From the NCBI GenBank assembly GCA_017962445.1, contig JAGCVI010000013.1, positions 1 to 64,000 on the forward strand: a stretch of DNA of 64,000 nt, given 5' to 3'. The notes beneath the pieces are model-generated. The model ran no database searches, was not told the DNA's origin, and saw nothing but the letters and a program-made list of their open reading frames with translations. Below are positions 1 to 64,000 of this stretch, one piece after another; position 1 is the stretch's first letter; each line of letters begins with the position of its first letter. A program made the position numbers and the translations under genes. The stretch comes from Bacteroidales bacterium. GTDB taxonomy: Bacteria; Bacteroidota; Bacteroidia; Bacteroidales; P3.

Positions 1-143
1 AGATTTATTGGGCATAGAATCGAGGGATTTTTTTACGGCATTGAGGGCGCAATGGGGTTCCATTGTAACCGAAAGGCTGTGAACAAAGCACCGATTATAT
101 GGCATAAGAAATACATTCGATAAATTCAAAACAGTTTCTTAAT
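1..143. repeat. Dispersed intergenic repeat, copy A (cut by window edge)
   Basis: AT-rich repeat with internal GC patches. Its right end (about 125-143) carries the TIR-like sequence TCAAAACAGTTTCTTAAT, and its interior shares the strings TTATTGGGCAT, AATCGAGGGATTTTTTT and AGCACCGATTATATG with the copy at 17163-17396. By comparison with that copy the left end should lie about 20 bases before the window. It lies downstream of trpS. No coding capacity was seen. Confidence 0.75.
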
Positions 144-291
144 TGATGGAATTTGTTATTCAGCAAAACGAGAAGATTTTTCTTCTTTTTGAGGGAGCAA
201 TGTGGTACCATTGTGACCGAAAAAAGGAGATAAAGATTCCATTTTGATGCTTTAAGAAAAACATCGGATTAATTTTAAACAGTTTCTTAAT
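144..291. repeat. Dispersed intergenic repeat, copy B (diverged)
   Basis: Second repeat unit directly after copy A and in the same orientation. It shares GAGGGAGCAATG and the near-palindrome CAATGTGGTACCATTG with copy A (GCAATGGGGTTCCATTG there) and ends in AAACAGTTTCTTAA at 277-290. Read on the minus strand this end is TTAAGAAACTGTTT, and its TAA (287-289) is the stop codon of trpS. Its left TIR is not recognisable. Confidence 0.65.
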
Positions 292-1285
292 CTCTATAGC
301 CTATTACATGTCGCACCTCTGCGATAGTGCGTCGGGCACTTTCTCGCGCCTTATCCTTGCCGCGGTCGATAATGCGACGCAAGGCCTCGTCGTCCGAGCC
401 AATCTCAAGTATTCGCTGACGCAAAGGTTCAACAAAAGAAACCATATCCTCCGCTAGTTGCTTCTTCAAGTCTCCATAGCGTATCTGGCAACGGTTGTAC
501 AAATCGTCGAAATACTCAACCGTGTCTGGCTTTGAGACAGCGCGAAGTAGTGAAAACAGATTCTCTATCTCCTCCGGTTTCTTTTGGTTCATCTCAGTAG
601 GACCACTGTCGCTCTTGGCCTTCATTATCTTTTTGCGGATAACCGCAGGCTCGTCGGTCAGGAATATTGTACTCGCCTCACCCTCGCTCTTGCCCATCTT
701 GCCAGTACCGTTCAACGCGGGTATCTTCACCAACTGACCGCCAAAATTGAATGCTTGCGGCAACGGGAATACTTCATGACCATACATATTGTTGAAACGC
801 TGTGCAAAAGTACGGGTCATCTCAAGGTGCTGCTCCTGATCCTTGCCCACCGGCACCTTAGTGGCCTTGTGGATAAGGATGTCTGCTGCCATAAGAGTTG
901 GATAAGTCAACAAACCGGCATTGACATTATTAGGATTCTGGCGTACCTTGTCCTTGAACGACGTCACACGCTCAAGCTCGCCAAGGTAGGCGTTCATGTT
1001 GAAGAACAAATAGAGCTCTATGGTTTCAGGAAGGTCACTCTGAAAATAGATAGTAGCCTTCTCTGGGTCAAGTCCCGAGGCAAGATACTGAATAAGTATC
1101 TGACGTGCGTCATTGTATATGCTGCCCGGCGTCGGATGAGTGGTCAGTGAATGGTAATCAGCTATAAAGAAATAGCAGTCATGCTCGTCCTGCATTTTTA
1201 CAAAATTGCGCAACGCACCAAAATAATTGCCAAGGTGAAGGTTTCCTGTCGGACGTATGCCGCTGCAAACGGTTTCTCTGCTCAT
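287..1285 (-). CDS. trpS: Tryptophan-tRNA ligase
   Basis: Class I aminoacyl-tRNA synthetase of 332 residues that charges tRNA-Trp with tryptophan in the cytoplasm. The N-terminus has GIRPTGNLHLGNY, whose HLGN is the HIGH-type ATP site, and KMGKS near residue 195 is the KMSKS-type loop. Length is normal for bacterial TrpS. The ATG at 1285 is preceded by a TAAATTTG -7 element about 85 bases upstream. Its stop codon TAA sits inside the terminal TAAGAAACTG of repeat copy B, so the repeat forms the start of its 3' untranslated region. It is divergent from manC. Identification is secure. Confidence 0.97.
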   Translation of the reverse strand: MSRETVCSGIRPTGNLHLGNYFGALRNFVKMQDEHDCYFFIADYHSLTTHPTPGSIYNDARQILIQYLASGLDPEKATIYFQSDLPETIELYLFFNMNAYLGELERVTSFKDKVRQNPNNVNAGLLTYPTLMAADILIHKATKVPVGKDQEQHLEMTRTFAQRFNNMYGHEVFPLPQAFNFGGQLVKIPALNGTGKMGKSEGEASTIFLTDEPAVIRKKIMKAKSDSGPTEMNQKKPEEIENLFSLLRAVSKPDTVEYFDDLYNRCQIRYGDLKKQLAEDMVSFVEPLRQRILEIGSDDEALRRIIDRGKDKARESARRTIAEVRHVIGYRD

Positions 1286-1371
1286 TTGTTGGTCGGTTTT
1301 AACTATTTAAAAATAATTAATCTATTATCCATTAAATATTTGCGGTCGATTACACAGAATCTATACCAATA

Positions 1372-1379
1372 CAAATTTA
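1372..1379 (-). promoter_or_regulatory. Putative -7 promoter element of trpS
   Basis: The minus strand reads TAAATTTG, an exact match to the Bacteroidota -7 consensus TAnnTTTG, about 85 bases upstream of the trpS ATG. No clear TTTG lies 19-21 bases further upstream, so only the -7 box is supported. Confidence 0.55.
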
Positions 1380-1461
1380 CACTATTTTTTTGACATACTG
1401 CATCGCGAATCATATATTATTTGTCCCTATAGGCCGTTTTTAGTATCTTTCCTCTGAGAAT

Positions 1462-1578
1462 AACGGCGAATAACTCTAATTTAACGAAGCTACACAGCTC
1501 AATTTTGGACAAATTACTCGTATGCTTGCGCAACCCACCTTTTTGCGTAGCTTAGCTTAATTCGAGTAATTAGCCGTT
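1462..1578. repeat. Palindromic repeat, copy 1 of 2
   Basis: 117-base unit whose ends are an imperfect inverted repeat of about 32 bases: it opens with AACGGCGAATAACTCTAATT and closes with the near reverse complement, ending AATTCGAGTAATTAGCCGTT. The central part contains CAAATTACTCGTATGCTTGC. A second copy follows 127 bases later. No ORF. It lies in the 495-base divergent region between trpS and manC. Confidence 0.85.
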
Positions 1579-1588
1579 TTTTTCATGT

Positions 1589-1706
1589 AACGGCGAATAA
1601 CTCTAATTTAACGAAACTACGCAGGTCATTTTAGGGCAAATTACTCGTATGCTTACGCAATCCACCTTTCTTGCGTAGCTTAGCGTAATTCGAGTAATTA
1701 GCCGTT
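1589..1706. repeat. Palindromic repeat, copy 2 of 2
   Basis: Direct repeat of 1462-1578 with about ten substitutions. Several arm differences, such as AAGCTAC against AAACTAC, leave the inverted structure intact. It ends 36 bases before the -7 element of manC, so a hairpin or cruciform here could influence that promoter. It may instead be a palindromic mobile element remnant. Confidence 0.85.
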
Positions 1707-1742
1707 TTTTAATATGTCTGTATCTATGTCAAAATATTTATG

Positions 1743-1750
1743 TAAATTTG
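1743..1750 (+). promoter_or_regulatory. Putative -7 promoter element of manC
   Basis: TAAATTTG matches TAnnTTTG exactly and lies 30 bases before the ATG at 1781. It rules out the in-frame TTG at 1748 as the start, because that codon lies inside this box. Confidence 0.6.
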
Positions 1751-1780
1751 CAAAATCAAAAACAATCATTCTCAGCGATT

Positions 1781-2842
1781 ATGAGCAACAAATACTGCAT
1801 AATAATGGCCGGAGGCATTGGCAGCCGCTTCTGGCCTTTGAGCAAAAACAACTACCCCAAACAGTTCCTCGATATACTAGGCACTGGCAAGAGTTTCATC
1901 CGTAGCACTTTCGAGCGTTTCCTGCCTGTAGTGCCGGCTGAAAATTTTCTTGTGGTGACCAATGCCGCATACAAGGAGGCCGTACTTCAACATCTTCCCG
2001 AGCTGAAACCCGAACAGGTTCTGTGCGAACCCATGCGTCGTAACACCGCACCTTGCATCGCCTACGCCAGCTATCGCATTGAGTCGCAATGCAGCGATGC
2101 GGTGATAGCCGTAACCCCTGCCGACCACCTTGTGCTGAACGAAAGCAAATTCCAAGACATTATACGTACAGGTTTCGACTTCGTGTCGCACGACGAACAC
2201 GCTGACGCCCTGCTGACCATCGGCATCAAGCCTAGCCGACCCGAGACTGGCTACGGCTATATCGAACTCCCGAAAGGAACGGTGAACGAAGGAACGGTGA
2301 CGGCAATAAACGGTTTCAAGGAAAAACCTAACCTCGAAAAGGCAAAGGAATTTATGGCTGCTGGCAACTATCTGTGGAACTCGGGCATCTTCATCTGGTC
2401 GCTCAAGGGAATCATGCAGTCGTTCCTCCAGCACCTGCCGGATATGGCCGCGCTGTTCGACGAAGGACGCGGAATCTTCGGCACCGCCGGAGAACAAGAC
2501 TTCATCAACCGCAAGTTCGCCGAATGCGAGAACATTTCTATCGACTACGGTGTTATGGAAAGAGCTGAAAGCCGCTACACTATTCCCGCCGAATTCGGCT
2601 GGAGCGACATCGGCACCTGGGGTTCGCTGTTCACACATGCCGACAAGGACGCCAACAACAACGCCTGCCGCGGCAAAGTGGTGATAAAAGACTCCCGCAG
2701 CACCATTGTCAACATCGAAGACGGTGTCGAAGCCATCGTCGAAGGCCTCGACGGATATCTAGTGGCCTACCGCGACAACTCGCTGCTGGTCTGCCGCCTT
2801 GCCGACGAACAGCACATCAAAGAATGGGTCGAGGAACTATAA
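1781..2842 (+). CDS. manC: Mannose-1-phosphate guanylyltransferase
   Basis: 353-residue nucleotidyltransferase that makes GDP-mannose from mannose-1-phosphate and GTP, supplying mannose and fucose for envelope glycans. The N-terminal signature IIMAGGIGSRFWPLS is the nucleotide-binding loop, followed by the family motif EPMRRNTAPC, TPADH and WNSGIF. There is no fused C-terminal phosphomannose isomerase domain; a separate class I isomerase lies at 59928. The ATG at 1781 (MSNKYCIIMAGG) is chosen because the upstream TTG lies in the promoter box. A strong hairpin terminator follows. Confidence 0.94.
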   Translation: MSNKYCIIMAGGIGSRFWPLSKNNYPKQFLDILGTGKSFIRSTFERFLPVVPAENFLVVTNAAYKEAVLQHLPELKPEQVLCEPMRRNTAPCIAYASYRIESQCSDAVIAVTPADHLVLNESKFQDIIRTGFDFVSHDEHADALLTIGIKPSRPETGYGYIELPKGTVNEGTVTAINGFKEKPNLEKAKEFMAAGNYLWNSGIFIWSLKGIMQSFLQHLPDMAALFDEGRGIFGTAGEQDFINRKFAECENISIDYGVMERAESRYTIPAEFGWSDIGTWGSLFTHADKDANNNACRGKVVIKDSRSTIVNIEDGVEAIVEGLDGYLVAYRDNSLLVCRLADEQHIKEWVEEL

Positions 2843-2858
2843 CCTTCAATAATAAAAC

Positions 2859-2888
2859 GTAAGGACGACTTCTGCCGTCCTTACATTT
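2859..2888 (+). terminator. Rho-independent-type terminator after manC
   Basis: GTAAGGACG (2859-2867) pairs perfectly with CGTCCTTAC (2876-2884) around an 8-base loop, followed by ATTTT, 17 bases after the manC stop. Confidence 0.8.
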
Positions 2889-3095
2889 TCCTTTGTTAGT
2901 TCAAATACAGCTCTATTCTCACATTCCCAATATTTACACACTGCGTACAACGGGCAAAATTCAGAATGTTTTGAACAACTCTTTTTGAAGGCTGTAGTGT
3001 GCATGCAGATTCCGAAGATGTATTTGTGCTCACGGACCATAAGTCCTGTTTGAAATCGTACTCCTGCATCATAAGCACTTTTTGAGTTAAACAAT
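2889..3095. other. Intergenic stretch, nothing recognised
   Basis: Between the manC terminator and the EEP-family gene. Two short minus-strand ORFs of 60 and 82 codons cross it, but they overlap each other in different frames and show no recognisable motif. No clear TAnnTTTG box was found. Confidence 0.4.
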
Positions 3096-4202
3096 ATGTT
3101 ATTTACCCTCTTAGTAAGTCAATCACGCCATAATAACACGGTTTTTCGCAATTTATTGCGCCTTGCGTGTTTTTTAACATTTTTGTTACTTTCTCACGCC
3201 TCTTCCGCTCAGCAGGAAGACGTGTATAACGAACACTATAGATTGGTTTTCTGGAATGTAGAGAATCTTTTTGACACTTGGGACGACACCACACGCCTAG
3301 ACGATTCCTTCACCCCTGAAGGCGACAACCACTGGACAGCACGACGCTACCGCAAGAAACTTCAACATCTGTGCCAAACCATCGCTGCACTAGGCGAATA
3401 CGGCAACTCATCGCTGCAGCCGCCAGCACTGATTGGTTTGGCTGAAGTGGAGAATGACAAGGTTCTTCGCGACCTTTGCATGGGTACACCTATCCGTAGG
3501 CTCGGCTACCGCTTTGTGCACTTCGATTCGCCAGACCAACGCGGAATCGACAACGCCCTGCTATACATCGAAGCTCGGTTCCATCCATTCATGACACAAG
3601 CAATCAACATTAGCGACAGCAGTAAAGGTATCTTCACTCGCGACATTCTGCTAGTGGGCGGCACCACCAACGACGGCGACACTCTTATTGTGCTCGTCAA
3701 CCACTTCCCGTCGAAACGAGGCGGCGCGACTGCAGATAGGCGACGCATGGCAACAGCCCGAAAACTGCGCTATGTCATGGACACCATCTACAATGCACAC
3801 CCAACTGCTGCAATAGTGGCTATGGGCGATTTCAATGCCTCGCCCGATGAACCTGAGATAAAAATAGGATTGATGCGTAATGACCAACCCGACAGCGCAC
3901 GATTTGTGAACCTTATGGCAAAAGTGCAGTCAAAACGGGGTTCATACAAGTATCAAGACCAATGGTCATGCATCGACCAAATAATAGTGTCCGGCAATCT
4001 TTTCGACAAGGATAGCCAGTGTCCTCTTTATACCATTTACGACAAAGGCCAGATCTTTGATGCGGACTTCCTGCTTGTCGACGACGAGAAAAACATGGGA
4101 AGCAAGGTGTTCCGTACATATCTAGGAACAAAATACATCGGCGGCTACAGTGACCACCTGCCGGTATTTATTGATTTGGAAGCTAAAGGACATAATAGGT
4201 AA
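3096..4202 (+). CDS. Exported endonuclease/exonuclease/phosphatase-family protein
   Basis: 368-residue member of the metal-dependent EEP superfamily (DNase I-like nucleases and inositol or lipid phosphatases). Visible motifs are FWNVENLFD, EVEN (the metal-binding Glu), DQRGIDNALL, MGDFNASPDEP and the C-terminal SDHLPV with the catalytic Asp-His. A hydrophobic N-terminal segment ending in ASSAQQ looks like a signal peptide, so it probably acts in the periplasm or outside. Substrate cannot be told from sequence. It is convergent with the ECF sigma gene across a shared hairpin. Confidence 0.85.
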   Translation: MLFTLLVSQSRHNNTVFRNLLRLACFLTFLLLSHASSAQQEDVYNEHYRLVFWNVENLFDTWDDTTRLDDSFTPEGDNHWTARRYRKKLQHLCQTIAALGEYGNSSLQPPALIGLAEVENDKVLRDLCMGTPIRRLGYRFVHFDSPDQRGIDNALLYIEARFHPFMTQAINISDSSKGIFTRDILLVGGTTNDGDTLIVLVNHFPSKRGGATADRRRMATARKLRYVMDTIYNAHPTAAIVAMGDFNASPDEPEIKIGLMRNDQPDSARFVNLMAKVQSKRGSYKYQDQWSCIDQIIVSGNLFDKDSQCPLYTIYDKGQIFDADFLLVDDEKNMGSKVFRTYLGTKYIGGYSDHLPVFIDLEAKGHNR

Positions 4203-4243
4203 TCTGTAAACAAACTCACTGATCAATAACATGCAATAAAAAA

Positions 4244-4270
4244 GCCCCTGCAAGAAGCAGAGGCTGTAAT
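4244..4270. terminator. Bidirectional terminator hairpin
   Basis: GCCCCTGC and GCAGAGGC pair around AAGAA (stem with one mismatch), preceded by an A-run that is a T-run on the minus strand. It lies between two convergent genes and could serve both. Confidence 0.65.
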
Positions 4271-4289
4271 TCAATTTAGATTATAAAAG

Positions 4290-4880
4290 TTATAATTCTA
4301 TATACATGTTATGCTCCTTCGCCAGACGGCGCAGGTTGATGATTGCGTAGCGCATACGGCCAAGCGCAGTGTTGATGCTGACACCTGTCTTCTCGGCAAT
4401 CTCCTTGAAGTCATACTTGCCATAGTGACGCAGGATGACCACGCGACGCTGCTCCGGCGGCAACATCTTGACGAGCTTGCGGACATTCGAGCTGGTCTGT
4501 TTACGCATTATCGCCTTCTCGGCATTATCCTCATGCAACTTTAATGTGTCAACAACATCGCAGTCGGGGCGATTAGGCACTATCGGCATCTTGCCAAGAC
4601 GACGGAAATAGTCGACAATCAGGTTGTGAGCAATACGCATCACCCAATGGATGAATTTGTTTTCATCCTTGTACAAGCCTGAATTGATAGTATAGATTAC
4701 CTTATAAAAAGTATCCTGAAAGATGTCATCGGCGATATCCTTGTCCTTGACGACCGAGAAGATATAACCGTACACCTTGTTCTGATACCTTGAAAGCAAT
4801 ATTTCGAAACACGAATAATCACCTTCTTTGTAACCTAAAATCAACTCATTGTCAGTGAGTGTGCAAGTTGTTACGTCCAT
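4290..4880 (-). CDS. ECF-type RNA polymerase sigma factor
   Basis: 196-residue sigma-70 family protein with only regions 2 and 4. Region 2 is seen in DIFQDTFYKVIYTI and the following promoter-recognition helix; region 4 in LPPEQRRVVILRHYG plus the helix-turn-helix FKEIAEKTGVSINTALGRM. It directs RNA polymerase to a specific promoter set. No anti-sigma gene flanks it. The gene has a good promoter and an 85-base leader, so it seems to be transcribed alone. Regulon unknown. Confidence 0.92.
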   Translation of the reverse strand: MDVTTCTLTDNELILGYKEGDYSCFEILLSRYQNKVYGYIFSVVKDKDIADDIFQDTFYKVIYTINSGLYKDENKFIHWVMRIAHNLIVDYFRRLGKMPIVPNRPDCDVVDTLKLHEDNAEKAIMRKQTSSNVRKLVKMLPPEQRRVVILRHYGKYDFKEIAEKTGVSINTALGRMRYAIINLRRLAKEHNMYIEL

Positions 4881-4964
4881 TTTAACCTCCTATTGTTTTG
4901 GTTTACAAATGGTAATTTTTTTCGATAATGCGCTTGTTTTAGTTAGACATTTATTTTCAGGGTG

Positions 4965-4996
4965 CAAAGATACAAAGATTATTTCATTCGGGCAAA
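4965..4996 (-). promoter_or_regulatory. Promoter of the ECF sigma gene
   Basis: The minus strand carries TTTG (4993-4996), 20 bases, then TATCTTTG (4965-4972), an exact match to the Bacteroidota TTTG/TAnnTTTG promoter with canonical spacing. Confidence 0.75.
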
Positions 4997-5064
4997 CCTC
5001 TACGTAACTTTTTTTGTTTTAGTATACGGAATGTTAATTTTATTGCATTATTACCCAAAAAATT

Positions 5065-5087
5065 ATGTTAAAATATTTTTTTAACAT
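5065..5087 (-). terminator. AT-rich hairpin after miaA
   Basis: ATGTTAAA (5065-5072) and TTTAACAT (5080-5087) form an 8-bp stem with a 7-base loop, 13 bases downstream of the miaA stop, followed on the minus strand by AATTTTTT. Stem is AT-rich, so strength is uncertain. Confidence 0.5.
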
Positions 5088-5099
5088 TTTCTGCCGCTA

Positions 5100-6029
5100 T
5101 CAGACCTTTTCTGCCTCAAAAATCAGTTTCATGACCTCTTCTACTTTCAATTTCAGTTCCTTTTGTCCATCTATCCAATGTATTTCCACACCATTACGCT
5201 CCATACGTCGGAACCATGTCATCTGACGTTTCGAGAAACGGCGTATATCGGTATACAGGTTCTCGTACATCGCCTCATATGGGTAGTCCTCTGTCAAATA
5301 TCTGGCTATGTGTTTGTATTCCAAGCCATACTTGAGAAGCCTCTCACGTGGAACACCAGCGTCTAGAAGCCGTTTCACCTCATCAATCATTCCCTCTTCC
5401 AAACGCTGCCGCAGACGTATACCTATCCGTTCCACAACCTTTTCGCGCGGATAACTCACCCCTATCACCAGATGACGCATAGGCGGAATTTTCGTGAACT
5501 GGTCGGGGTGGCTGGCGCGGAACTCCTGGATTTCCAGAGCCCGCAGAAGACGGTCGCGGGTCTCGGTGTCGGTATGGTTATGAAGCTTTATATATGAAGA
5601 TAAGCGACTGGTAAGCTCCTCGTCGGACTTTCCATCCAACGTTCTGCGGTACTCGTCGTCGATGGGCGCGTCGGGTAACTGATAAGAACGCACTATCGAC
5701 TCGATGTACATGCCCGTGCCACCGCAAAGCAGAGGCCGTTTGCCTCGACTTACGATGTCGTTGAAGGCATTGATGAAATCATTCTGGAACTGGTATACGC
5801 TGTATTCCTCACCGGCATCACGGATATCAACAAGATGACACCTGATGTCTTTGTCGGGCAGATGGTACTCGTTCAAGTCCTTGCCGGTGCCGATGTCCAT
5901 GCCGCGAAACACCTGGCGCGAGTCGGCACTGATAATCTCGGCATCAAGACGTGCAGCCACAGCCACGGCCAGTGCTGTCTTGCCGCAGGCCGTCGGGCCA
6001 AGGATAGTCAATAAGAGTGGCGATTGCAA
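5100..6029 (-). CDS. miaA: tRNA dimethylallyltransferase
   Basis: 309-residue enzyme that adds the dimethylallyl group to A37 of tRNAs reading UNN codons. The P-loop GPTACGKT, the following SADSRQVFRGMDIGTGK and CGGTGMYIES are classic MiaA motifs, with RQMTWFR near the C-terminus. The start has to be TTG at 6029: the codons just upstream run straight into an in-frame TAA that is the stop of the preceding gene, and the next ATG lies after the P-loop. It follows the PorE-like gene by 12 bases and is probably co-transcribed. Confidence 0.95.
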   Translation of the reverse strand: MQSPLLLTILGPTACGKTALAVAVAARLDAEIISADSRQVFRGMDIGTGKDLNEYHLPDKDIRCHLVDIRDAGEEYSVYQFQNDFINAFNDIVSRGKRPLLCGGTGMYIESIVRSYQLPDAPIDDEYRRTLDGKSDEELTSRLSSYIKLHNHTDTETRDRLLRALEIQEFRASHPDQFTKIPPMRHLVIGVSYPREKVVERIGIRLRQRLEEGMIDEVKRLLDAGVPRERLLKYGLEYKHIARYLTEDYPYEAMYENLYTDIRRFSKRQMTWFRRMERNGVEIHWIDGQKELKLKVEEVMKLIFEAEKV

Positions 6030-6041
6030 AGTGCAGGTGGA

Positions 6042-8714
6042 TTAGTCCTCGAAAGTGAGTTTGCCACGCTGCTTGTCGAACTGGTACGCACCAAAACGGC
6101 TGAGACCCTCACGGTTGATGATGAACTTGTAGTCAACACCTTTGACCACAACCACCTCGACATTGAAGAGGTGTTTCTGGCCTATCTGCATTTCCTTGAA
6201 GATGATGGTGGTCTTGTCCAGTATATTGCCGTCTGGGTCGAAAGCATTGTCACGGTCTGGGAAATCCTCTTTGTTGATGCGACGCTGATAGAGGAAGTTC
6301 ATGGCTTCCTCCCACGCAATTGCTATCGGCTCTGCATAACGCTCGTCGATAAGCATCGGCATAAGCGAACCGTTGACAATGCACGATATCTCACCCTTGG
6401 CGGACGAAATCATCGTCGCAGTGATGGTACCTTCGTCGTGGATAATCTCAGGTACATAATCACTCTGCGGGATCGGTGTGTTCACCAGGTCGATTATCTT
6501 GCCGTCCTCGGTGCGTTTCACTATAGGAGTCTCAGCAGCAAGGTTGTTGATGAGTTTCTTGGAGACATAGTCGGTACGCAGGATAAGGAACTCCAGACGA
6601 CGGTTCAGCTGATGGGCCGCCTCCTGACGATTCTTGTCAGTCATGTGATTGATATAGTCGCACTCCAGCACGGTGCCCTCCGAGAACGAGTAGGGAACGC
6701 CGTTGACACGGATGGTCATATTGCGGTCAAGGACTCGAGGCACACGTTCTGCATAGCCCTTGGCAACAAGACGCTCAGGCTCGATACCGCGCGAAATCAA
6801 ATAATCAACCACCGACTGGGCTCGACGCTGAGAAAGTGTGTCATTGGTAAGACCCAGGAAGGGGCGGCAGTCAGTATGTGCGCGCAACTCCACCACGATA
6901 TTGGGATTGTTCACCATCACCAGATAGAGGTCCATCAACGAATCCATAAACTCTTCCTTGAGGTCCCACTTGGCGAGGTCATAACGGATTTCAGGCAGCA
7001 CAACAGGCTGTTTCGGCACCGGCTCAAGGCGGAAATCATGCACGATGTCCTTGTCAGTCGTGTAACCGCAGGTGCTTTCCGAACCCTCGATGGTGAAGTA
7101 GTCAACCTTCGACACATACATCTTGTAGACAACATTGCGTTTGATCTGCTCCACTCCGAAACGATAGAAACCCTGCTTGTTGCTGTAGGTCTCGTACTCG
7201 CTGCCGTCAGAGCCAACAATGCGGATCTTTGCATTTTCGACAAGCTGCATAGATTTCTCGTCACGTATTGTACCCTCAATGCTGTAGAGCAGCGGTGGCA
7301 GCTCGAAATAGAAGAGGTCGTCGTTAATCGGCGGAACCTTCTTGCCTTTCTTGTCGGTCTTCTTGTTGTGCGGGTCGTCGAAAGGACGGTTGGACGAGAA
7401 GAAACCGCGTTCAAGCATGTAGTGGTTGTCGCCAGGATAATAGATGATGCTCATTTCGTCATACGACGAGTTGATGGGTATTCCGAGGTTTTCGGGGGTC
7501 GACCATTTGCGACCGTTCTTCTCGCTGCGGAAGATGTCGAGACCACCGACACCCGGCAGACCGTTGGAAGAGAAATAGAGGGTGGTGTCGTCACGAAGAA
7601 TGGGGAACACCTCACGTCCGGCACTGTTGACCGTTCCACCGAGGTTTACCGGTGTGCCGAATTCGTCGTCCACCGACTTGCGGGTGACCATCCAAAGGTC
7701 GTAGTCGCCATAACCGTTGGGCATGTCCGACGAGAAATACATCGTCAGCTGGTCGCGTGTCAGGGTCGGGTACAGATAGTTGTATGCCGTATCGCCCAGA
7801 TTGATGCGTATGGGTTCCGACCATTCGCCGTTCATCTCGGCATTGCTGTTGTCTTTCTTGCCTTTCTTGCCCTTGGTGTCGTCGAGAGAAGAACTCGAAC
7901 CTTTCTGCGAGTAGTAAACGTAGCAGCCCTGGGTCTCATGCTCTCTGGAGTCGCAACGCGAGAAATAGAGACTTTTGCCGTCGGGCGAGAACCACGCCTC
8001 ACCTTCGTTGACTGGAGAGTTTACGACATTGTTCTTGTCAAACAGCTCCACCTCGTTGCTCCAGTTGCCCTTGCGGTCCTGGAAAACATAGAAGAAATCG
8101 GAGAAAGCCTGACCGGTCCATGCGTCATGCTTGGTCGCATCTTCAAGAAAACGAGAAGATGTGAAAACAAGTTTCGAGGTGTCATCACCAATAAAACGCG
8201 GAGCCCAGTCATTGTAGTCGGTCGACCACTGATCAAGCTTCCTGATATTATGGCGCGTACGGTTCATGAACAGCTGGTTGACATAGATAATCGATGCCTT
8301 GCGCTGCTGTGCCAGCTTGTCGTCGGGCACAAGCTCAAGATACTTGCCATAGTATTCGTCCGCCTCGTCAAACTTGTTCTCAAAGCGGTACATCTCTGCC
8401 ATATAGTAATAGAGCTTCGGCTCGGTGGTATAGTATTTCTGGTTTATAAGCCTTTTGTAGATACGCTCAGCCTTCGGGAAATTGTTCATCAAACGGTAGC
8501 ATTCTCCCATCTGGAAATAGCAACGGTTTTTCTCTGCCTTGTTCGAGGTGATTTTGTTATAGGCCTCCTCGTATTTCTCCAAAGCGGCGATGTATTGTTT
8601 CTGGGTGAACAGGTCGTCAGCTTTCTGGGCAATACTTTTGGTCTGAGCAAAAGCCACAGAGGTTAAAAAAAGCGAAACTGCAAACAGCAAAAGACTTTTT
8701 CTGAACGTTTTCAT
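6042..8714 (-). CDS. TPR/PD40/OmpA envelope protein (PorE-like)
   Basis: 890-residue exported protein with signal peptide ending in VAFAQ. Domains in order: TPR repeats (about 30-150), PD40/WD40-like beta-propeller blades with SPDGKSLYFSR and TLYFSSNGLPG (about 165-440), a carboxypeptidase-regulatory-like domain (about 470-560), and an OmpA peptidoglycan-binding domain (about 575-725; ELRAHTDCRP, LSQRRAQSVVDYL, LNRRLEFLI) carrying an insertion, then about 165 extra residues. The architecture matches PorE of the type IX secretion system, but no lipobox is present and the protein is longer, so this is family-level only. It probably links peptidoglycan to an envelope complex. Confidence 0.75.
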   Translation of the reverse strand: MKTFRKSLLLFAVSLFLTSVAFAQTKSIAQKADDLFTQKQYIAALEKYEEAYNKITSNKAEKNRCYFQMGECYRLMNNFPKAERIYKRLINQKYYTTEPKLYYYMAEMYRFENKFDEADEYYGKYLELVPDDKLAQQRKASIIYVNQLFMNRTRHNIRKLDQWSTDYNDWAPRFIGDDTSKLVFTSSRFLEDATKHDAWTGQAFSDFFYVFQDRKGNWSNEVELFDKNNVVNSPVNEGEAWFSPDGKSLYFSRCDSREHETQGCYVYYSQKGSSSSLDDTKGKKGKKDNSNAEMNGEWSEPIRINLGDTAYNYLYPTLTRDQLTMYFSSDMPNGYGDYDLWMVTRKSVDDEFGTPVNLGGTVNSAGREVFPILRDDTTLYFSSNGLPGVGGLDIFRSEKNGRKWSTPENLGIPINSSYDEMSIIYYPGDNHYMLERGFFSSNRPFDDPHNKKTDKKGKKVPPINDDLFYFELPPLLYSIEGTIRDEKSMQLVENAKIRIVGSDGSEYETYSNKQGFYRFGVEQIKRNVVYKMYVSKVDYFTIEGSESTCGYTTDKDIVHDFRLEPVPKQPVVLPEIRYDLAKWDLKEEFMDSLMDLYLVMVNNPNIVVELRAHTDCRPFLGLTNDTLSQRRAQSVVDYLISRGIEPERLVAKGYAERVPRVLDRNMTIRVNGVPYSFSEGTVLECDYINHMTDKNRQEAAHQLNRRLEFLILRTDYVSKKLINNLAAETPIVKRTEDGKIIDLVNTPIPQSDYVPEIIHDEGTITATMISSAKGEISCIVNGSLMPMLIDERYAEPIAIAWEEAMNFLYQRRINKEDFPDRDNAFDPDGNILDKTTIIFKEMQIGQKHLFNVEVVVVKGVDYKFIINREGLSRFGAYQFDKQRGKLTFED

Positions 8715-8920
8715 ATATATATTTTTATCTTATTCTTATGTATAACTATATAATATCCAATACATTAAAACTCATCAACAAGAGTTTCAGTGTATCGAAT
8801 TAATTTGCTAAAATACACATTTTTTTTGAAATACGCACTTTTTCACAAAGAAAATTTGTCCGACGCGGAAGGAGTATCAACGTCATTGTAGTCCTCTGCG
8901 AGGATACAGATGACTGCAAA
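8715..8920. other. Intergenic stretch downstream of the kinase-FGE gene
   Basis: AT-rich. It holds the leader of the PorE-like gene and the 3' region of the kinase-FGE gene. A near -7 match (TATTTTAG, minus strand) lies upstream of 8714. A short hairpin TCCTC-GCA-GAGGA (minus strand) lies about 20 bases after the kinase-FGE stop. I searched it by eye for an adenine-rich template repeat like the FGE variable region and saw none. Confidence 0.4.
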
Positions 8921-10732
8921 CTACTGGACAAGAACCAGGCGGAAGCCAAGGCCGTGGCTGCGGTGCGAGGCGCTGCCGTAGTAGCGATTCGACACACGGC
9001 AGTGCCTGGCGTTGTTGTACCAGCTGCCGCCACGATACACACGGCCCAAGCCAGTAGAAGGGCCTGCGGGGTTGGTCCGCGATGAGCTGCTGTAGTCTTC
9101 ATACCAGTCAGAGCACCACTCCCACACGTTGCCGCTCATGTCGTAAAGACCAAGCACATTAGGGCTCCTTGTCTTGACTGGATGAGTCCTGCTAACGTTA
9201 TCCCAATACCACGCCACATTGCCGACATTCTCGCTGCCGCTGTACTTGTAGCCCCGGCTTTTGCTGCCGCCACGCGCCGCATACTCCCACTCCGCCTCTG
9301 TAGGCAGGCGGAACGTGCGGCCTGTATTGCGGTTCAACTCAAGGATAAAGGCCTGTGCATCGTCCCAGCTGACATTCTCCACTGGCAAATTGTCGCCATT
9401 GAAAGAACTCGGGTTGCTCCCCATCACAGCCTTCCACAACGCCTGTGTCACCTCAGTCTCACCTATGTAATAGCCGCTCAACTTCACACTATGGGCTGGC
9501 TCTTCACTACCGAAACAGTCGCTCCCCTGCTCCGACGTGCAGCCCATCGTAAACGTGCCGCCTTCGACGTAGACCATGTCGAAACTGACGCCGTTAGCGG
9601 TAATAGTCTGCTTAGCCTCTTTTATAACTTTTATTTCATCCCTCTGTTTAGCTGTATCTTCTTGGGATGCAGAGCCCGAGTTGCGAACCAAAGCCACAAT
9701 ACCCACAATAATCAAACAAGCCAAAATCGCAAACAAAATCCACAGCCAAGTTTTGTCTTCACGTTGTTTCTGTACACCATCCAGCTTCACAGTCCGAGCC
9801 TGTGATATCAAAAGCGTCCGTTGCGTCTGCGAATTCTGTTGTGTCTCATCACCAGCGACGTTTTCCGCAGTCCACAGGTTGCTGACAAAACTGTGCACAT
9901 CCTGATAACGGTCAGCAGGGTTAGTCTGCATGGCCTTTATTATGGCGTTGTTGATCTTTGCGGGGATAGCCGGGTTAAGGCTTGCAGGCTCGGGGAACGG
10001 CTCGGTCATACGGGCGGCAGCGTCGACAGGCGGCGTGGCGGTAAGCACGTAATAGAGCGTGGCGCCAAGCGAATAGATGTCGGAATAGCGGCCCTTGCGA
10101 CTGACGGTGGAGTACTGCTCGGGCGGTGCATAACCGCGTGTAAGCATGGATGTATGTGCCTGAGTCTTGTCGTCAACAAACTCTCGTGCCGAGCCGAAGT
10201 CAATAAGTATGGCCCTATAGTCGCCGGTTATCATGATATTGCCTGGCTTGATGTCGCGGTGCAGGATGTTGCAGTCATGGATATACCCCACCGCCTCGGC
10301 AATCTGCGACATGTAGTTCTTAGCCTCGTCTAGCGGCAGCGCGCCGCGCTTGACGACAAGCGATTCGAGAGTCTGCCCCTCAATGAACTGCATGACCATA
10401 TAGGCGGTGTTGTTCTCTTGGAACACGCCGATGACATCAACGACATTGGGATGGCTGACCGATGCCACCATCTCAGCCTCATGGACAAACGCTTTCCTAT
10501 ATTTCTCAAACTGCTCAATGAAACTTGCTTTGCACTCCACACGCAATGAACCCTCTCTGCGGAAACAACATCCATCAAGGAAATACTCCTTAATGCAGAC
10601 CTTCCGATTGAGGTCGTTCTGCCGCGCGACATAGGTGATGCTGAAACCACCCTCGCCTATTTTACCAAGAATGGTATACTCTCCCCCTTTGAGGATTGTG
10701 CCTACTGGCAATGATGTGTGAGGATCTTCCAT
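8921..10732 (-). CDS. Ser/Thr kinase - membrane helix - FGE-sulfatase-domain protein, variable C-terminus
   Basis: 603 residues. An intact Hanks-type kinase spans about 18-285: G-loop GEGGFSITY, Lys48 in VCIKEYF, HRDIKPGNIM (158-167), DFG (178-180), APPEQY. One helix at 328-349 (WLWILFAILACLIIVGIVAL) follows basic residues, so the kinase should be cytoplasmic and the FGE/C-type-lectin-like domain (375-603; GGTFTMGC, LPTEAEWEYAARGG, DMSGNVWEWCSDW) periplasmic or surface-exposed. Residues 571-596 are a hypervariable patch before GFRLVLVQ; nearly all variable codons are NNC (TAC, AAC, CAC, AGC, GGC), as expected from AAC codons of a DGR template. The FGE fold is probably used for binding, not sulfatase activation. 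The -7 box here reads TAATTTCG, one base off consensus. Confidence 0.85.
   Translation of the reverse strand: MEDPHTSLPVGTILKGGEYTILGKIGEGGFSITYVARQNDLNRKVCIKEYFLDGCCFRREGSLRVECKASFIEQFEKYRKAFVHEAEMVASVSHPNVVDVIGVFQENNTAYMVMQFIEGQTLESLVVKRGALPLDEAKNYMSQIAEAVGYIHDCNILHRDIKPGNIMITGDYRAILIDFGSAREFVDDKTQAHTSMLTRGYAPPEQYSTVSRKGRYSDIYSLGATLYYVLTATPPVDAAARMTEPFPEPASLNPAIPAKINNAIIKAMQTNPADRYQDVHSFVSNLWTAENVAGDETQQNSQTQRTLLISQARTVKLDGVQKQREDKTWLWILFAILACLIIVGIVALVRNSGSASQEDTAKQRDEIKVIKEAKQTITANGVSFDMVYVEGGTFTMGCTSEQGSDCFGSEEPAHSVKLSGYYIGETEVTQALWKAVMGSNPSSFNGDNLPVENVSWDDAQAFILELNRNTGRTFRLPTEAEWEYAARGGSKSRGYKYSGSENVGNVAWYWDNVSRTHPVKTRSPNVLGLYDMSGNVWEWCSDWYEDYSSSSRTNPAGPSTGLGRVYRGGSWYNNARHCRVSNRYYGSASHRSHGLGFRLVLVQ
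8945..9024 (-). other. Candidate DGR variable region in kinase-FGE paralogue 1
   Basis: Covers codons 570-596. Against the neighbouring paralogue about 15 of the 24 residues between the conserved Trp and LGFRLVLVQ differ, while 29 residues further upstream in the same domain are identical. Variable codons here are TAC, AAC, AAC, CAC, TAC, TAC, GGC, AGC, CAC, AGC, CAC, GGC: all end in C, which adenine-specific mutagenesis of AAC codons would give. The 20 bases TGGTTCTTGTCCAGTAGTTT after it are identical in both copies and could act as the mutagenic homing anchor. Inference only: no reverse transcriptase or template is in the window. Confidence 0.45.
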
Positions 10733-10838
10733 AATCTATTTTATCAAAACTATTACTACGAAATTAAAGCATCAACTCGGCTCCGCTTCTCGCCGTTTTC
10801 TCGCCTTCTCTCTTAGGTTGTTTTTTTCGTGACATAAA

Positions 10839-12155
10839 CTACTGGACAAGAACCAAACGGAAGCCCAGGATGAAGTTGTGGAGCGAAGCGTTAAAGTGGT
10901 TGCGATCTGATACACGGCATCGCCAGGCATGCATGCCCCAGCTCCCACCACGATTCACACGGTACGAACCAGAAGAAGAACCTTCAGGATTGGTCTGCGA
11001 TAAGATTATGTAGCTGCCAAACCAGTCAGAGCACCACTCAGAAACGTTGCCACTCATGTCATAAAGCCCGAGTTCATTGGGTCTCTTTGTCTTGACTGGA
11101 TGAGTCTTGTTACCGCTGTTGTCCCTATACCACGCCACACTGTCTATACTCTCGCTGCCGCTGTACTTGTAGCCCCGGCTTTTGCTGCCGCCTCGCGCAG
11201 CATACTCCCACTCGGCCTCCGTAGGCAGGCGGAACGTGCGACCTGTAATGCGGTTCAACTCGCGGATGAATATCTGGACATCGTCCCAACTGACACGATA
11301 AGCAGGATAATTGTCACCATAACCAAACTCTGATGTCCATCCATCCATGTATGTCGGCTCGCTCCCCATCACCGCCTTCCACAACGCCTGCGTCACCTCA
11401 GTTTCTCCAATATAATAGTTGCTCAATGTCACCTGATGGTATGGTTTTTCCCAACAATCACAATCGCTTCCCTGTTCAGACGTGCAGCCCATCGTAAACG
11501 TGCCGCCTTCGACATATACCATATCAAAACTGACACCGTTAACGGTAATAGTCTGCTTAGCCTCTTTTCCAAGCTTTTGTTCTTCCGTATCTTTATTCGC
11601 TGCTGATCCCGAGTTGTGGACCGAAGTCACAACAGCCACAATAATCAAACAAGCCAAAATCGCCAAAAAAATCCACAGCCAAGTTTTGTTTTTACGGCGT
11701 TTCTGTACAACATCTCGCTTCACTGACTGAGCCTGTGATGTTAAAGGTGCCTGTTGCGTCTGCGAAGTTTGTTGTGTGGCACCTGGGGAGAGTGTCTGGC
11801 TCTCGATGAACTGCATGACCATGTAGTCTGTGTTGTTTTCGCTAAAGATAGCAATCACATCCACTACATTGAGATGGTTAATTGTTGCCACCATCTCGGC
11901 CTCACGGACAAACTCCTTTCGATATTTCTCAAACTGCTCTATGAAAATTGGTTTGCACTCCACACGCAGCGAACCCTCACTACGAAAACAACACCCATCA
12001 AGGAAATACTCCTTGATGCAGACCTTCCGATTGAGGCTGTTCTGTTGCGCAGCGTATGTTATGCTGAAATCATCCTCACCTATTTTATCAAGAATGGTAT
12101 ACTCTCCTCCTTTGAGGATTGTGCCTACTGGCAACGCTTTGTAAGAATTTTCCAT
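10839..12155 (-). CDS. Paralogue of kinase-FGE protein lacking the kinase catalytic core
   Basis: 438 residues. Residues 1-122 match the kinase N-lobe of the neighbouring gene, including VCIKEYF, but the G-loop reads GEDDF instead of GEGGF and the sequence then jumps from MQFIESQTL directly to the linker SPGATQQTSQTQ. About 175 residues with HRD, DFG and APE regions are missing, in frame. The helix (159-180) and FGE domain (about 205-438) are kept. It cannot be an active kinase; it may be a membrane-anchored binding protein or decoy. The C-terminal 24-residue patch differs strongly from paralogue 1. It has an intact -7 box (TAATTTTG) 36 bases upstream. Confidence 0.85.
   Translation of the reverse strand: MENSYKALPVGTILKGGEYTILDKIGEDDFSITYAAQQNSLNRKVCIKEYFLDGCCFRSEGSLRVECKPIFIEQFEKYRKEFVREAEMVATINHLNVVDVIAIFSENNTDYMVMQFIESQTLSPGATQQTSQTQQAPLTSQAQSVKRDVVQKRRKNKTWLWIFLAILACLIIVAVVTSVHNSGSAANKDTEEQKLGKEAKQTITVNGVSFDMVYVEGGTFTMGCTSEQGSDCDCWEKPYHQVTLSNYYIGETEVTQALWKAVMGSEPTYMDGWTSEFGYGDNYPAYRVSWDDVQIFIRELNRITGRTFRLPTEAEWEYAARGGSKSRGYKYSGSESIDSVAWYRDNSGNKTHPVKTKRPNELGLYDMSGNVSEWCSDWFGSYIILSQTNPEGSSSGSYRVNRGGSWGMHAWRCRVSDRNHFNASLHNFILGFRLVLVQ
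10863..10942 (-). other. Candidate variable region in paralogue 2
   Basis: Covers codons 404-430, between GGSW and LGFRLVLVQ. The residues differ from paralogue 1 at 15 positions. Unlike paralogue 1, several codons (ATG, CAT, TGG, TTT, CTC) are not simple adenine substitutions of AAC, so older divergence or a different template must be invoked. Confidence 0.4.
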
Positions 12156-12190
12156 AATCTAAATTATTAAGACTATTATTACAAATATTA

Positions 12191-12198
12191 CAAAATTA
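12191..12198 (-). promoter_or_regulatory. -7 promoter element of kinase-FGE paralogue 2
   Basis: The minus strand reads TAATTTTG, an exact TAnnTTTG match, overlapping the last codons of queD and 36 bases before the ATG at 12155. The duplicated counterpart upstream of paralogue 1 (10759-10766) reads TAATTTCG. Confidence 0.5.
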
Positions 12199-12639
12199 AA
12201 GCAACAACTCGGCAAACGAGGTGTCGGTTTCGTACAAGCGCATGGAATACAGTTTCACCCCGTCGGGGAACCTGCCATCAAGCAAACGCGCAAAATATAG
12301 CAACATGTTCTCACAAGTGGGCTGGAACGGTGTGACAATCATTTTAGGTTTGTCTTCCTGATTGTCAACTCCGTTGAGCAACGACAGATACGGCGACCCT
12401 TCAGGTAACACAAGAGCATGGTCCAACGGCTCAACCACATACTTTTCGACAATACATTTTATGTCCGAAAAATCGATTACCATTCCATTTTTGGCCTCGT
12501 CGGGGTTATCGATGGGCGTACCTTCCACGGTTACCATAAGCTTATAATTGTGTCCGTGTATATTCCGGCACTTGCCGTCGTAGCCGCACAAGGCGTGCGC
12601 CATCTGGAAATCAAATTGTTTGGTCAGTCGTAGCTGCAT
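12196..12639 (-). CDS. queD: 6-carboxytetrahydropterin synthase-like protein (QueD/PTPS family)
   Basis: 147 residues. It is expected to convert 7,8-dihydroneopterin triphosphate to 6-carboxytetrahydropterin in queuosine (preQ0) synthesis. Zinc ligands are visible as FQMAHAL and the pair in CRNIHGHNY; a Cys-containing loop (CGYDGKC) and the DFSDIK and PTCEN motifs fit the family. The start is placed at ATG 12639 (MQLRLTKQFDF); a longer reading frame would run back into clpX and lacks family similarity. It ends the mrdA-rodA-clpX-queD run. Its final bases are repeated upstream of the neighbouring kinase-FGE gene. Confidence 0.88.
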   Translation of the reverse strand: MQLRLTKQFDFQMAHALCGYDGKCRNIHGHNYKLMVTVEGTPIDNPDEAKNGMVIDFSDIKCIVEKYVVEPLDHALVLPEGSPYLSLLNGVDNQEDKPKMIVTPFQPTCENMLLYFARLLDGRFPDGVKLYSMRLYETDTSFAELLL

Positions 12640-12658
12640 ATCTGATATTATTTGGAGG

Positions 12659-13900
12659 TTATTGTTGCAAGAGGGTTTTGGAATGGCTAAGCTTGTCAGT
12701 GGTGAACTTCTTGGTAATCTTGATTTTCTCACCCTTATGCGACGGCAGTTCAAACATCAGGTCATTCATCACCGACTCCACAATTGAACGCAGACCACGG
12801 GCACCAAGTTTGTACTCAACAGCCGTGTCGACAATGACATCGAGCGCACCTTTGTCGAACTCCAGCTCCACATCGTCCATCTTGAAGAGCTGCTGATACT
12901 GCTTCACCAATGCATTCTTCGGCTCCGTCAAGATGCGTCGCAATGCGTCGCGGTCGAGCGGGTTGAGGTGTGTGAGCACTGGGAAGCGTCCTACCAGTTC
13001 AGGTATGAGACCGAATTTCTTCAAGTCCATGGGAAGTATGTATTTCAGCATATTGTGACGGTCGATTTCTTCGCGTGTCTTTGTGCCGTTGAAACCCACA
13101 ACGTTCGACTTCATACGCGAGGCGATATCTCGCTCTATACCGTCGAATGCTCCTCCCGAAATAAAGAGGATATTCCGCGTATCGACCTGTATCATCTGTT
13201 GTTCAGGATGCTTGCGGCCTCCCTGCGGTGGCACGTTGACAACAGCTCCCTCAAGCAATTTAAGCAGTGCCTGCTGCACACCTTCGCCCGACACATCGCG
13301 GGTGATGGACGGATTGTCGCTCTTACGGGCTATCTTGTCTATCTCGTCGATGAAGACAATACCTCTCTCGGCGGCAGCCACATCATAATCGGCAGCCTGC
13401 AGCAAACGCACCAACACATTCTCCACATCATCACCCACATAGCCGGCCTCAGTCAGTGTGGTGGCATCGGCAATGCAGAACGGAACATCGAGCATCCTTG
13501 CTATAGTCCTGGCCATAAGGGTCTTTCCTGTTCCAGTCTCTCCGACAAGGATGATATTGGATTTCTCTATCTCAACATCGTTACCGTCCTTGTGCCTCTC
13601 ACAGTAACGAAGCCGTTTGTAGTGGTTGTACACCGCAACGGACAACACCTTCTTGGCATCCTCCTGTCCTATGACATACTGATCCATAAGTGCTTTTATC
13701 TCTGATGGTGTAGGGATAGGCTTGTTGTCGTTCCTGACAGGATGTTTATGATTTGCAGTATGCTCCTGCTGGTCGACAATCAAACTGGCCTGATGCACAC
13801 AGTCTGAGCAGATGTATCCATTCAATCCAGTCAGCAACATCGAGCATTCTGACGCGGGACGACCGCAAAACGAGCATTTATCTTCTGTCTTTTTTGTCAT
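12659..13900 (-). CDS. clpX: ATP-dependent Clp protease ATP-binding subunit ClpX
   Basis: 413-residue AAA+ unfoldase that delivers substrates to ClpP in the cytoplasm. The N-terminal zinc domain is seen as CSFCG...CSDC, the Walker A as [11 protein letters not shown], Walker B as IVFIDEID, and the substrate pore loop as AGYVGDD. Sensor-2 is in [10 protein letters not shown]. Length is normal. It starts 30 bases after rodA ends. No clpP lies in the window. Confidence 0.97.
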
Positions 13901-13930
13901 ATAGGGTGGTTAAAGGGTTTTACTATGATA

Positions 13931-15187
13931 TTAAATGGTTTTTCCTCGTTCCTGGTCTTGGCGCAGGAAGATGAAAAGCAGTATGGTGAAAGCCATGAGC
14001 GACGAGCCGCCATAGCTGAAGAAAGGCAACGGAATGCCGATGACCGGCAGCAGGCCAAGCACCATGCCTATGTTGATGCACACATGCACAAACAGGATGC
14101 TGGCAACAGAATAGCCATAGAACCGCGAGAAACGCGAGTACTGCCGCTCCGCCAACTTCACCAGCCGCAACAGCAGACAGATGTATACCACAATGACCAC
14201 CGTTGCGCCAACGAAGCCCCACTCCTCACCTACCGTGCAGAAGATAAAGTCAGTCTCCTGCTCAGGGACAAAGTCGGCCTTTGTGATTGTCCCACCAAGA
14301 AAGCCCTTGCCAGTGAGCTCACCCGAACCGATGGCAATTTTGGACTGGTGGACATTATAGCCTGTTTTGTGTGTATCCTCGGTCTTGCCAAGCAGAACAT
14401 AGATGCGGTCGCGCTGGTGAGGCTCAAGCACCTTCTCAAACAATATGTCGACTGACATGGTGAAGAGTGATGCTGCAAGGAACAAACCAATGGCCCACAT
14501 ATAATGCTTTCGTGTACGCTTGTTTAACCATACGAAAAGGTAGAACAGAGTTATCGCGGCGAGAACACCGATAATCACATATATGTATTGGTCAAGCAGC
14601 AAGGCAAGTACAAAAAGGACGGCGGCAATGAGACCAAAAAGCAGTATCTTCGCTGACATACCCTCGCGAAACATTGGCAACAGAAATCCAGCAAAGACCA
14701 ACGCCGAACCTGTGTCATGCTGCAACAAGATAAGCAGTGCGGAAACAAGGATAATGGAAAATGCTATCATCTTTGTACGCAACAAGTTGTAGTCAAGATC
14801 AGGCGTACTCATATACTTAGCCAACGCAAGCGCGGTGGCAAACTTGGCAAACTCGGAAGGCTGGAATTTGAACGAACCGAAATCAATCCACGACTGTCCA
14901 CCCTTGGTGACACTGGCCACAAACAACGTTATGACAAGCAACACAAGGACAAAAAGATATATCAGATATGCCATTGACGAAAATACTCTTGAGTCGGTCA
15001 ATGCAATCACAAAAGCAATAACAAATGACACTGCTATCCATATAAGCTGCTTGCCATGTTTGGTCGAGAAGTCAAAAACAGCGGCGTGCGTCTCGTCATA
15101 ACAGGCGGCATATATGTTGAGCCACCCGAAGGCGAGAATAATCACATACAGCAGTATGGTTACCCAGTCTATCTTGTTTTCGTTCAT
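13931..15187 (-). CDS. rodA: Rod shape-determining peptidoglycan glycosyltransferase RodA
   Basis: 418-residue SEDS-family polytopic membrane protein that polymerises lipid II during cell elongation, with PBP2 as partner. Family motifs seen: KFQPSEFAK, LLQHDTGSALVF, GSGELTGKGFLGGT, FCTVGEEWGF and IGIPLPFFSYGGSS. The start is the ATG at 15187 (MNENKIDWV), which overlaps the mrdA stop as ATGA and suggests translational coupling; the upstream alternative would overlap mrdA by 46 bases. Confidence 0.94.
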   Translation of the reverse strand: MNENKIDWVTILLYVIILAFGWLNIYAACYDETHAAVFDFSTKHGKQLIWIAVSFVIAFVIALTDSRVFSSMAYLIYLFVLVLLVITLFVASVTKGGQSWIDFGSFKFQPSEFAKFATALALAKYMSTPDLDYNLLRTKMIAFSIILVSALLILLQHDTGSALVFAGFLLPMFREGMSAKILLFGLIAAVLFVLALLLDQYIYVIIGVLAAITLFYLFVWLNKRTRKHYMWAIGLFLAASLFTMSVDILFEKVLEPHQRDRIYVLLGKTEDTHKTGYNVHQSKIAIGSGELTGKGFLGGTITKADFVPEQETDFIFCTVGEEWGFVGATVVIVVYICLLLRLVKLAERQYSRFSRFYGYSVASILFVHVCINIGMVLGLLPVIGIPLPFFSYGGSSLMAFTILLFIFLRQDQERGKTI

Positions 15188-17034
15188 TTCTTCGTCTTGG
15201 TTTTCTTGGGTAATGGCAACTTCTGGCATGGAGTCGCATCATGGTACATCTTTTCAAAATCTGTGCGGGTAACCTCGCCACGAATATATTTCTCTATCAC
15301 GAGGCTGGCAATCGGTGCGGCCCAATAGCCGCCACCACCACGCGCATTCTCAACATACACAGCCACCGCAATCTTGGGATTGTCCTTGGGCGCGAAAGCA
15401 ATGAACACTGAGTGGTCGTCGCCGCTGTTCTGTGCAGTACCTGTCTTGCCGCAAATGTCAATGTCGGGGATATTGGCCCTGCGAGCCGTGCCTCCACCTA
15501 CATGCACAACATCATACATTCCCTTGGCGGCAATCTCAAAATAGGAAGGATTTATACCAGTCTCATGTTTCGTGTAGAACTCCTCGTTGCGCGTGGAGTC
15601 CGGGCCATAGTAACGTACAATATGAGGTGTATAGTAATACCCTCTGTTGGCCACAATACAAGCCAGATTGGCCATTTGGATTGGCACCACCTCGACCTCA
15701 CCCTGACCAATACTGTTGGAATAAATGGTCGAAAAGGCCCACTTGCCGGAACCGTATTTCTTGTTGTAATAGGCGGTGTCGGGGATGCGGCCCTCTTTGA
15801 CGTTAGGCAGGTCGATGGGCAGACGGATACCAAAACCGAAACGGTGCATATAGTCGTTCCACACATTGAGACCATATGGGCTGTCTTTATAGATGCTCTT
15901 GAACTTGCCCTGCTGTATGATGCGGCGGTAGGTATAGTAGAAATAAGGATTGCACGACATTTTAATGGCTTCCTGGACCGAACGTGCGCTGGGATGGTTG
16001 TGACAACCTACCAATGACTTGTCGCATGGGAAACCCTGGCTTGGAGATATAACACCAAGGTTAAGGGCCGTCATAGCCTGCGCCACCTTGAAGATAGATC
16101 CCGGCGGATACTGAGCCTGCAGGGCTCGGTTGAACAATGGCTTGCTGATATCCTGTAATAATGTCAGATAGTTTTCGCCTCGCACTCGTCCAACAAGCAG
16201 ATTGGGGTCATAACTTGGAGCCGAAGCCATGGCCAATATTTCACCTGTCGATGGCTCGATGGCGACAATACAACCACGCTTGTTGGCCATCAAATCCTCT
16301 GCATACTCCTGCAACTTAGCATCTATTGTGGTATACAGATTACCCCCTTCGACAGCCGTCGTGTCATTGGCACCATTACGATAAGGGCCAATCTCGCGAT
16401 TGTGGACATCGACATGCATTATCTTCTTACCTTTAATGCCACGCAACACTGTCTCATACGACTGTTCAAGGCCGCTCTTGCCAATATAGTCACCCTGATG
16501 ATAATAGCTGTCGGCAGCGATATCTCTGTCGTCTACTTCACCGACATAGCCAAGTACATGTGCAGCAATGGGTTTGTCGTATACACGCAGAGTGCGCTGC
16601 TGAACATAAAAACCATGGAACTTATAAAGCTGGTTCTGCCACGACCCATACTCCTCCTTCGAAATCTGCTTCATGAATATCGAAGCAGAGTATGGCGAAT
16701 AATGGCGTGCCTTGTCCATACGGCTATTGAAATCATCAAGACTGATACCCATAGTTTTGCAGAAAAACGCAGTATCAAGATTCTTAACCATGCGAGGAAT
16801 GACCATGAGGTCGTAAACGGCCTCGTTGTATACCAGCAAATCACCGTTGCGGTCATAGATAAGTCCACGTGCCGGGTACTGCGTCACATTGCGCAAGGCC
16901 TGCTGGTCGGCAAGGTCACGGTATTTGCTGTCGAATATCTGCAGAAAAGCAAGCCTCACGATAAAAATAACTCCTATCGTGATGAAGATAATGCGGATGA
17001 CCGTGCTTCTTTCCTGATACTGATTCGACGCCAT
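15184..17034 (-). CDS. mrdA: Penicillin-binding protein 2 (elongation transpeptidase)
   Basis: 616-residue class B PBP that cross-links peptidoglycan in the elongasome. One N-terminal membrane anchor (about 13-33), the dimerisation segment with ARGLIYDRNGDLLVYN, the SxxK active site in PPGSIFKVAQ, the SxN motif in MSCNPYFY, and KTGTAQN are all present. The usual upstream mreB, mreC and mreD genes are absent: upstream is a leader with a hairpin, a promoter and repeat copy C. It heads the mrdA-rodA-clpX-queD run. Confidence 0.95.
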   Translation of the reverse strand: MASNQYQERSTVIRIIFITIGVIFIVRLAFLQIFDSKYRDLADQQALRNVTQYPARGLIYDRNGDLLVYNEAVYDLMVIPRMVKNLDTAFFCKTMGISLDDFNSRMDKARHYSPYSASIFMKQISKEEYGSWQNQLYKFHGFYVQQRTLRVYDKPIAAHVLGYVGEVDDRDIAADSYYHQGDYIGKSGLEQSYETVLRGIKGKKIMHVDVHNREIGPYRNGANDTTAVEGGNLYTTIDAKLQEYAEDLMANKRGCIVAIEPSTGEILAMASAPSYDPNLLVGRVRGENYLTLLQDISKPLFNRALQAQYPPGSIFKVAQAMTALNLGVISPSQGFPCDKSLVGCHNHPSARSVQEAIKMSCNPYFYYTYRRIIQQGKFKSIYKDSPYGLNVWNDYMHRFGFGIRLPIDLPNVKEGRIPDTAYYNKKYGSGKWAFSTIYSNSIGQGEVEVVPIQMANLACIVANRGYYYTPHIVRYYGPDSTRNEEFYTKHETGINPSYFEIAAKGMYDVVHVGGGTARRANIPDIDICGKTGTAQNSGDDHSVFIAFAPKDNPKIAVAVYVENARGGGGYWAAPIASLVIEKYIRGEVTRTDFEKMYHDATPCQKLPLPKKTKTKK

Positions 17035-17092
17035 TGACTGCTTTTGAACTATCTATCTATGCTGTATTACAAACACAACAATAAGCAAACCA

Positions 17093-17118
17093 ATGCTTTC
17101 AAGGTATACTGAAAGCAT
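17093..17118 (-). other. Perfect hairpin in the mrdA leader
   Basis: ATGCTTTCA (17093-17101) pairs with TGAAAGCAT (17110-17118): a 9-bp perfect stem with an 8-base loop, inside the roughly 95-base 5' leader of mrdA. It could affect leader stability or bind a protein. No terminator T-run follows. Confidence 0.5.
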
Positions 17119-17129
17119 CGTTAGCGTTA

Positions 17130-17162
17130 CAAATTTACAAAAAAAATATAGATTTTTACAAA
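17130..17162 (-). promoter_or_regulatory. Promoter of the mrdA-rodA-clpX-queD run
   Basis: The minus strand has TTTG (17159-17162), a 21-base spacer, and TAAATTTG (17130-17137). The -33 box directly abuts the left end of repeat copy C, so this repeat forms the immediate upstream boundary of the promoter. Confidence 0.7.
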
Positions 17163-17396
17163 TAAGAAACTGTTTTGATTTTGTTGATAAGAATTATTGG
17201 GCATATAATCGAGGGATTTTTTTGCGTTTTCGAAGGAGCAATGGTGTGAACAAGTCTAGTGGACTTGTGAGCCGAGCCCCGAAAAGTTCCCATTTTTCAG
17301 AAAAGGCGAAGGATTTGTAACTGAGAAAAGGTGAAAAAAGCACCGATTATATGACATAAGAATATTATTGAACAAATTCAAAACAGTTTCTCAACT
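17163..17396. repeat. Dispersed repeat, copy C (complete, TIR-like ends)
   Basis: About 234 bases bounded by TAAGAAACTGTTTTGATT at the left and AATTCAAAACAGTTTCTC at the right, an inverted repeat of about 15 bases. Sub-terminal sequences GGGCATATAATCGAGGG and CACCGATTATATGAC are also roughly inverted, and AAGTCTAGTGGACTT is an internal palindrome. No ORF. The right end overlaps the 3' end of the GT117 gene and provides its last codons and stop. Form resembles a MITE; no transposase was seen. Confidence 0.75.
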
Positions 17397-19912
17397 TGTA
17401 TTTCGCTTTTTGAAAAACCGACAGTGTCACCATGATCCAACAGGTACTGCATCCTATAGAGGGGTTCCATGGTGTATGGAATGAAGTATTGCATGTACGG
17501 CGGCATGGTGTTGTAATATTCGAATTGCTCGTTAAAATCGCTGACAGCCTGCTGTTTGATATTGTAATACCGCTCTATGTCGCCAGCAGCATGATAGGCC
17601 TCGGCAATGCGGTGTTTCAACCAAGGCTCTCTGACAACCTTCAGCGGGACATTATCACACATCGTGTTGAGCAACTTTACCGCCCTATCACTATCGCCTC
17701 GCGAGGCAAGGTTTTCGGCCACAAGGGTTGCTGATTCAATGTACTGCACAAGGAATTCATACGATGTCTCATCGATATATACATCCCCGATGTTGCTCCA
17801 TTTCAGCTTTTCGGTGTAGAGACCGTAGGAGGCATCAACATCGACACTGTCCGGCGAGGAATCGCCAAGGCGGTACACCATGCCGTGCATCTTGAACATA
17901 TTGACATAGCTCTTCTGCTTTTCGTTGTAAGCATATGGAGTGAAATAAATTGGCAGTTTGCCCTGGTAGTTGTTGATAATTGATCTCATGCGAAAATGCG
18001 AACCATAGTCTTCCCACTGGCTGCGCTCTAGCATCTTGCCGCTCTTGCGATACAGCTGGCTGCACATCGTCTTGCAATAGCTGCTGTCGCTGAGCAGCGA
18101 GAGGTTGACAACCAGCACGTCGGGGCGGTAGTTCTCTACCTCCTGGATATACCACAGCGGATAGGTGGCGTTGTCGCCCGAAGTGAAGAGGATTGCGTCC
18201 TGCTCGCAAGAATCCAGCATATTGACGGCCAATTCACGGGCTATATACCTTCCTGAACGGTCATGATCGTCCCAATTCTGGAACGCCATAAGCAGCGGAA
18301 CAGCGGCAAGAATAACTGAGCATGCTATAAGTCTTGTCCTCACTGGGCATTTGTCTATTCTCTTTCCCCTTTTGTTCAACAAACGGTCGAGCAAGGCATA
18401 GGCTCCTATGCCAATCCATATCGTGAAAGCATAGAACGAAGGCACATAGGCATAGTCACGCTCTCGCGGTTCGTACATGGGATGGTTGAGATAGAGCGAC
18501 AAGGCTAAACTCGACATTAGAAAGATGGTCATTACCACCCAGAAGCCACGCCTGTCTCTCTTGCGGTGGGCAAAAACACCTAAAAGTCCAAGCAAAAGCG
18601 GCAACAGGAAATAGCGGTTGTGGCCAGCCGACGGCAGCGAGTCAGGCATACGATGCGCTGTTCCGACATAAAACCTATCGATGAAGGGAATACCTGTAAT
18701 GAACTGACCCTTCTGCAAGTTGCCGAAGCCTTGCAGGTCACTGTAACGCCCCGAAAAATTCCACATCAGATAGCGCAGATACATGTAGCCGAACTGGTAT
18801 GCTCCAAACACAATGATATTGTCGAGAAACGACGGCTTGTAGTATTCCGTGTCGCCCACTGCAACCATCTTTCCATTATGGCCGGTCCATTGGTCATAAT
18901 ACTCCTCTGCATGTTCATGGGCTTTCCACATGCGAGGGAAAAACATGTCCATCTCCTTGGCATACACAGGTTCGCCGTTCTTGAATTCGACAATGGGCGA
19001 ATTGAAGCAGCGGCCATATATCAACGGGGCCTTCTCGTATTGATCGCGGTTGACATAGACCTTGAAGGAATGCCAGCTGGATGGGTCGCCGTCGTTGATA
19101 GGTGGATTGGCGGCAGCACGAATCGGGATGATGGCGTAGGTGGAGATTCCCACAAAAAACATCAGAAGCGACAGGGCGGCAAGACGTATTATTGAACGCC
19201 TGGAATTCTTGTCATGCAATGCGGCAATCACCGGCCGTCGACACTTGGATTTGTCGCCACGTCCAGAGCGTCGCGGATGGATTTTAAATATCACAATCAA
19301 TATCGATGCCGGAACCGTGAGCAGGCTGAGCTGATGGACTCCTATCGAAAGACTTGTCAAAAACACTGCCAGAAGCAGCCAGCGGCCCGAATAGGCACGG
19401 TCTTCACACTGCGCCCACCGCATCATCGACCATACTATTGCCGACGAGAAAAGCATCGAGAGACTATAGACCTCGCTCTCGACCGCAGAGAACCACGCGG
19501 TGTCACAAAACAGATAGCAGGCACTGCCGACAGCAGCACAAAACCATATCTTGTAATTCTGATACTCCGATGAATCTGAATCACATACTGGCATCATAAC
19601 CCTCATGAGACGCACCTGCGTCCAGAAAAGGAACATCACAGTCAATCCACCTGCAATAGCGGAAAGCAAATTGCTCCACCAAGCTATCATTGTGACATTC
19701 CCGCCTGCCAAAAGAGTGAAACAATGAGCTAACAGCTGATATAACGGTGCTCCCGGAGGATGGCCAACCTCCAACTTGTAAGAGGTTGATATGAACTCAC
19801 CACAATCCCAGAAACTCACGGTCGGCTCAAGCGTAAGCACGTAAACAATCGTGCCCACCATGGCGGCGAGCCATCCAAAGAGGTTGTTGAGATGTTTGAA
19901 TCGGGCTACCAA
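17378..19912 (-). CDS. DUF2723 / GT117-family protein O-mannosyltransferase-like membrane protein
   Basis: 844-residue polytopic inner-membrane protein. The family signature is clear: FWDCGEFISTSYKLEVGHPPGAP at the N-terminus, where the acidic residues sit in the first periplasmic loop, as in GT-C mannosyltransferases. About ten or more membrane segments run to residue 560, then a soluble C-terminal part with DNATYPLWYIQEVENYRPDV and helical repeats. It probably transfers mannose to exported proteins from a lipid-linked donor. The last codons (GAG AAA CTG TTT TGA) come from the terminal sequence of repeat copy C, so the natural C-terminus may have been altered. It overlaps lptE by 7 bases. 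Confidence 0.85.
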   Translation of the reverse strand: MVARFKHLNNLFGWLAAMVGTIVYVLTLEPTVSFWDCGEFISTSYKLEVGHPPGAPLYQLLAHCFTLLAGGNVTMIAWWSNLLSAIAGGLTVMFLFWTQVRLMRVMMPVCDSDSSEYQNYKIWFCAAVGSACYLFCDTAWFSAVESEVYSLSMLFSSAIVWSMMRWAQCEDRAYSGRWLLLAVFLTSLSIGVHQLSLLTVPASILIVIFKIHPRRSGRGDKSKCRRPVIAALHDKNSRRSIIRLAALSLLMFFVGISTYAIIPIRAAANPPINDGDPSSWHSFKVYVNRDQYEKAPLIYGRCFNSPIVEFKNGEPVYAKEMDMFFPRMWKAHEHAEEYYDQWTGHNGKMVAVGDTEYYKPSFLDNIIVFGAYQFGYMYLRYLMWNFSGRYSDLQGFGNLQKGQFITGIPFIDRFYVGTAHRMPDSLPSAGHNRYFLLPLLLGLLGVFAHRKRDRRGFWVVMTIFLMSSLALSLYLNHPMYEPRERDYAYVPSFYAFTIWIGIGAYALLDRLLNKRGKRIDKCPVRTRLIACSVILAAVPLLMAFQNWDDHDRSGRYIARELAVNMLDSCEQDAILFTSGDNATYPLWYIQEVENYRPDVLVVNLSLLSDSSYCKTMCSQLYRKSGKMLERSQWEDYGSHFRMRSIINNYQGKLPIYFTPYAYNEKQKSYVNMFKMHGMVYRLGDSSPDSVDVDASYGLYTEKLKWSNIGDVYIDETSYEFLVQYIESATLVAENLASRGDSDRAVKLLNTMCDNVPLKVVREPWLKHRIAEAYHAAGDIERYYNIKQQAVSDFNEQFEYYNTMPPYMQYFIPYTMEPLYRMQYLLDHGDTVGFSKSEIQVEKLF

Positions 19913-20418
19913 TTTACGACAGATTTATTGAAGATGTCATCGCAAAGCTCGGAGACAATCTCGCTCACAAGCGAACTCTCGATTGATGAAAAATTAAGCT
20001 GTGCATTATAATCGCGGTAGCGAGTAAAAGATTGCTCGAAATTGGCATCAGGGTCACAATTGTTCACAAACTTGACCTTTATTGTTACGGTGAGGCGGTT
20101 CATTGAGACCTCATCGTTTGAGGAAAGCGCGGCAGCACGAGTGGAATATGAAGTTATCTCTCCCGAAACCTCTAAGTCGGCATCGCCATTCACCACATTG
20201 AGACTGGTCTGCGAGGCATATAGGTTTCGCAAATCGTCAGTCAACTTCTGGCTCAGCTGAGGATTGACCAAAGAAGCATAATTAGGGAAAGTGGCGACAG
20301 AAATCGTCTTGGCGTTAGGCGGAATTGAGGCTCCGGTAAAACTATAACCTCCTTTGCACGACACCAACAACGCGACGGCAAATGCAACAAATGTCAATAT
20401 GCTTATTCTGCGAATCAT
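19906..20418 (-). CDS. lptE: LPS-assembly lipoprotein LptE (Bacteroidota type)
   Basis: 170 residues with lipobox LVSC (Cys21), then GYSFTGASIPPNAKTISVATFPN, a signature of the LptE-like family that plugs the LptD barrel in the outer membrane. It overlaps the upstream 56-residue ORF as ATGA and the downstream GT117 gene by 7 bases, so the three are a tight operon. Assignment rests on family resemblance in the first 60 residues. Confidence 0.8.
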   Translation of the reverse strand: MIRRISILTFVAFAVALLVSCKGGYSFTGASIPPNAKTISVATFPNYASLVNPQLSQKLTDDLRNLYASQTSLNVVNGDADLEVSGEITSYSTRAAALSSNDEVSMNRLTVTIKVKFVNNCDPDANFEQSFTRYRDYNAQLNFSSIESSLVSEIVSELCDDIFNKSVVNW

Positions 20419-20585
20419 ACGTTATAAGAATCGTTGTCAATATGCTTTTCGTCCTCCATCTGCCAAAGCATAAAAGCCGCTTGCTGCTCCATGTATGTCA
20501 ACACGGCATGTTTGATATTAAGGTCGTTGATGGCACTTATCTCGTTGACTATCTCGTCTATTTTAATTTTGATATTGTTGTCCAT
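20415..20585 (-). CDS. Small conserved-looking cytoplasmic protein (56 aa)
   Basis: 56 codons from ATG 20585 to TGA 20415-20417, overlapping the lptE start as ATGA. It begins MDNNIKIKIDEIVNEI and is charged, helical and without signal or membrane segment. It directly follows a good -7 box (20618-20625) and is the first gene of the lptE-GT117 operon, which makes it likely to be real. I do not recognise the family; coiled-coil-like heptads suggest a small helical partner or chaperone. Confidence 0.65.
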   Translation of the reverse strand: MDNNIKIKIDEIVNEISAINDLNIKHAVLTYMEQQAAFMLWQMEDEKHIDNDSYNV

Positions 20586-20617
20586 TGCAGGATGTATTTA
20601 TGATGAAGTCTGGTTTG

Positions 20618-20625
20618 CAAAATTA
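20618..20625 (-). promoter_or_regulatory. -7 element of the small ORF-lptE-GT117 operon
   Basis: The minus strand reads TAATTTTG, an exact TAnnTTTG match, 32 bases before the ATG at 20585. No convincing -33 box. Confidence 0.5.
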
Positions 20626-20672
20626 CATTTTTTATTCAATTTAAGGAAAAATAATTCACAATTAACTGCTAT

Positions 20673-21311
20673 TCATTCGTTTGAAACAACAACAACTTCA
20701 GCGTTGCCACTGACCAGAAAGGACAACTTTGTGTTTTCATCGACACACTGATAACGGGTGCGACGTTTCTCGACAGAACGGAAAAGTATTTCCGGACGTT
20801 CCTTGATACGGAACAGAGAGCCAATGGGCAAGTTGCGAAGCAATGTCACGGGCATTGACGTCGGCCTGTCATAACGACGCAGGAAATGCTCCAACTCAAC
20901 TCCTGCCACACTGTTGAGCGGTATTCGTGCCGTGTACTTCCTAATGTAAGGGGTCGCCTCCGTCGGGAAATGGCCCTCATTCCAGTACTGCACTATCAAG
21001 AGCCTGTACTGCTGCTGCCACTCGTGGCCATGAGGCTGCACTGAACGGCCATGAATAAGGAAAGTGTTGAGGTGTGCCATCTCATGCAACAAAACGAGCA
21101 GGAAAAGATGTGGTGGGAGGTCACCATTGACACTAATCTCATGGTAGTTGTATTTAGGCTGAGGCATACGGTAGTCACCCAGTTTGGAACTGCGGCGACG
21201 TGTGATGTGGAAATAAACCTCATGACGGTTCAGGAAATCGAACACCGTATCGACGGCAGAGTCTGGCAGATAGTTGGCCATCTGCGACTTATACTGAGCC
21301 TCCTTCGTCAT
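20673..21311 (-). CDS. SprT-like zinc-metalloprotease-fold protein
   Basis: 212 residues. The HEMAHLNTF motif (HExxH) plus HGHEW downstream is the SprT-like zincin core; the rest of the first 110 residues fits SprT domains, with a C-terminal part of about 100 residues of unknown role. Probably cytoplasmic. It overlaps the end of the LolC/E-type permease gene by 23 bases and ends the minus-strand run from 29.2 kb. Function unknown; Spartan-like protease activity is only inferred from the fold. Confidence 0.78.
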   Translation of the reverse strand: MTKEAQYKSQMANYLPDSAVDTVFDFLNRHEVYFHITRRRSSKLGDYRMPQPKYNYHEISVNGDLPPHLFLLVLLHEMAHLNTFLIHGRSVQPHGHEWQQQYRLLIVQYWNEGHFPTEATPYIRKYTARIPLNSVAGVELEHFLRRYDRPTSMPVTLLRNLPIGSLFRIKERPEILFRSVEKRRTRYQCVDENTKLSFLVSGNAEVVVVSNE

Positions 21312-21456
21312 AGTAAACGGTTGATGATTGAGGCGGAGGATCTGACTGGGTAAACGTGGGACAGTTGCAGCGACGGCTTTTACGGTGTTTCGACATGTGG
21401 ATTCCCTTCCGACTGCAAGAGCCTAATGCCAATGCAACGACAAGCAGAACAACCAT
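21289..21456 (-). CDS. Possible internal start: 55-residue lipoprotein within the permease frame
   Basis: ATG at 21456, in frame with the permease, opens a textbook lipoprotein signal (LVVALALGSC) and a short tail with HRKSRRCNCPTF. Small Cys-rich basic lipoproteins of this form occur in Bacteroidales as separate genes. With no stop codon between the two parts, it may be read as a fusion, made separately, or both. Confidence 0.35.
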   Translation of the reverse strand: MVVLLVVALALGSCSRKGIHMSKHRKSRRCNCPTFTQSDPPPQSSTVYYDEGGSV

Positions 21457-22638
21457 TCCGATTTTTGCACGGCGGACTGTAAACAGAACAATTAATGTTG
21501 ATATCACGGTGACTATTAAGAATGTAGCAATAAAATCTATTGCCCTCATAGCAACAGGGAAAGCGGGGACAACAGCATTGGCACCGAGCTTAACAATACC
21601 GTATTTCTGCTGCAACAAGCAAATGACAGCACCAAGCACAAGCCCCGACACTACACCAACAAGAGCAATTAGAATGCCCTCGGTAAAGAAAACCTTGCGA
21701 ATATGGGGCGTGGACAAGCCGAGGGTTCGTAAAGTATGAATATCCTTGCGTTTGTTGATGATAAGCAAAGACAATGAAGCTATGAGGTTGAGTGATGCAA
21801 TAAGGACTATCAGCGTAAGAACCAGGAAAACACCAAGACGCTCCGAACGAAACACTTTGTAATATAGCGGATTCTGGTCGTACCTGTCATTGATAGTGAA
21901 TCCATCGCCAAGCTTCGCCTGCAACAAGGCTTTGACTTTTTCAAGGTCGGCATCGTCATTGAGGGTTATCGCAAGTGCCGTCACCTCGTCAGATTCATAC
22001 GACATAAGGTTGCGGACGAAATCTATGTCTGCTATGACGTATTTTTTATCTATCTCTTCTTGAATGCGGAACGTTCCTGACGGGAACGCAAATGCCGAAT
22101 CAACAGAAAGGACTGACGTGGTACCTCGTTTCGGAATATAAACTGTCATCGGAATATTGCTCATCGAATTGACTCCCAGATTGGCCATAATCGTCCAACC
22201 TACAAGAAGATAGTTGACACCGTCTTCCTTGAGCAGATAGCTTCCTTCTGCCACAAGAGTGTCAATTCCAGATGCAGAACCATAATTCTTGTCGACACCA
22301 CGAAGGGTAACAATGACATCGGACTTACCATACCGAATCAATGCGTTCTCCTCAACGATGGCAGACACTTGGTCAACACCTGACACGTTCTGCAAGTCGT
22401 CATACCCGATGTCGGAAATATGAAACGTCTTGCCCTGGGCCGGCTTTACAACCAGTTCTGAGTCAAAAACATTGAACAACGTCTGGGTAAGTTCTCCGAT
22501 ACCATTGTAGACCGAAAGAACAACAATCATGGCCATCGTACTGACAGTGATGCCTATAAGTGAAATCCACGAGATGACATTTACGACAGTTTTTTGGTTA
22601 CGCGAAAAGAGATACCTCCGCGCAAGCAATGCGGACAA
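21289..22638 (-). CDS. LolC/LolE-type lipoprotein-release ABC permease with lipoprotein-like tail
   Basis: 449 residues. MacB/FtsX architecture: N-terminal ARRYLFSRNQKTVVNVISWIS with the first helix, a periplasmic domain (about 50-265), and three C-terminal helices (about 275-390). It should work with a LolD-type ATPase in moving lipoproteins to the outer membrane. The unusual part is residues 395-449: after RRAKIG the sequence restarts as MVVLLVVALALGSCSRKG, a complete lipoprotein signal with lipobox LGSC, followed by a basic Cys-containing tail. Either a permease-lipoprotein fusion or an internal in-frame gene (21289-21456). Confidence 0.85.
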   Translation of the reverse strand: MSALLARRYLFSRNQKTVVNVISWISLIGITVSTMAMIVVLSVYNGIGELTQTLFNVFDSELVVKPAQGKTFHISDIGYDDLQNVSGVDQVSAIVEENALIRYGKSDVIVTLRGVDKNYGSASGIDTLVAEGSYLLKEDGVNYLLVGWTIMANLGVNSMSNIPMTVYIPKRGTTSVLSVDSAFAFPSGTFRIQEEIDKKYVIADIDFVRNLMSYESDEVTALAITLNDDADLEKVKALLQAKLGDGFTINDRYDQNPLYYKVFRSERLGVFLVLTLIVLIASLNLIASLSLLIINKRKDIHTLRTLGLSTPHIRKVFFTEGILIALVGVVSGLVLGAVICLLQQKYGIVKLGANAVVPAFPVAMRAIDFIATFLIVTVISTLIVLFTVRRAKIGMVVLLVVALALGSCSRKGIHMSKHRKSRRCNCPTFTQSDPPPQSSTVYYDEGGSV

Positions 22639-22711
22639 CCGGAAATGTCTTATGTTGTTTTTCGATTTGATGGCTCAGAAAGGTTTAAGGATACAAACAC
22701 CATTCACAAAT

Positions 22712-23092
22712 CTACTCCTTGAGCAGACGGTCTATGTTTTCAATATAGTCAAGCGAATCGTCAAGAAAGAAGTCCAAATTTGGTATGATGCGAAGCTGCT
22801 TTCCAGCGACAAGGGCAAGCCTACGACGGATGTCGACAGCATGTGTTAGGATAGCGTTGATGACAAGCTGCGTTGTGGCCTTGGTGCCGGCCGGAGTGTC
22901 GGCAGTCTCAGGCATCGTCCCGACAGGGTAGATACTAATATAGACCCTCGCAATAGAGAGGTCGGAAGTAACGCGGACTTTGGTGACAGTGATCAGCGAA
23001 TTGCCTAAAACAGGCTTCATTTGCATTAGGAATATGTCGCCAAGATCATGCTGTATAAGACGTGATATTTTGTTTTGACGCGTGGAATCCAT
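22712..23092 (-). CDS. rbfA: Ribosome-binding factor A
   Basis: 126-residue KH-like protein that helps mature the 30S subunit (16S rRNA 5' helix). It starts MDSTRQNKISRLIQ with the family motif near LGDIFLM and shows VRVTSDLSIARVYIS. Length is typical. It lies between the OM barrel gene and the LolC/E-type permease, an arrangement in which a permease neighbours rbfA in Bacteroidota. Confidence 0.93.
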   Translation of the reverse strand: MDSTRQNKISRLIQHDLGDIFLMQMKPVLGNSLITVTKVRVTSDLSIARVYISIYPVGTMPETADTPAGTKATTQLVINAILTHAVDIRRRLALVAGKQLRIIPNLDFFLDDSLDYIENIDRLLKE

Positions 23093-23103
23093 TAGTTGTT
23101 TTT

Positions 23104-23682
23104 TTAAAAGCGGAAGCCCATACGGACCGGGATAAAGACTGTCTGCTGCGTGTAGGCAACAGCGAGTTCAAGGTAAAGGCTGAGGTAGTTGCGCTCCATA
23201 TTACGGTAGCCAAAACGGAAAAACCAGTTGATGCCTGTCGAAAGCTCCAAGTACGGAGTTAACGTGTTTTCATACGGAGTGTCGGCCATCATGTAGCTGG
23301 CGCCAAGCTTTGCACCAACCATTGGGGCAAACTCCTCTCTCAATGGACGGTAGTCGACATCGACAAAACCCATAGCGGTATGCCATCCTTCCGAGAAATT
23401 GCCTGGTTTCGCTGCATATCCATAGCCTAAACCAAGACCGACAAAGAAATCCTGACGGAAGTTGACTCCATTGATAACATTCACATTGACCATGTGACGC
23501 TGGTCGCTGATATAGTATCCGTTCTCGCCCTCACTGCCGAGGTTGGCGACGAAAGGCATGTAACCGGCTTCAGCCTTGAACATGTATTCGAATTCCGAAC
23601 GATCCTGCCTGTATTGCGCATTGGCGGTGGTTGCAGCAAGAATCAGGAACAACAAACTGACAAATCTGATACTTTTATTCAT
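23104..23682 (-). CDS. Outer-membrane beta-barrel protein of unknown function
   Basis: 192 residues with signal peptide ending TTANAQ. The rest alternates short aromatic and glycine-rich strands (FVGLGLGYGYAA, MVGAKLGASYMM, LYLELAVAYTQQ) and ends VRMGFRF, with the terminal Phe expected for BAM-inserted barrels. About eight strands fit an OmpX/PorT-like small barrel. It is 11 bases from rbfA and 5 from the permease gene. No specific function. Confidence 0.75.
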   Translation of the reverse strand: MNKSIRFVSLLFLILAATTANAQYRQDRSEFEYMFKAEAGYMPFVANLGSEGENGYYISDQRHMVNVNVINGVNFRQDFFVGLGLGYGYAAKPGNFSEGWHTAMGFVDVDYRPLREEFAPMVGAKLGASYMMADTPYENTLTPYLELSTGINWFFRFGYRNMERNYLSLYLELAVAYTQQTVFIPVRMGFRF

Positions 23683-23687
23683 AGGGC

Positions 23688-24932
23688 TTAAAAGTTTAAG
23701 GGGTTATTAGGTTTTTGGTTCAAAATTCTATTCTCATTTCTTTTTTTGGAAGAGCCTGCAACAGTCATCCTTATAGTGCGGCGTATCAGGAAATTATACA
23801 CTACTAGCAGAATAACTACAAGCAGTGCCGCAGCAATCAGGATGGGTTTTACCGTTGACGTGGGTTCGAACATAGTGGATAAACGTGCCATGTAGAAGAC
23901 TCTCACACGCAACGCGATGACAACTGCCAGAATAAGGTCGACAACAGTAATGCAACTGATAACATACTGATAGAACTTGGCAATGGCGGCAGGCGTGTAT
24001 CCAATGTTGTATAGGTTGATGAACAGGTCGCGGTTCTTCTGCACTATCAGATTAAGGCTCATCACTATGAAAGCCATCGACAGGACAATGATTATGACTG
24101 CAATGACGAACAGGAATAACAGTCCGAAACGGATAAAGAAGGCCATCTTGCTCTGCTCAAGGTCGTTCTTGTTGACATTAAGATTGTTGTGCTCGAAGAA
24201 CGGCGTAATTCTGCTGTCGCTGGCATCGGAGAACTCTATGAGCAGTCGGCTGCAACGGCCGTCGTCGCCGGTGCCGTAACGTTCATTGGCCCACTTGAGG
24301 AAACTCTCGGGTACAAGTATAGAATTGATTTTCCCGGAGAAACCGACAATGCGGCTGTCGTATTGACGATATCTTCCATTGCCATTGATTCTGATAGTGA
24401 ATTTAATCTGTTCAAGGCTGTTCTGCGAAACCACTGGCAGCGACTGGCTCTCGGCGAAACCGAAATTGTAAAGACTCAAGTAATCCTCGGGGATTACAAT
24501 GGGTAGGAATGTGGAAGTACTGTCCCAGCTCCAAGCTTCACTGTCCACGTCAAGGTAATCGTCTGGAACACTCTCAAAGAACAACTCAGTGCTGAACCTC
24601 TGGCCGTTGGATATAGAAATGTATGCACTTACCGAAAACGACGAGCTTCTGAACTTAGAGATCTTCTTCACAAACGTTTGGCTCTCGATCTCCTCCAGCT
24701 GCTCGTCGGTAAAGTAGACACTCTCCTTGTTGAGAGACTTCTTGATACTGATATTCTTCGACACTGTGACTGTATGAGCCTTGAAGACTCCTGTCTGCTG
24801 CGTCAGCAACGGCTTGACATCAGTATAGAGCTGAAAAGTCAGCAACACTATGGCAACACCCACTAAAAGGGTGAAGGCGTAGCCGACTATCTGAGCCGGG
24901 ATGAGGGTCTTGCGTTGTAGTTTACTGATCAC
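23688..24932 (-). CDS. FtsX/MacB-like ABC transporter permease
   Basis: 414 residues. One N-terminal membrane helix (about 15-35), a periplasmic domain (about 45-255) and three C-terminal helices (about 270-385), the last after the typical loop NIGYTPAAIAKFYQY. It overlaps the following ATPase gene by 4 bases on the minus strand, so the pair forms one mechanotransmission-type ABC complex. Substrate unknown; lipoproteins or envelope remodelling are plausible. Confidence 0.82.
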   Translation of the reverse strand: MISKLQRKTLIPAQIVGYAFTLLVGVAIVLLTFQLYTDVKPLLTQQTGVFKAHTVTVSKNISIKKSLNKESVYFTDEQLEEIESQTFVKKISKFRSSSFSVSAYISISNGQRFSTELFFESVPDDYLDVDSEAWSWDSTSTFLPIVIPEDYLSLYNFGFAESQSLPVVSQNSLEQIKFTIRINGNGRYRQYDSRIVGFSGKINSILVPESFLKWANERYGTGDDGRCSRLLIEFSDASDSRITPFFEHNNLNVNKNDLEQSKMAFFIRFGLLFLFVIAVIIIVLSMAFIVMSLNLIVQKNRDLFINLYNIGYTPAAIAKFYQYVISCITVVDLILAVVIALRVRVFYMARLSTMFEPTSTVKPILIAAALLVVILLVVYNFLIRRTIRMTVAGSSKKRNENRILNQKPNNPLNF

Positions 24933-25555
24933 AGGTTGAAGGTTTTTTCAAACGGGAAAAGATCGGAATAGTCAAGAGCGGTGACAATTAGTCCAGCTCC
25001 CTGAGCCTCAACCTCGCTCATAACCAACGAGGCAACAGTGGTTGCGTTCTGATGGTCGATATGGCTGAACGGCTCGTCGAGCATAAGGAAGTGGAACGGC
25101 TGACACAATGCACGCACAGCGGCCACACGCTGACGCTGGCCGAGCGAAAGGGTCTGCACTGGCTGGTGTTTCTTCTCGGGCGGAAGCAGCGTGTCGAGCA
25201 TCGCTTCTATCTCCGCGTCGGTCTTATGATTGGTGAGCCTGTTCTTAAGCTGCACATTCTCCATGGCGGTAAGCTGCGGGAAGAGGCAAAGGTCCTGGAA
25301 GAGGTAACTGAGCCTGTCGCGACGCAGAACGAACGGGTCTTTGACCGGCTCGTGATAGTCAATGACACCGTCGAACTGGAGACTGTTGCCGTAGATGAAA
25401 TTCAGCAGCGAAGTCTTGCCGTGTCCCGACTTGGCACAAACCATGTACTTCAACCCACGCTCGAACAGGACTGTAGGTTGTAAATATATGTCGGAACCGG
25501 CAACTTCCTGTTCCGACATATATCTTGGTTTTATGTTATGAAGTTCTATTTGCAC
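24929..25555 (-). CDS. ABC transporter ATPase lacking the H-loop histidine
   Basis: 208 residues with Walker A AKSGHGKTSLLN, Q-loop FQDLCLFPQLT, signature LSLGQRQRV and Walker B FLMLDEPFSHID. The switch position that usually reads THD or THE appears as TALDYSDLF, with no His. ATP hydrolysis may therefore be slow or differently driven. The gene is coupled by overlap to the permease at 23688 and starts 9 bases after the DUF4836 gene. Confidence 0.85.
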   Translation of the reverse strand: MQIELHNIKPRYMSEQEVAGSDIYLQPTVLFERGLKYMVCAKSGHGKTSLLNFIYGNSLQFDGVIDYHEPVKDPFVLRRDRLSYLFQDLCLFPQLTAMENVQLKNRLTNHKTDAEIEAMLDTLLPPEKKHQPVQTLSLGQRQRVAAVRALCQPFHFLMLDEPFSHIDHQNATTVASLVMSEVEAQGAGLIVTALDYSDLFPFEKTFNL

Positions 25556-25564
25556 TATCGGTTA

Positions 25565-27193
25565 TCAATAGTCATATTCGTCGTAATAGCTCGAGTAAGA
25601 TGCAGTGGAATCAGCGGGATAATCGTTATAATAATCGTATCCTCCGTAAGAGTTGCCAAAAGCATGGTCTAAATCGTCGGCAAGGTCATCAAGATTGTTG
25701 AAATTGTCGTCAATCAGCTTTATTGTTGAGGCAAGGCTGTTTTTGTTGCCGACAAGGTTGATGACAATCTCTCCTCCTGTGCTGCTTGTGGTACGAACCT
25801 CTATGTTTTTCAGATAGCCGCTGAGAATGGAGCGTACGCTTTCCGGAATAAAGCCTGTAATTGACGAAGGATAGTCATTGACATTCAAATCCATGTATAT
25901 GTAATTACCCTTCTTGATATCATCAGCCACTTTGGCAAGCGAGTTGCTGTAACCGCCATACATGAACTGGTTGGCTGCCGACTCATCATTGGTCAGGAAA
26001 GCAGCTTCGTTATTGCAGGCAAAATAGAAATTGTTGTTATAGTTAAAAGGAATGACATAATATCCGTTGCGTTTCTCCGCACCGTTGCTTTCTAACCAAT
26101 ATAACAAGTTGTTGACTGTCTCATTGGCATTGATATCCACAGCCATTGCAAAGATAGGCATCATGTCGTATGTGAAATCGTACACACTTGCCACACCACT
26201 GCCCTTAAGGCTATTCAGCAGTTCGCGGACAGTAAAGTTGTTGCCTAATACTCTCTCATTCAGGTCAAGCTGACCAGACAACTCACTCATCATCTTCGAC
26301 AGATTCATGTTCAATGAAGCAGCTATCAGGGTGTTCTGCGGCATATACTTGACCAAGTTGGTATTGAATGTGCCAATGTACTTTTCATAGTATTTGTTGT
26401 CAACACCTATCAATTCAGAATGCAATGTAATATTGCCGTCATTAAAGGAGATGTTAGCATACATACTACCCTTCTTGAGCATATCGATGTCAGCAACATC
26501 AACGTCGTTAAGCATATTATTTGGCACGATATCCAATAATTTGCCAAAACTGACCCAACAGCTGATATCACCGCGATTCTCCCAGTATTTCATAAACTGG
26601 TCATTATTGGCGATGCATTCTTTCTTGCCGACATCCATAATCTTTACTATCCTACTCTCGTTCAAGTCTTTCTGCGTTCCAATTATTATAGCGGCTTTCT
26701 TTTTGTCCCATGCAAAAGCTCCCTTGTCGTCGGATTCTTTTATTTTTGCGTAGTGGACACCTTTCTTCTTGTCCTTCTTCAACTTGACATCAGCCTTCTT
26801 GCAGGTGTTGTCGAGGAAGTCAGAGAATTTGGACTTGCTGTCCATCTGAGCCAGCATAACGATGTTCAAGTCATCGTCTACATAGCAACAAATGTCGCTC
26901 TTGAGGTTAAGACCTGTCGACTCGGGATCATCAAGAATTTCTTTGACAATCTTATAAGCATCCTTGTCTTCATTTTTTAGTTCCTTGAGAATCCAATCCA
27001 TGGATTTCAAGTCCTGGACATTATCCAAATCACCCTTTTCCCATATTTCAGCGAGATTGATATTGAGGACAGCAATTGCATTGTCCGGAATTGACGTGGT
27101 CGGGTCGAACTTTTTGGAACATGAGGTCAACATCAAAGTTCCGACAGCAACTGCCGCAAGACCCATAATAAAGTTTTTAAATACCTTTTTCAT
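25565..27193 (-). CDS. DUF4836-family lipoprotein
   Basis: 542 residues with lipobox LTSC (Cys25). The mature protein opens with an IPDNAIAVLNIN stretch characteristic of the Bacteroidota DUF4836 family, and holds two related alpha/beta halves; the last 40 residues are a low-complexity tail rich in Tyr, Asp and Ser (YDYYNDYPADSTASYSSYYD). Likely anchored to a membrane facing the periplasm. Role unknown. It lies upstream of, and close to, the ABC pair, so a shared envelope function is possible. Confidence 0.82.
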   Translation of the reverse strand: MKKVFKNFIMGLAAVAVGTLMLTSCSKKFDPTTSIPDNAIAVLNINLAEIWEKGDLDNVQDLKSMDWILKELKNEDKDAYKIVKEILDDPESTGLNLKSDICCYVDDDLNIVMLAQMDSKSKFSDFLDNTCKKADVKLKKDKKKGVHYAKIKESDDKGAFAWDKKKAAIIIGTQKDLNESRIVKIMDVGKKECIANNDQFMKYWENRGDISCWVSFGKLLDIVPNNMLNDVDVADIDMLKKGSMYANISFNDGNITLHSELIGVDNKYYEKYIGTFNTNLVKYMPQNTLIAASLNMNLSKMMSELSGQLDLNERVLGNNFTVRELLNSLKGSGVASVYDFTYDMMPIFAMAVDINANETVNNLLYWLESNGAEKRNGYYVIPFNYNNNFYFACNNEAAFLTNDESAANQFMYGGYSNSLAKVADDIKKGNYIYMDLNVNDYPSSITGFIPESVRSILSGYLKNIEVRTTSSTGGEIVINLVGNKNSLASTIKLIDDNFNNLDDLADDLDHAFGNSYGGYDYYNDYPADSTASYSSYYDEYDY

Positions 27194-27253
27194 TTTGAGC
27201 TATTTTTATATTATTGATTAACGGAATATGCTTTTTATTATTGTATAAAGTTT

Positions 27254-28456
27254 CTATTTATCAAACATCATCCTCTCGCTATTGAACATGCGTGCGAGCA
27301 CATACACGGCCAAGGCTGTGTAGCAGAGGTTGGACGCAACGGTGATTATCACATGCGACAACGAAGGTTCATAGGCAAAAACTCCTGACATACATTGAAC
27401 GCTGTTGTAGAAAGGTATCATGTATAGCGTCGAGAATGTAGCCGTTCCACCACCAAACATGGGTATCAGACCGACAAACATGATAACAATCATCAGCGGC
27501 ATCACCATGGTTCCAGCAGCCTTGACACTCTTGGCGTATGCCGAAATAATGGAAATGATTGAAATCATGACCAGAACTGTCGACAACAAAACAACCAGCA
27601 ACATCACATAGTCGCCCATGCCGTAGCTGAGCTTTACACCAAGATTGACGCTTTCGTCCGCCTGCGTTAACTTAGGCAGTGAAAGTATAATACCCAAGAA
27701 ACTAGAGAGTCCGCTTAACAAAGCAAACGTGGAAAGACTGAGAATCTTGCCGATAGCCAGTTCGTGGCGACTCATGGGAGTCACAAGCAACGTGGCGATG
27801 GTACCCCTCTCCTTCTCGCCGGCGATGGAGGCCGGAGCCACAGCCATACAGCCCGAGAACATCAGCGTCAAGAGCAGCATGGGTATCAGCTGGCTCAGAA
27901 TGTCACCCAGCACATCGTCACTCGTGGCCACATCGAAGGACTCTTCGCTGCCTGGAATCTGGGCGTTGACATTAAAGCGGTTGCAAAACGATGACTCCCA
28001 TCCGTCAAGTAGCGTACGAACCGCCTCGAAGGCGATTTTCGAATTGGCAGAAAGCGAATTGTAGTATATTCTCACATTAGGTGCCGGCAAACCTGACTTG
28101 GGGTCGTATGCCTTCACCATCAGGTCGAAATCCTTGGGGAAATTGACGCAGATGAGATTGCATTCCTTGTCTTTCAGACTGTCTACATAAAGTGTATTGA
28201 AATCAAATCCCGACGTGACAACATGCAACGGCAAAGAATCGAAAAGCGGTGCCACCGACTCCGGCATGTTCTCAACATAGACTGTCGCAGGATGGTCAGC
28301 GTCCATCTTGTTTTTATTGCCTATGTTTTCGCCCATAACTGAATAAATCAAGTATATGAGCAGACCAGGCATAAGAATGGTGGTGAACACCATGGCTTTG
28401 TCACCAAAAAAGCGCGCAAATTCCTTTCGGACTATAGTCCAGATATTGCTTTTCAT
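27254..28456 (-). CDS. ABC-2 type permease (NatB-like)
   Basis: 400 residues. N-terminal helix at about 22-42 after IVRKEFARFFGDKAM, a large external loop (about 50-190), then five or six helices from 195 with the characteristic GEKERGTIATLLVTPMSR. This is the ABC2_membrane_3/NatB pattern. It overlaps the preceding ATPase gene by 4 bases. Export of Na+ or a small molecule is possible; substrate not determined. Confidence 0.88.
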   Translation of the reverse strand: MKSNIWTIVRKEFARFFGDKAMVFTTILMPGLLIYLIYSVMGENIGNKNKMDADHPATVYVENMPESVAPLFDSLPLHVVTSGFDFNTLYVDSLKDKECNLICVNFPKDFDLMVKAYDPKSGLPAPNVRIYYNSLSANSKIAFEAVRTLLDGWESSFCNRFNVNAQIPGSEESFDVATSDDVLGDILSQLIPMLLLTLMFSGCMAVAPASIAGEKERGTIATLLVTPMSRHELAIGKILSLSTFALLSGLSSFLGIILSLPKLTQADESVNLGVKLSYGMGDYVMLLVVLLSTVLVMISIISIISAYAKSVKAAGTMVMPLMIVIMFVGLIPMFGGGTATFSTLYMIPFYNSVQCMSGVFAYEPSLSHVIITVASNLCYTALAVYVLARMFNSERMMFDK

Positions 28457-29229
28457 TCCTCACCTCCTTTCAATGACTTGTAGATTTCGAAGAAACGGTC
28501 CTCAAGAGTCATCCCGTCACACACAGCGGAAAGAGTGTCACAGTGCGTCAAGCGACCGTCTATGATGACACCTACCCTGTCACACAACTTCTCCACTAAG
28601 CTAAAGATATGCGTCGACAAAATAATTGTTTTGCCCGCGTCGCGAAGCTCGGTTAAGTAGTCTGTAACCGTACGGGCCGTCAACACGTCAAGGCCGTTGG
28701 TAGGCTCGTCAAAAATAATGATATCGGGGTCGTGAACCAGCGAGATTACAATACTGGCCTTCTGTTTCATGCCCGTCGAAAGGTTCTGCACCTTAACCTC
28801 GGCAAATTTATCGATTCCAAAGCGTTCAAACAACGTCTTCTTGCGTCGAGTAGCAACCTCAGAATCCACTCCATGCAACTTTGCAAAGAAATCAAACAGA
28901 TAATTGGGAGTGAAGAAATCCTCTAATTTCAATTCACTCGTTAGAAAGCCTATCTGTCCACGCACTTCTTCAGGCTGGTTTACAACACTGTAGCCATTGA
29001 GCAATGCATCACCGGAATCAGGCTTTATCAATGTGGCAAGCATACGCAAAGTTGTTGTCTTGCCTGCACCGTTGGGACCCAACAGGCCGAATATCTCACC
29101 ACGATTGGCGGTAAAAGTCAGATTGTCGACAGCCACTTTGCGACGCAGATTTGTCCGTTCAATCTTCTGTTGTTTCTTTGAAAGCGTGAAAGTCTTAGAG
29201 ATGCCTTCCACACGAATTATTTCATCCAT
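28453..29229 (-). CDS. ABC transporter ATPase (NatA-like)
   Basis: 258 residues with Walker A GPNGAGKTTTLR, signature LSTGMKQKASI, Walker B IIIFDEPTNGLD and an H-loop His in STHIF: a complete catalytic set. It partners the NatB-like permease at 27254. The run continues through DUF4836 and the second ABC pair to the SprT-like gene, with gaps under 75 bases, so this may be a single long transcription unit. Confidence 0.92.
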   Translation of the reverse strand: MDEIIRVEGISKTFTLSKKQQKIERTNLRRKVAVDNLTFTANRGEIFGLLGPNGAGKTTTLRMLATLIKPDSGDALLNGYSVVNQPEEVRGQIGFLTSELKLEDFFTPNYLFDFFAKLHGVDSEVATRRKKTLFERFGIDKFAEVKVQNLSTGMKQKASIVISLVHDPDIIIFDEPTNGLDVLTARTVTDYLTELRDAGKTIILSTHIFSLVEKLCDRVGVIIDGRLTHCDTLSAVCDGMTLEDRFFEIYKSLKGGEE

Positions 29230-29272
29230 TTAAAAAATATTTTCTAATTAAACGTTTTAACAATATTAAATG

Positions 29273-29740
29273 TTACAAATTTCTGTCATTTTTTTGCCAG
29301 CTGCTTCTTTCTTGTACACTTATGATTATTACCCAAGCAAAAAGCAATACTATGCCTAACCCTCCAAACACATACTCCGCAACACTGCCGGCCGAAGCTG
29401 AATGTGCGTCGGTCCAATAATAAACCAGACCGTATAATTCCAAGAACAACGTAATCAGTGGCCAGAATATCAAGCGTGTACGGTGTATGTCTATCTCTCC
29501 GTCCCGCTTCTTGAACCTAAGCCTGCCGCCAACTATCGTCAAACTCCATCCTGAATTGCGAAGCCTCGGAAGCCATGTCACGAACATGCCTCCACACATT
29601 ATTGCCAATGCATAAAACAGCCAACTCAGGAAAAAATTCATGCCGTGACTCCTTATCTGCGTGGCGTAAAGCACAACACCGACGACAACAACGGTTAGCG
29701 ACAAGGAACTTACAACAATTCCGATTAGTTTCTTGTTCAT
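29273..29740 (-). CDS. Small polytopic membrane protein of the SPFH cluster
   Basis: 155 residues from ATG 29740 (MNKKLIGIVV), which overlaps the stop of the RHH gene as ATGA; a longer frame reading through that gene is not used. Four hydrophobic segments are visible (about 5-27, 34-53, 87-107 and 120-142) with a basic cytoplasmic loop GGRLRFKKRDGE. No family recognised. Its place in the SPFH-RHH operon suggests a membrane-organising role. Confidence 0.7.
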   Translation of the reverse strand: MNKKLIGIVVSSLSLTVVVVGVVLYATQIRSHGMNFFLSWLFYALAIMCGGMFVTWLPRLRNSGWSLTIVGGRLRFKKRDGEIDIHRTRLIFWPLITLFLELYGLVYYWTDAHSASAGSVAEYVFGGLGIVLLFAWVIIISVQERSSWQKNDRNL

Positions 29741-29919
29741 TGCTCCTCTGTCTCCTTTTTGATGGTCGTTTTTGTCTTCGGATGACGCTTGGCCTTCTTC
29801 AACGCCTCGGACAGAATCCATTCTATCTGACCGTTAGTGCTGCGGAACTCGTCCGCCGCCCAACGCTCTATGGCATCATAGACATCATTGTCTACCCGAA
29901 GTGCAAAAGATTTTTTCAT
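29737..29919 (-). CDS. Arc/ribbon-helix-helix DNA-binding-like protein
   Basis: 60 residues. MKKSFALRVDNDVYDAIERWAADEF fits the beta strand and first helix of an RHH fold, and STNGQIEWILSEALKK the second helix; the tail is Lys-rich. RHH proteins bind DNA as dimers, often as autorepressors. It sits between the SPFH gene and a membrane-protein gene, downstream of a hairpin-forming mini repeat. Confidence 0.8.
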   Translation of the reverse strand: MKKSFALRVDNDVYDAIERWAADEFRSTNGQIEWILSEALKKAKRHPKTKTTIKKETEEQ

Positions 29920-29923
29920 AATG

Positions 29924-29974
29924 TTAAGAAACTGTTTGTTTTGGAAAACATTGAATTATTTTAAACAGTTTCTA
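29924..29974. repeat. Mini copy of the dispersed repeat between SPFH and RHH genes
   Basis: TTAAGAAACTGTTT (29924-29937) and TTTAAACAGTTTCTA (29960-29974) form an inverted repeat around 22 AT-rich bases. On the minus strand the right arm starts with the TAG stop of the SPFH gene followed by AAACTGTTT. It would form a hairpin between the two genes in the mRNA. Confidence 0.65.
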
Positions 29975-30955
29975 ATATATGCTTCCCGTGTTGATTACAG
30001 GGCTCGCGCTCTCGTCGGCACAGAGCACAACAAGCAAGTTGCTCACCATGGTGGCCTTCTTCTCCTCATCGAGCTGTACAACCTCACGCTCGCTCAGTTT
30101 GTTCAATGCCAGCTCAACCATCGACACTGCTCCTTCGACAATCTTCTCACGAGCCGAGATGATGGCATCGGCCTGCTGACGACGTAGCATCACACTGGCA
30201 ATCTCGGCAGCATAGGCAAGATAGTTGATGCGAGCCTCGATAACCTCTATGCCTGCTATCGACAAACGGTTGCGAAGCTCCTCTTCCAACTGTGTGTTAA
30301 TCTCCTCGGCACCGCTGCGCAAAGTCAGTTCATTGCTGTTGTGGTCCATGTTGTCGTAAGCATAGTGGCCAGCCACCTTGCGGAGTGCGGCGTCGCTCTG
30401 CACATGCACAAAACTGTCATAACCCTTCAACTGCTGCGACTGTTGCTGCTGCTCGCCATGCTGTGCATTCGATGTCAGCGTGTCAACATCAATGTCGAAC
30501 ACGGCTTTGTAAGTGTCCGAAATCTTCCACACCAGCACCAGACCAATCATTATCGGATTGCCGTTCTTGTCGTTCACCTTTATAGGCGGAACATCCATAT
30601 TGCGTGCACGTAACGATATTTTTCGTGCAGAGTAAAAAGGATTGATCCAGTAGAATCCCACCTGACGCACGGTTCCACCGTAGCGGCCGAAGAATGTCAA
30701 CACGCGCGACTGGTTAGGCTGGATAATCATAAATCCTACACAATGCATAATGTAGAGAAACGTCATCACAATGCCAGACAGCACCGGCAACAGGACCAAG
30801 GCTGTGGGTTCACCCTCAGCGTCGACCATACCGTCAAGATTCGCCATCCATACAATAATAAGGATAAAAGCAACAAGCATCGCCAGATTCAATGTCAGAT
30901 GCAAGAAACCATTGTTCTTTCCAGACAGTTGTTTACTAAATTCTTTTGTTTCCAT
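29972..30955 (-). CDS. SPFH/Band 7 domain protein
   Basis: 327 residues. Two N-terminal membrane segments (about 20-40 and 52-77), then a Band 7 domain (about 80-290) with QPNQSRVLTFFGRYGGTVR and the conserved INPFYSARKISLRARN, and a helical C-terminal part with the family's REKIVEGAVSMVELAL. Flotillin/stomatin-like scaffold in the inner membrane. It heads a three-gene operon and has a promoter about 75 bases upstream. Precise job unknown. Confidence 0.88.
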   Translation of the reverse strand: METKEFSKQLSGKNNGFLHLTLNLAMLVAFILIIVWMANLDGMVDAEGEPTALVLLPVLSGIVMTFLYIMHCVGFMIIQPNQSRVLTFFGRYGGTVRQVGFYWINPFYSARKISLRARNMDVPPIKVNDKNGNPIMIGLVLVWKISDTYKAVFDIDVDTLTSNAQHGEQQQQSQQLKGYDSFVHVQSDAALRKVAGHYAYDNMDHNSNELTLRSGAEEINTQLEEELRNRLSIAGIEVIEARINYLAYAAEIASVMLRRQQADAIISAREKIVEGAVSMVELALNKLSEREVVQLDEEKKATMVSNLLVVLCADESASPVINTGSIY

Positions 30956-31027
30956 TTTTATTTTAATAAATTGTTAATTATTAATTTATAGCATTATTTA
31001 TTGTGATATTATTTTAATATCATTTTG

Positions 31028-31057
31028 CAAAGATACATCTTTTTTGTAAAATCCAAA
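31028..31057 (-). promoter_or_regulatory. Promoter of the SPFH operon
   Basis: The minus strand has TTTG (31054-31057), 18 bases, then TATCTTTG (31028-31035), matching the Bacteroidota consensus with a slightly short spacer, 73 bases before the ATG at 30955. Confidence 0.6.
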
Positions 31058-31087
31058 TATTTTTTTCACAAAATAAAAAAAAATATG

Positions 31088-31095
31088 TACATTTG
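31088..31095 (+). promoter_or_regulatory. -7 element upstream of the exported Cys/His-motif gene
   Basis: TACATTTG matches TAnnTTTG. It predicts a leader of about 135 bases before the ATG at 31238. The region between it and the gene is AT-rich without a recognised riboswitch. Confidence 0.5.
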
Positions 31096-31237
31096 CAGTG
31101 ATAAAACGAAAATGCTGCAATACACGAATAACTCGCATAACCTTAATATTATCAAACTCTTACATTCTAATAATTGTAGTAATAATTCTTCACGCCAAAC
31201 AATTTATTGAATTATACAATATAACAACCTGAGTATT

Positions 31238-32659
31238 ATGAAACGATTTTTAGTTTTTCCCTTGATTCTGCTCGGTCTCCTCGTGTGCCTTCCCAAGGAA
31301 AGTCGGGCACAGATTCCTCCTGCGCCTGACCCTGCTTGTGTTTTCTGTGGGGTGAATCTGAGGACTGGCGAGGCCCACAAGCCGGGCTGCAGATATTATT
31401 CAGCACCCAAGGAGGAGTCCTCATTCAGCAGCAGTTATTCATCGAGTTATACTTCGAGCACGTCGACACCCAATCCTGAAGACATAAATCCACAGCTTCC
31501 CTTTAAAAATGGGAAATGCCCCGAGTGCGGCAGAACTGTTTCCGGGGGAGGTTATATTAATCCTGATAACATCCACAGCAATTGCTTGTTGGGCGACGCC
31601 ATCCGGAAATACTGGCATTACGAGAGTATTTGGGGCAAAGCGAAGAAACGAAAAGAGAGCGACGAGGCCTGGAGTAAGATGAAGGATGCAGAAGAGGAGA
31701 TCCTGAAGGTGGCGAAAAAGGCGTTGAAGAGGGGTTACCCCGTGACCTATCAGAAACCCTCCACCCATCTGGCGGATTACACACCGGAACCCGAACACAA
31801 GAATAATATTTCGGAGCCGTTGATGGACTGCCCTACCGTACAGCTCCTGCCCCAATTCTCGAGCATCAACGAGACCAACGTCCGCTACAATGAGTCGGTG
31901 CCGATTGCCGACAAGCATGAGTGGGGCATGATTGACGAGGAGGCCACGCTCGAATATTTTACAAAAATCAACAATGGAAGGACCGTCTCCCTCAGTGATT
32001 TGCAATATGATATCGAACGCTACAACCATGAGGGCGGTCCGGTGGCCCTTGGTTTTCACCAAGCCAATGGTAGTTATGTATGGTTTGTGTTCACCAAGCT
32101 GCCGAACGGAAAATATGCACCTGCTACAGGCGCTATAAACAACCAAACAGAAACATTAATCAACGGAAACAAGGTGCAGACCGTCAATGTGCGCTACGAG
32201 GGACAGGGCAAGTTCCTCGTCCGCGAGTACTCAGGCGGCTTCAAGCAGATATTCAATGCCACCACCGGCGAGGCCATCACCAACGGCCCTGATGTGGGCG
32301 TACTCAACAAGGCGGTAGATGGGAAGCAACTGGTGTATACGCAGATGAACAACTTCAAAATCATCTATGATGAAATGGGGAATAAGATTGTCGGTGGCAA
32401 CAGCATTGAACTGTACAACGATGCTCTCGTTATGAACACTTTAGGCGCCTATGCTCTGTACAACTGGCGCGGCGAGCGACTCAACCTGGACGGCGTTGAT
32501 CAGTTCGTCGAAATCAAAGCTTACAACGACAACGAGCTCGGTGCCTTCTATGTATTGAAGGACATGGATCATGGCTATGCCGTGGTGGGGAAAGGATTCA
32601 GACGTATGGGCGGCTGGTATAGTTCCTTTTCTGATGCATTCAATGCCTGGCGCAAATAG
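31238..32659 (+). CDS. Exported protein with N-terminal Cys/His motif, function unknown
   Basis: 473 residues with signal peptide ending SRAQ. Straight after it comes CVFCGVNLRTGEAHKPGC (C-x2-C-G...HKP-x-C), then a Ser/Thr-rich linker, a second Cys cluster (CPECGR...HSNC), a charged helical segment (about 125-165), and an uncharacterised region with YNWRGERL- and WGMIDEEATLEYF-like stretches somewhat reminiscent of WG repeats. The same first motif starts the next gene. Probably a secreted or periplasmic metal-binding or disulfide-containing protein. No known family assigned. Confidence 0.7.
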   Translation: MKRFLVFPLILLGLLVCLPKESRAQIPPAPDPACVFCGVNLRTGEAHKPGCRYYSAPKEESSFSSSYSSSYTSSTSTPNPEDINPQLPFKNGKCPECGRTVSGGGYINPDNIHSNCLLGDAIRKYWHYESIWGKAKKRKESDEAWSKMKDAEEEILKVAKKALKRGYPVTYQKPSTHLADYTPEPEHKNNISEPLMDCPTVQLLPQFSSINETNVRYNESVPIADKHEWGMIDEEATLEYFTKINNGRTVSLSDLQYDIERYNHEGGPVALGFHQANGSYVWFVFTKLPNGKYAPATGAINNQTETLINGNKVQTVNVRYEGQGKFLVREYSGGFKQIFNATTGEAITNGPDVGVLNKAVDGKQLVYTQMNNFKIIYDEMGNKIVGGNSIELYNDALVMNTLGAYALYNWRGERLNLDGVDQFVEIKAYNDNELGAFYVLKDMDHGYAVVGKGFRRMGGWYSSFSDAFNAWRK

Positions 32660-32731
32660 TATCCGATTTGGCCATAGAATGGATTATTATTGGTCCACGC
32701 GAAAAAGCATAATTAGATAAGATTATTGACT

Positions 32732-33691
32732 ATGAAAAAGTTATTCTTGACAGCTGCCGGACTGCTCATGGCAATCATCACATACGCTCAGACACCCGAC
32801 AATCCGGTTTGTATATATTGCGGTGTGGAGCTGAAGACCGGCGAAAGCCATAAGCCTGATTGTATCTATTCGGATTCAGAAGTGTTGGATAATATCATCT
32901 CTGCAAGCCTGCCTGCGGCAGACGGAGATGCTGCCAACACGTTCGTCGTCGACTTCAGCAACAAGGCGCAGATACTATTGTTTAAAGACGCGAGTGTAAA
33001 ACGCTGTGCTTTGGAACAGTGGGACGAGAACAATGACGGCAAACTGACTGTGGGCGAAGCAGAAAAGGCAACCCGACTCTGGCTGATGTTCCCCAGCAGG
33101 AAAGACATGTTCGTGATTAACACCTACGACGACATGCATTTCTTCCCCAATCTGGAGTATCTCAATGCCGGAAAAGCTTGGAAAGTGGAAATCATCGACC
33201 TCAGCAACAACCCCAAACTGAAAGAGGTTGACCTCTCTTTTTGCCTCTATTCTGACTCGAAAAAAGTGAAATACGCCGAGGGGCTGACGATGGTGCCGAA
33301 GCCTTCGGACGACCCCTGGAAACGCGCCAACAGCATCTACGACAATGATAATGTATACATCCGTGAAGACCTCATAGATAAGAGCAAAAATCCTGAAAAC
33401 GTGGAGATTCTCGACTTCAATCCGAAAGACGGTACGGACTGGCCGATTCACATCAACGATTTCAGTGCTCTACGTCACTTCCCTCGTCTGCGCATCCTTC
33501 GCACCGGCGATTCATACGTTGACACTCTCGACCTTTCCAACAACCCACTGTTAGAAGAAGTCGATGCCAGCCGATGCCAGGCACTAACCACCATAATCCT
33601 CGCCAAAGGGCAAAAGCCTCACATTGTCATGCCTGAACATCTCTACAAAGGCCGAAAGCCAAAAATCATCCATATAAAAACGTCGAAATAG
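32732..33691 (+). CDS. Exported protein with Cys/His motif, EF-hand-like loop and LRR-like repeats
   Basis: 319 residues from ATG 32732. Signal peptide ends ITYAQ, followed by CIYCGVELKTGESHKPDC, a near copy of the motif in the previous gene. Around residues 105-120, DENNDGKLTVGE is a perfect EF-hand-type calcium loop. Two leucine-rich-like stretches (IDLSNNPKLKEVDLS and LDLSNNPLLEEVDAS) lie at about 165 and 270. The LRR style (LDLSNNPxLxxLD) is typical of Bacteroidota surface proteins. Function unknown; binding to protein or glycan is likely. Confidence 0.72.
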   Translation: MKKLFLTAAGLLMAIITYAQTPDNPVCIYCGVELKTGESHKPDCIYSDSEVLDNIISASLPAADGDAANTFVVDFSNKAQILLFKDASVKRCALEQWDENNDGKLTVGEAEKATRLWLMFPSRKDMFVINTYDDMHFFPNLEYLNAGKAWKVEIIDLSNNPKLKEVDLSFCLYSDSKKVKYAEGLTMVPKPSDDPWKRANSIYDNDNVYIREDLIDKSKNPENVEILDFNPKDGTDWPIHINDFSALRHFPRLRILRTGDSYVDTLDLSNNPLLEEVDASRCQALTTIILAKGQKPHIVMPEHLYKGRKPKIIHIKTSK

Positions 33692-33843
33692 CCCATTGAA
33701 CAATAAATCAACTACCTAGCGAAACCAAGGAAAGCATAATGATTATGGCACGAAAACGCCATAAATAAGCAGACTATTGTTTTTTTTCTTCGACAGTACA
33801 ACACAACGCCGGAATCTGCGTTATATGTGACACGTTAATAAAA
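33692..33843. other. Intergenic stretch, nothing recognised
   Basis: 152 bases without hairpin terminator or TAnnTTTG match. A T-run after ACTATTG lies at about 33775-33790. Confidence 0.35.
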
Positions 33844-34050
33844 ATGGTTATTTCTGCTATTGCCATATTGACCTGTCTGCTCATCATCTTTCGCATCCTG
33901 CGAGGCGAGAGTTTTTTAGCTATACGCAAAGAGCTAAAAGAGCTGAAAGCCAAAGAAATGCCACACTATTTCTTGAAATCGCTGAAGATAGTCTTCACCT
34001 TCAAAGGTCCCGGATTCCGAAAGAACAAAGAGAAAGAAAAGGAATCATAG
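33844..34050 (+). CDS. Small single-pass membrane protein
   Basis: 68 residues: a hydrophobic N-terminal helix (VISAIAILTCLLIIFRIL) then a long basic segment with KELKELKAKE and a Lys/Glu-rich end. It would be anchored with the charged tail in the cytoplasm. It is convergent with the flippase gene with a gap of only 6 bases. Family not recognised; coding is supported by composition and by filling the space. Confidence 0.55.
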   Translation: MVISAIAILTCLLIIFRILRGESFLAIRKELKELKAKEMPHYFLKSLKIVFTFKGPGFRKNKEKEKES

Positions 34051-34056
34051 TCCGCC

Positions 34057-35376
34057 CTATTCACCCTGCCTCTCATATTTCCCCACTAAGCTCATGTACC
34101 ACATAATGAGCAGCAACGATATCGCCATACCCGACAACGAGAAAAGAAGTATCGCCAAACGGAAATCGTAGCAAGTTATTCCAACCACTATCGCGGCAAC
34201 TCGCAACGCAAGCAGTACTATATAAAACATGAATTCAGTGCGCTGCTTGGAGAAAATGTTGGATATAAACATCAACGACGATGACGTCAGCATGACATAA
34301 ACCCACGGCAAAAGACAACGGATATAATAACCACAGCCGTCCCACTGGCCTCCAAACAGAAATCCGAAAATGGCATCTGCAAACAGAAACAGGACAATGA
34401 AAAACGGCAGCGATACGATATTTACGTACTTTACGAAACTCATGATATCCGACTTGATGGTCTTATGGGCACGGACCTTCTCGGCCACACGGACATAGAG
34501 AAGCTTCTCGAAGGCTGTGTTGAAAATATTGATTGGACGGAACGTGAACGTCAATGCCAACGAGAAAAGTCCAACTTCGGCCTTGTCGAAATAGATAGCC
34601 AGCCAGAGGAAAGGCAAATTATACGACAGGCTATTTATCAAATCCTTAGGCATCGTAAAGAGCGGGAAGTTGCGAAACCGCCGCGACATGGCTTTACGTT
34701 CGCTTGAACTGATGTCACGGGGCAAATCAAGCTTGCGCAGCTTCAACAGATAGTTGACATTGCCGGCCACCTTGCCAAGTACCGTACCCAACGGCAGGCC
34801 TACAACATGTAGCGCCGACGAAGCAAGCCTCGGCAATCCGAAAAGAATCTTGAACACGACACCCGACGTTGCACCAACAACCTCAGACAACGCGATATGC
34901 CCGAACCTGCGCATACGGTTGAACAATGCCGCATACACACGCGTGGTTCCACAAAAAAACACCATCGGTGGTATCAACAAAGCGATGAACGACAGCGGCC
35001 ACACCGACAGCGAAGCCAGCCCTCCGCCGACAAGCCCTATCCGTCCACCGACAACCACGATCGCCAACACGCTCAACAAAACGAGCGAGATAATGGTATT
35101 GAGCCTCAGTGCAAGGCGCGACACAGCCATGGCCTCACGGTCGCTGTCGGCCAACACCACGGCCATTTCGTACTTGCAGGTCGAAACTATCACCAAGACA
35201 TCAATATAGGAATAAAAGATGTTGTAAAGACCAAAATCCTCAGGCGAAAACAGACGCGACAGAAGCATATAGGCTGCAAACGTGATGGCCTGTGCCCATA
35301 CGTTGCCCGATATGAGACTCAGCCCGTCCTTGAAGAAACTGGAATGCAGAAAACCTGTTTTCGTATCGCGTTTCAT
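34057..35376 (-). CDS. Polysaccharide flippase-like membrane protein (Wzx/MOP)
   Basis: 439 residues from ATG 35376 (MKRDTKTGFLH), one base from the end of the upstream gene; a longer frame would overlap that gene. About twelve membrane segments, with the MOP-type opening SGNVWAQAITFAAYMLLSRLF and PEDFGLYNIFYSY. It should flip lipid-linked oligosaccharide across the inner membrane for O-antigen or capsule. No glycosyltransferase cluster surrounds it, so its glycan is unknown. Confidence 0.85.
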   Translation of the reverse strand: MKRDTKTGFLHSSFFKDGLSLISGNVWAQAITFAAYMLLSRLFSPEDFGLYNIFYSYIDVLVIVSTCKYEMAVVLADSDREAMAVSRLALRLNTIISLVLLSVLAIVVVGGRIGLVGGGLASLSVWPLSFIALLIPPMVFFCGTTRVYAALFNRMRRFGHIALSEVVGATSGVVFKILFGLPRLASSALHVVGLPLGTVLGKVAGNVNYLLKLRKLDLPRDISSSERKAMSRRFRNFPLFTMPKDLINSLSYNLPFLWLAIYFDKAEVGLFSLALTFTFRPINIFNTAFEKLLYVRVAEKVRAHKTIKSDIMSFVKYVNIVSLPFFIVLFLFADAIFGFLFGGQWDGCGYYIRCLLPWVYVMLTSSSLMFISNIFSKQRTEFMFYIVLLALRVAAIVVGITCYDFRLAILLFSLSGMAISLLLIMWYMSLVGKYERQGE

Positions 35377-35377
35377 A

Positions 35378-37489
35378 TTATATCTCTCCGTTGTATTTGC
35401 GTACAACCCATTCAACTGTCAACAGCAGGACAATCAGTATGAAAACCCATGGAAGGTTGAGCATATTGATGTAGCGTGTCTCGCTATATATCACCGTCTT
35501 GATGTCGTCGCGCCGCGACAGCAACTCTGGCAGGCGGTCCAACTGGTGAGCGTCAACCATCACGCCTCCAGTGGTGGCAGCGACAGTGGCCAGCAGTGAA
35601 TGGTCGGCAACAAGGTTCAACGATTCAAGCTGCAAGTTCTCGACAATGAAGTTGCCCGAGGCAGTGTATGTCTTGCCGTTAAACTGAGTCGATGCTGTAT
35701 AGCTATAACTACCGGCAGCAAGAGTTCCGATGTTTAGACTATAGCCCGACGCACTGCGATTGAAAGTGTATCGTTTGGCCTGTTCTCCTTTCTGTTGAAT
35801 ACTGATATCAACATCAGGCGTGTTGACAGGCTCGTAGTTGTCATTGTACAGCTGTGCCTCGAATACAACTGATTCCGTCTCACTGAAGATATTCTTTACA
35901 TTGACATGGAATCGGTTCTTGTCGACACGCAACGCAGTAAACACCACTATTTTGTCAATCAAATCGTCAAAATCCGTATTCGTTTGGTTAGCCTGGTAGT
36001 CGGCAAGCCTCCATCGCCACAATCCCTCTCCAGCAATGAAAGAATAGCGGTGTTCCTGCTGACGTGTCATGGCGACCAGAGGAAGACCCGAATTCACAGA
36101 TCCTAACTTTGCCGAGAACAGAATCTGTGCGTTTCCGTCAAGCTTATATTCACCGAATGGCGAAAGCAGTGGTGGAAACCGCTCGATGCGCGAAGCGGCA
36201 TCCTCGTCCATGGTGAAGAAAGTAAAGCTGTTGTTAAACATCGGCGACACCTCGTTCTGTCTGTCGATGCGGGAATAAACCTCAAGTCCTGCATGCAAAG
36301 CGTTAAGCCTAGCAAGGTCGGTCTGTGCACCAAGCACAAACACTGCCGGAGTGCCGCTCTTCAGCAAGGCGGCGACATCTATGCCTGCATCCGCCACTTT
36401 CGACGGCAACTGGTGAAGTATGAGCAGGTCATAGTCCTTGGCGTTTTTGTTGAAGTCGCGTGCAAGGAACGTCTCAACCTCATAGTTGCCGTTGCGCTCC
36501 ACGGCACGACGCAGGGCAGCGACATCGGGATGAGGCACTGCCGAGATGATGGCAATTTTCTGGTGGCCGTCGATAACCTCTATGGGAACAATGCGACGGT
36601 TGTTGCGCACCGTATGCTCATCGCTCAGCGGAGCTATTTCGACAATATAATTGTGCAGCCCCGCCTTCTCGGCTTCAAGGACAATGCTCTCGGTTGTTGA
36701 GACATTGGCATCGTTAAAAGTTATCTGCTTTGAATACAGCCGCTTGCCATCACACAACACCGTCAACGTCGAGCTCTCGCCTTTCAGCCTGGTGGCACCT
36801 ACGGTAATGTCCATCGGGAAACTGTTGCCAAGATAGGCTATTCGGTTCGAACGAACGTTTGAAATTGAGGCGTCGCGATGCACCGTGGTGTCTCCCATGG
36901 CAACGGTATAGACTGGGTATGTCAGCGATTCCAGATTGTTCAGCGGACTGAATCCGCTGTTATATATTCCGTCGCCAGTCAAAATCATGGCACCGACATT
37001 GCGATGAAAGTATCGTTCCGACAGCTCGGAAAGCATCTGCGCCATGTCGGTGGTCTGCTCCGAAAAGAGTTGCGGATGCTCCTGCGACAATTTAGAACCG
37101 TAGCTGTAGCGATGCACATCATAATCCTTCGACAACTCGGCAACCAAAGCGTCCATCTCCGACTGGAAACCATCATGATAATAAGCTGAATCGGGGCTAT
37201 AATCGAGCGATTTGCTGTTATCTTCGGCAATGATGATAATAGGCTTCTCTTTGGTATTTACATCCTTTTTCACCAACGGCGCGAGGAACAGGAACGCTAT
37301 CGCAGCAACGGAAAGCGTACGCAATGCCGCCAGCCACCAACGACCTCGCAAAGGTTCATCGTCCGACTTGCGACGACGCAGAAAATACAACACCACACTG
37401 TATGCCACGCCCAACAGCAGACAGAACAGCAGAAAATACCAAGGATAGTCTAATATAAGTGACACGTTATATTCTTTTATAAATTGCAT
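35378..37489 (-). CDS. VWA-type membrane protein, function unknown
   Basis: 703 residues from ATG 37489 (MQFIKEYNVSL). Two N-terminal helices (about 12-36 and 50-67), then a von Willebrand A-like domain whose usual DxSxS is seen as AEDNSKSL, with ILTGDGIYNSG further on; beta-rich domains follow and a final helix (VFILIVLLLTVEW). This layout is found in Bacteroidota envelope proteins often annotated as VWA-domain or glutamine-amidotransferase-like membrane proteins. It is coupled to the flippase gene. Role unknown. Confidence 0.7.
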   Translation of the reverse strand: MQFIKEYNVSLILDYPWYFLLFCLLLGVAYSVVLYFLRRRKSDDEPLRGRWWLAALRTLSVAAIAFLFLAPLVKKDVNTKEKPIIIIAEDNSKSLDYSPDSAYYHDGFQSEMDALVAELSKDYDVHRYSYGSKLSQEHPQLFSEQTTDMAQMLSELSERYFHRNVGAMILTGDGIYNSGFSPLNNLESLTYPVYTVAMGDTTVHRDASISNVRSNRIAYLGNSFPMDITVGATRLKGESSTLTVLCDGKRLYSKQITFNDANVSTTESIVLEAEKAGLHNYIVEIAPLSDEHTVRNNRRIVPIEVIDGHQKIAIISAVPHPDVAALRRAVERNGNYEVETFLARDFNKNAKDYDLLILHQLPSKVADAGIDVAALLKSGTPAVFVLGAQTDLARLNALHAGLEVYSRIDRQNEVSPMFNNSFTFFTMDEDAASRIERFPPLLSPFGEYKLDGNAQILFSAKLGSVNSGLPLVAMTRQQEHRYSFIAGEGLWRWRLADYQANQTNTDFDDLIDKIVVFTALRVDKNRFHVNVKNIFSETESVVFEAQLYNDNYEPVNTPDVDISIQQKGEQAKRYTFNRSASGYSLNIGTLAAGSYSYTASTQFNGKTYTASGNFIVENLQLESLNLVADHSLLATVAATTGGVMVDAHQLDRLPELLSRRDDIKTVIYSETRYINMLNLPWVFILIVLLLTVEWVVRKYNGEI

Positions 37490-37664
37490 TAACGTGAGAA
37501 AACTGGTTTTATTATAAAGCCTCAAGTATAATAAACAAATGTCTCCCCTATATCCATGCAGCAAATCAGATGTCTATACCGGCCACCGTAGAACATGGCA
37601 ATAAAAAAATCATCCATGTCGCCAAAAATTTGTATTTTTGCAAAAATATTAAAGCTATAAACAC
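37490..37664. other. Divergent intergenic region of VWA and S46 genes
   Basis: AT-rich, 175 bases. It contains the -7 box for the S46 gene at 37633; no clear box for the VWA gene was found. Confidence 0.4.
37633..37640 (+). promoter_or_regulatory. -7 promoter element of the S46 peptidase gene
   Basis: TATTTTTG, an exact TAnnTTTG match, 25 bases before the ATG at 37665. It is the likely entry point of the long plus-strand run. Confidence 0.6.
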
Positions 37665-39797
37665 ATGAAGAAATTTATGATGCTGCTTGCCATGGCAGCA
37701 ATGACAATCAGTGCATTGGCCGATGAAGGCATGTGGATTCCCATGCTGCTTGGCCGCAACGAGGCCGACATGCAGAAAGCTGGTATGCGCATTTCGGCAA
37801 AAGACATATACGACATAAACAATGCCTGTCTGAAAGACGCTATAATACTTTTCAATCAAGGCTGCACAGGCGAATACGTCAGCGACGAGGGGCTGTTTCT
37901 CACCAACCACCACTGTGGCTACAGCTATATCACATCGCATAGCACCGTGGCTCACGACTACCTGACAAACGGCTTCTGGGCCATGAACCGCAACGAGGAA
38001 CTGCCATGCCCCGGACTCACCGCCACACGCCTTGTACGCATGGAGGATGTAACAGCACAGGTTCTTGAAGGCGTGACAGCTAACACGTCAGAAAGCGAAC
38101 GTGCGGCAATAATAGAGCAGAATATCGGCAAGATAACCACTGAGGCCGTAAAAGGAACTCACTATAAAGCAATTATCAAACCGTTCTACTATGGCAACCA
38201 ATATTTTATGTACGTCAACGAAGTCTTCACCGACGTGCGTCTGGTAGGTGCTCCCCCTTCGAATATCGGCAAATTCGGCGGCGACACCGACAACTGGATG
38301 TGGCCACGCCACACAGGCGATTTCTCCATGTTCCGCGTCTATGCCGACAAGGACAACAAGCCTGCCCCATATAGCACCGACAACAAGCCTTACAAGCCCT
38401 TGAAACATCTCGAAATCTCGCTTGACGGAGTGAAAGAGGGTGACTTCACATTCGTTTTCGGTTACCCTGGCACCACACAGCGCTATATCACCAGCGATGC
38501 AGTGGAACTGGCAGCCAACATCGAAAACCCCATTCGCATCGATCTACGCACCATACGCCTGACACACTATAAAAACGCCATGGAACAAAGTCCCGCACAA
38601 CGTCTGAAATACGCTTCGCGTGTGGCTAGCATAGCCAATGGATGGAAGAAATGGCAAGGCGAAACACAAGGCATCAACCGACTGAAAGGTGTAGAGAAGA
38701 AAAAAGATTTCGAAGCAAAATTCCAACAATGGGCCACTGGCAAACCTCAATACTACAATGTTCTACCTCAACTTAAAGATGCTTACAACACCCTGCGCCC
38801 AGTAGAGGTTGAACTGACTTACTTCAACGAGGCGGTGATGGCCAGCGACTTCATGAACCGCACCCTGTCGATGTGGCGTCTTGCCGATATGGACGACAAC
38901 GACAAGATTGTCGCCGCAGTCAACAAGATGAAGAACGACAACGAGAAATATTTCTCCGATTTCGAACAACACACTGTTGTCGATCGGGCCATCTTTATCG
39001 AGACGTTTGTTTACATGTGGCAAGCTGGCTATGCTCCCTATCTCGGCGAGACGACCCTGTCAAAATCAGCCATTGAGAAAAAGCTTGGCAAAATATACGA
39101 CGAATCGGTTTTAAACAATAAGACCAAACTGCAGAAACTCCTCGACAAATACACTGCCAAGGATTCAAAGAACATCAAGAAAGACCCTGCCGTGGCACTC
39201 TTCGACCAGGCCTACAACCTCGCCTACGACCCACAGAAACTGGCAGCCTATCGCAAAGCCAGCCAGGACATACAGCGCCTGATGCGCTCATACGTGAAAG
39301 GCATGATGGAAATGCAGCCTGATGTCAACTTCTTCCCCGACGCCAACCTGACGCTGCGCGTGGCCTACGGTCATGTTGAAGGCTTCCGCCCCAAAGACGG
39401 CGTATACTACAAACCCTACTCCACGCTGCAAGGCATCATGGAGAAAGAGAATCCTGACATCTATGACTATGTCGTCGAACCGAGACTCAAAGAGCTTTAC
39501 AACACTAAAGACTATGGCCGATACGGAACCGCTGACAAGGACATGCCCGTCGGCTTCATTGCCACCAACCACACCACCGGCGGCAACAGCGGCAGCCCTG
39601 TGCTAAACGCTGACGGTCAACTGATAGGCCTCAACTTCGACCGCTGCTGGGAAGGCACCATGAGCGACCTTCTCTTCGATCCCGACTACTGCCGTAATAT
39701 CTGCTTAGACATCCGCTACTGCCTGTTCGTCATCGACAAGTTCGCCGGTGCCAAGCATCTGGTTGACGAAATGACCCTCGTCGGCGGCAAACAATGA
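37665..39797 (+). CDS. S46-family dipeptidyl-peptidase, DPP11-like
   Basis: 710 residues with a signal peptide ending ISALA. The chymotrypsin-like triad is seen as TNHHCGY (His), GGDTDNWMWPRHTGDF (Asp) and TTGGNSGSPV (Ser). Eighteen residues after the catalytic Ser stands Arg (GLNFDRCWE). In Porphyromonas DPP11 this position is Arg, giving Asp/Glu preference at P1, and in DPP7 it is Gly, so a DPP11-type specificity is inferred. It would release dipeptides in the periplasm for amino-acid-fermenting growth. It is followed closely by pth. Confidence 0.9.
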   Translation: MKKFMMLLAMAAMTISALADEGMWIPMLLGRNEADMQKAGMRISAKDIYDINNACLKDAIILFNQGCTGEYVSDEGLFLTNHHCGYSYITSHSTVAHDYLTNGFWAMNRNEELPCPGLTATRLVRMEDVTAQVLEGVTANTSESERAAIIEQNIGKITTEAVKGTHYKAIIKPFYYGNQYFMYVNEVFTDVRLVGAPPSNIGKFGGDTDNWMWPRHTGDFSMFRVYADKDNKPAPYSTDNKPYKPLKHLEISLDGVKEGDFTFVFGYPGTTQRYITSDAVELAANIENPIRIDLRTIRLTHYKNAMEQSPAQRLKYASRVASIANGWKKWQGETQGINRLKGVEKKKDFEAKFQQWATGKPQYYNVLPQLKDAYNTLRPVEVELTYFNEAVMASDFMNRTLSMWRLADMDDNDKIVAAVNKMKNDNEKYFSDFEQHTVVDRAIFIETFVYMWQAGYAPYLGETTLSKSAIEKKLGKIYDESVLNNKTKLQKLLDKYTAKDSKNIKKDPAVALFDQAYNLAYDPQKLAAYRKASQDIQRLMRSYVKGMMEMQPDVNFFPDANLTLRVAYGHVEGFRPKDGVYYKPYSTLQGIMEKENPDIYDYVVEPRLKELYNTKDYGRYGTADKDMPVGFIATNHTTGGNSGSPVLNADGQLIGLNFDRCWEGTMSDLLFDPDYCRNICLDIRYCLFVIDKFAGAKHLVDEMTLVGGKQ

Positions 39798-39821
39798 TGT
39801 AATTAACGACACGTCTCAAAA

Positions 39822-40454
39822 ATGGGCTTTTTTAGCAAACTGTTTCATAAAGAAACCGACTCAAACGAAGACACAAGCATGAAATATCTCATTGTCGGGC
39901 TCGGCAACATCGGTGCCGAATATGAAGGCACGCGCCACAACAGCGGTTTTATGGTCGTAGACCGCCTTCTGCAAAGCTGTGCTTCGGCCAATGGAGCAAA
40001 ACCCACCTTCGTCCTTGAACGACACGCATACCGCGCCGAAACGAAATGGCGCGGTCGCACACTGGTGATTATCCGTCCCACCACATTCATGAACCTCAGC
40101 GGCAAAGCGGTGCAGTACTGGCTGCAAAAAGAGAAAATCCAACTCCAAAACATGCTTGTTATCGTGGACGATATCGCTCTTCCTCTTGGCAAGATACGGA
40201 TGAAAAAACAGGGTTCGGGCGGCGGCCACAACGGCCTCGCCAACATTGAAGAGCTCCTGCACACAAACAACTACTGTCGTCTGCGTATCGGCGTGGGCAG
40301 CAACTTCGGACAAGGTCTCCAGATAGACTATGTGCTCGGAGCCTTCAATGACGAGGAACGAGTTCAGCTCGAACCTGCTCTTGACAAGGCTGTAGAGGCA
40401 GTAAAAGCCTTTGTAACTCTCGGGCCTGATAGGGCAATGAACATGTACAACTAA
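39822..40454 (+). CDS. pth: Peptidyl-tRNA hydrolase
   Basis: 210 residues. It cleaves peptidyl-tRNA to recycle tRNA in the cytoplasm. The core starts at MKYLIVGLGNIG, with the catalytic His in TRHNSGF, VDDIALPLGKIRMK and GSGGGHNGLANIE all present. A 19-residue extension (MGFFSKLFHKETDSNEDTS) precedes the usual start; ATG 39879 would give the family-typical 191 residues. I kept the longer frame, but cannot decide between them. Confidence 0.93.
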   Translation: MGFFSKLFHKETDSNEDTSMKYLIVGLGNIGAEYEGTRHNSGFMVVDRLLQSCASANGAKPTFVLERHAYRAETKWRGRTLVIIRPTTFMNLSGKAVQYWLQKEKIQLQNMLVIVDDIALPLGKIRMKKQGSGGGHNGLANIEELLHTNNYCRLRIGVGSNFGQGLQIDYVLGAFNDEERVQLEPALDKAVEAVKAFVTLGPDRAMNMYN

Positions 40455-40460
40455 ACCACT

Positions 40461-41207
40461 ATGGCTCACCTGCTTTTGGATATCGGCAACACTCGCACAA
40501 AGGCCGTAATAATGGACAATGGGAAAGTACTGCAACGGCTTGTGTCCGATAATTTTAGCCAATTCGACCTGCATGCACTCGTCGAACACTACAACATCGA
40601 CGCAGCAGCAGCATCGGTTGTGGGTATGCAACCTGATTTCGGATGTCTTCTGGATTTTGTAAACCCATCACGATTCCATTTGCTCACGCATCAATCGCGG
40701 CTGCCGATTGCCATCGACTACGACACTCCGTCCACTCTCGGTATGGATCGCATTGCAGCAGTCGTCGGCGCACGTCAACTATGTCCTTCGTCGCCTCTGC
40801 TGGTTGTCGATGCTGGTTCTTGTATTACCATTGACCTTCTTGACGACAACAATTGCTATCAAGGTGGTGCCATTCTCCCTGGTCTACGAATGAAATTTCG
40901 TGCACTGCACGAATTCACCACCGCTCTGCCAGATATCACACTGACTCCTGACGAACTCAACGGCTCAACACCGCAACAACTAACAGGCAAAAGTACACGA
41001 GGCTCAATTACATCTGGCGTATGCAATGCTACATTATTTGAAATACAGGGGTTTATCGCTGAATATAATCGAGCGTTCCCTTCCCTTAAACTTTTTTTAA
41101 CAGGCGGCGACGCAGATTTTTTTGCTAATCAATTATTTTTTCCGAAATTTGCAACGCCTGATTTATTAATGATTGGGCTTGACAAAATATTGGAAATGAA
41201 CATATAA
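40461..41207 (+). CDS. coaX: Type III pantothenate kinase
   Basis: 248 residues; phosphorylates pantothenate in CoA synthesis and is the acetyl-CoA-insensitive, K+-dependent form. Motifs: LLLDIGNTRTKAV (phosphate loop), TPSTLGMDRIAA and VVDAGSCITIDLL, then YQGGAILPGL. Six bases after pth. It is followed by OM protein, TPR and lptC genes, an order I recall from Bacteroides. Confidence 0.93.
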   Translation: MAHLLLDIGNTRTKAVIMDNGKVLQRLVSDNFSQFDLHALVEHYNIDAAAASVVGMQPDFGCLLDFVNPSRFHLLTHQSRLPIAIDYDTPSTLGMDRIAAVVGARQLCPSSPLLVVDAGSCITIDLLDDNNCYQGGAILPGLRMKFRALHEFTTALPDITLTPDELNGSTPQQLTGKSTRGSITSGVCNATLFEIQGFIAEYNRAFPSLKLFLTGGDADFFANQLFFPKFATPDLLMIGLDKILEMNI

Positions 41208-41260
41208 AACCACCTTTTCGCACCATATTGGTTCGGCAAAGTGGCAAAAACAATAGAATA

Positions 41261-42622
41261 ATGTATAAAAAGGGACTAAAAAGATGGTGCATCTGTTGTC
41301 TGCTGGCTATCGTCGCATTCTCAGCGTCGGCCTATGCCCAGAACGGCATCAATTCGCCCTATTCGCAATATGGCATCGGACTCAACAACATGCCCTACAA
41401 TATGCCTGCTTTTGCCTCATTAGGCGGTGTGGCATACTCCCGTTCCGCATCAAACATGGTGAACCCGTTCAACCCCGCCTCGTACGCTTCAATTGGCATG
41501 GAGTCGTTTGTGTTCGACATGGGTCTTAACATTGAAACATCCAAGCTTTACAACAACAACGAATCACAATTCGACGCTGATGGCAACCTCGGCTACCTCG
41601 CCTTTGGATTTCCCTTAACCAAATGGTGGAAAACAGCAATTGCTGTGATGCCGATGTCTGATGTCGACTATCAGTCGACCTACACAACAGTCCAACCTCC
41701 TGCCGGCGAAGTCAAGACTCTCTATGACGGCACAGGTGCTGTAACACAGTTTATGTGGGGCCACGCCTTCAACATCCTGGGTAATAACAACGCAACCAAG
41801 ACTCAGATGCGTGCCGGTTTCAACGTCAACTACCTTTACGGTAATATCTCGCGCGCCATTAGTAACGAATTCTCCGGCAACGACACAACCTATTTCATGA
41901 ACTCACGCCGACAGAAGGAGACATATCTTAAGAATGTCACCTTCGACCTTGGCCTGCAGTTCGACCAGCCCCTCGGCGAGAACCACCGTTTATCAGCGGG
42001 ATTTGTCATCAAACCGCCTCGTAAGATGACCGTCAAGGACAATGCTCTTGTATACACTTTCGTAACTAACGCCGCCACCGAGTACATGCGCGACACCATT
42101 TTCCCTGCCGACGGCAATGACAGCGAGTATGAAAGTACCCTCGAGCAACCTTTCACAACTGGCATCGGACTCTCTTTTCAGCGAAACGACCGTTGGCTCA
42201 TTGCACTCGATGCCACTTTCTCTCCATGGAACGGACTGAAATACACCGAAAACTCCTCTGTGGCTATTTTCGGACAAAGCCCAATGCGCTATGACAATAC
42301 CTACAAACTGGCGATTGGCATGCAACTGCTTGGCGATAAAAACGCAGCAAAATATTTTCGCCGTATAACCTTCTCGGCTGGTGCACACTATGAGAATGGG
42401 CGTCTCAACCTACAACTTGTCGACAACAGCCAGTATCGGCTTGACGAGTGGGGTTGTGGCATAGGGATGTCCCTTCCCATGCGCAAAGGACGTTCTGTGC
42501 TTAACCTCTCCTTGTCCTACTCATCATTTGGCACCGCTGACCTCCTGCGCCGCGACGCACTACAGTTCGGCATCGCCATCGGCAGCTGCGAAAGCTGGTT
42601 TGTGAAACGTAAATTTAACTAA
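41261..42622 (+). CDS. Outer-membrane barrel protein, FadL/PorV-like
   Basis: 453 residues from ATG 41261; the TTG-started frame adds eleven residues. A basic N-terminus and hydrophobic stretch ending SAYAQ is the signal. The mature start NGINSPYSQYGIGLNNMP followed by ASYASIGMESF is typical of a Bacteroidota OM protein family conserved next to coaX. Alternating strand pattern throughout; terminal residues KRKFN. Substrate unknown. Confidence 0.75.
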   Translation: MYKKGLKRWCICCLLAIVAFSASAYAQNGINSPYSQYGIGLNNMPYNMPAFASLGGVAYSRSASNMVNPFNPASYASIGMESFVFDMGLNIETSKLYNNNESQFDADGNLGYLAFGFPLTKWWKTAIAVMPMSDVDYQSTYTTVQPPAGEVKTLYDGTGAVTQFMWGHAFNILGNNNATKTQMRAGFNVNYLYGNISRAISNEFSGNDTTYFMNSRRQKETYLKNVTFDLGLQFDQPLGENHRLSAGFVIKPPRKMTVKDNALVYTFVTNAATEYMRDTIFPADGNDSEYESTLEQPFTTGIGLSFQRNDRWLIALDATFSPWNGLKYTENSSVAIFGQSPMRYDNTYKLAIGMQLLGDKNAAKYFRRITFSAGAHYENGRLNLQLVDNSQYRLDEWGCGIGMSLPMRKGRSVLNLSLSYSSFGTADLLRRDALQFGIAIGSCESWFVKRKFN

Positions 42623-42697
42623 AACCTTACCTCCTTTGCAATAAATCAAATAGAAACAATACTAAACATACAACAAGCAACATAAAAAACAACAGAG

Positions 42698-44023
42698 ATG
42701 AAAACGACCAAAATTTTAGCACTCGCTGCAATCCTGATGACGACAGTCCTCTCTGCCAACGCCCAGAAATGGGGCAATACACCTGAAGACAGTATCAACT
42801 GTAGAAAAAACTCAAACCTCTACCGCGATTATTACGACAAGAAAGAATACCTTGATGCCTATGAATTTTGGGCAGAATGCATCAAGTCATGCCCTGCCAA
42901 CAACAAGAACCTGTATATCCGCGGTAGCGTGATTCTCCAGGCTAAATTTAACGCAGCAAAGGACGATGCAGAACGCGCTGCCGTTGTTGAAGAGCTCATG
43001 CATATGTACGACCTGAGAATCCAGTATTTTGGCGAAGCTGCTGAAGTGACCGCAAAAAAAGCTTTCGATCTTGAAAGAATGATGGGAACCTCCGCTGTCA
43101 ACAGATACTTTCCAATCTACGCTGAGGCAATGAGACTTGGTGCCTCTGAAATGGATCCTGCATACGTCGAACGCTTCTTCGACGCCACTGTGAGATATGT
43201 AACCTCCGGTAACGCCGACACCACACTTATAATCGACAACTATGATATCGCCATCGACGCTATCGACAAACAAATCGAGAAAGCCGGCTCCGACAGCGTA
43301 AAACTCAGCAAGGTGTATGGCGTGTTGGCCAATATCGAAAATCGATTCTCTCCCTTTGCTTCATGCGACGAACTCGTGAAGATATACAACAAGAAATTCG
43401 AGTCCAATCCCGAAGATATAAACCTGCTTAAAAAGATCACCTCTATTCTCAGCAAAAAACGCTGCACCGACACCGAGCTGTTCTTTGCAGCCACAGAGAA
43501 ACTTCACAGCCTTGAACCCTCACCGAATACTGCATACCTGATGGGTACAATGTGCTACAAAAAGAAGAAATACAATGATGCTATCCGCTATCTCAACGAC
43601 GCGCTCAAAGATGCCACAGAACAGAAAGACCGTTACAGCATGTACATCCTCCTTGGTTACAGTTACTCGGCCACCAGCAGCTACTCGGCATCCCGCGCCG
43701 CATACCAGAGCGCTGCTCAGGTTGACGGAACCAAAGGTGAGCCTTACAGAATGATTGCCCAGCTCTATGCTTCCAGCCATCGTAGCATTGACGACGGTCT
43801 CGGCGGAGCCACCGCTTACTGGGCTGCTGCCGACATGGCCAGCCGTGCCATCAGCGTCGACTCGTCACCCGAGAATGTCGAAGCTGCACGTAAACTTATA
43901 AGCTCCTACTCCTCGCACTTCCCGAAACAGAGCGATGCCTTCATGCTCGACATCATCGACGGACAGAGCTACACAATCCCTGGTTGGATAGGCGTCACCA
44001 CCACAGTGCGCACACGCAAATAA
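42698..44023 (+). CDS. Exported TPR protein
   Basis: 441 residues with signal peptide ending LSANAQ. Helical TPR pairs throughout, with clear units such as AYLMGTMCYKKKKYNDAIRY and LLGYSYSATSSYSASRAAY. Probably periplasmic. Its position between the OM barrel gene and lptC suggests a role in envelope assembly. No closer identification. Confidence 0.78.
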   Translation: MKTTKILALAAILMTTVLSANAQKWGNTPEDSINCRKNSNLYRDYYDKKEYLDAYEFWAECIKSCPANNKNLYIRGSVILQAKFNAAKDDAERAAVVEELMHMYDLRIQYFGEAAEVTAKKAFDLERMMGTSAVNRYFPIYAEAMRLGASEMDPAYVERFFDATVRYVTSGNADTTLIIDNYDIAIDAIDKQIEKAGSDSVKLSKVYGVLANIENRFSPFASCDELVKIYNKKFESNPEDINLLKKITSILSKKRCTDTELFFAATEKLHSLEPSPNTAYLMGTMCYKKKKYNDAIRYLNDALKDATEQKDRYSMYILLGYSYSATSSYSASRAAYQSAAQVDGTKGEPYRMIAQLYASSHRSIDDGLGGATAYWAAADMASRAISVDSSPENVEAARKLISSYSSHFPKQSDAFMLDIIDGQSYTIPGWIGVTTTVRTRK

Positions 44024-44041
44024 TCACTCTAAGTGAACATA

Positions 44042-44605
44042 ATGAAAAACATATCGGTAAGGAAACATGCAATTCGCATGTTTCCTTGCTTTTTTCTGAT
44101 AATCATCACTGTCACTGCCTGTCGCAATGACATGGAAAAAGTCCATCTCTTCGACGAGAAAGATGTGCCGCAACAGCTCCTCGATAGTGTTCGCGCCATC
44201 CAAAGTAGCGACGGCAAGATGCAGGTTCTACTGACCACACCGGCAGTGACAATCTACGATAAACCCGAACGCAAAACCGAATATCCGCAAGGTGTGCAAC
44301 TCCAAGTGTTTGACAACGGCACACTCTCAGCCAATATCACAGCCGACTACGCATACTCACTCGACGACCAGAAAACCATCGAGGCACAACGCAACGTCAT
44401 TATAATTGACTTCAGTACCGGCGACACCTTCTATCTGCAGAGCCTTGTCTGGAACTCGTCAGAACATCGCATTTACTCAATGGAGCCTGTCAAATCAGTC
44501 AACGGACAACAAGTCACCTACGGCGACGGTTTCGAGTCGGACGACAACCTCAAACAGCCATTCATTCTTCACCAACGCGGCACCCTTGCCATAGACGATG
44601 AATAA
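44042..44605 (+). CDS. lptC: LPS export periplasmic protein LptC
   Basis: 187 residues from ATG 44042; the GTG nine bases upstream is less likely. It has a lipobox-like Cys27 (TVTAC) where many LptC proteins have only a membrane anchor; the beta-jellyroll is seen from GKMQVLLTTPAVTIYDK to VTYGDGFESDD. It should pass LPS from LptBFG to LptA. It overlaps the next gene by 8 bases. Confidence 0.85.
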   Translation: MKNISVRKHAIRMFPCFFLIIITVTACRNDMEKVHLFDEKDVPQQLLDSVRAIQSSDGKMQVLLTTPAVTIYDKPERKTEYPQGVQLQVFDNGTLSANITADYAYSLDDQKTIEAQRNVIIIDFSTGDTFYLQSLVWNSSEHRIYSMEPVKSVNGQQVTYGDGFESDDNLKQPFILHQRGTLAIDDE

Positions 44606-45281
44606 ACCCACACGTAAACAGACTCGTGCCTATGCTCTGCTATGCGCCATTCTGGCTGTAGTGCTGTTAATAATCATCATATTCCCCCACAAGAAAACCA
44701 CGCCGCCACCAAGCGACCATTCAGCCCTCTCCAAGGAGATAGCATTATTCGGAGATTCCATTATTGCCGTCAAGGAACAACGAAAGCCGACCTATACAAA
44801 GCGCCAGCCACGGCAGTTTGAATACGACACATCCTATCGTCAATATTATCGCGAAAAGAAAGAGCTCGCCAACCGTCGCAATGAAATGGTGGTTGACATA
44901 AACCATGCCGACACCATACAGTTGCAGGAACTCTATGGCATCGGCCCGGCTTTTGCCCGGCGCATTGTGAAATACCGCAACCTGCTTGGCGGGTATACAC
45001 GCAAGGAACAACTGATGGAGGTGTACGGCATGACCAATGACCGCTATGAAGCTTTAATACCGCACATTACTGTTGACACCACTGCAGTGGAAAAAATAGC
45101 CATTAATGAAGCTACGGTGGAGCAAATGAAAAAACATCCCTATCTAGATTACTATCAGGCAAAGGCAATAGCAGACTATCGAGCCAAAGGAAACCGCTTT
45201 AGAGGTAAGGAAGACCTGCTGAAGATATCCATCATTGATGAAGCCACAATAAGAAAAATAAGCGATTACATACAATTTTAG
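44598..45281 (+). CDS. Helix-hairpin-helix (ComEA-like) protein
   Basis: 227 residues. One N-terminal membrane segment (about 9-25) then a basic linker and two HhH regions: DINHADTIQLQELYGIGPAF and INEATVEQMKKHPYLDYYQA, the usual pattern of Bacteroidota ComEA-type proteins. It may bind DNA in the periplasm. No competence genes are next to it. Confidence 0.82.
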   Translation: MNKPTRKQTRAYALLCAILAVVLLIIIIFPHKKTTPPPSDHSALSKEIALFGDSIIAVKEQRKPTYTKRQPRQFEYDTSYRQYYREKKELANRRNEMVVDINHADTIQLQELYGIGPAFARRIVKYRNLLGGYTRKEQLMEVYGMTNDRYEALIPHITVDTTAVEKIAINEATVEQMKKHPYLDYYQAKAIADYRAKGNRFRGKEDLLKISIIDEATIRKISDYIQF

Positions 45282-45329
45282 TCCCAAAACCTCGTTTAAT
45301 ATAGAATTATAATATTAATATAACGTAAC

Positions 45330-46352
45330 ATGAAATTCAATATCAAGCAGATAGCTTCGCTTCTCGGCGGAACTATAGAAGGCGACGACAACCTGGAAAT
45401 CTGGAAACTATGTAAGATTGAAGAGGGTGAGACAGGTGGACTTTCCTTCCTTGCCAATGCAAAATATACCAACTACATATACGAAACCAACGCATCGGCG
45501 GTAATCGTCAGCAACGACTTCGTGCCCGAGCATCCGGTAAAGACCACCCTGCTCCGCGTCGCCGACCCCTATCTGGCCTTCGCTAACCTGCTCAAGGCCT
45601 ACAACGAGATCCAACTCAACAAAAAAGGCGTCGACCCGCTGGCATTCGTCTCGACGTCAGCAACGATAGGCAAAGACTGTTATATCGGTCCCTTTGCTTT
45701 CATCGGCGAAAACGCCAAGATTGGTGACAACGCAAAAATTTACCCACATACCTACGTTGGCGACAATGTGCAGGTAGGCGACAATACAACCCTCTTTGCA
45801 GGCGTACGTCTCTATCACAGCGTCGTCGTCGGTTCACGCTGCATCCTGCACGCGGGAGCCGTAATCGGTGCCGACGGTTTCGGCTTCGCTCCCACTGCCG
45901 ACGGCAGCTATCAGAAAATTGACCAGATAGGCAACGTGGTTATTGAGGACGACGTCGAAATCGGTGCCAACACAACAATAGACCGCGCCACACTCGGCTC
46001 GACAGTCATCCACAAAGGCGTGAAAATCGACAACCTCTGTCAGATAGCCCACAACGTTGTAGTTGGACAAAACACTGCCATGGCTTCACAGAGCGGCATC
46101 GCAGGCTCAGGCAAGGTAGGCAAGCACTGCATTATCGCAGGCCAGGTAGGTATTGTGGGCCATATTGAAGTGGGTGACAACGTTACCATCGCCGCACAGT
46201 CAGGTGTCACTCGCAGCTTCCCCAGTAATGTTACTATCCTCGGTTCGCCAGCCACCGACGCCAACAAGCAGCGTAAGACCTACATCTACGAGCGTAATCT
46301 CGAACAGTTGTACAAACGGGTTGACGAACTTGAGAAAAAACTGAAGGGTTGA
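45330..46352 (+). CDS. lpxD: UDP-3-O-acylglucosamine N-acyltransferase
   Basis: 340 residues; third step of lipid A synthesis, transferring a hydroxyacyl chain from ACP. The N-terminal UDP-binding domain is followed by hexapeptide repeats (about 105-300), with the catalytic His in [10 protein letters not shown] and the family motifs GADGFGFA and [12 protein letters not shown]; a helical C-terminus with [13 protein letters not shown] forms the trimer coil. It overlaps the next gene by 4 bases (TTGA), linking lipid A and the SGNH/MBOAT genes. Confidence 0.95.
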
Positions 46353-47830
46353 AGGCTTACAAAACTCTGCTGTTCTTTGTCGCCGTGGTGCTGATGCTCG
46401 CGGCTCTGTGCGTAGTGTATCCAAAGGACGGCATCGGTTTTGGCAAGAAGGACTCGCTGGGAGAAAGGGCCGTCACTCTTCGCTTCGCCAGTCTGAATGA
46501 CATACTTGTCCACGAGGAAGTCAAAACTTTCGAAGAACTTATTTACAAGCATGTAGAGCGTAACCTCGACAATGCACGCGACTCGATTGAGGACTGTCGC
46601 AAAATCATTTTCGAGGAACAAATACGCATCCATTTGCCTAACAACGACATACGTTTCTTCGACAAATTCTTCGACAAAGCCGGAAAAGTAGCCCAGACAG
46701 GAAAAATTATACGCATACTGCACTACGGTGACTCGCAAATCGAACAAGACCGTATCAGTTGTCGCCTTCGTGAGCGCATGCAACAGTATTTCGGCGGCGG
46801 CGGTCCCGGCTTGCTGCCCCTGCGCCAACCTATACCAACCATCTCATTCAATCAGTCGGCATCGGGTGCCCTATACGGCCAGTCGACCTACGGCGACAGC
46901 ACCATGCGTCGCGCGGACGGCAACTATGGACCCATGATGCGCAGCTGGCGTGTGGGTGGCGAGGTAGCCATGTCACTCAATGCGACAACCAACAAGATGG
47001 CTGCCGACGGCGTACATCACTTCTCCACCCTGAGGATACTCTTCAACAACCGCCCCGGTCCGCTCAACGTCACCATGACCAACCGTAAACCTTCAGCACA
47101 GTCAATCGCCAATGGCACCAATACGTTCTCAAAGTCCGTGAGCGAACCAGGCATCCACATGATTTCGTGGCAGATGGACAGTTCCACAAGCTCAGCATCA
47201 ATCAGGGTTTCCGGCTCTGCTGACGTCTATGGCGTTCTTGTCGACGACGGTCCAGGCGTGGCTGTCGATAATATATCAATGCGCGGTGTCTCAGGCCATC
47301 AGTTCAAGATGGTCAACTTCGACCAGTTGGCCAAAGCTTATAGCTTAATGGACATCGGTATTATCATCATGCAGTTCGGAGGAAACTCAGTACCATACCT
47401 GCGCACCGACAAGGCTATCGACAGCTATTGCGAAAACATGGGTAAACAGATAGACTATGTCCACGAGGCCTGTCCCGATGCGGCAATCCTTTTCATAGGC
47501 CCGTCCGATATGTGCAAAAGGGTTGACGGCAAAATACAAACATATCCGAAACTGCCCAGCATAGTTGAGAAATTACGTATTACAGCCAACGAGCATGGTG
47601 CCGCATTCTGGAGCATCTACGACGCCATGGGAGGACACAACTCAATGATAACATGGTTCAAGGAAGGCTATGCTGGCGAAGACTACGTGCATTTCACCCA
47701 CAAAGGGGCAAACATTATGGGCGACTATCTGTGCGAGATACTCATGAAACTTTATGAGCTTTATATAATACGAAACCGTATGTCACCCGAAGAATTCAAC
47801 AAACTATGGAACGAATCAAAAGCTGAATGA
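46349..47830 (+). CDS. SGNH/GDSL-family hydrolase-like protein, membrane anchored
   Basis: 493 residues with an N-terminal hydrophobic helix (about 5-23). SGNH blocks: GDSQ (Ser129) after RILHY, GGNSVPY and [13 protein letters not shown] (Asp/His). The start must be TTG 46349, overlapping the lpxD stop; the first ATG would remove half of the signal helix. Together with the second SGNH gene and the MBOAT gene it looks like the periplasmic part of a polysaccharide O-acetylation system such as AlgI/J/X or PatA/B. Confidence 0.8.
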
Positions 47831-49137
47831 CAATGAAAAAAAACAACATATTCCAATTGCTATTGACCATCTGCATCATCATACTTTCGGGATGCACCAA
47901 CGCTCAGCAAACCACACAGGCCACGGAGAACACCACCGTCACCGAAAGTATTATGTTTATTGAATTCGACACCAACTATGCATTCATCAACTACGACACC
48001 AACCATCTCTTTATTGGACGCGACACTTCTGCATTCCGCAAACTAGCCGCCAAGTGGGATGCCGCCATTTCTGGCAACGGGAACTTGAGCATTATGCAGA
48101 TTGGAGCCTCTCATGTACAGGGTGGCACCTTTCCTCATCGCGTACGTCGAAACATTCTCACCCAATTCAGCGAGGCCGTTGCCGACCGCGGAATGATTTT
48201 CCCATATTCGGCAGCAGTGAAATGCAACAACCCCTACGACTATAAGGTTAGCCGCTCACACGACCTTACGCTGACCCGCAACGTCTACAAAGAGCCTGCC
48301 GAACGGCTAGGACTCTGCGGCATCGCCGTCACTGCCGAAAACGACACTGTTGAGATAGGCATAAAACTCAACGAGCCTGAAATCAACTTCGCCACCAACC
48401 GAATCATTCTGCTCGGTGAAGCACGGGGCGGCATCGTGCCTCTGATCAAATTAACTGACATTGATAACAACGAAGTAATCCGACAACCCATCGAAGTCGA
48501 CACTATTTTACGCCGCTACACTTACGACCTCGGACAGGCGGTCGATTCGTTCCGTATATACCTGCCATGCAGCGAGGGCCAATCGTTTGCAATTACTGGC
48601 GTGTATCTGGCAAACGGTGCACCTGGCATATCCTTCCACTCTATCGGTGTGAACGGTGCTGCCCTCGGCGACTATATAAACAAATGCCCCTATTTCAAAC
48701 AAGACCTTGAATTACTGAAACCCGACCTGGTCATTTTTGGCATTGGCATCAACGACGCCTCGGGAAATAACTTCGACACGATAGCATTTCGTAAACGATA
48801 TAAACAACTTATCGACTCGATACGAAGCGTTAACCCTGACTGCGCTTTCATTTTCGTCACCAACAACGACAGCTTCCGCCGAGTGAAACGAAGTCACGTG
48901 TGCAACGAAAACGCACCTCTGGCACGCGAAGCCTTCTTCCGTATAGCTGAGGACTGCGGCGGTGCGGTGTGGGACCAGTTCGTCGTGATGGGAGGACTCG
49001 GTTCCATGAAAACATGGCAAAACAACAACCTCGCACAACGCGACCATATACACTTCACTAGGAAAGGCTACGAAATACTAGGTGACCTGTTGTCTAACGC
49101 AATATTTGAGATGCTATTGAATTTGAGCCGACAATGA
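47827..49137 (+). CDS. SGNH-like lipoprotein with GAS in block I
   Basis: 436 residues; lipobox LSGC (Cys23), overlapping the previous gene as ATGA. Block I reads QIGASHVQGG, keeping the Ser but with Ala in the place of the usual Asp; block III FGIGINDAS and DHIHFTRKGYEIL provide the Asp/His. Homologous in layout to the previous gene but anchored by lipid. Likely acts on the same glycan. Confidence 0.8.
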   Translation: MTMKKNNIFQLLLTICIIILSGCTNAQQTTQATENTTVTESIMFIEFDTNYAFINYDTNHLFIGRDTSAFRKLAAKWDAAISGNGNLSIMQIGASHVQGGTFPHRVRRNILTQFSEAVADRGMIFPYSAAVKCNNPYDYKVSRSHDLTLTRNVYKEPAERLGLCGIAVTAENDTVEIGIKLNEPEINFATNRIILLGEARGGIVPLIKLTDIDNNEVIRQPIEVDTILRRYTYDLGQAVDSFRIYLPCSEGQSFAITGVYLANGAPGISFHSIGVNGAALGDYINKCPYFKQDLELLKPDLVIFGIGINDASGNNFDTIAFRKRYKQLIDSIRSVNPDCAFIFVTNNDSFRRVKRSHVCNENAPLAREAFFRIAEDCGGAVWDQFVVMGGLGSMKTWQNNNLAQRDHIHFTRKGYEILGDLLSNAIFEMLLNLSRQ

Positions 49138-49262
49138 ACAATATAAAACAACCTTGGCATTGTCCTTAGAATGTAATGTGTGATGTTAATTACTATATAT
49201 AATTTATTGAACTTAATCATATCAACTAAAATAAAAACTTGAAACTCTGAAACTATAACCCA

Positions 49263-51173
49263 TTGGAAGCCTTCTTCAACTATATCAAGGAACTATTTAC
49301 CTACGACCCGAAGAACCCGTTGCTCTTCACACAGTTCAACTTTTGGGCCTTCTTCCTGCTTGTCTTCGCAGTATTCTGCCTGTTGAAGAACCGTCGTGTG
49401 TGGCGCAACGGCTATCTCTTCTTTGTCAGCCTTCTGTTCTATTTCAAAACTTCAGGACTATTTGTACTCCTTCTCGTTTTCTCAACGTTCCTAGGCTTCA
49501 TTATTGGTATTCGCACCGATGCACTCAAAGACAAACTGAGCGGCAATCCCGACCTACGATTGCAGCGAAATGTGAAACGACGTCGCAAGGCTTGGATGAT
49601 TAGCGGTGTGGCGATTAACCTCATGGTGCTGTTCTATTTCAAATACGCCTATTTCTTCACGGACATATACAACAATATGTTCCACAGCAACATGCAGGTG
49701 GTCAACCATCTTGCGCAGTTTGCCAACCACTTCACAGGCACAGCCACCTTCGACGCATCGAAAATACTGCTACCCGTCGGCATATCCTTCTTCACTTTCC
49801 AAAATATCAGCTACATTGTAGATGTATATAAGTGCAAGTTCCGACATGCTTCCAACGTGCTTGACTTCGGATTCTACACCACCTTCTTCCCCCAACTGGT
49901 TGCAGGCCCCATTGTCCGTGCCGACCAGTTCATACCTCAGTTGTATAGGCCCTACTTCCTGGGCCGCCGTCAGTTTGGCATCGCTGTATTCTGGATACTC
50001 AACGGTCTGATGAAGAAGATAATACTCAGCGACTACCTGGCGGTGAATTTTGTCGACCGCGTCTTCTTCGACCCCTCGCTGTACACTGGTTTCGAAAACC
50101 TCTCTGCATTGTTTGTTTACTCGCTGCAAGTCTACGCAGACTTCTCGGGCTATACTGACATAGCTATTGGTGTCGCCATGCTCATGGGCTTCTACCTACC
50201 CAAGAACTTCAACTCTCCCTACAAGGCCACCAATGCCGCCGGTTTCTGGAAACGCTGGCATATGTCGCTCTCCAACTGGCTGAAGGACTACCTCTACATT
50301 CCTCTCGGCGGCAACCGCAGAGCCAGTTTGGCTTCATATCTTATCCTAGGCGGAATGCTTGTCGTTGTAGGACTTATGGCACAAACAACATGGACTACAA
50401 TCGTCGTCACCTCTGTGATAGGACTACTGATAGCCGTTTACATAATATTCCCTCGTCACCGCCGCGAATTCCGTACCAATGTCAACAATATGGACACAAT
50501 GCTCCTTGGCGGCATGTGGCACGGTGCAAGTTTTAACTTTATCACATGGGGTGGACTCAACGGCATGGGCATCCTAATATATAAATGGTGGAAAAAACAG
50601 GGGTCGCGCATACGAGTCGTCGCCACAGAATTATTCTTCGCCCTCTTCCTTGTGGCCGACATACTGTGGCCAAGCCCTGCACTTAACCTCGGAGTTGTAT
50701 GGACTGGCATAATCTGTGTCGGAACAATGATACGATATTTCATCGTTGATCCGTTGTGCGACAAGTTCAAACATCCTAAATTCAAGACAAATGCAGCCTT
50801 GGTTTGGAATATCTTCCAGACCTTTGTCTTCATAACATTCACACGTCTCTTTTTCCGCAGCGGCTCCAACCTGCCGCCCGCCGAAGCAAACGAAAAAGCA
50901 TGGGAAACTGCCAAAATGATGGTGAACCGCATCGGCTCGAAATGGAATGTCGATGTCATACCCGACATCATCGCAAGCTACAGCAATATCTTCATCGTCT
51001 TCACAATCGGCATGATAATACACTGGCTGCCTGAGCGGTTCAAACGCCGCTACCGTCTCTGGTTTGCATCCATGCCTTTGTGGCTTATGGCAATCGCCGT
51101 TGTAATAGCGGTGTTCATCATCTACCAGTTCATCACCGCCGACCTACAGCCCTTTATTTACTTCCAGTTCTAA
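49263..51173 (+). CDS. MBOAT-family O-acyltransferase (AlgI/DltB-like)
   Basis: 636-residue polytopic enzyme that passes an acyl, usually acetyl, group across the membrane to a glycan. Motifs: VGISFFTFQNISYIVDVY, FFPQLVAGPIVRADQF, FWKRWHMSLSNWLKDYLYIPLGGNR and the catalytic His in GGMWHGASFNFITWG. The start is TTG 49263, since an in-frame TGA stands 15 bases upstream and no early ATG exists. The stop TAA is the first part of TAAGAAACTG, the end of a dispersed repeat. A diverged piece of a second MBOAT gene lies 1.6 kb downstream. Confidence 0.93.
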   Translation: MEAFFNYIKELFTYDPKNPLLFTQFNFWAFFLLVFAVFCLLKNRRVWRNGYLFFVSLLFYFKTSGLFVLLLVFSTFLGFIIGIRTDALKDKLSGNPDLRLQRNVKRRRKAWMISGVAINLMVLFYFKYAYFFTDIYNNMFHSNMQVVNHLAQFANHFTGTATFDASKILLPVGISFFTFQNISYIVDVYKCKFRHASNVLDFGFYTTFFPQLVAGPIVRADQFIPQLYRPYFLGRRQFGIAVFWILNGLMKKIILSDYLAVNFVDRVFFDPSLYTGFENLSALFVYSLQVYADFSGYTDIAIGVAMLMGFYLPKNFNSPYKATNAAGFWKRWHMSLSNWLKDYLYIPLGGNRRASLASYLILGGMLVVVGLMAQTTWTTIVVTSVIGLLIAVYIIFPRHRREFRTNVNNMDTMLLGGMWHGASFNFITWGGLNGMGILIYKWWKKQGSRIRVVATELFFALFLVADILWPSPALNLGVVWTGIICVGTMIRYFIVDPLCDKFKHPKFKTNAALVWNIFQTFVFITFTRLFFRSGSNLPPAEANEKAWETAKMMVNRIGSKWNVDVIPDIIASYSNIFIVFTIGMIIHWLPERFKRRYRLWFASMPLWLMAIAVVIAVFIIYQFITADLQPFIYFQF

Positions 51174-51322
51174 GAAACTGTTTTGATTCTTTTGTTTAGA
51201 CCTTCATGGTCGGTGTTCTCGTTGTTGTCTTTTTCGGAACAGGCGGCGAGGCTCAACGTCACGGCCGAGAGCAGCAGTGCTGCAAGGATTTTTTGTGTCG
51301 TTTCTTTGTATTTGGGTTTTAT
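51170..51322 (-). pseudogene. Lipoprotein gene remnant lacking a start codon
   Basis: Fifty in-frame codons encode a basic N-terminus, a hydrophobic core and lipobox LAAC (KILAALLLSAVTLSLAACSE), i.e. a lipoprotein signal, then CSEKDNNENTDHEG and a tail read through a repeat end. The codon where a start is expected is ATA (51320-51322), overlapping the upstream stop TAA as ATAA; a single G to A change in an ATGA overlap would give exactly this. The body of the protein is missing, replaced by the repeat end at 51171-51211. Confidence 0.55.
51171..51211. repeat. Dispersed repeat, left half only
   Basis: TAAGAAACTGTTTTGATT followed by GACCTTCATGGTC (51199-51211), a short hairpin shared with 53635-53647 and (as GACCCTTATGGTC) 57544-57556. 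The TAA is the MBOAT stop. The right half is missing; similar sequence resumes at 52574. Confidence 0.65.
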
Positions 51323-52176
51323 CTTTTGTTTGTTGTATTCTCAAGCAGCGAGTCGAAGGCGCTCATCGAGACAAGGTTGTCGGCATGGAGTCTGTCGTGG
51401 TAGAAGTCGAGGAAGACGGGCTCCACGTATTTCTTCTCGGATTCGCGCTAACGGGAGTCGGTGTATTCCATCACATCCTGCTCCGTGATGCCTATGGCAT
51501 CCATGTTCATCCTGTTGCGGACGCAGAGACTCTCGGCCACATATCGGAGCCACGCCCACATCTGGTCAACGTTCTGCAGATAGAGGCACGTCTTATTCAA
51601 GCGCAGCATCTTCACGGCCCAGTTGCTGCCCGAATAGGCGTCGGAGTTCTCCGCCACCTCGCGGTCCACCTCGTTGATGGCCAGCATGCGCTTGTTCCAG
51701 TACTCCTCCACTTGGCGCATCATTGAAAAGCACTCGCCAACGTTGTCAATGAACTGTACGTTGCCCACGTTCTTCCAGGTGTCGATGTGGTTGGGAAAGA
51801 TATTCTCTGCCGACTTGTCGTAGGGAATCGACGGGCAAGTGATGGCTCTCTGCAATACGAGGCTGAGCTGGTCGAAAGGCATCTTTTCCAGGTCGTCGAC
51901 GGACTTGCTGAGGAGCCATACGGCGGCAGTGTCGGCGGCAGCCATCGACTCGGCGTTTGCATCCAGCAGGCGGGCGAAGCGCTCGATGTTGCTCATCACC
52001 ATCATGGCCGACAGACGACAGTCGGCGGCGCGATGCTTCGCGTCGAGGAGGGCGGCCACAGCCACGGTTAGCATCAGCGAGATGGTGGTGCCCAGCACCA
52101 TCATCCCCAGCGTCTTCCAGAATCCGCCGCCCTTGCCGGGAACGCTCACTTTCGGCGGTTTGATGTTCATCTGCAT
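51319..52176 (-). pseudogene. Probable single-pass membrane protein gene with in-frame TAG
   Basis: From ATG 52176, 242 codons run to TAG (51448-51450) and then 42 further coding-like codons continue in the same frame to TAA (51319-51321), for 286 codons in all. The first part has a helix at about 20-42 and a soluble helical domain containing FPNHIDTWKNVG and LNKTCLYLQNVDQM. The second part (RESEKKYVEPVFLDFYHDRL...) has coding-like composition and codon use. The protein may be the truncated 242-residue form, or the TAG is a recent disabling mutation. Family not recognised; the next gene downstream is also broken. Confidence 0.55.
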
Positions 52177-52190
52177 AACTTTTAACTCTT

Positions 52191-52428
52191 AACTAAACAA
52201 AGCGTAATCTCGCCACCGCTTGTCGCAATGCGATGCTGTGGTATGTTGCAAAACAAAAGGGAACAGTCCCACCCCTTACGGATGTCATTGTGGGAATGAA
52301 TAATCAGCGTTTTATGAATGTATTCGCCTGTCATATCATTGCATTTCCAATATGCAAAGATGCACATTTTCTGTAAAATACAAGGGAATATTTTGAATGG
52401 GTTCAAGATTGAGGTAATTGAATGTCGA
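52191..52428. other. Intergenic stretch upstream of the decayed minus-strand operon
   Basis: About 240 bases, no supported ORF. A near -7 match (CATCTTTG, minus strand, 52355-52362) could be the old promoter of the gene starting at 52176. No repeat found within it. Confidence 0.35.
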
Positions 52429-52600
52429 AGAACCATACTTTAAGGCCAATGCAGCTTTGGTGTGGAATATCTTCCAGACCTTTATATTCATAACATTCTC
52501 ACGTCTCTTTTTCCGCAGCGGTTCCAACCTGCCTCCCGCCGAAGCCAACGAAAGAGCATGGAAAACAGCCACCATCATGGTCGCCCTTCGGGCTTAAAAT
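52429..52600 (+). pseudogene. Fragment of a second MBOAT acyltransferase gene
   Basis: About 140 bases (52438-52577) align with 50781-50920 of the intact MBOAT gene at an offset of 1657, with many differences at third codon positions (GCC/GCT, CCG/CCC, GCA/GCC). It keeps an open frame for about 46 codons including NAALVWNIFQTF, RLFFRSGSNLPPAEANE and AWKTA. The piece begins and ends abruptly, and its end runs into ATGGTCGCCCTTCGG of the intergenic repeat. The pattern suggests a lost functional paralogue, not a recent copy. Confidence 0.8.
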
Positions 52601-52695
52601 CAAAAAATCGTTTTACAAAAAAAGTTTTGAAAATATATTACACCCTAATCAGAAAAAAATGTGTAACTTTGCACATTCAAAATTACATTCAAAAT
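52576..52695 (+). repeat. Duplicated promoter cassette, copy 1
   Basis: From ATGGTCGCCCTTCGG through ATTACACCCTAAT and TGTGTAACTTTGCACATTC this segment matches 53641-53761 with small differences. It holds the -7 box of the first WG/TonB-C gene. Confidence 0.8.
52664..52671 (+). promoter_or_regulatory. -7 element of first WG/TonB-C gene
   Basis: TAACTTTG, exact TAnnTTTG match, 48 bases before the ATG at 52719; preceded by TTACACCCTAAT in both copies of the cassette. Confidence 0.65.
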
Positions 52696-52718
52696 GTACA
52701 ATTAATAATATCAATATT

Positions 52719-53624
52719 ATGAAAAGACATTCCTTAATGATTTTTGCTGCGCTGGCAGTGCTGGTTTTCTCATCGTTTACAGCAATGGCAGGAGAGCCCG
52801 ACCCTTTGTTCCCTGTCAGGATTAACGGAAAATACGGTTATATCGACAAGACCGGAAATATTGTGATTAAGCCTCAATTCGACGGGGCTGGGGGATTCAA
52901 TGACGGTTTGGCTCCTATAAAGGTTGGTGACAAATGGGGCTATATCAATACGACCGGCAAGATTGCAATAAAGCCTCAATATAAATTTGCATGGGTCTTT
53001 TCTGAAGGATTGGCGGTAGTGCAAAACCAGATAACTGAATGGGGCTATATTGACAAAACAGGCAAAATAGTAATTGAACTAAAATGCTTATACGCTTTTG
53101 ATTTTTCAAATGGACTTGCACTAATAAATCTAAACGATCTAGAATCTGCCTACATCGACAAAAATGGAAAGACAGTTTTTGTCTTTGAGAATGACAATCC
53201 AGAATTACTGAATCATGAATTTGAAATACTCGATGTAATGCCAGAACCTTTATGGGTAGAAGAAATCACTAAAGACGAAGAACCAATAAGAGAAATTTCT
53301 GACGAGGACCCCGTTTTCCCTGGTGGTGTAGAAGCATTGTACAAATTCCTTGGAAGAAATTTACATTATCCTGAACTTGCACGCAGTAACAACATTGAAG
53401 GAACCGTGGTCGTAAAATTTGTAGTTGAAAAAGACGGAAGCATTTCCAATGTAAAGGTTATACGTGATATAGGCGGTGGATGCGGCAAAGAGGCTGTACG
53501 TCTGGTAAACGCCATGCCCAAATGGACTCCCGGTAAATGGAATGGCAAGCCTGCCCGTTGTTATTACACATTGCCGGTCCAGTTTGAGCTAAATCAAGAT
53601 AATGAAACTGAGCAGCAATATTGA
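52719..53624 (+). CDS. Exported WG-repeat protein with TonB C-terminal domain
   Basis: 301 residues from ATG 52719. Signal peptide ends TAMAG. Four WG-repeat units (about 28-170), each with the pattern G-K-W/Y-G-Y-I-[D/N]-x-x-G-[K/N]-I-x-I-[K/E]-x-[Q/K], then an acidic linker and a TonB C-terminal domain at about 208-298 (FPGGVEALYKFLGRNLHYPE, GTVVVKFVVEKDGSISNV, PKWTPGKWNGKPA). With no membrane anchor beyond the signal, it cannot work as a classical TonB that spans the envelope. It probably contacts an OM TonB-dependent protein or peptidoglycan from the periplasm. Paralogue of 54597. Confidence 0.82.
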   Translation: MKRHSLMIFAALAVLVFSSFTAMAGEPDPLFPVRINGKYGYIDKTGNIVIKPQFDGAGGFNDGLAPIKVGDKWGYINTTGKIAIKPQYKFAWVFSEGLAVVQNQITEWGYIDKTGKIVIELKCLYAFDFSNGLALINLNDLESAYIDKNGKTVFVFENDNPELLNHEFEILDVMPEPLWVEEITKDEEPIREISDEDPVFPGGVEALYKFLGRNLHYPELARSNNIEGTVVVKFVVEKDGSISNVKVIRDIGGGCGKEAVRLVNAMPKWTPGKWNGKPARCYYTLPVQFELNQDNETEQQY

Positions 53625-53640
53625 TTTTTGTATAGACCTT

Positions 53641-53761
53641 CATGGTCGCCCTTCGGACTCAAAATCAAACATAATCGTTTTCTAAAATAGTTTTTATATC
53701 ACATTACACCCTAATACAAAATAAATGTGTAACTTTGCACATTCAAAATTTGCTTCAAAAT
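53641..53761 (+). repeat. Duplicated promoter cassette, copy 2
   Basis: Near copy of 52576-52695: ATGGTCGCCCTTCGG, AAAATCAAA, CGTTTT, CATTACACCCTAATAC, AAATGTGTAACTTTGCACATT. It starts just after the first WG gene and ends 14 bases before the FHA gene. Confidence 0.8.
53730..53737 (+). promoter_or_regulatory. -7 element of the FHA gene
   Basis: TAACTTTG in the duplicated cassette, 39 bases before the ATG at 53776. Confidence 0.65.
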
Positions 53762-53775
53762 AAATAACTGACATC

Positions 53776-54531
53776 ATGAAAAAAATAACTATCGGTAGAG
53801 ACACAGCATGCACTATATTTATCAACAAACCTACTGTGGCATGGAAACATTGCTGCATTAAAGCTGACAAAAACGGACATTTTACAGTAAAAAACCTCGA
53901 CTCGAATTATGAGACTTGGGTTAACGGAGAGAAAGTCGAAGACGAAAAATATTATATAAATATAGACACCGTACAAGTTGGAGATGTCACGCTTAAATGG
54001 GACTATATCAAATGGGCTGCTGAAAACGAAAACAAAAATATCGGCTCAGGACAGAAAACACGCCATGGATTCGTTACTTTCTGGCTCTGGCTTGGTATTA
54101 TTGTCAACATAATAATAATTCCAGTAGGTATTGTCACTTATCAACATTTCGCAAATCCAGGTGGGTATTATTTGATGGGGCAAATCTTGTTAGGACAAGA
54201 GATTAATCCTATTATGCATACTTTACACAATCACGTACTTATTATGCAAGTGCTCTGTGCAGCAGGAGGACTCCTGATGATAATCTTCTATTCAAAACTT
54301 CTGCATTGGAAGAAAATCGGTTTTTGGGGACTTGCATGCACATCAATTATTATTAACGTAGTCAATCTAATAATGCTTAATGCAATTTCTAAAGATTATT
54401 TGGCTCTTGGGCTGAAGATGACTGTGGACGGAACGAAACTGATAATAATATCTGTCGTGCCAATAGTAGTTCTATGGGCTATATTACAAATCAGGAAAAA
54501 CGGCGTTAGTTGCTGGAAACAATTGGAATAG
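53776..54531 (+). CDS. FHA-like domain protein with C-terminal membrane helices
   Basis: 251 residues. The first 75 form an FHA-like domain: KITIGRDTACTIFI, VAWKHCCIK (where the canonical SxxH has Ala-Trp-Lys-His) and LDSNYETWVNGEKV; the phosphothreonine pocket Ser and the Asn-Gly-Thr signature are altered, so binding is uncertain. After a linker come four hydrophobic segments (about 100-122, 145-155, 155-175, 180-245 in pieces). It sits between two WG/TonB-C genes under the same promoter cassette. FHA modules often pair with Hanks kinases such as the one at 8921. Confidence 0.75.
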   Translation: MKKITIGRDTACTIFINKPTVAWKHCCIKADKNGHFTVKNLDSNYETWVNGEKVEDEKYYINIDTVQVGDVTLKWDYIKWAAENENKNIGSGQKTRHGFVTFWLWLGIIVNIIIIPVGIVTYQHFANPGGYYLMGQILLGQEINPIMHTLHNHVLIMQVLCAAGGLLMIIFYSKLLHWKKIGFWGLACTSIIINVVNLIMLNAISKDYLALGLKMTVDGTKLIIISVVPIVVLWAILQIRKNGVSCWKQLE

Positions 54532-54596
54532 AGTGTAATTCTTATTCACTGATAATAATTGAATAAATATGATAGAATACTAAAAATATCAACATT

Positions 54597-55973
54597 ATGA
54601 AAAGACATTCCCTAATGATTTTTGCTGTGGTGACAGCATTGGTTTTCTCGTCGTTTTCAGCAATAGCAGGAGGGCCCGACCCTTTGTTTCTCGTCAAGGT
54701 TAACGGGAAATACGGTTATATCGACAAGACCGGCAAGATGATAATTGAGCCACAATTTGACGATGCCATGGATTTCAATGATGGCATGGCAGCAGTACAA
54801 ATCGGTGACAAATGGGGATACATCAATACTAACGGTAAGATTGCAATAAAGCCTCAATATGTCTTTACATCTTCGTTTTACGATGATTGTGCATGTGTAT
54901 CTATCGAATCCGAAAAATACTTTATTATTGATAAAAAAGGTAATACATTATTTAGAATAGGCGATAACTGGACGATAAACCGCCCCTCCGAGGGCTTGAT
55001 TGCAGTACGATTCAATTCTAATGGCAAATGGGGTTATATTGATAAGAATGGTGAAATAGCCATTGAACAAAAGTACGATAAGGCATGGGGTTTTAGTGAA
55101 GGTCTTGCTCCTGTTGTGATTAATAATAAAACAGGTTATATTGACATGAAAGGCAATATGGTCATTTCTCCCATTTATGATTATGCCGGATTTTTTTCAG
55201 AAGGATTGGCCATAGTGGAAATTGATAATAAATATGGTTTTATTGACAAAAGCGGGAAAATAGTAATAAAAGCACAATACGATGATGTTTTGGGATTTAA
55301 AGAAGGTTTAGCATTAGTAAAGATCGGTGACAAATGGGGTTATATCGACAAAAAAGGGAAAATGGCAATAAAGCCGCAATTCTACTTTGCAATGTATTTT
55401 TGCGACGGATTAGCACTCGTAGAGTCTGACGACAACGGAGGTTATATAGACAAAACGGGCAAAATGGTGATTGAGGCGGATGTTGAAGACGCATATAATT
55501 TTTCGAATGGACTTGCACGAATAAATCTTAACGATTTTGAATCTGCTTACATCGACAAAAAGGGAAAGACGGTTTTTGTCTTTGAGAATGACAAGCCAAA
55601 TTACGATTTCAATGAGGAAGAAGATATAGAAGAAATTCCTGACGAGGATGCTACTTTCCCTGGTGGAGAAGATGCATTATATGAATTTCTCGGAAGCAAT
55701 ATACAATATCCTGAACTTGCACGCAATAACAACGTTACAGGAACCGTGGTCGTAAAATTTATAGTTGAAAAAGACGGAAGCATTACCAATGCATCAATTT
55801 TACGTGATATAGGCGGCGGTTGTGGGAAAGAAGTTTTACGTGTGATAAACGCCATGCCTAAATGGATTCCTGCCAAGAAATATGGCAAACGTGTCCGGAG
55901 TTTTTTCACATTGCCCGTCCAATTTGAGCTAAAATATGAGCCAGAACAAGAGGACGAAACTGAGCAGCAATAG
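54597..55973 (+). CDS. Exported WG-repeat protein with TonB C-terminal domain (long paralogue)
   Basis: 458 residues, signal peptide ending SAIAG. About nine WG units (about 28-325), double the number in the paralogue at 52719, then an acidic stretch and a TonB C-terminal domain at about 350-448 (FPGGEDALYEFLGSNIQYPE, GTVVVKFIVEKDGSITNA). The first 100 and last 110 residues closely match the paralogue, so expansion or loss of repeats explains the difference. No TAnnTTTG box precedes it; it may be transcribed with the FHA gene. Confidence 0.82.
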   Translation: MKRHSLMIFAVVTALVFSSFSAIAGGPDPLFLVKVNGKYGYIDKTGKMIIEPQFDDAMDFNDGMAAVQIGDKWGYINTNGKIAIKPQYVFTSSFYDDCACVSIESEKYFIIDKKGNTLFRIGDNWTINRPSEGLIAVRFNSNGKWGYIDKNGEIAIEQKYDKAWGFSEGLAPVVINNKTGYIDMKGNMVISPIYDYAGFFSEGLAIVEIDNKYGFIDKSGKIVIKAQYDDVLGFKEGLALVKIGDKWGYIDKKGKMAIKPQFYFAMYFCDGLALVESDDNGGYIDKTGKMVIEADVEDAYNFSNGLARINLNDFESAYIDKKGKTVFVFENDKPNYDFNEEEDIEEIPDEDATFPGGEDALYEFLGSNIQYPELARNNNVTGTVVVKFIVEKDGSITNASILRDIGGGCGKEVLRVINAMPKWIPAKKYGKRVRSFFTLPVQFELKYEPEQEDETEQQ

Positions 55974-55976
55974 AAC

Positions 55977-55994
55977 GTGCTGCCGGCACATTTT
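55977..55994. terminator. Weak convergent hairpin
   Basis: GTGC-TGCCG-GCAC followed by ATTTTCTT between two convergent genes. The short stem makes this tentative. Confidence 0.35.
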
Positions 55995-55995
55995 C

Positions 55996-56424
55996 TTAAT
56001 ACACCCACAGCTCACCTCCGCTGTAGCTGGTACTGTACTGGTACAGCGGACATGATGTGGCACTGCCCTCGAGGGGCATACCATCTGTTTCAGTGATGAA
56101 ACGGCTATGGCATACAGGACATTCCAGCAAGGTACTACCCCACTCTTCCGAGACCTCTACAGGTGTAGAGTTGTCCTCGGGACAGGTTCGGTCGTAAGCC
56201 ACGAAATGGTCGTAGGCTGTTCTGACAACAACAATACCGCGATGGCCACCGGTGAAATACATATACCCTCCGACATTGTTCAGCCCATAATAATAAGCCG
56301 AATTGGGCTCGATGTAAAAATTAGCAACACCAATGCTCACCTTGCAATCGCTGTCGCGTCCACACGAAATGGCCATCGACAACAGCACCACAGCCGTCAA
56401 GAGACTTCTCCATCCTGTTTTCAT
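55996..56424 (-). CDS. Rieske-like lipoprotein
   Basis: 142 residues with lipobox-like Cys (MAISC). C-terminal half resembles a Rieske/ferredoxin fold: YDRTCPEDNS, LECPVCHSRF and PLEGSATSCPLYQYSTS. The first ligand pair C-x-H is replaced by C-P-E, so a normal 2Fe-2S centre is unlikely. Known as a lipoprotein family in Bacteroidales without a defined role. It lies 9 bases downstream of the M28 gene. Confidence 0.7.
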   Translation of the reverse strand: MKTGWRSLLTAVVLLSMAISCGRDSDCKVSIGVANFYIEPNSAYYYGLNNVGGYMYFTGGHRGIVVVRTAYDHFVAYDRTCPEDNSTPVEVSEEWGSTLLECPVCHSRFITETDGMPLEGSATSCPLYQYSTSYSGGELWVY

Positions 56425-56433
56425 AGTTGAGTA

Positions 56434-57471
56434 TTATTTACTGGCAGGCGGGAACTCTGTATATAGCACTTTCATTGTAACTGTGGCGACAATCTTTAGC
56501 GTGTTGCGATCAACGGCATCAAGGTTGTCGCCGACAGTGTGCCAATGAGTGTAAAAACTGCGATTTACACTGTTCTGTACAATGTCGATGGTCGGCAAAC
56601 GTCTGATGGTGTTGACATAATAATGGTCATCCATGATTGGATCGGATGCCATGTTAACAAAGATGTTGCCATATCCGAGCTGTGAAGCACATGTCCACAT
56701 CTTGTTCATCAAGCCCGTGGCAAAATACATGGAAAAATATTCCTTTGTGAAACGCGGCTCAGACGTTCCAACCATGTCGTACAAAATGCCATACTGGGCG
56801 TTGTAGAGCGGTGTATGCGGGTTTGTCGCCCAGTACTGTGAACCGAGACACCATGTATCGTCGCCGTATTGGTTGCGGTCAGCCCAGTCCGGCACACCTT
56901 GATCCTCGACATCGAAGAAGATGAAATCGACACCCACGTCAGGACGCATCGCCGACATCACACGGGCCATCTCCATAAGCACGCCGACACCGCTGGCACC
57001 GTCGTTGGCACCAAGCAGTGGGCTGTGCCGCCTACTGGTATCGGGGTCGTGGTCGGCCCACTGGCGCGAATCCCAATGGGCAGCCAACATCACACGATTG
57101 GCCTTCTCAGGGTTGAACGACGCAATGATATTCTTTCCATCCACATTCTGTCCGTTCCACAACTTGGTTTTGAAGTCCTGCACCACAACAGTGTCGCACC
57201 AGCGGCTCATTGTGGCAACAAGATAATCGGCGCAACGCTTGTGGCCGTCAGTTCCAGGATGGCGGAAGCCGAATGCAAGCTGTTCCTCAACGAAACGATA
57301 AGCAGAGTCGGCGTTGAAGTCTGGAGTGACAGCCTTCGAATACTCTACTTCAGCAGCAGTGGACACTTTTTTGCCATCCTTGTCTTTCTTGCCGTCGCCA
57401 CCCGAACAAGCGGCAAACACGACGGCTGCACTGAGAAGTAATGTTATTTTGTTTAACAATTTCATATTCAT
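56434..57471 (-). CDS. M28-family metalloenzyme, glutaminyl-cyclase-like lipoprotein
   Basis: 345 residues; lipobox FAAC (Cys22). Zinc site residues in AAHWDSR, GANDGASG, FFDVEDQG and YTHWHTVGD. The combination of AAHWDSRQWADHDPD, the DVED acid and WCLGSQYW is that of bacterial type II glutaminyl-peptide cyclotransferases, which convert N-terminal Gln on exported proteins to pyroglutamate, a common modification in Bacteroidota. An aminopeptidase role cannot be ruled out. Confidence 0.85.
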   Translation of the reverse strand: MNMKLLNKITLLLSAAVVFAACSGGDGKKDKDGKKVSTAAEVEYSKAVTPDFNADSAYRFVEEQLAFGFRHPGTDGHKRCADYLVATMSRWCDTVVVQDFKTKLWNGQNVDGKNIIASFNPEKANRVMLAAHWDSRQWADHDPDTSRRHSPLLGANDGASGVGVLMEMARVMSAMRPDVGVDFIFFDVEDQGVPDWADRNQYGDDTWCLGSQYWATNPHTPLYNAQYGILYDMVGTSEPRFTKEYFSMYFATGLMNKMWTCASQLGYGNIFVNMASDPIMDDHYYVNTIRRLPTIDIVQNSVNRSFYTHWHTVGDNLDAVDRNTLKIVATVTMKVLYTEFPPASK

Positions 57472-57521
57472 TTCAAAAAAAGAGGAATGACGAATTGCTT
57501 CACCACCCCCTTATAGTTTAT

Positions 57522-57633
57522 TTAAAACTGCTTTGTGTTTTTAGACCCTTATGGTCGCCCTTCGGGTTAAAATTCCAAATCGAACAATATGGAATTTCTT
57601 AGCGAAGCACCCAAAAAACAGTTTCTTAAAAAT
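57522..57633. repeat. Dispersed repeat, short copy D
   Basis: Ends TTAAAACTGCTTTG and AAAAACAGTTTCTTAA are an imperfect inverted repeat. The interior has GACCCTTATGGTC (57544-57556) and GCCCTTCGGG, as seen at 53635 and 52579, plus ATTCCAAATCGAACAATATGG, an internal palindrome-like part. It lies just after the efp stop. Confidence 0.7.
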
Positions 57634-57634
57634 C

Positions 57635-58198
57635 TTATTTTATACGCTCCGAGTATTCACCGGTACGGGTGTCGACCTTGATGCGCTCACCCTCTTTGAT
57701 GAAGAGCGGTACGCGGACCTGTACGCCAGGTTCGACGGTGGCGTCCTTCATAGCGTTGGTGGCAGTGTTGCCGGCAAAGCCAGGTTCGGTGTAGGTCACG
57801 ACAGTCTCGATGAAAGGAGGAAGCTCGCAAATCAGAGGAGTCTCGGTGTCGGCATGGACAGTGATTTCCACGTACTGGCCCTCCTTCAAGAACTGCGGGG
57901 CGTTGATTATGGCCTCTTCTACGCCAATCTGCTCGAAAGTCTCGGCATGCATGAAATAATAGAGGTCGCCCTCTCTGTAGAGATAGGTGTAGGGGCGGCG
58001 TTCCACACGCACGATATCGATTTTGGCACCCGAGGGGAAAGTGTTCTCCAGAACACGGCCGGTCTTGACGTTACGCATTTTGGTGCGAACGAAAGCGGCA
58101 CCCTTGCCAGGTTTAACATGAAGGAATTCAACGATGGTATAGATATCGTTGTTGAAATTGATGCACAAACCGTTCTTGATATCAGCTGTTGTTGCCAT
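57635..58198 (-). CDS. efp: Elongation factor P
   Basis: 187 residues; rescues ribosomes stalled at polyproline. KOW-like N-terminal domain with [10 protein letters not shown] (loop Lys), followed by two OB domains; [19 protein letters not shown] and [20 protein letters not shown] are typical. Starts 29 bases after the small membrane protein gene. Identification is certain. Confidence 0.97.
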
Positions 58199-58227
58199 AA
58201 AATGAAATGATGTTTATTAGTTTTTGA

Positions 58228-58503
58228 TTAATTATTGTCTGTTTTTTCGGATTTTTTTGCCACCTCGAGCAGGTTGGTAAGACGACGCAGATCAACCTTC
58301 AATTCCTCATTCTCCTCCTCGAAGATTTTATATCTTGTGCGATACATAAGATTGCGGCAGAAAAGAGCCAAAATAATACCCAACAAGGTAAAATCCAACC
58401 TTCTGGGGTCTGCCTTGTCTGCAACGAAAAAATATACCGTTGCACCTACAATCAGGAGGTATGAAGCCCACTCGTATATCCTTGCCAAAACTGTTTTATC
58501 CAT
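58228..58503 (-). CDS. Small two-helix membrane protein with coiled coil
   Basis: 91 residues from ATG 58503 (MDKTVLARIYEW). Two hydrophobic helices (about 13-28 and 40-55), then a charged coiled-coil-like tail EEENEELKVDLRRLTNLLEV. No family recognised. It has a consensus promoter and precedes efp, with which it may be co-transcribed. Confidence 0.65.
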   Translation of the reverse strand: MDKTVLARIYEWASYLLIVGATVYFFVADKADPRRLDFTLLGIILALFCRNLMYRTRYKIFEEENEELKVDLRRLTNLLEVAKKSEKTDNN

Positions 58504-58529
58504 CTTTTTACTCTGTAAATTTGAAATTG

Positions 58530-58562
58530 CAAAATTACAAAAAATTCTTAATCCACCACAAA
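58530..58562 (-). promoter_or_regulatory. Promoter of the small membrane protein-efp unit
   Basis: The minus strand has TTTG (58559-58562), 21 bases, then TAATTTTG (58530-58537), an exact Bacteroidota-type promoter. Confidence 0.7.
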
Positions 58563-58575
58563 AAAAGTGCAAATG

Positions 58576-58607
58576 TTTGCCTATGCCAATTTTTTTTTGT
58601 TACTTTG
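58576..58607 (+). promoter_or_regulatory. Promoter of the small basic lipoprotein-like gene
   Basis: TTTG (58576-58579), 20 bases, then TTACTTTG (58600-58607), one base off TAnnTTTG. It is interleaved back to back with the divergent promoter at 58530-58562, so the two may compete. Confidence 0.5.
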
Positions 58608-58689
58608 TACGGATATAAAGAAAGGATTTTTTTGTCGCAAATGGCAATTAATCTTATATAAAACAGATTATTAACAAAAAAATATAAAA

Positions 58690-58887
58690 ATGAAAAAAGC
58701 AGCAAGAATTCTGATGGTGATGGTGGTATTGGTGGGTCTTGTTGGCGTTTGTGGCACCACCACCTCGTGCAAGTCGTCATCCGAGACGATGTACACCAAC
58801 AAATCGAAGAATTCAAAGAGAATCAACAAGAACTACAAGGTGCGCGGAAACAACCAGCGCAACAGCTCGACCTATCGTTCTTACTAA
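58690..58887 (+). CDS. Small exported basic lipoprotein-like protein (65 aa)
   Basis: 65 residues: hydrophobic signal, a Cys at about 27 in TTTSCKSS resembling a lipobox, then a strongly basic Asn/Ser/Lys/Arg tail (KSKNSKRINKNYKVRGNN). Good start, own promoter, and 5' context support a real gene. Function not known; a basic surface peptide could bind LPS or nucleic acid. Confidence 0.65.
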   Translation: MKKAARILMVMVVLVGLVGVCGTTTSCKSSSETMYTNKSKNSKRINKNYKVRGNNQRNSSTYRSY

Positions 58888-58926
58888 TTCCAATCTCTGC
58901 TCAATTCTTCAAACTTTGGATTTTGA

Positions 58927-59910
58927 ATGCAATCGCTCAGAATCCAAGGTTTTCTGTTGATTATGCACACACTGTCTCCACTAATCAATTTAATACGGCG
59001 GCTGGTCATTATAGTAGTACTTACAGCCCCTGCGACGCAACAGGCTCAGAACTTCAATGTAAGCGTCGCCCTGCCTAACACGCTCAAAGGGACGTTGTCG
59101 CTGACGATATACGACAACAACGCCAGTCCTCGAACCATCAAGAAAACACCTCAAAAAGGAAAAGCCACTTTCACTGGCAGCGTGAAGAATGCAACCTATG
59201 CAGAACTGCGACACTCAGCCATCCCGCATCCGTTGCCTTTCTTCATCGAAAACAACACTATACGCATCACCTTTAATACCGGCAATCCTGAGACCTCACC
59301 TATCACGGGCTCGCTAACTAACAGCCAGTTGCGCTATCAACTGGAACAATGCCGTGAAAACGCAGCCGAAGGCGAAACGTCTTGCCTGACACAATATATT
59401 TCCGAGAACCCCACATCGATAATAGCGCCCTACCTGCTCGACAACTATCTCGCTTCGTCATCAGAATACGAGACTCTCTCTGCACTATACGAAATGCTCG
59501 ACGGCCCGGCAAAAAACACCTATCACTACAAACTTCTCGCCAACCGCATGAAGCATCTGAGCGCACTCGCCATCGGTGCGCCACTGCCCGACATTGTCTT
59601 CACAACCCCCGACGGCAAAAAGACTCACACCGACTCGCTGCTGCTTGACACTGTGAGCCATATACTACTGATCGGCGCCACATGGTGCGACCAATGCAAA
59701 GCAATAAGCAAGGAACTAAAAGACAAATATCCGGATATTAAACCTATAGAAATCAACATAGACTTGGAAAAGGAAACCTGGGATGCACCATTTGTAAAAA
59801 CGTTGGCTATCGAGCATATACCTTATCTTATTCTGCTCGATAAAAACGGACGAATCGTTGCACGCGACGTGCGCATTTGGGAACTTGAACGCATAAGAAA
59901 ACAACAATAA
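58927..59910 (+). CDS. DUF4369-like/thioredoxin-fold exported protein
   Basis: 327 residues. N-terminal hydrophobic segment (about 19-38) acts as signal; the first half has a beta-rich DUF4369-type region (VALPNTLKGTLSLTIYD), a helical middle, and a C-terminal TlpA/thioredoxin-like domain from about 210 (GAPLPDIVFTTPDGK, ATWCDQCKAISKEL, IEHIPYLILLDKNGRI). The CxxC is Cys-Asp-Gln-Cys. Periplasmic disulfide reductase or related. ATG 58963 is an alternative start. Confidence 0.82.
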   Translation: MQSLRIQGFLLIMHTLSPLINLIRRLVIIVVLTAPATQQAQNFNVSVALPNTLKGTLSLTIYDNNASPRTIKKTPQKGKATFTGSVKNATYAELRHSAIPHPLPFFIENNTIRITFNTGNPETSPITGSLTNSQLRYQLEQCRENAAEGETSCLTQYISENPTSIIAPYLLDNYLASSSEYETLSALYEMLDGPAKNTYHYKLLANRMKHLSALAIGAPLPDIVFTTPDGKKTHTDSLLLDTVSHILLIGATWCDQCKAISKELKDKYPDIKPIEINIDLEKETWDAPFVKTLAIEHIPYLILLDKNGRIVARDVRIWELERIRKQQ

Positions 59911-59927
59911 CCTAATTCTGTCAGTCA

Positions 59928-61034
59928 ATGGAAACCACTCTCTACCCGATGAAATTCCACCCTCTGTACAAAAATAAGGTATGGGGAGGAAACAAGATAA
60001 AAACACTAGGCTTCGACTACGACCCGCTGCCTAACTGCGGCGAGCTATGGGCTCTCTCGGCAGTCAAGGACAACGAATCGGTGATATTCAACGGGTTCCT
60101 CGCCGACAACACTCTTAACGATGCCCTTGAAATATACATGGGCGAACTGCTAGGAGAAAAGAACTACCAACATTTCGGAAACGATTTTCCATTGCTAATC
60201 AAGATTATCGACGCCAACGACCGCCTGTCAATCCAAGTACACCCAGACAACGCACTGGCTCACCAACGCGGACTCGACAACGGCAAAACAGAGATGTGGT
60301 ATATCATGGAAACCGAGCCGGGAGCCGAGATTGTCGACGGTTTCCAGCAGCAGGTGACCCGCGAAGAGTACCAGCAGTTCCTGAAGCTCGGCAAACTCGA
60401 GGAAATACTCCACACCGAGCATCCTCAGAACGGCGACGTGCTGTTCATCCCCGCCGGACGTGTTCATGCACTCGGCAAGGGACTGTTGCTTGCCGAGATT
60501 CAACAGTCGTCCGACACCACCTACCGTATTTACGACTACAACCGTCCCGACGCCGACGGCAAACTGCGCCAACTACATACTGAGGAGGCTCTCGACGCCA
60601 TCGACTTCAACGTCACCACCGACGGACTGACACACTACAAATACCGCCCCAACAGCACAGCAAGACTAGCCGAATGCCCTTACTTCACAACCAACCTCAG
60701 TGCCTTCGACAAACCGATGCGCAAAGACTTCTCAAACCTTGACTCTTTTGTGGTCTATCTATGTACCGACGGCATCGCGGCTGTCAAGACACTCGACACC
60801 ATCTGTCCTATCCACGCCGGAGAGTGCGTGCTTGTCCCTGCCGCTGCCGACATGGTGGAGCTGTACTCAGAGGGTCCGGCAAAACTGCTTGAGATATATG
60901 TAGACCCCACCCTCTGGACCGAGGAAGGCGTCGATCACCTGCACGATTTCGACTGGACAGCCCAGTTCATAGGCAACGGCAATCCCGACGACTACCTTGA
61001 AGAAGACGAGGGAGACGGAAGCATCGACAGCTGA
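59928..61034 (+). CDS. manA: Mannose-6-phosphate isomerase, class I
   Basis: 368 residues; interconverts fructose-6-P and mannose-6-P, feeding GDP-mannose through manC at 1781. Cupin zinc ligands appear in QVHPDN, GKTEMWYIM and GRVHALG; WGGNKIKTLG and GELWALSAV mark the N-terminus. The end is acidic (DDYLEEDEGDGSIDS). A second reading frame beyond the stop stays coding-like for some 70 bases; see findings. Confidence 0.93.
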   Translation: METTLYPMKFHPLYKNKVWGGNKIKTLGFDYDPLPNCGELWALSAVKDNESVIFNGFLADNTLNDALEIYMGELLGEKNYQHFGNDFPLLIKIIDANDRLSIQVHPDNALAHQRGLDNGKTEMWYIMETEPGAEIVDGFQQQVTREEYQQFLKLGKLEEILHTEHPQNGDVLFIPAGRVHALGKGLLLAEIQQSSDTTYRIYDYNRPDADGKLRQLHTEEALDAIDFNVTTDGLTHYKYRPNSTARLAECPYFTTNLSAFDKPMRKDFSNLDSFVVYLCTDGIAAVKTLDTICPIHAGECVLVPAAADMVELYSEGPAKLLEIYVDPTLWTEEGVDHLHDFDWTAQFIGNGNPDDYLEEDEGDGSIDS

Positions 61035-61076
61035 AACCTCAACCTCAGATGCGACGACGGCTCTGGCGACGGCCAA

Positions 61077-61117
61077 TGTCATTGGAAAAGCCCTCGGAAA
61101 AGCCTTATAATGACATC
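61077..61117. other. Stem-loop between manA and the efflux operon
   Basis: ATGTCATT (61077-61084) and AATGACAT (61110-61117) form an 8-bp stem. The loop holds a direct repeat GGAAAAGCC-CTC-GGAAAAGCC. It may serve as a weak terminator for manA. Confidence 0.4.
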
Positions 61118-61197
61118 TTAAGCATCGATTTTAACAATTCGGGTTTTATTTATTACACTTGAATCATTTCTACAGGTAATTTTTATTTGATATTATA

Positions 61198-61205
61198 TAC
61201 TTTTG
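61198..61205 (+). promoter_or_regulatory. -7 element of the efflux operon
   Basis: TACTTTTG, exact TAnnTTTG match, 19 bases before the ATG at 61224. It excludes the in-frame start at 61203. Confidence 0.65.
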
Positions 61206-61223
61206 CACCCCAAATTGGTTATA

Positions 61224-62648
61224 ATGAGAATATCTAAGTATTTGATTGTATTGATTGTATTGCTGACGATGGCAGTGTCAGCCGAAGCGCAGACAGCACT
61301 GTCGCTGGAAGACTGCCATCGTCTTGCACTGCAGTCGAATGGGAACCTGAAAATCTCTGAGGAAAAGAAGGCCGAAACAGAAGCATTGAAGAAAATGGCC
61401 CTCTCCGAGTTTTTCCCGAAATTCAGCGCCAACGGCACCTACATCTGGAACGAAAAAACCATCTCTCTACTCAGCGACGAGCAGAAAGACCGCATCAACA
61501 ACCTCGGCACCACAGTCCTCACCGACCTGGCCCCCTCGCTCAACCCCACACTGCTGGCACTGCTGAGTGGCGGCAACCTGGCACAGAACCTGAACCTTAC
61601 CGGCCAAAACATCGTCAACGCCATGGAATTGGATTTCACCAACGTGTTTGCCGGTACCGTGTCAGTGCTTCAGCCCGTGTACCTCGGCGGCAAGTTGAGA
61701 GCCCTGTATCAGGCTGCAAGCCTGGCCGACCAGCTCTCAGGAATACAATACGACAAGGAGAAAGAGGACCTGCTCATCTCGGTCGACGCAGCTTACTGGC
61801 AAATCATCTCGCTGCAGCACAAGCAACAGCTGGCACAACAGTATTGCGACCTGCTGACCCGCTTGTCAAGCGACGTTGAAGCCATGAAAGATGCTGAAGT
61901 GGCAACACAGGGCGACCTGACAAAGGTCCGTGTGAAACTGAACGAGGCTCAGATGTCGCTCACCAAAGCCAACAACGGATTGGCACTCTCCAAAATGCTG
62001 CTCATGCAACTATGCGGATTGCCAATGAACCAGGACATCACGCTGGTTGAGGACACCATCCTCGTGTCGTACACACCCGCCGAAAGCATCAATATGGAAG
62101 AGGTATGGCAGAACCGCAGCGAGATGAGGATGCTCGACATATCGGAAGGCATCGCCGACGCCGGTGTCAAAATAGCCACATCAGGACTGCTGCCCAACAT
62201 TGTGGCAACAGGCTCGTATGTAGTGACAAACCCCAACTCGTTCAACGGTTTCCAAACCGAGTTCGACGGCATGTTCACCGTCGGTGTCGCTGTCAACATC
62301 CCCTTGTTGCATGCCAGTGACTTCTACGCCGTGAAGGCCGCCAAGCACAAACGCAACGAGATTCAGTACCAGCGCGACGAGGCACGCAGCAAGATTGAAC
62401 TGCAGGTAAACAAACTCAACTACGAACTCGAAGTGGCCAACAAGAAACTTGCACAAGCCCTGAGCAACCTCGAAAATGCCGAAGAGAACCTGCGACTGGC
62501 CGACGAGAGCTTCAAGGCCGGCATGATTAACAGCAACGACCTGATGTCGGCACAGACCGCATGGCTGTCGGCCAAAAGCGATGTCATCGACGCCGAAATC
62601 GAGATACGCATGTCCCACCTCTACCTGCAACAGGCTCTGGGACGCTAA
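61224..62648 (+). CDS. TolC-family outer-membrane efflux protein
   Basis: 474 residues from ATG 61224. Signal peptide ends VSAEAQ; then the OEP repeat starts LSLEDCHRLALQSNGNLKI. Two OEP halves with long helices (LTKVRVKLNEAQMSLTKAN and ELEVANKKLAQALSNLENAE) and FKAGMINSNDLMSAQ. It forms the trimeric exit duct for the HlyD and ABC-2 proteins downstream. Confidence 0.92.
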   Translation: MRISKYLIVLIVLLTMAVSAEAQTALSLEDCHRLALQSNGNLKISEEKKAETEALKKMALSEFFPKFSANGTYIWNEKTISLLSDEQKDRINNLGTTVLTDLAPSLNPTLLALLSGGNLAQNLNLTGQNIVNAMELDFTNVFAGTVSVLQPVYLGGKLRALYQAASLADQLSGIQYDKEKEDLLISVDAAYWQIISLQHKQQLAQQYCDLLTRLSSDVEAMKDAEVATQGDLTKVRVKLNEAQMSLTKANNGLALSKMLLMQLCGLPMNQDITLVEDTILVSYTPAESINMEEVWQNRSEMRMLDISEGIADAGVKIATSGLLPNIVATGSYVVTNPNSFNGFQTEFDGMFTVGVAVNIPLLHASDFYAVKAAKHKRNEIQYQRDEARSKIELQVNKLNYELEVANKKLAQALSNLENAEENLRLADESFKAGMINSNDLMSAQTAWLSAKSDVIDAEIEIRMSHLYLQQALGR

Positions 62649-62694
62649 AAACAGAGAATTCAAAAAAACGTCTGAACGTTAAACCATAAGAATC

Positions 62695-63708
62695 ATGACA
62701 CAGAACGAAACTGACAAATCTCAGTTCAACAACAAAAAAAGTATGTGGATAGGCCTCGGTGTCATTATCGGCATCGTGGTGCTGGTAGCACTGATAGGCA
62801 TTTATGCCCTGCGCCCCGAGCCCGAAATCATCATGGGCGAGGTCGACGCCGACGAATACCGCGTGGCCAACAAAGTACCAGGCCGCATCGACACCGTGTT
62901 CGTCAAAGAGGGCGATTTCGTCATGGCCGGCGACACACTGGCACACATCAACAGCCCCGAGGTGGAAGCCAAGCTGGCACAGGCCGAGGCGGCACGCTCG
63001 GCTGCCACGGCACAAAGCAGCAAAGCCAAGAACGGCGCACGCCAGCAGCAGATAGCATCCGCTTACGAGATGTGGCAGAAAGCCGAAGTGGGTGTCGATA
63101 TCGCCAAGAAATCATACGACCGCATCCAGAAGCTCTACAACCAAGGCGTGGTCAGCGCACAGAAGCACGATGAAGTGGAGGCACAGTACAAGGCGGCCCT
63201 CGCCACGGCCAACGCCGCCAAGTCGCAATACGATATGGCCCTCGAGGGTGCACAGGACGAGGACAAGAAAGCCGCCCTGGCACTTGTGGCACAGGCCAAC
63301 GGTGCCGTCACTGAAGTGCAAGGCTACATGCGCGACCGCTACATTCTGGCTCCCGCCGACGGCGAGGTGGTGCAGATTTACCCTAAGAAAGGCGAGCTCC
63401 TCGGCACTGGCGCACCGGTAATGTCGATTGTCGACATGAGCAACGTATGGTTCACCTTCAGCATACGTGAGGACATGCTCAACGGCATGAAGGTCGGCAG
63501 CGAAGTGAAAATAAAGATTCCCGCCCTCGGCGAACAAACCTACAACGGCGAGGTAACCTACATGAGAGCCATGGCCAGCTACGCCACTTGGCGCGCTACC
63601 AAGACCTCTGGCGAGTATGACGTGAAAAGCTTCGACCTCAAGGTGGTACCGACAGAAAAGATTCCCGACCTGAGACAAGGAATGACTGCAATCATAGTTA
63701 ACGACTAA
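62695..63708 (+). CDS. HlyD/EmrA-family membrane fusion protein
   Basis: 337 residues. One N-terminal helix (about 17-38), then MGEVDADEYRVANKVPGRI (biotinyl-lipoyl half), a helical hairpin with GARQQQIASAYEMWQKAE and ILAPADGEVVQIYPKKGE, and a beta-barrel part. Periplasmic adaptor joining the inner-membrane transporter to the TolC protein. Confidence 0.92.
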   Translation: MTQNETDKSQFNNKKSMWIGLGVIIGIVVLVALIGIYALRPEPEIIMGEVDADEYRVANKVPGRIDTVFVKEGDFVMAGDTLAHINSPEVEAKLAQAEAARSAATAQSSKAKNGARQQQIASAYEMWQKAEVGVDIAKKSYDRIQKLYNQGVVSAQKHDEVEAQYKAALATANAAKSQYDMALEGAQDEDKKAALALVAQANGAVTEVQGYMRDRYILAPADGEVVQIYPKKGELLGTGAPVMSIVDMSNVWFTFSIREDMLNGMKVGSEVKIKIPALGEQTYNGEVTYMRAMASYATWRATKTSGEYDVKSFDLKVVPTEKIPDLRQGMTAIIVND

Positions 63709-63728
63709 CGGTTTTCGGCATTTCCGTA

Positions 63729-64000
63729 ATGAATTCAACGCTTAAAGTCCTGCTGCGCGAGCTGGATCGCATCAAGAGGCACCCCCGATACGTGATAATC
63801 CTCACACTGGGTGCCATCTTCAGCTATGTCTTCTTCCTCACGCTGATGAAAGAAGGACAGCCCGAGAAGCTTCCCATCGCCATCGTGGACAGCGACGGCA
63901 GCTACCTGTCGCGACGCCTGTGCCACGAAATCGAGGCCACTCAAGGTGTCGAGGTTGTGGCAGTCTATGGCAGCCACAACGAAGCCCGTCAGGCTATGCA
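63729..64000 (+). CDS. ABC-2 type permease, N-terminal part (cut by window edge)
   Basis: Open from ATG 63729 to the window end (90 codons seen). It reads MNSTLKVLLRELDRIKRHPR, a hydrophobic helix (ILTLGAIFSYVFFLTL), then EKLPIAIVDSDGSYLSRRL and VEVVAVYGSHNEARQAM, the start of the periplasmic domain of YbhR/YhiI-type ABC-2 permeases, which pair with HlyD proteins. Likely the inner-membrane part of the efflux system. Confidence 0.85.
   Translation, partial: MNSTLKVLLRELDRIKRHPRYVIILTLGAIFSYVFFLTLMKEGQPEKLPIAIVDSDGSYLSRRLCHEIEATQGVEVVAVYGSHNEARQAM

Follow-up and report, generated by a model that had tools for sequence, protein, structure and literature searches.

A Bacteroidales-like receptor kinase whose FGE/C-type-lectin domain probably ends in a DGR variable repeat

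In a window of 64,000 nucleotides from a Bacteroidales bacterium, a gene termed W1 was found to encode a receptor kinase whose FGE/C-type-lectin end is, with good confidence, a variable repeat of a diversity-generating retroelement (DGR), written by adenine mutagenesis of a template copy. This explanation is based on the domain families, an inverted codon-position pattern, an adenine bias measured with the templates of congeners as guides, and a block of common sequence ending just past the stop codon. The DGR reverse transcriptase (RT) would have copied a template repeat, approximately RGGSWNNNARNCRVSNRNNN..., with mutation at its adenines, and the mutated cDNA would have replaced the 3′ ends of W1 and at least two paralogues that look exported, C2a and C2e. 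The ligand-binding tip would thereby be rewritten, leaving the scaffold, kinase and helix unchanged. The membrane helix would put the FGE domain outside the cytoplasm, and ligand binding may be relayed to the kinase. The writing machinery would have acted from another place in the genome, and the DGR may or may not still be active on W1.

As shown in Table 1, W1 and its neighbor W2 lie on the minus strand. It was confirmed, as an earlier note on this DNA had claimed, that both ORFs have an FGE/C-type-lectin end, PF03781 (FGE-sulfatase) being matched in each (E 2.3e-48 in W1 and 2.7e-50 in W2). W1 also matches PF00069 (E 3e-45), and HRDIKPGN and DFG are legible in its kinase sequence. Judged by its sequence, W1 has the features of a Hanks-type receptor kinase, namely catalytic motifs and one membrane helix, and its putative variable repeat lies at the 3′ end of a gene of the C-type-lectin/FGE fold. 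The solved relatives of the kinase domain include PpkA, StkP, and PknB. The closest solved sequence to the FGE domain is TvpA (2Y3C), the Treponema denticola variable protein 1 (E 1.7e-46). The alignment takes in the tip; the matched chain is the FGE part alone, with no kinase part matched. The W1 patch has a single cysteine (CRVS); formylglycine-generating enzymes have a catalytic cysteine pair. The 5′ end of the W1 variable repeat was set by likeness to the template repeat (TR) and variable repeat (VR) blocks of congeners.

Table 1. Features of W1 and W2 in the window
Feature	Positions	Strand	Basis
W1, 603-aa Hanks-type Ser/Thr kinase with single membrane helix and FGE/C-type-lectin domain with variable patch	8921..10732	-	ORF
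W1 kinase domain, residues about 19-275	9908..10678	-	Pfam
W1 predicted membrane helix (ends approximate)	9686..9748	-	Hydropathy scan; topology inferred
W1 FGE/C-type-lectin domain	8933..9580	-	Pfam and solved relatives
W1 putative DGR variable repeat (ends approximate)	8918..9053	-	3′ end at TAGTTT
W1 hypervariable 23 codons, RGGSW to LGFRLVLVQ	8951..9019	-	Alignment
20 bases after the W1 patch, same as in W2; candidate 3′ homing anchor	8918..8937	-	
Weak hairpin directly 3′ of the W1 stop, possibly a DGR target hairpin	8882..8914	-	Folding
W2, paralogue of 438 aa that retains the kinase N-lobe alone, with a membrane helix and an FGE domain	10839..12155	-	ORF, Pfam
W2 residual kinase N-lobe, residues 1-122, 80% identity to W1	11790..12155	-	Alignment
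W2 predicted membrane helix (ends approximate)	11619..11681	-	Hydropathy scan
W2 FGE/C-type-lectin domain	10851..11525	-	Pfam
W2 hypervariable 23 codons	10869..10937	-	Alignment

The earlier note had taken W2 for a whole kinase-FGE protein, which was not borne out. Opposite W1 residues 123-307, W2 has just 15 residues. Thus, the HRD and DFG region is absent, and the catalytic motifs were not found in the W2 sequence by motif reading and alignment with W1. W2 is probably an older copy that has lost the catalytic lobe, and phosphorylation would no longer be expected of it.

The patch between RGGSW and LGFRLVLVQ has the 15 differing residues claimed earlier, while its measured length is 23 rather than 24 residues. 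Its surroundings are indeed conserved, with a 32-residue identical run upstream and the last nine residues identical, and the 20 bases TGGTTCTTGTCCAGTAGTTT are likewise identical 3′ of both patches. In the W1-W2 FGE alignment, the patch is the most different 23-column window. It is also the most variable window across the seven paralogues of the genome (mean 4.2 distinct residues versus 2.2 overall); six of the ten columns with at least six distinct residues lie inside it, and one lies directly before RGGSW. The reported excess of NNC codons in W1 was reproduced (13 of 15 variable codons versus 193 of 588 elsewhere, p 3e-5), and W2 has 9 of 15 versus 102 of 423 (p 0.004). Third codon positions differ between W1 and W2 at 11/37 in the patch and 57/189 upstream, with no depletion. 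The W1-W2 pair was rejected as DGR proof because third positions in the patch diverge normally. For the same reason, the W2 patch may represent a variable repeat that is older or has decayed.

Are the other FGE paralogues of this genome more telling? Another contig, C2, bears five further FGE genes in tandem. A codon-position test was applied to the 21 pairs of seven copies (W1, W2, and the five on C2; the C31 copy was aligned and excluded). Third positions are depleted of changes in three of the 21 pairs, exactly W1-C2a, W1-C2e, and C2a-C2e (p < 0.05, uncorrected). In the W1-C2a patch, positions 1-2 are changed at 21/74 sites and position 3 at 5/37, versus 68/378 and 80/189 in the upstream FGE sequence (p 8e-4 for the ratio and 5e-4 for position 3). 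The corresponding counts are 25/74 and 5/37 versus 55/376 and 86/188 for W1-C2e (p 8e-6 and 1e-4), and 24/74 and 4/37 versus 46/378 and 52/189 for C2a-C2e (p 2e-4 and 0.02). A positive control, the target pair of the congener genome G080, has 19 changes at positions 1-2 and 0/38 at position 3. Such a patch might also arise with no retroelement, by ordinary diversifying selection on a surface that binds a ligand, and this is compatible with the W1-W2 pattern. However, a drop in divergence from 42% to 14% at third positions, in the very stretch that is most divergent at positions 1-2 (W1-C2a and W1-C2e), is not an effect of selection, and relatives possess RTs and templates of the predicted kind. 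I consider this explanation improbable, even though FGE tips are highly variable across 80 kept Bacteroidota-type loci among the matches listed.

Gene conversion among the paralogues, together with selection, could likewise leave third positions shared. C2a and C2e are identical over about 90 bases 3′ of the patch; therefore, conversion or duplication does occur in the C2 array. Conversion would, however, copy the variable bases along, and W1 lies on a different contig. Past TAGTTT, W1 and C2a are not evidently alike, at 23-53% across sliding windows. Thus, their common block stops there, just beyond the stop codon, which also argues against conversion, and I regard conversion as very improbable. 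The patches of C2d and C2e contain extra codons, for which a DGR offers no ready explanation.

As no template was found in the assembled genome itself, congener templates were used as guides. By the G039 template, W1 and C2a differ at 20/32 A sites versus 3/67 other sites. Over four congener templates, the counts are 20/32, 17/27, 18/31, and 17/29 at A sites and 3/67, 6/72, 5/68, and 6/70 at other sites (p 6e-10 to 4e-7). The W1-W2 bias is weaker (18/32 A sites, 13/67 other sites, by a congener template). In an upstream control guided by congener target genes, the odds ratios were 0.57-1.17 in all 24 comparisons. This test covered ten pairs of five of the seven copies, C2d and C2e being excluded for their extra codons and C31 being excluded too. 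The bias was significant in all 40 pair-template combinations, including pairs with no third-position signal, and is therefore partly confounded with exposed protein positions; its presence in every pair also suits diversifying selection. The W1-C2a bias, guided as it is by congener templates and partly confounded, is strong but not exclusive to template adenines. Since W1 and C2a have three to six non-A differences where four congener TR/VR comparisons have zero, a template may last have been copied long ago.

A DGR-type RT and a template were found in five of 120 genomes of the genus: G039 (locus L071), G080 (L073), G040 (L074), G097 (L072), and G073 (L081). Four of these loci adjoin FGE relatives of W1. 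In G039, G080, and G040, the RT (IGNLTSQ, YMDD), template, and target are all present; in G097, two FGE genes lie close to the RT and template, and G073 has the RT and template. In four congener TR/VR comparisons, differences fall at 16/32, 16/31, 16/31, and 16/29 A sites and at 0/67, 0/68, 0/68, and 0/70 other sites, the first of each being G039 template versus target. The congener targets are FGE relatives, as W1 is, with the template peptide RGGSWNNNA(R/K)NCRV(A/S/T)NRNNN. In contrast to W1, their RT and template adjoin the target, and those targets whose sequence was read begin with a signal-like N-terminus and lack a kinase. The interpretation of the patch as a DGR variable repeat was thus supported for W1, through the third positions common with C2a and C2e, the congener-template adenine bias, and the five congeners with RT and template, four of them beside FGE relatives; it was not supported by the W1-W2 pair alone.

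The earlier note had reported no template in the window, and an 87-base pattern (A permitted for C, G, or T; up to three mismatches) indeed matched W1 alone. The genome search that it proposed came out negative. In the 80%-complete assembly, no DGR-type RT was found with a profile and with the Hankyphage and G039 DGR RTs as queries, and two template-like DNA queries gave known gene ends and short chance-level matches, with no template. Five matches in this genome were template-like tails of FGE genes. The one PF00078 match (C5, L001) is retron-like and was rejected as the source: its best PADLOC models are RT-Protease, RT-TIR, and RT-Toprim (retron-type), and its motif is MGAPTSP, not of the SQ type. 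A source acting in trans, as the earlier note had it, was not supported and is conjectural, as the genome shows no DGR-type RT or template. Both may have been lost, be unassembled, or act in trans. The repeats may have been written by a DGR that the lineage has since lost, with the patches now drifting, a reading that I put slightly short of an even chance. It agrees with the missing RT and template, with the non-A differences between W1 and C2a, with the ordinary divergence of W2 third positions and the loss of the W2 kinase C-lobe, and with the location of both W1 (position 8921 on C35) and the C2 array away from contig ends. On the other hand, about one fifth of the genome is unassembled, and three of the five congener DGR loci are on short contigs (G040, 6.8 kb; G073, 9.9 kb; G080, 16.5 kb; those of G097 and G039 are 57 kb and 65 kb). 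Furthermore, G018 is 96% complete with no match to the DGR-RT query, yet a TIR-FGE pair in it bears the signature, positions 1-2 having 22 changes and position 3 having 2/39, and the contig stops 8 bases past the second FGE match.

The short congener contigs and the G018 contig break would equally suit a DGR still active in trans, its RT and template being carried by a mobile element or lying in sequence that was not assembled. So would the assembly of an RT and template of the same type in five of the 120 genomes, and the single template signature common to W1 and C2a on separate contigs. Nothing of it was found, though, and an exact 27-base template core, a single core and a narrow test, had no match in viral contigs. 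I consider this somewhat less likely than not. An FGE protein search of the viral collection gave six loci of 40-49% identity. The downstream hairpin of W1 (z -2.2; 5/200 shuffles fold equally well) was dropped as a DGR diagnostic: among six sequences folded, only W1 has one, the five that lack it being W2, C2a, C2e, and two congener VRs.

Wider relatives were collected by a genome-contig search, in which at least 594 stretches matched, 587 of them encoding relatives, and 80 were kept. Among these 80 of the matches listed, loosely defined patterns find an SQ-motif RT in eight and a template-like peptide in six. The kinase-FGE gene L123 (526 aa), a more distant one, has the domain order of W1 but belongs to another lineage, with an RT, a template, and an HRDC gene alongside; its template comparison gives 16/30 A differences and 3/63 others. 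An HRDC gene is also present at L071, the sole congener locus examined for it. A G084 gene (L198, 604 aa) shares the kinase-helix-FGE order, with a kinase part 38% identical, and the DGR RT query had no match in that genome (71% complete). Cross pairs between the TIR-FGE genes of G018 and G095 are weaker than the G018 pair (16 and 6, and 21 and 7 changes; p 0.04 and 0.02); a G051 pair was excluded from the codon-position comparison, its frame not being found. It is an unlikely but conceivable extension that one trans-acting DGR of the genus tips varied outputs (receptor kinase, exported FGE, and congener TIR proteins) as an anticipatory sensor repertoire, with dead W2-like copies serving as decoys or modulators.

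Kinase-CLec proteins and remote DGR targets are already known from cyanobacteria, and W1 would add a member. The cyanobacterial variable proteins have an N-terminal Ser/Thr kinase and a C-terminal CLec with the variable repeat, as in W1; the targets are dispersed paralogues diversified far from the RT, as in the present system, and mostly predicted cytosolic, some with a helix or signal peptide (PMC7517822). W1 differs in being Bacteroidales-like, in the helix between kinase and domain, in the RT not being found, and in having a paralogue with no catalytic lobe. By title and abstract opening, no DGR-diversified receptor kinases in Bacteroidales were found among the entries listed from a literature collection lacking most subscription journals; absence from print is unproven. 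On the explanation of W1 given here, signalling receptors diversified by DGRs would also occur in a Bacteroidales-like genus, where W1 offers a receptor kinase with an outer domain that is open to ligand testing. The analysis also suggests that paralogue codon-position statistics can expose DGR writing where the machinery is unassembled or lost. Thiohalocapsa PB-PSB1 has putative antigen-sensor DGR targets. The report on it describes, as here, CLec of the FGE subtype, targets whose named domains include TIR and Pkinase, trans activity, and degenerate loci; in contrast to the present case, it describes complete RT/TR loci in the genome and names conflict-system partners (PMC10907252).

Two tandem genes, W1 and W2, lie in what looks, from the apparent identity of the neighboring genes, like a housekeeping stretch. 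An earlier note described both as kinase-FGE proteins (FGE, the formylglycine-generating-enzyme or C-type-lectin domain); this holds for the whole of W1, while W2 retains the kinase part only up to residue 122.

Coordinates of the genes and features discussed
Feature	Position	Strand	Length	Description
W1	8921-10732	-	603 aa	Hanks-type kinase, membrane helix, FGE domain
W2	10839-12155	-	438 aa	start of kinase part, helix, FGE domain; tandem with W1
Flank	12196-13900			queD- and clpX-like genes (apparent)
Other flank	6042-8714			TPR/OmpA-like gene (apparent)
Shared 3′ stretch	10733-10838; L014 intergenic stretches			3′ of the stop codons of W2, C2a, and C2e
C2c	L014:5438-6727	-		FGE gene, contig C2
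L245	C12:19838-20590	-		kinase copy
L001	L001:1276-3345 (contig C5)	+		retron-type RT, then DnaB-like protein
L071	5342-6463	-		RT ORF with template repeat (G039)

The 23 codons between RGGSW and LGFRLVLVQ (the patch) are, as the earlier note stated, hypervariable: no other window varies as much between W1 and W2, or among seven paralogues. However, the W1-W2 pair, from which a diversity-generating retroelement (DGR) had been proposed, shows no third-position depletion there. Third positions changed in the patch (11/37) as they did upstream (57/189), so W1 and W2 by themselves show no more than selection on ordinarily diverging genes would give. The signature was instead found among W1, C2a, and C2e, the latter two belonging to a tandem array of five FGE genes (C2a to C2e) on contig C2 of the same genome. 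Their patch changes fall at codon positions 1 and 2 with third positions depleted, and the pattern is reversed upstream in the same genes. At p < 0.05, uncorrected, the depletion was seen in 3 of 21 paralogue pairs, exactly those of W1, C2a, and C2e. From these three genes, a template was predicted (RGGSWNNNARNCRVSNRNNN plus an open middle) before the relatives were retrieved, though with literature knowledge of typical templates already present.

I searched 120 genomes of the genus with the DGR reverse transcriptase (RT) of Bacteroides phage p00. Matches were found in 19 genomes, several adjoining FGE relatives of W1. G039, G080, G097, G040, and G073 each have an RT carrying the motifs IGNLTSQ and YMDD next to a template that, over its first 20 residues, departs from the predicted one at 0 to 2 residues (0 in G073); past these, the ASN of the version used as a search query differs from the TPSN, TPGN, TPDN, and APSN of the templates. 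In four template-variable repeat comparisons (one in G039, two in G080, one in G040), 16 of 29-32 adenines differ, and 0 of 67-70 other bases. A template DNA search recovered the same five templates, which is no independent test because its query was adjusted once they were known. As guides, four of them (G039, G097, G080, and G040) predicted the sites differing between W1 and C2a; no adenine bias appeared upstream when target genes of the congeners served as the guide. The bias appeared in 40 of 40 pair-template combinations, even for pairs showing nothing at third positions, so part of it is attributable to residue exposure. The reading of the patch as a DGR variable repeat is supported by W1, C2a, and C2e and not by the W1-W2 pair alone; the bias in all combinations and 3-6 non-adenine differences between W1 and C2a count against it.

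In L071 and L073 (G080), about 37 bases immediately 3′ of the template repeat recur inverted 3′ of the variable repeats, where the inverted alignment scores 47-50 and the direct one 25-26; this was not seen in L074 (G040). The L071 template repeat lies in frame within the end of the RT ORF, whose tail would be the template peptide. ORFs of 1692 aa (G059:C41, L203) and 767 aa (G013:C106, L202) have several tandem FGE domains.

The search that the earlier note proposed found neither a DGR-type RT nor a template in the assembled genome of W1 (38 contigs totaling 2.04 Mb, with completeness rated at 80%), which, unlike the 19 congeners, also lacks a match to the phage RT. I lean slightly to loss of the machinery from the lineage, since neither W1 nor the C2 array is at a contig end and both have some non-adenine changes; machinery present but unassembled, or supplied in trans, is slightly less likely. 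G018 (96% complete) resembles this genome: a TIR-FGE pair has 22 changes at positions 1-2 and 2/39 at position 3, with no DGR RT match, and the contig ends 8 bases past the second FGE match. In a G095 (99% complete) TIR-FGE pair, the signature is unclear (19 changes at positions 1-2, 11/39 at position 3, p 0.09). Contig C5 encodes a retron-type RT.

The closest solved sequence to the W1 FGE domain is TvpA, a DGR variable protein of Treponema denticola; the patch is thus most likely a ligand-binding face. The helix following the kinase would place this face outside the cytoplasm, with the kinase reporting inside. Elsewhere, kinase-FGE proteins do occur as DGR targets, since in the more distant locus L123 such a gene adjoins an HRDC gene, an RT, and a template. 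PMC7517822 describes cyanobacterial kinase-CLec DGR targets with remote copies, and PMC10907252 trans and degenerate DGR loci with FGE-type sensors in Thiohalocapsa. W1/W2 therefore belongs to a known kind, in which it is marked by a helix separating the kinase from the variable domain and by a twin without the catalytic lobe. TIR-like N-termini are fused to FGE domains with variable tips at congener loci L204, L208, L209, and L210 (PF13676 confirmed in L204 and one L209 gene).

W1-type kinases are expanded in the genome (11 matches at E <= 1e-30, counting W1 and W2). Since the six other kinase ORFs inspected carry non-FGE sequence beyond the helix, the FGE tip seems to be one among several outer parts. 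The copy L245 is 84% identical to W1, has an internal stop, and ends right past the kinase domain. The genome has 12 FGE matches, which include the five genes of the C2 array and some read as GldJ/GldK-like; relatives outside it, among the matches listed, are mostly from Bacteroidales MAGs. The array N-termini are exported-looking or anchored, and C2c has a SPOR domain C-terminal to its FGE domain. The 3′ stretch shared between W2 and the C2 array reads TAGTTTATGTCA..., and about 90 bases 3′ of the stop codon are identical between C2a and C2e.
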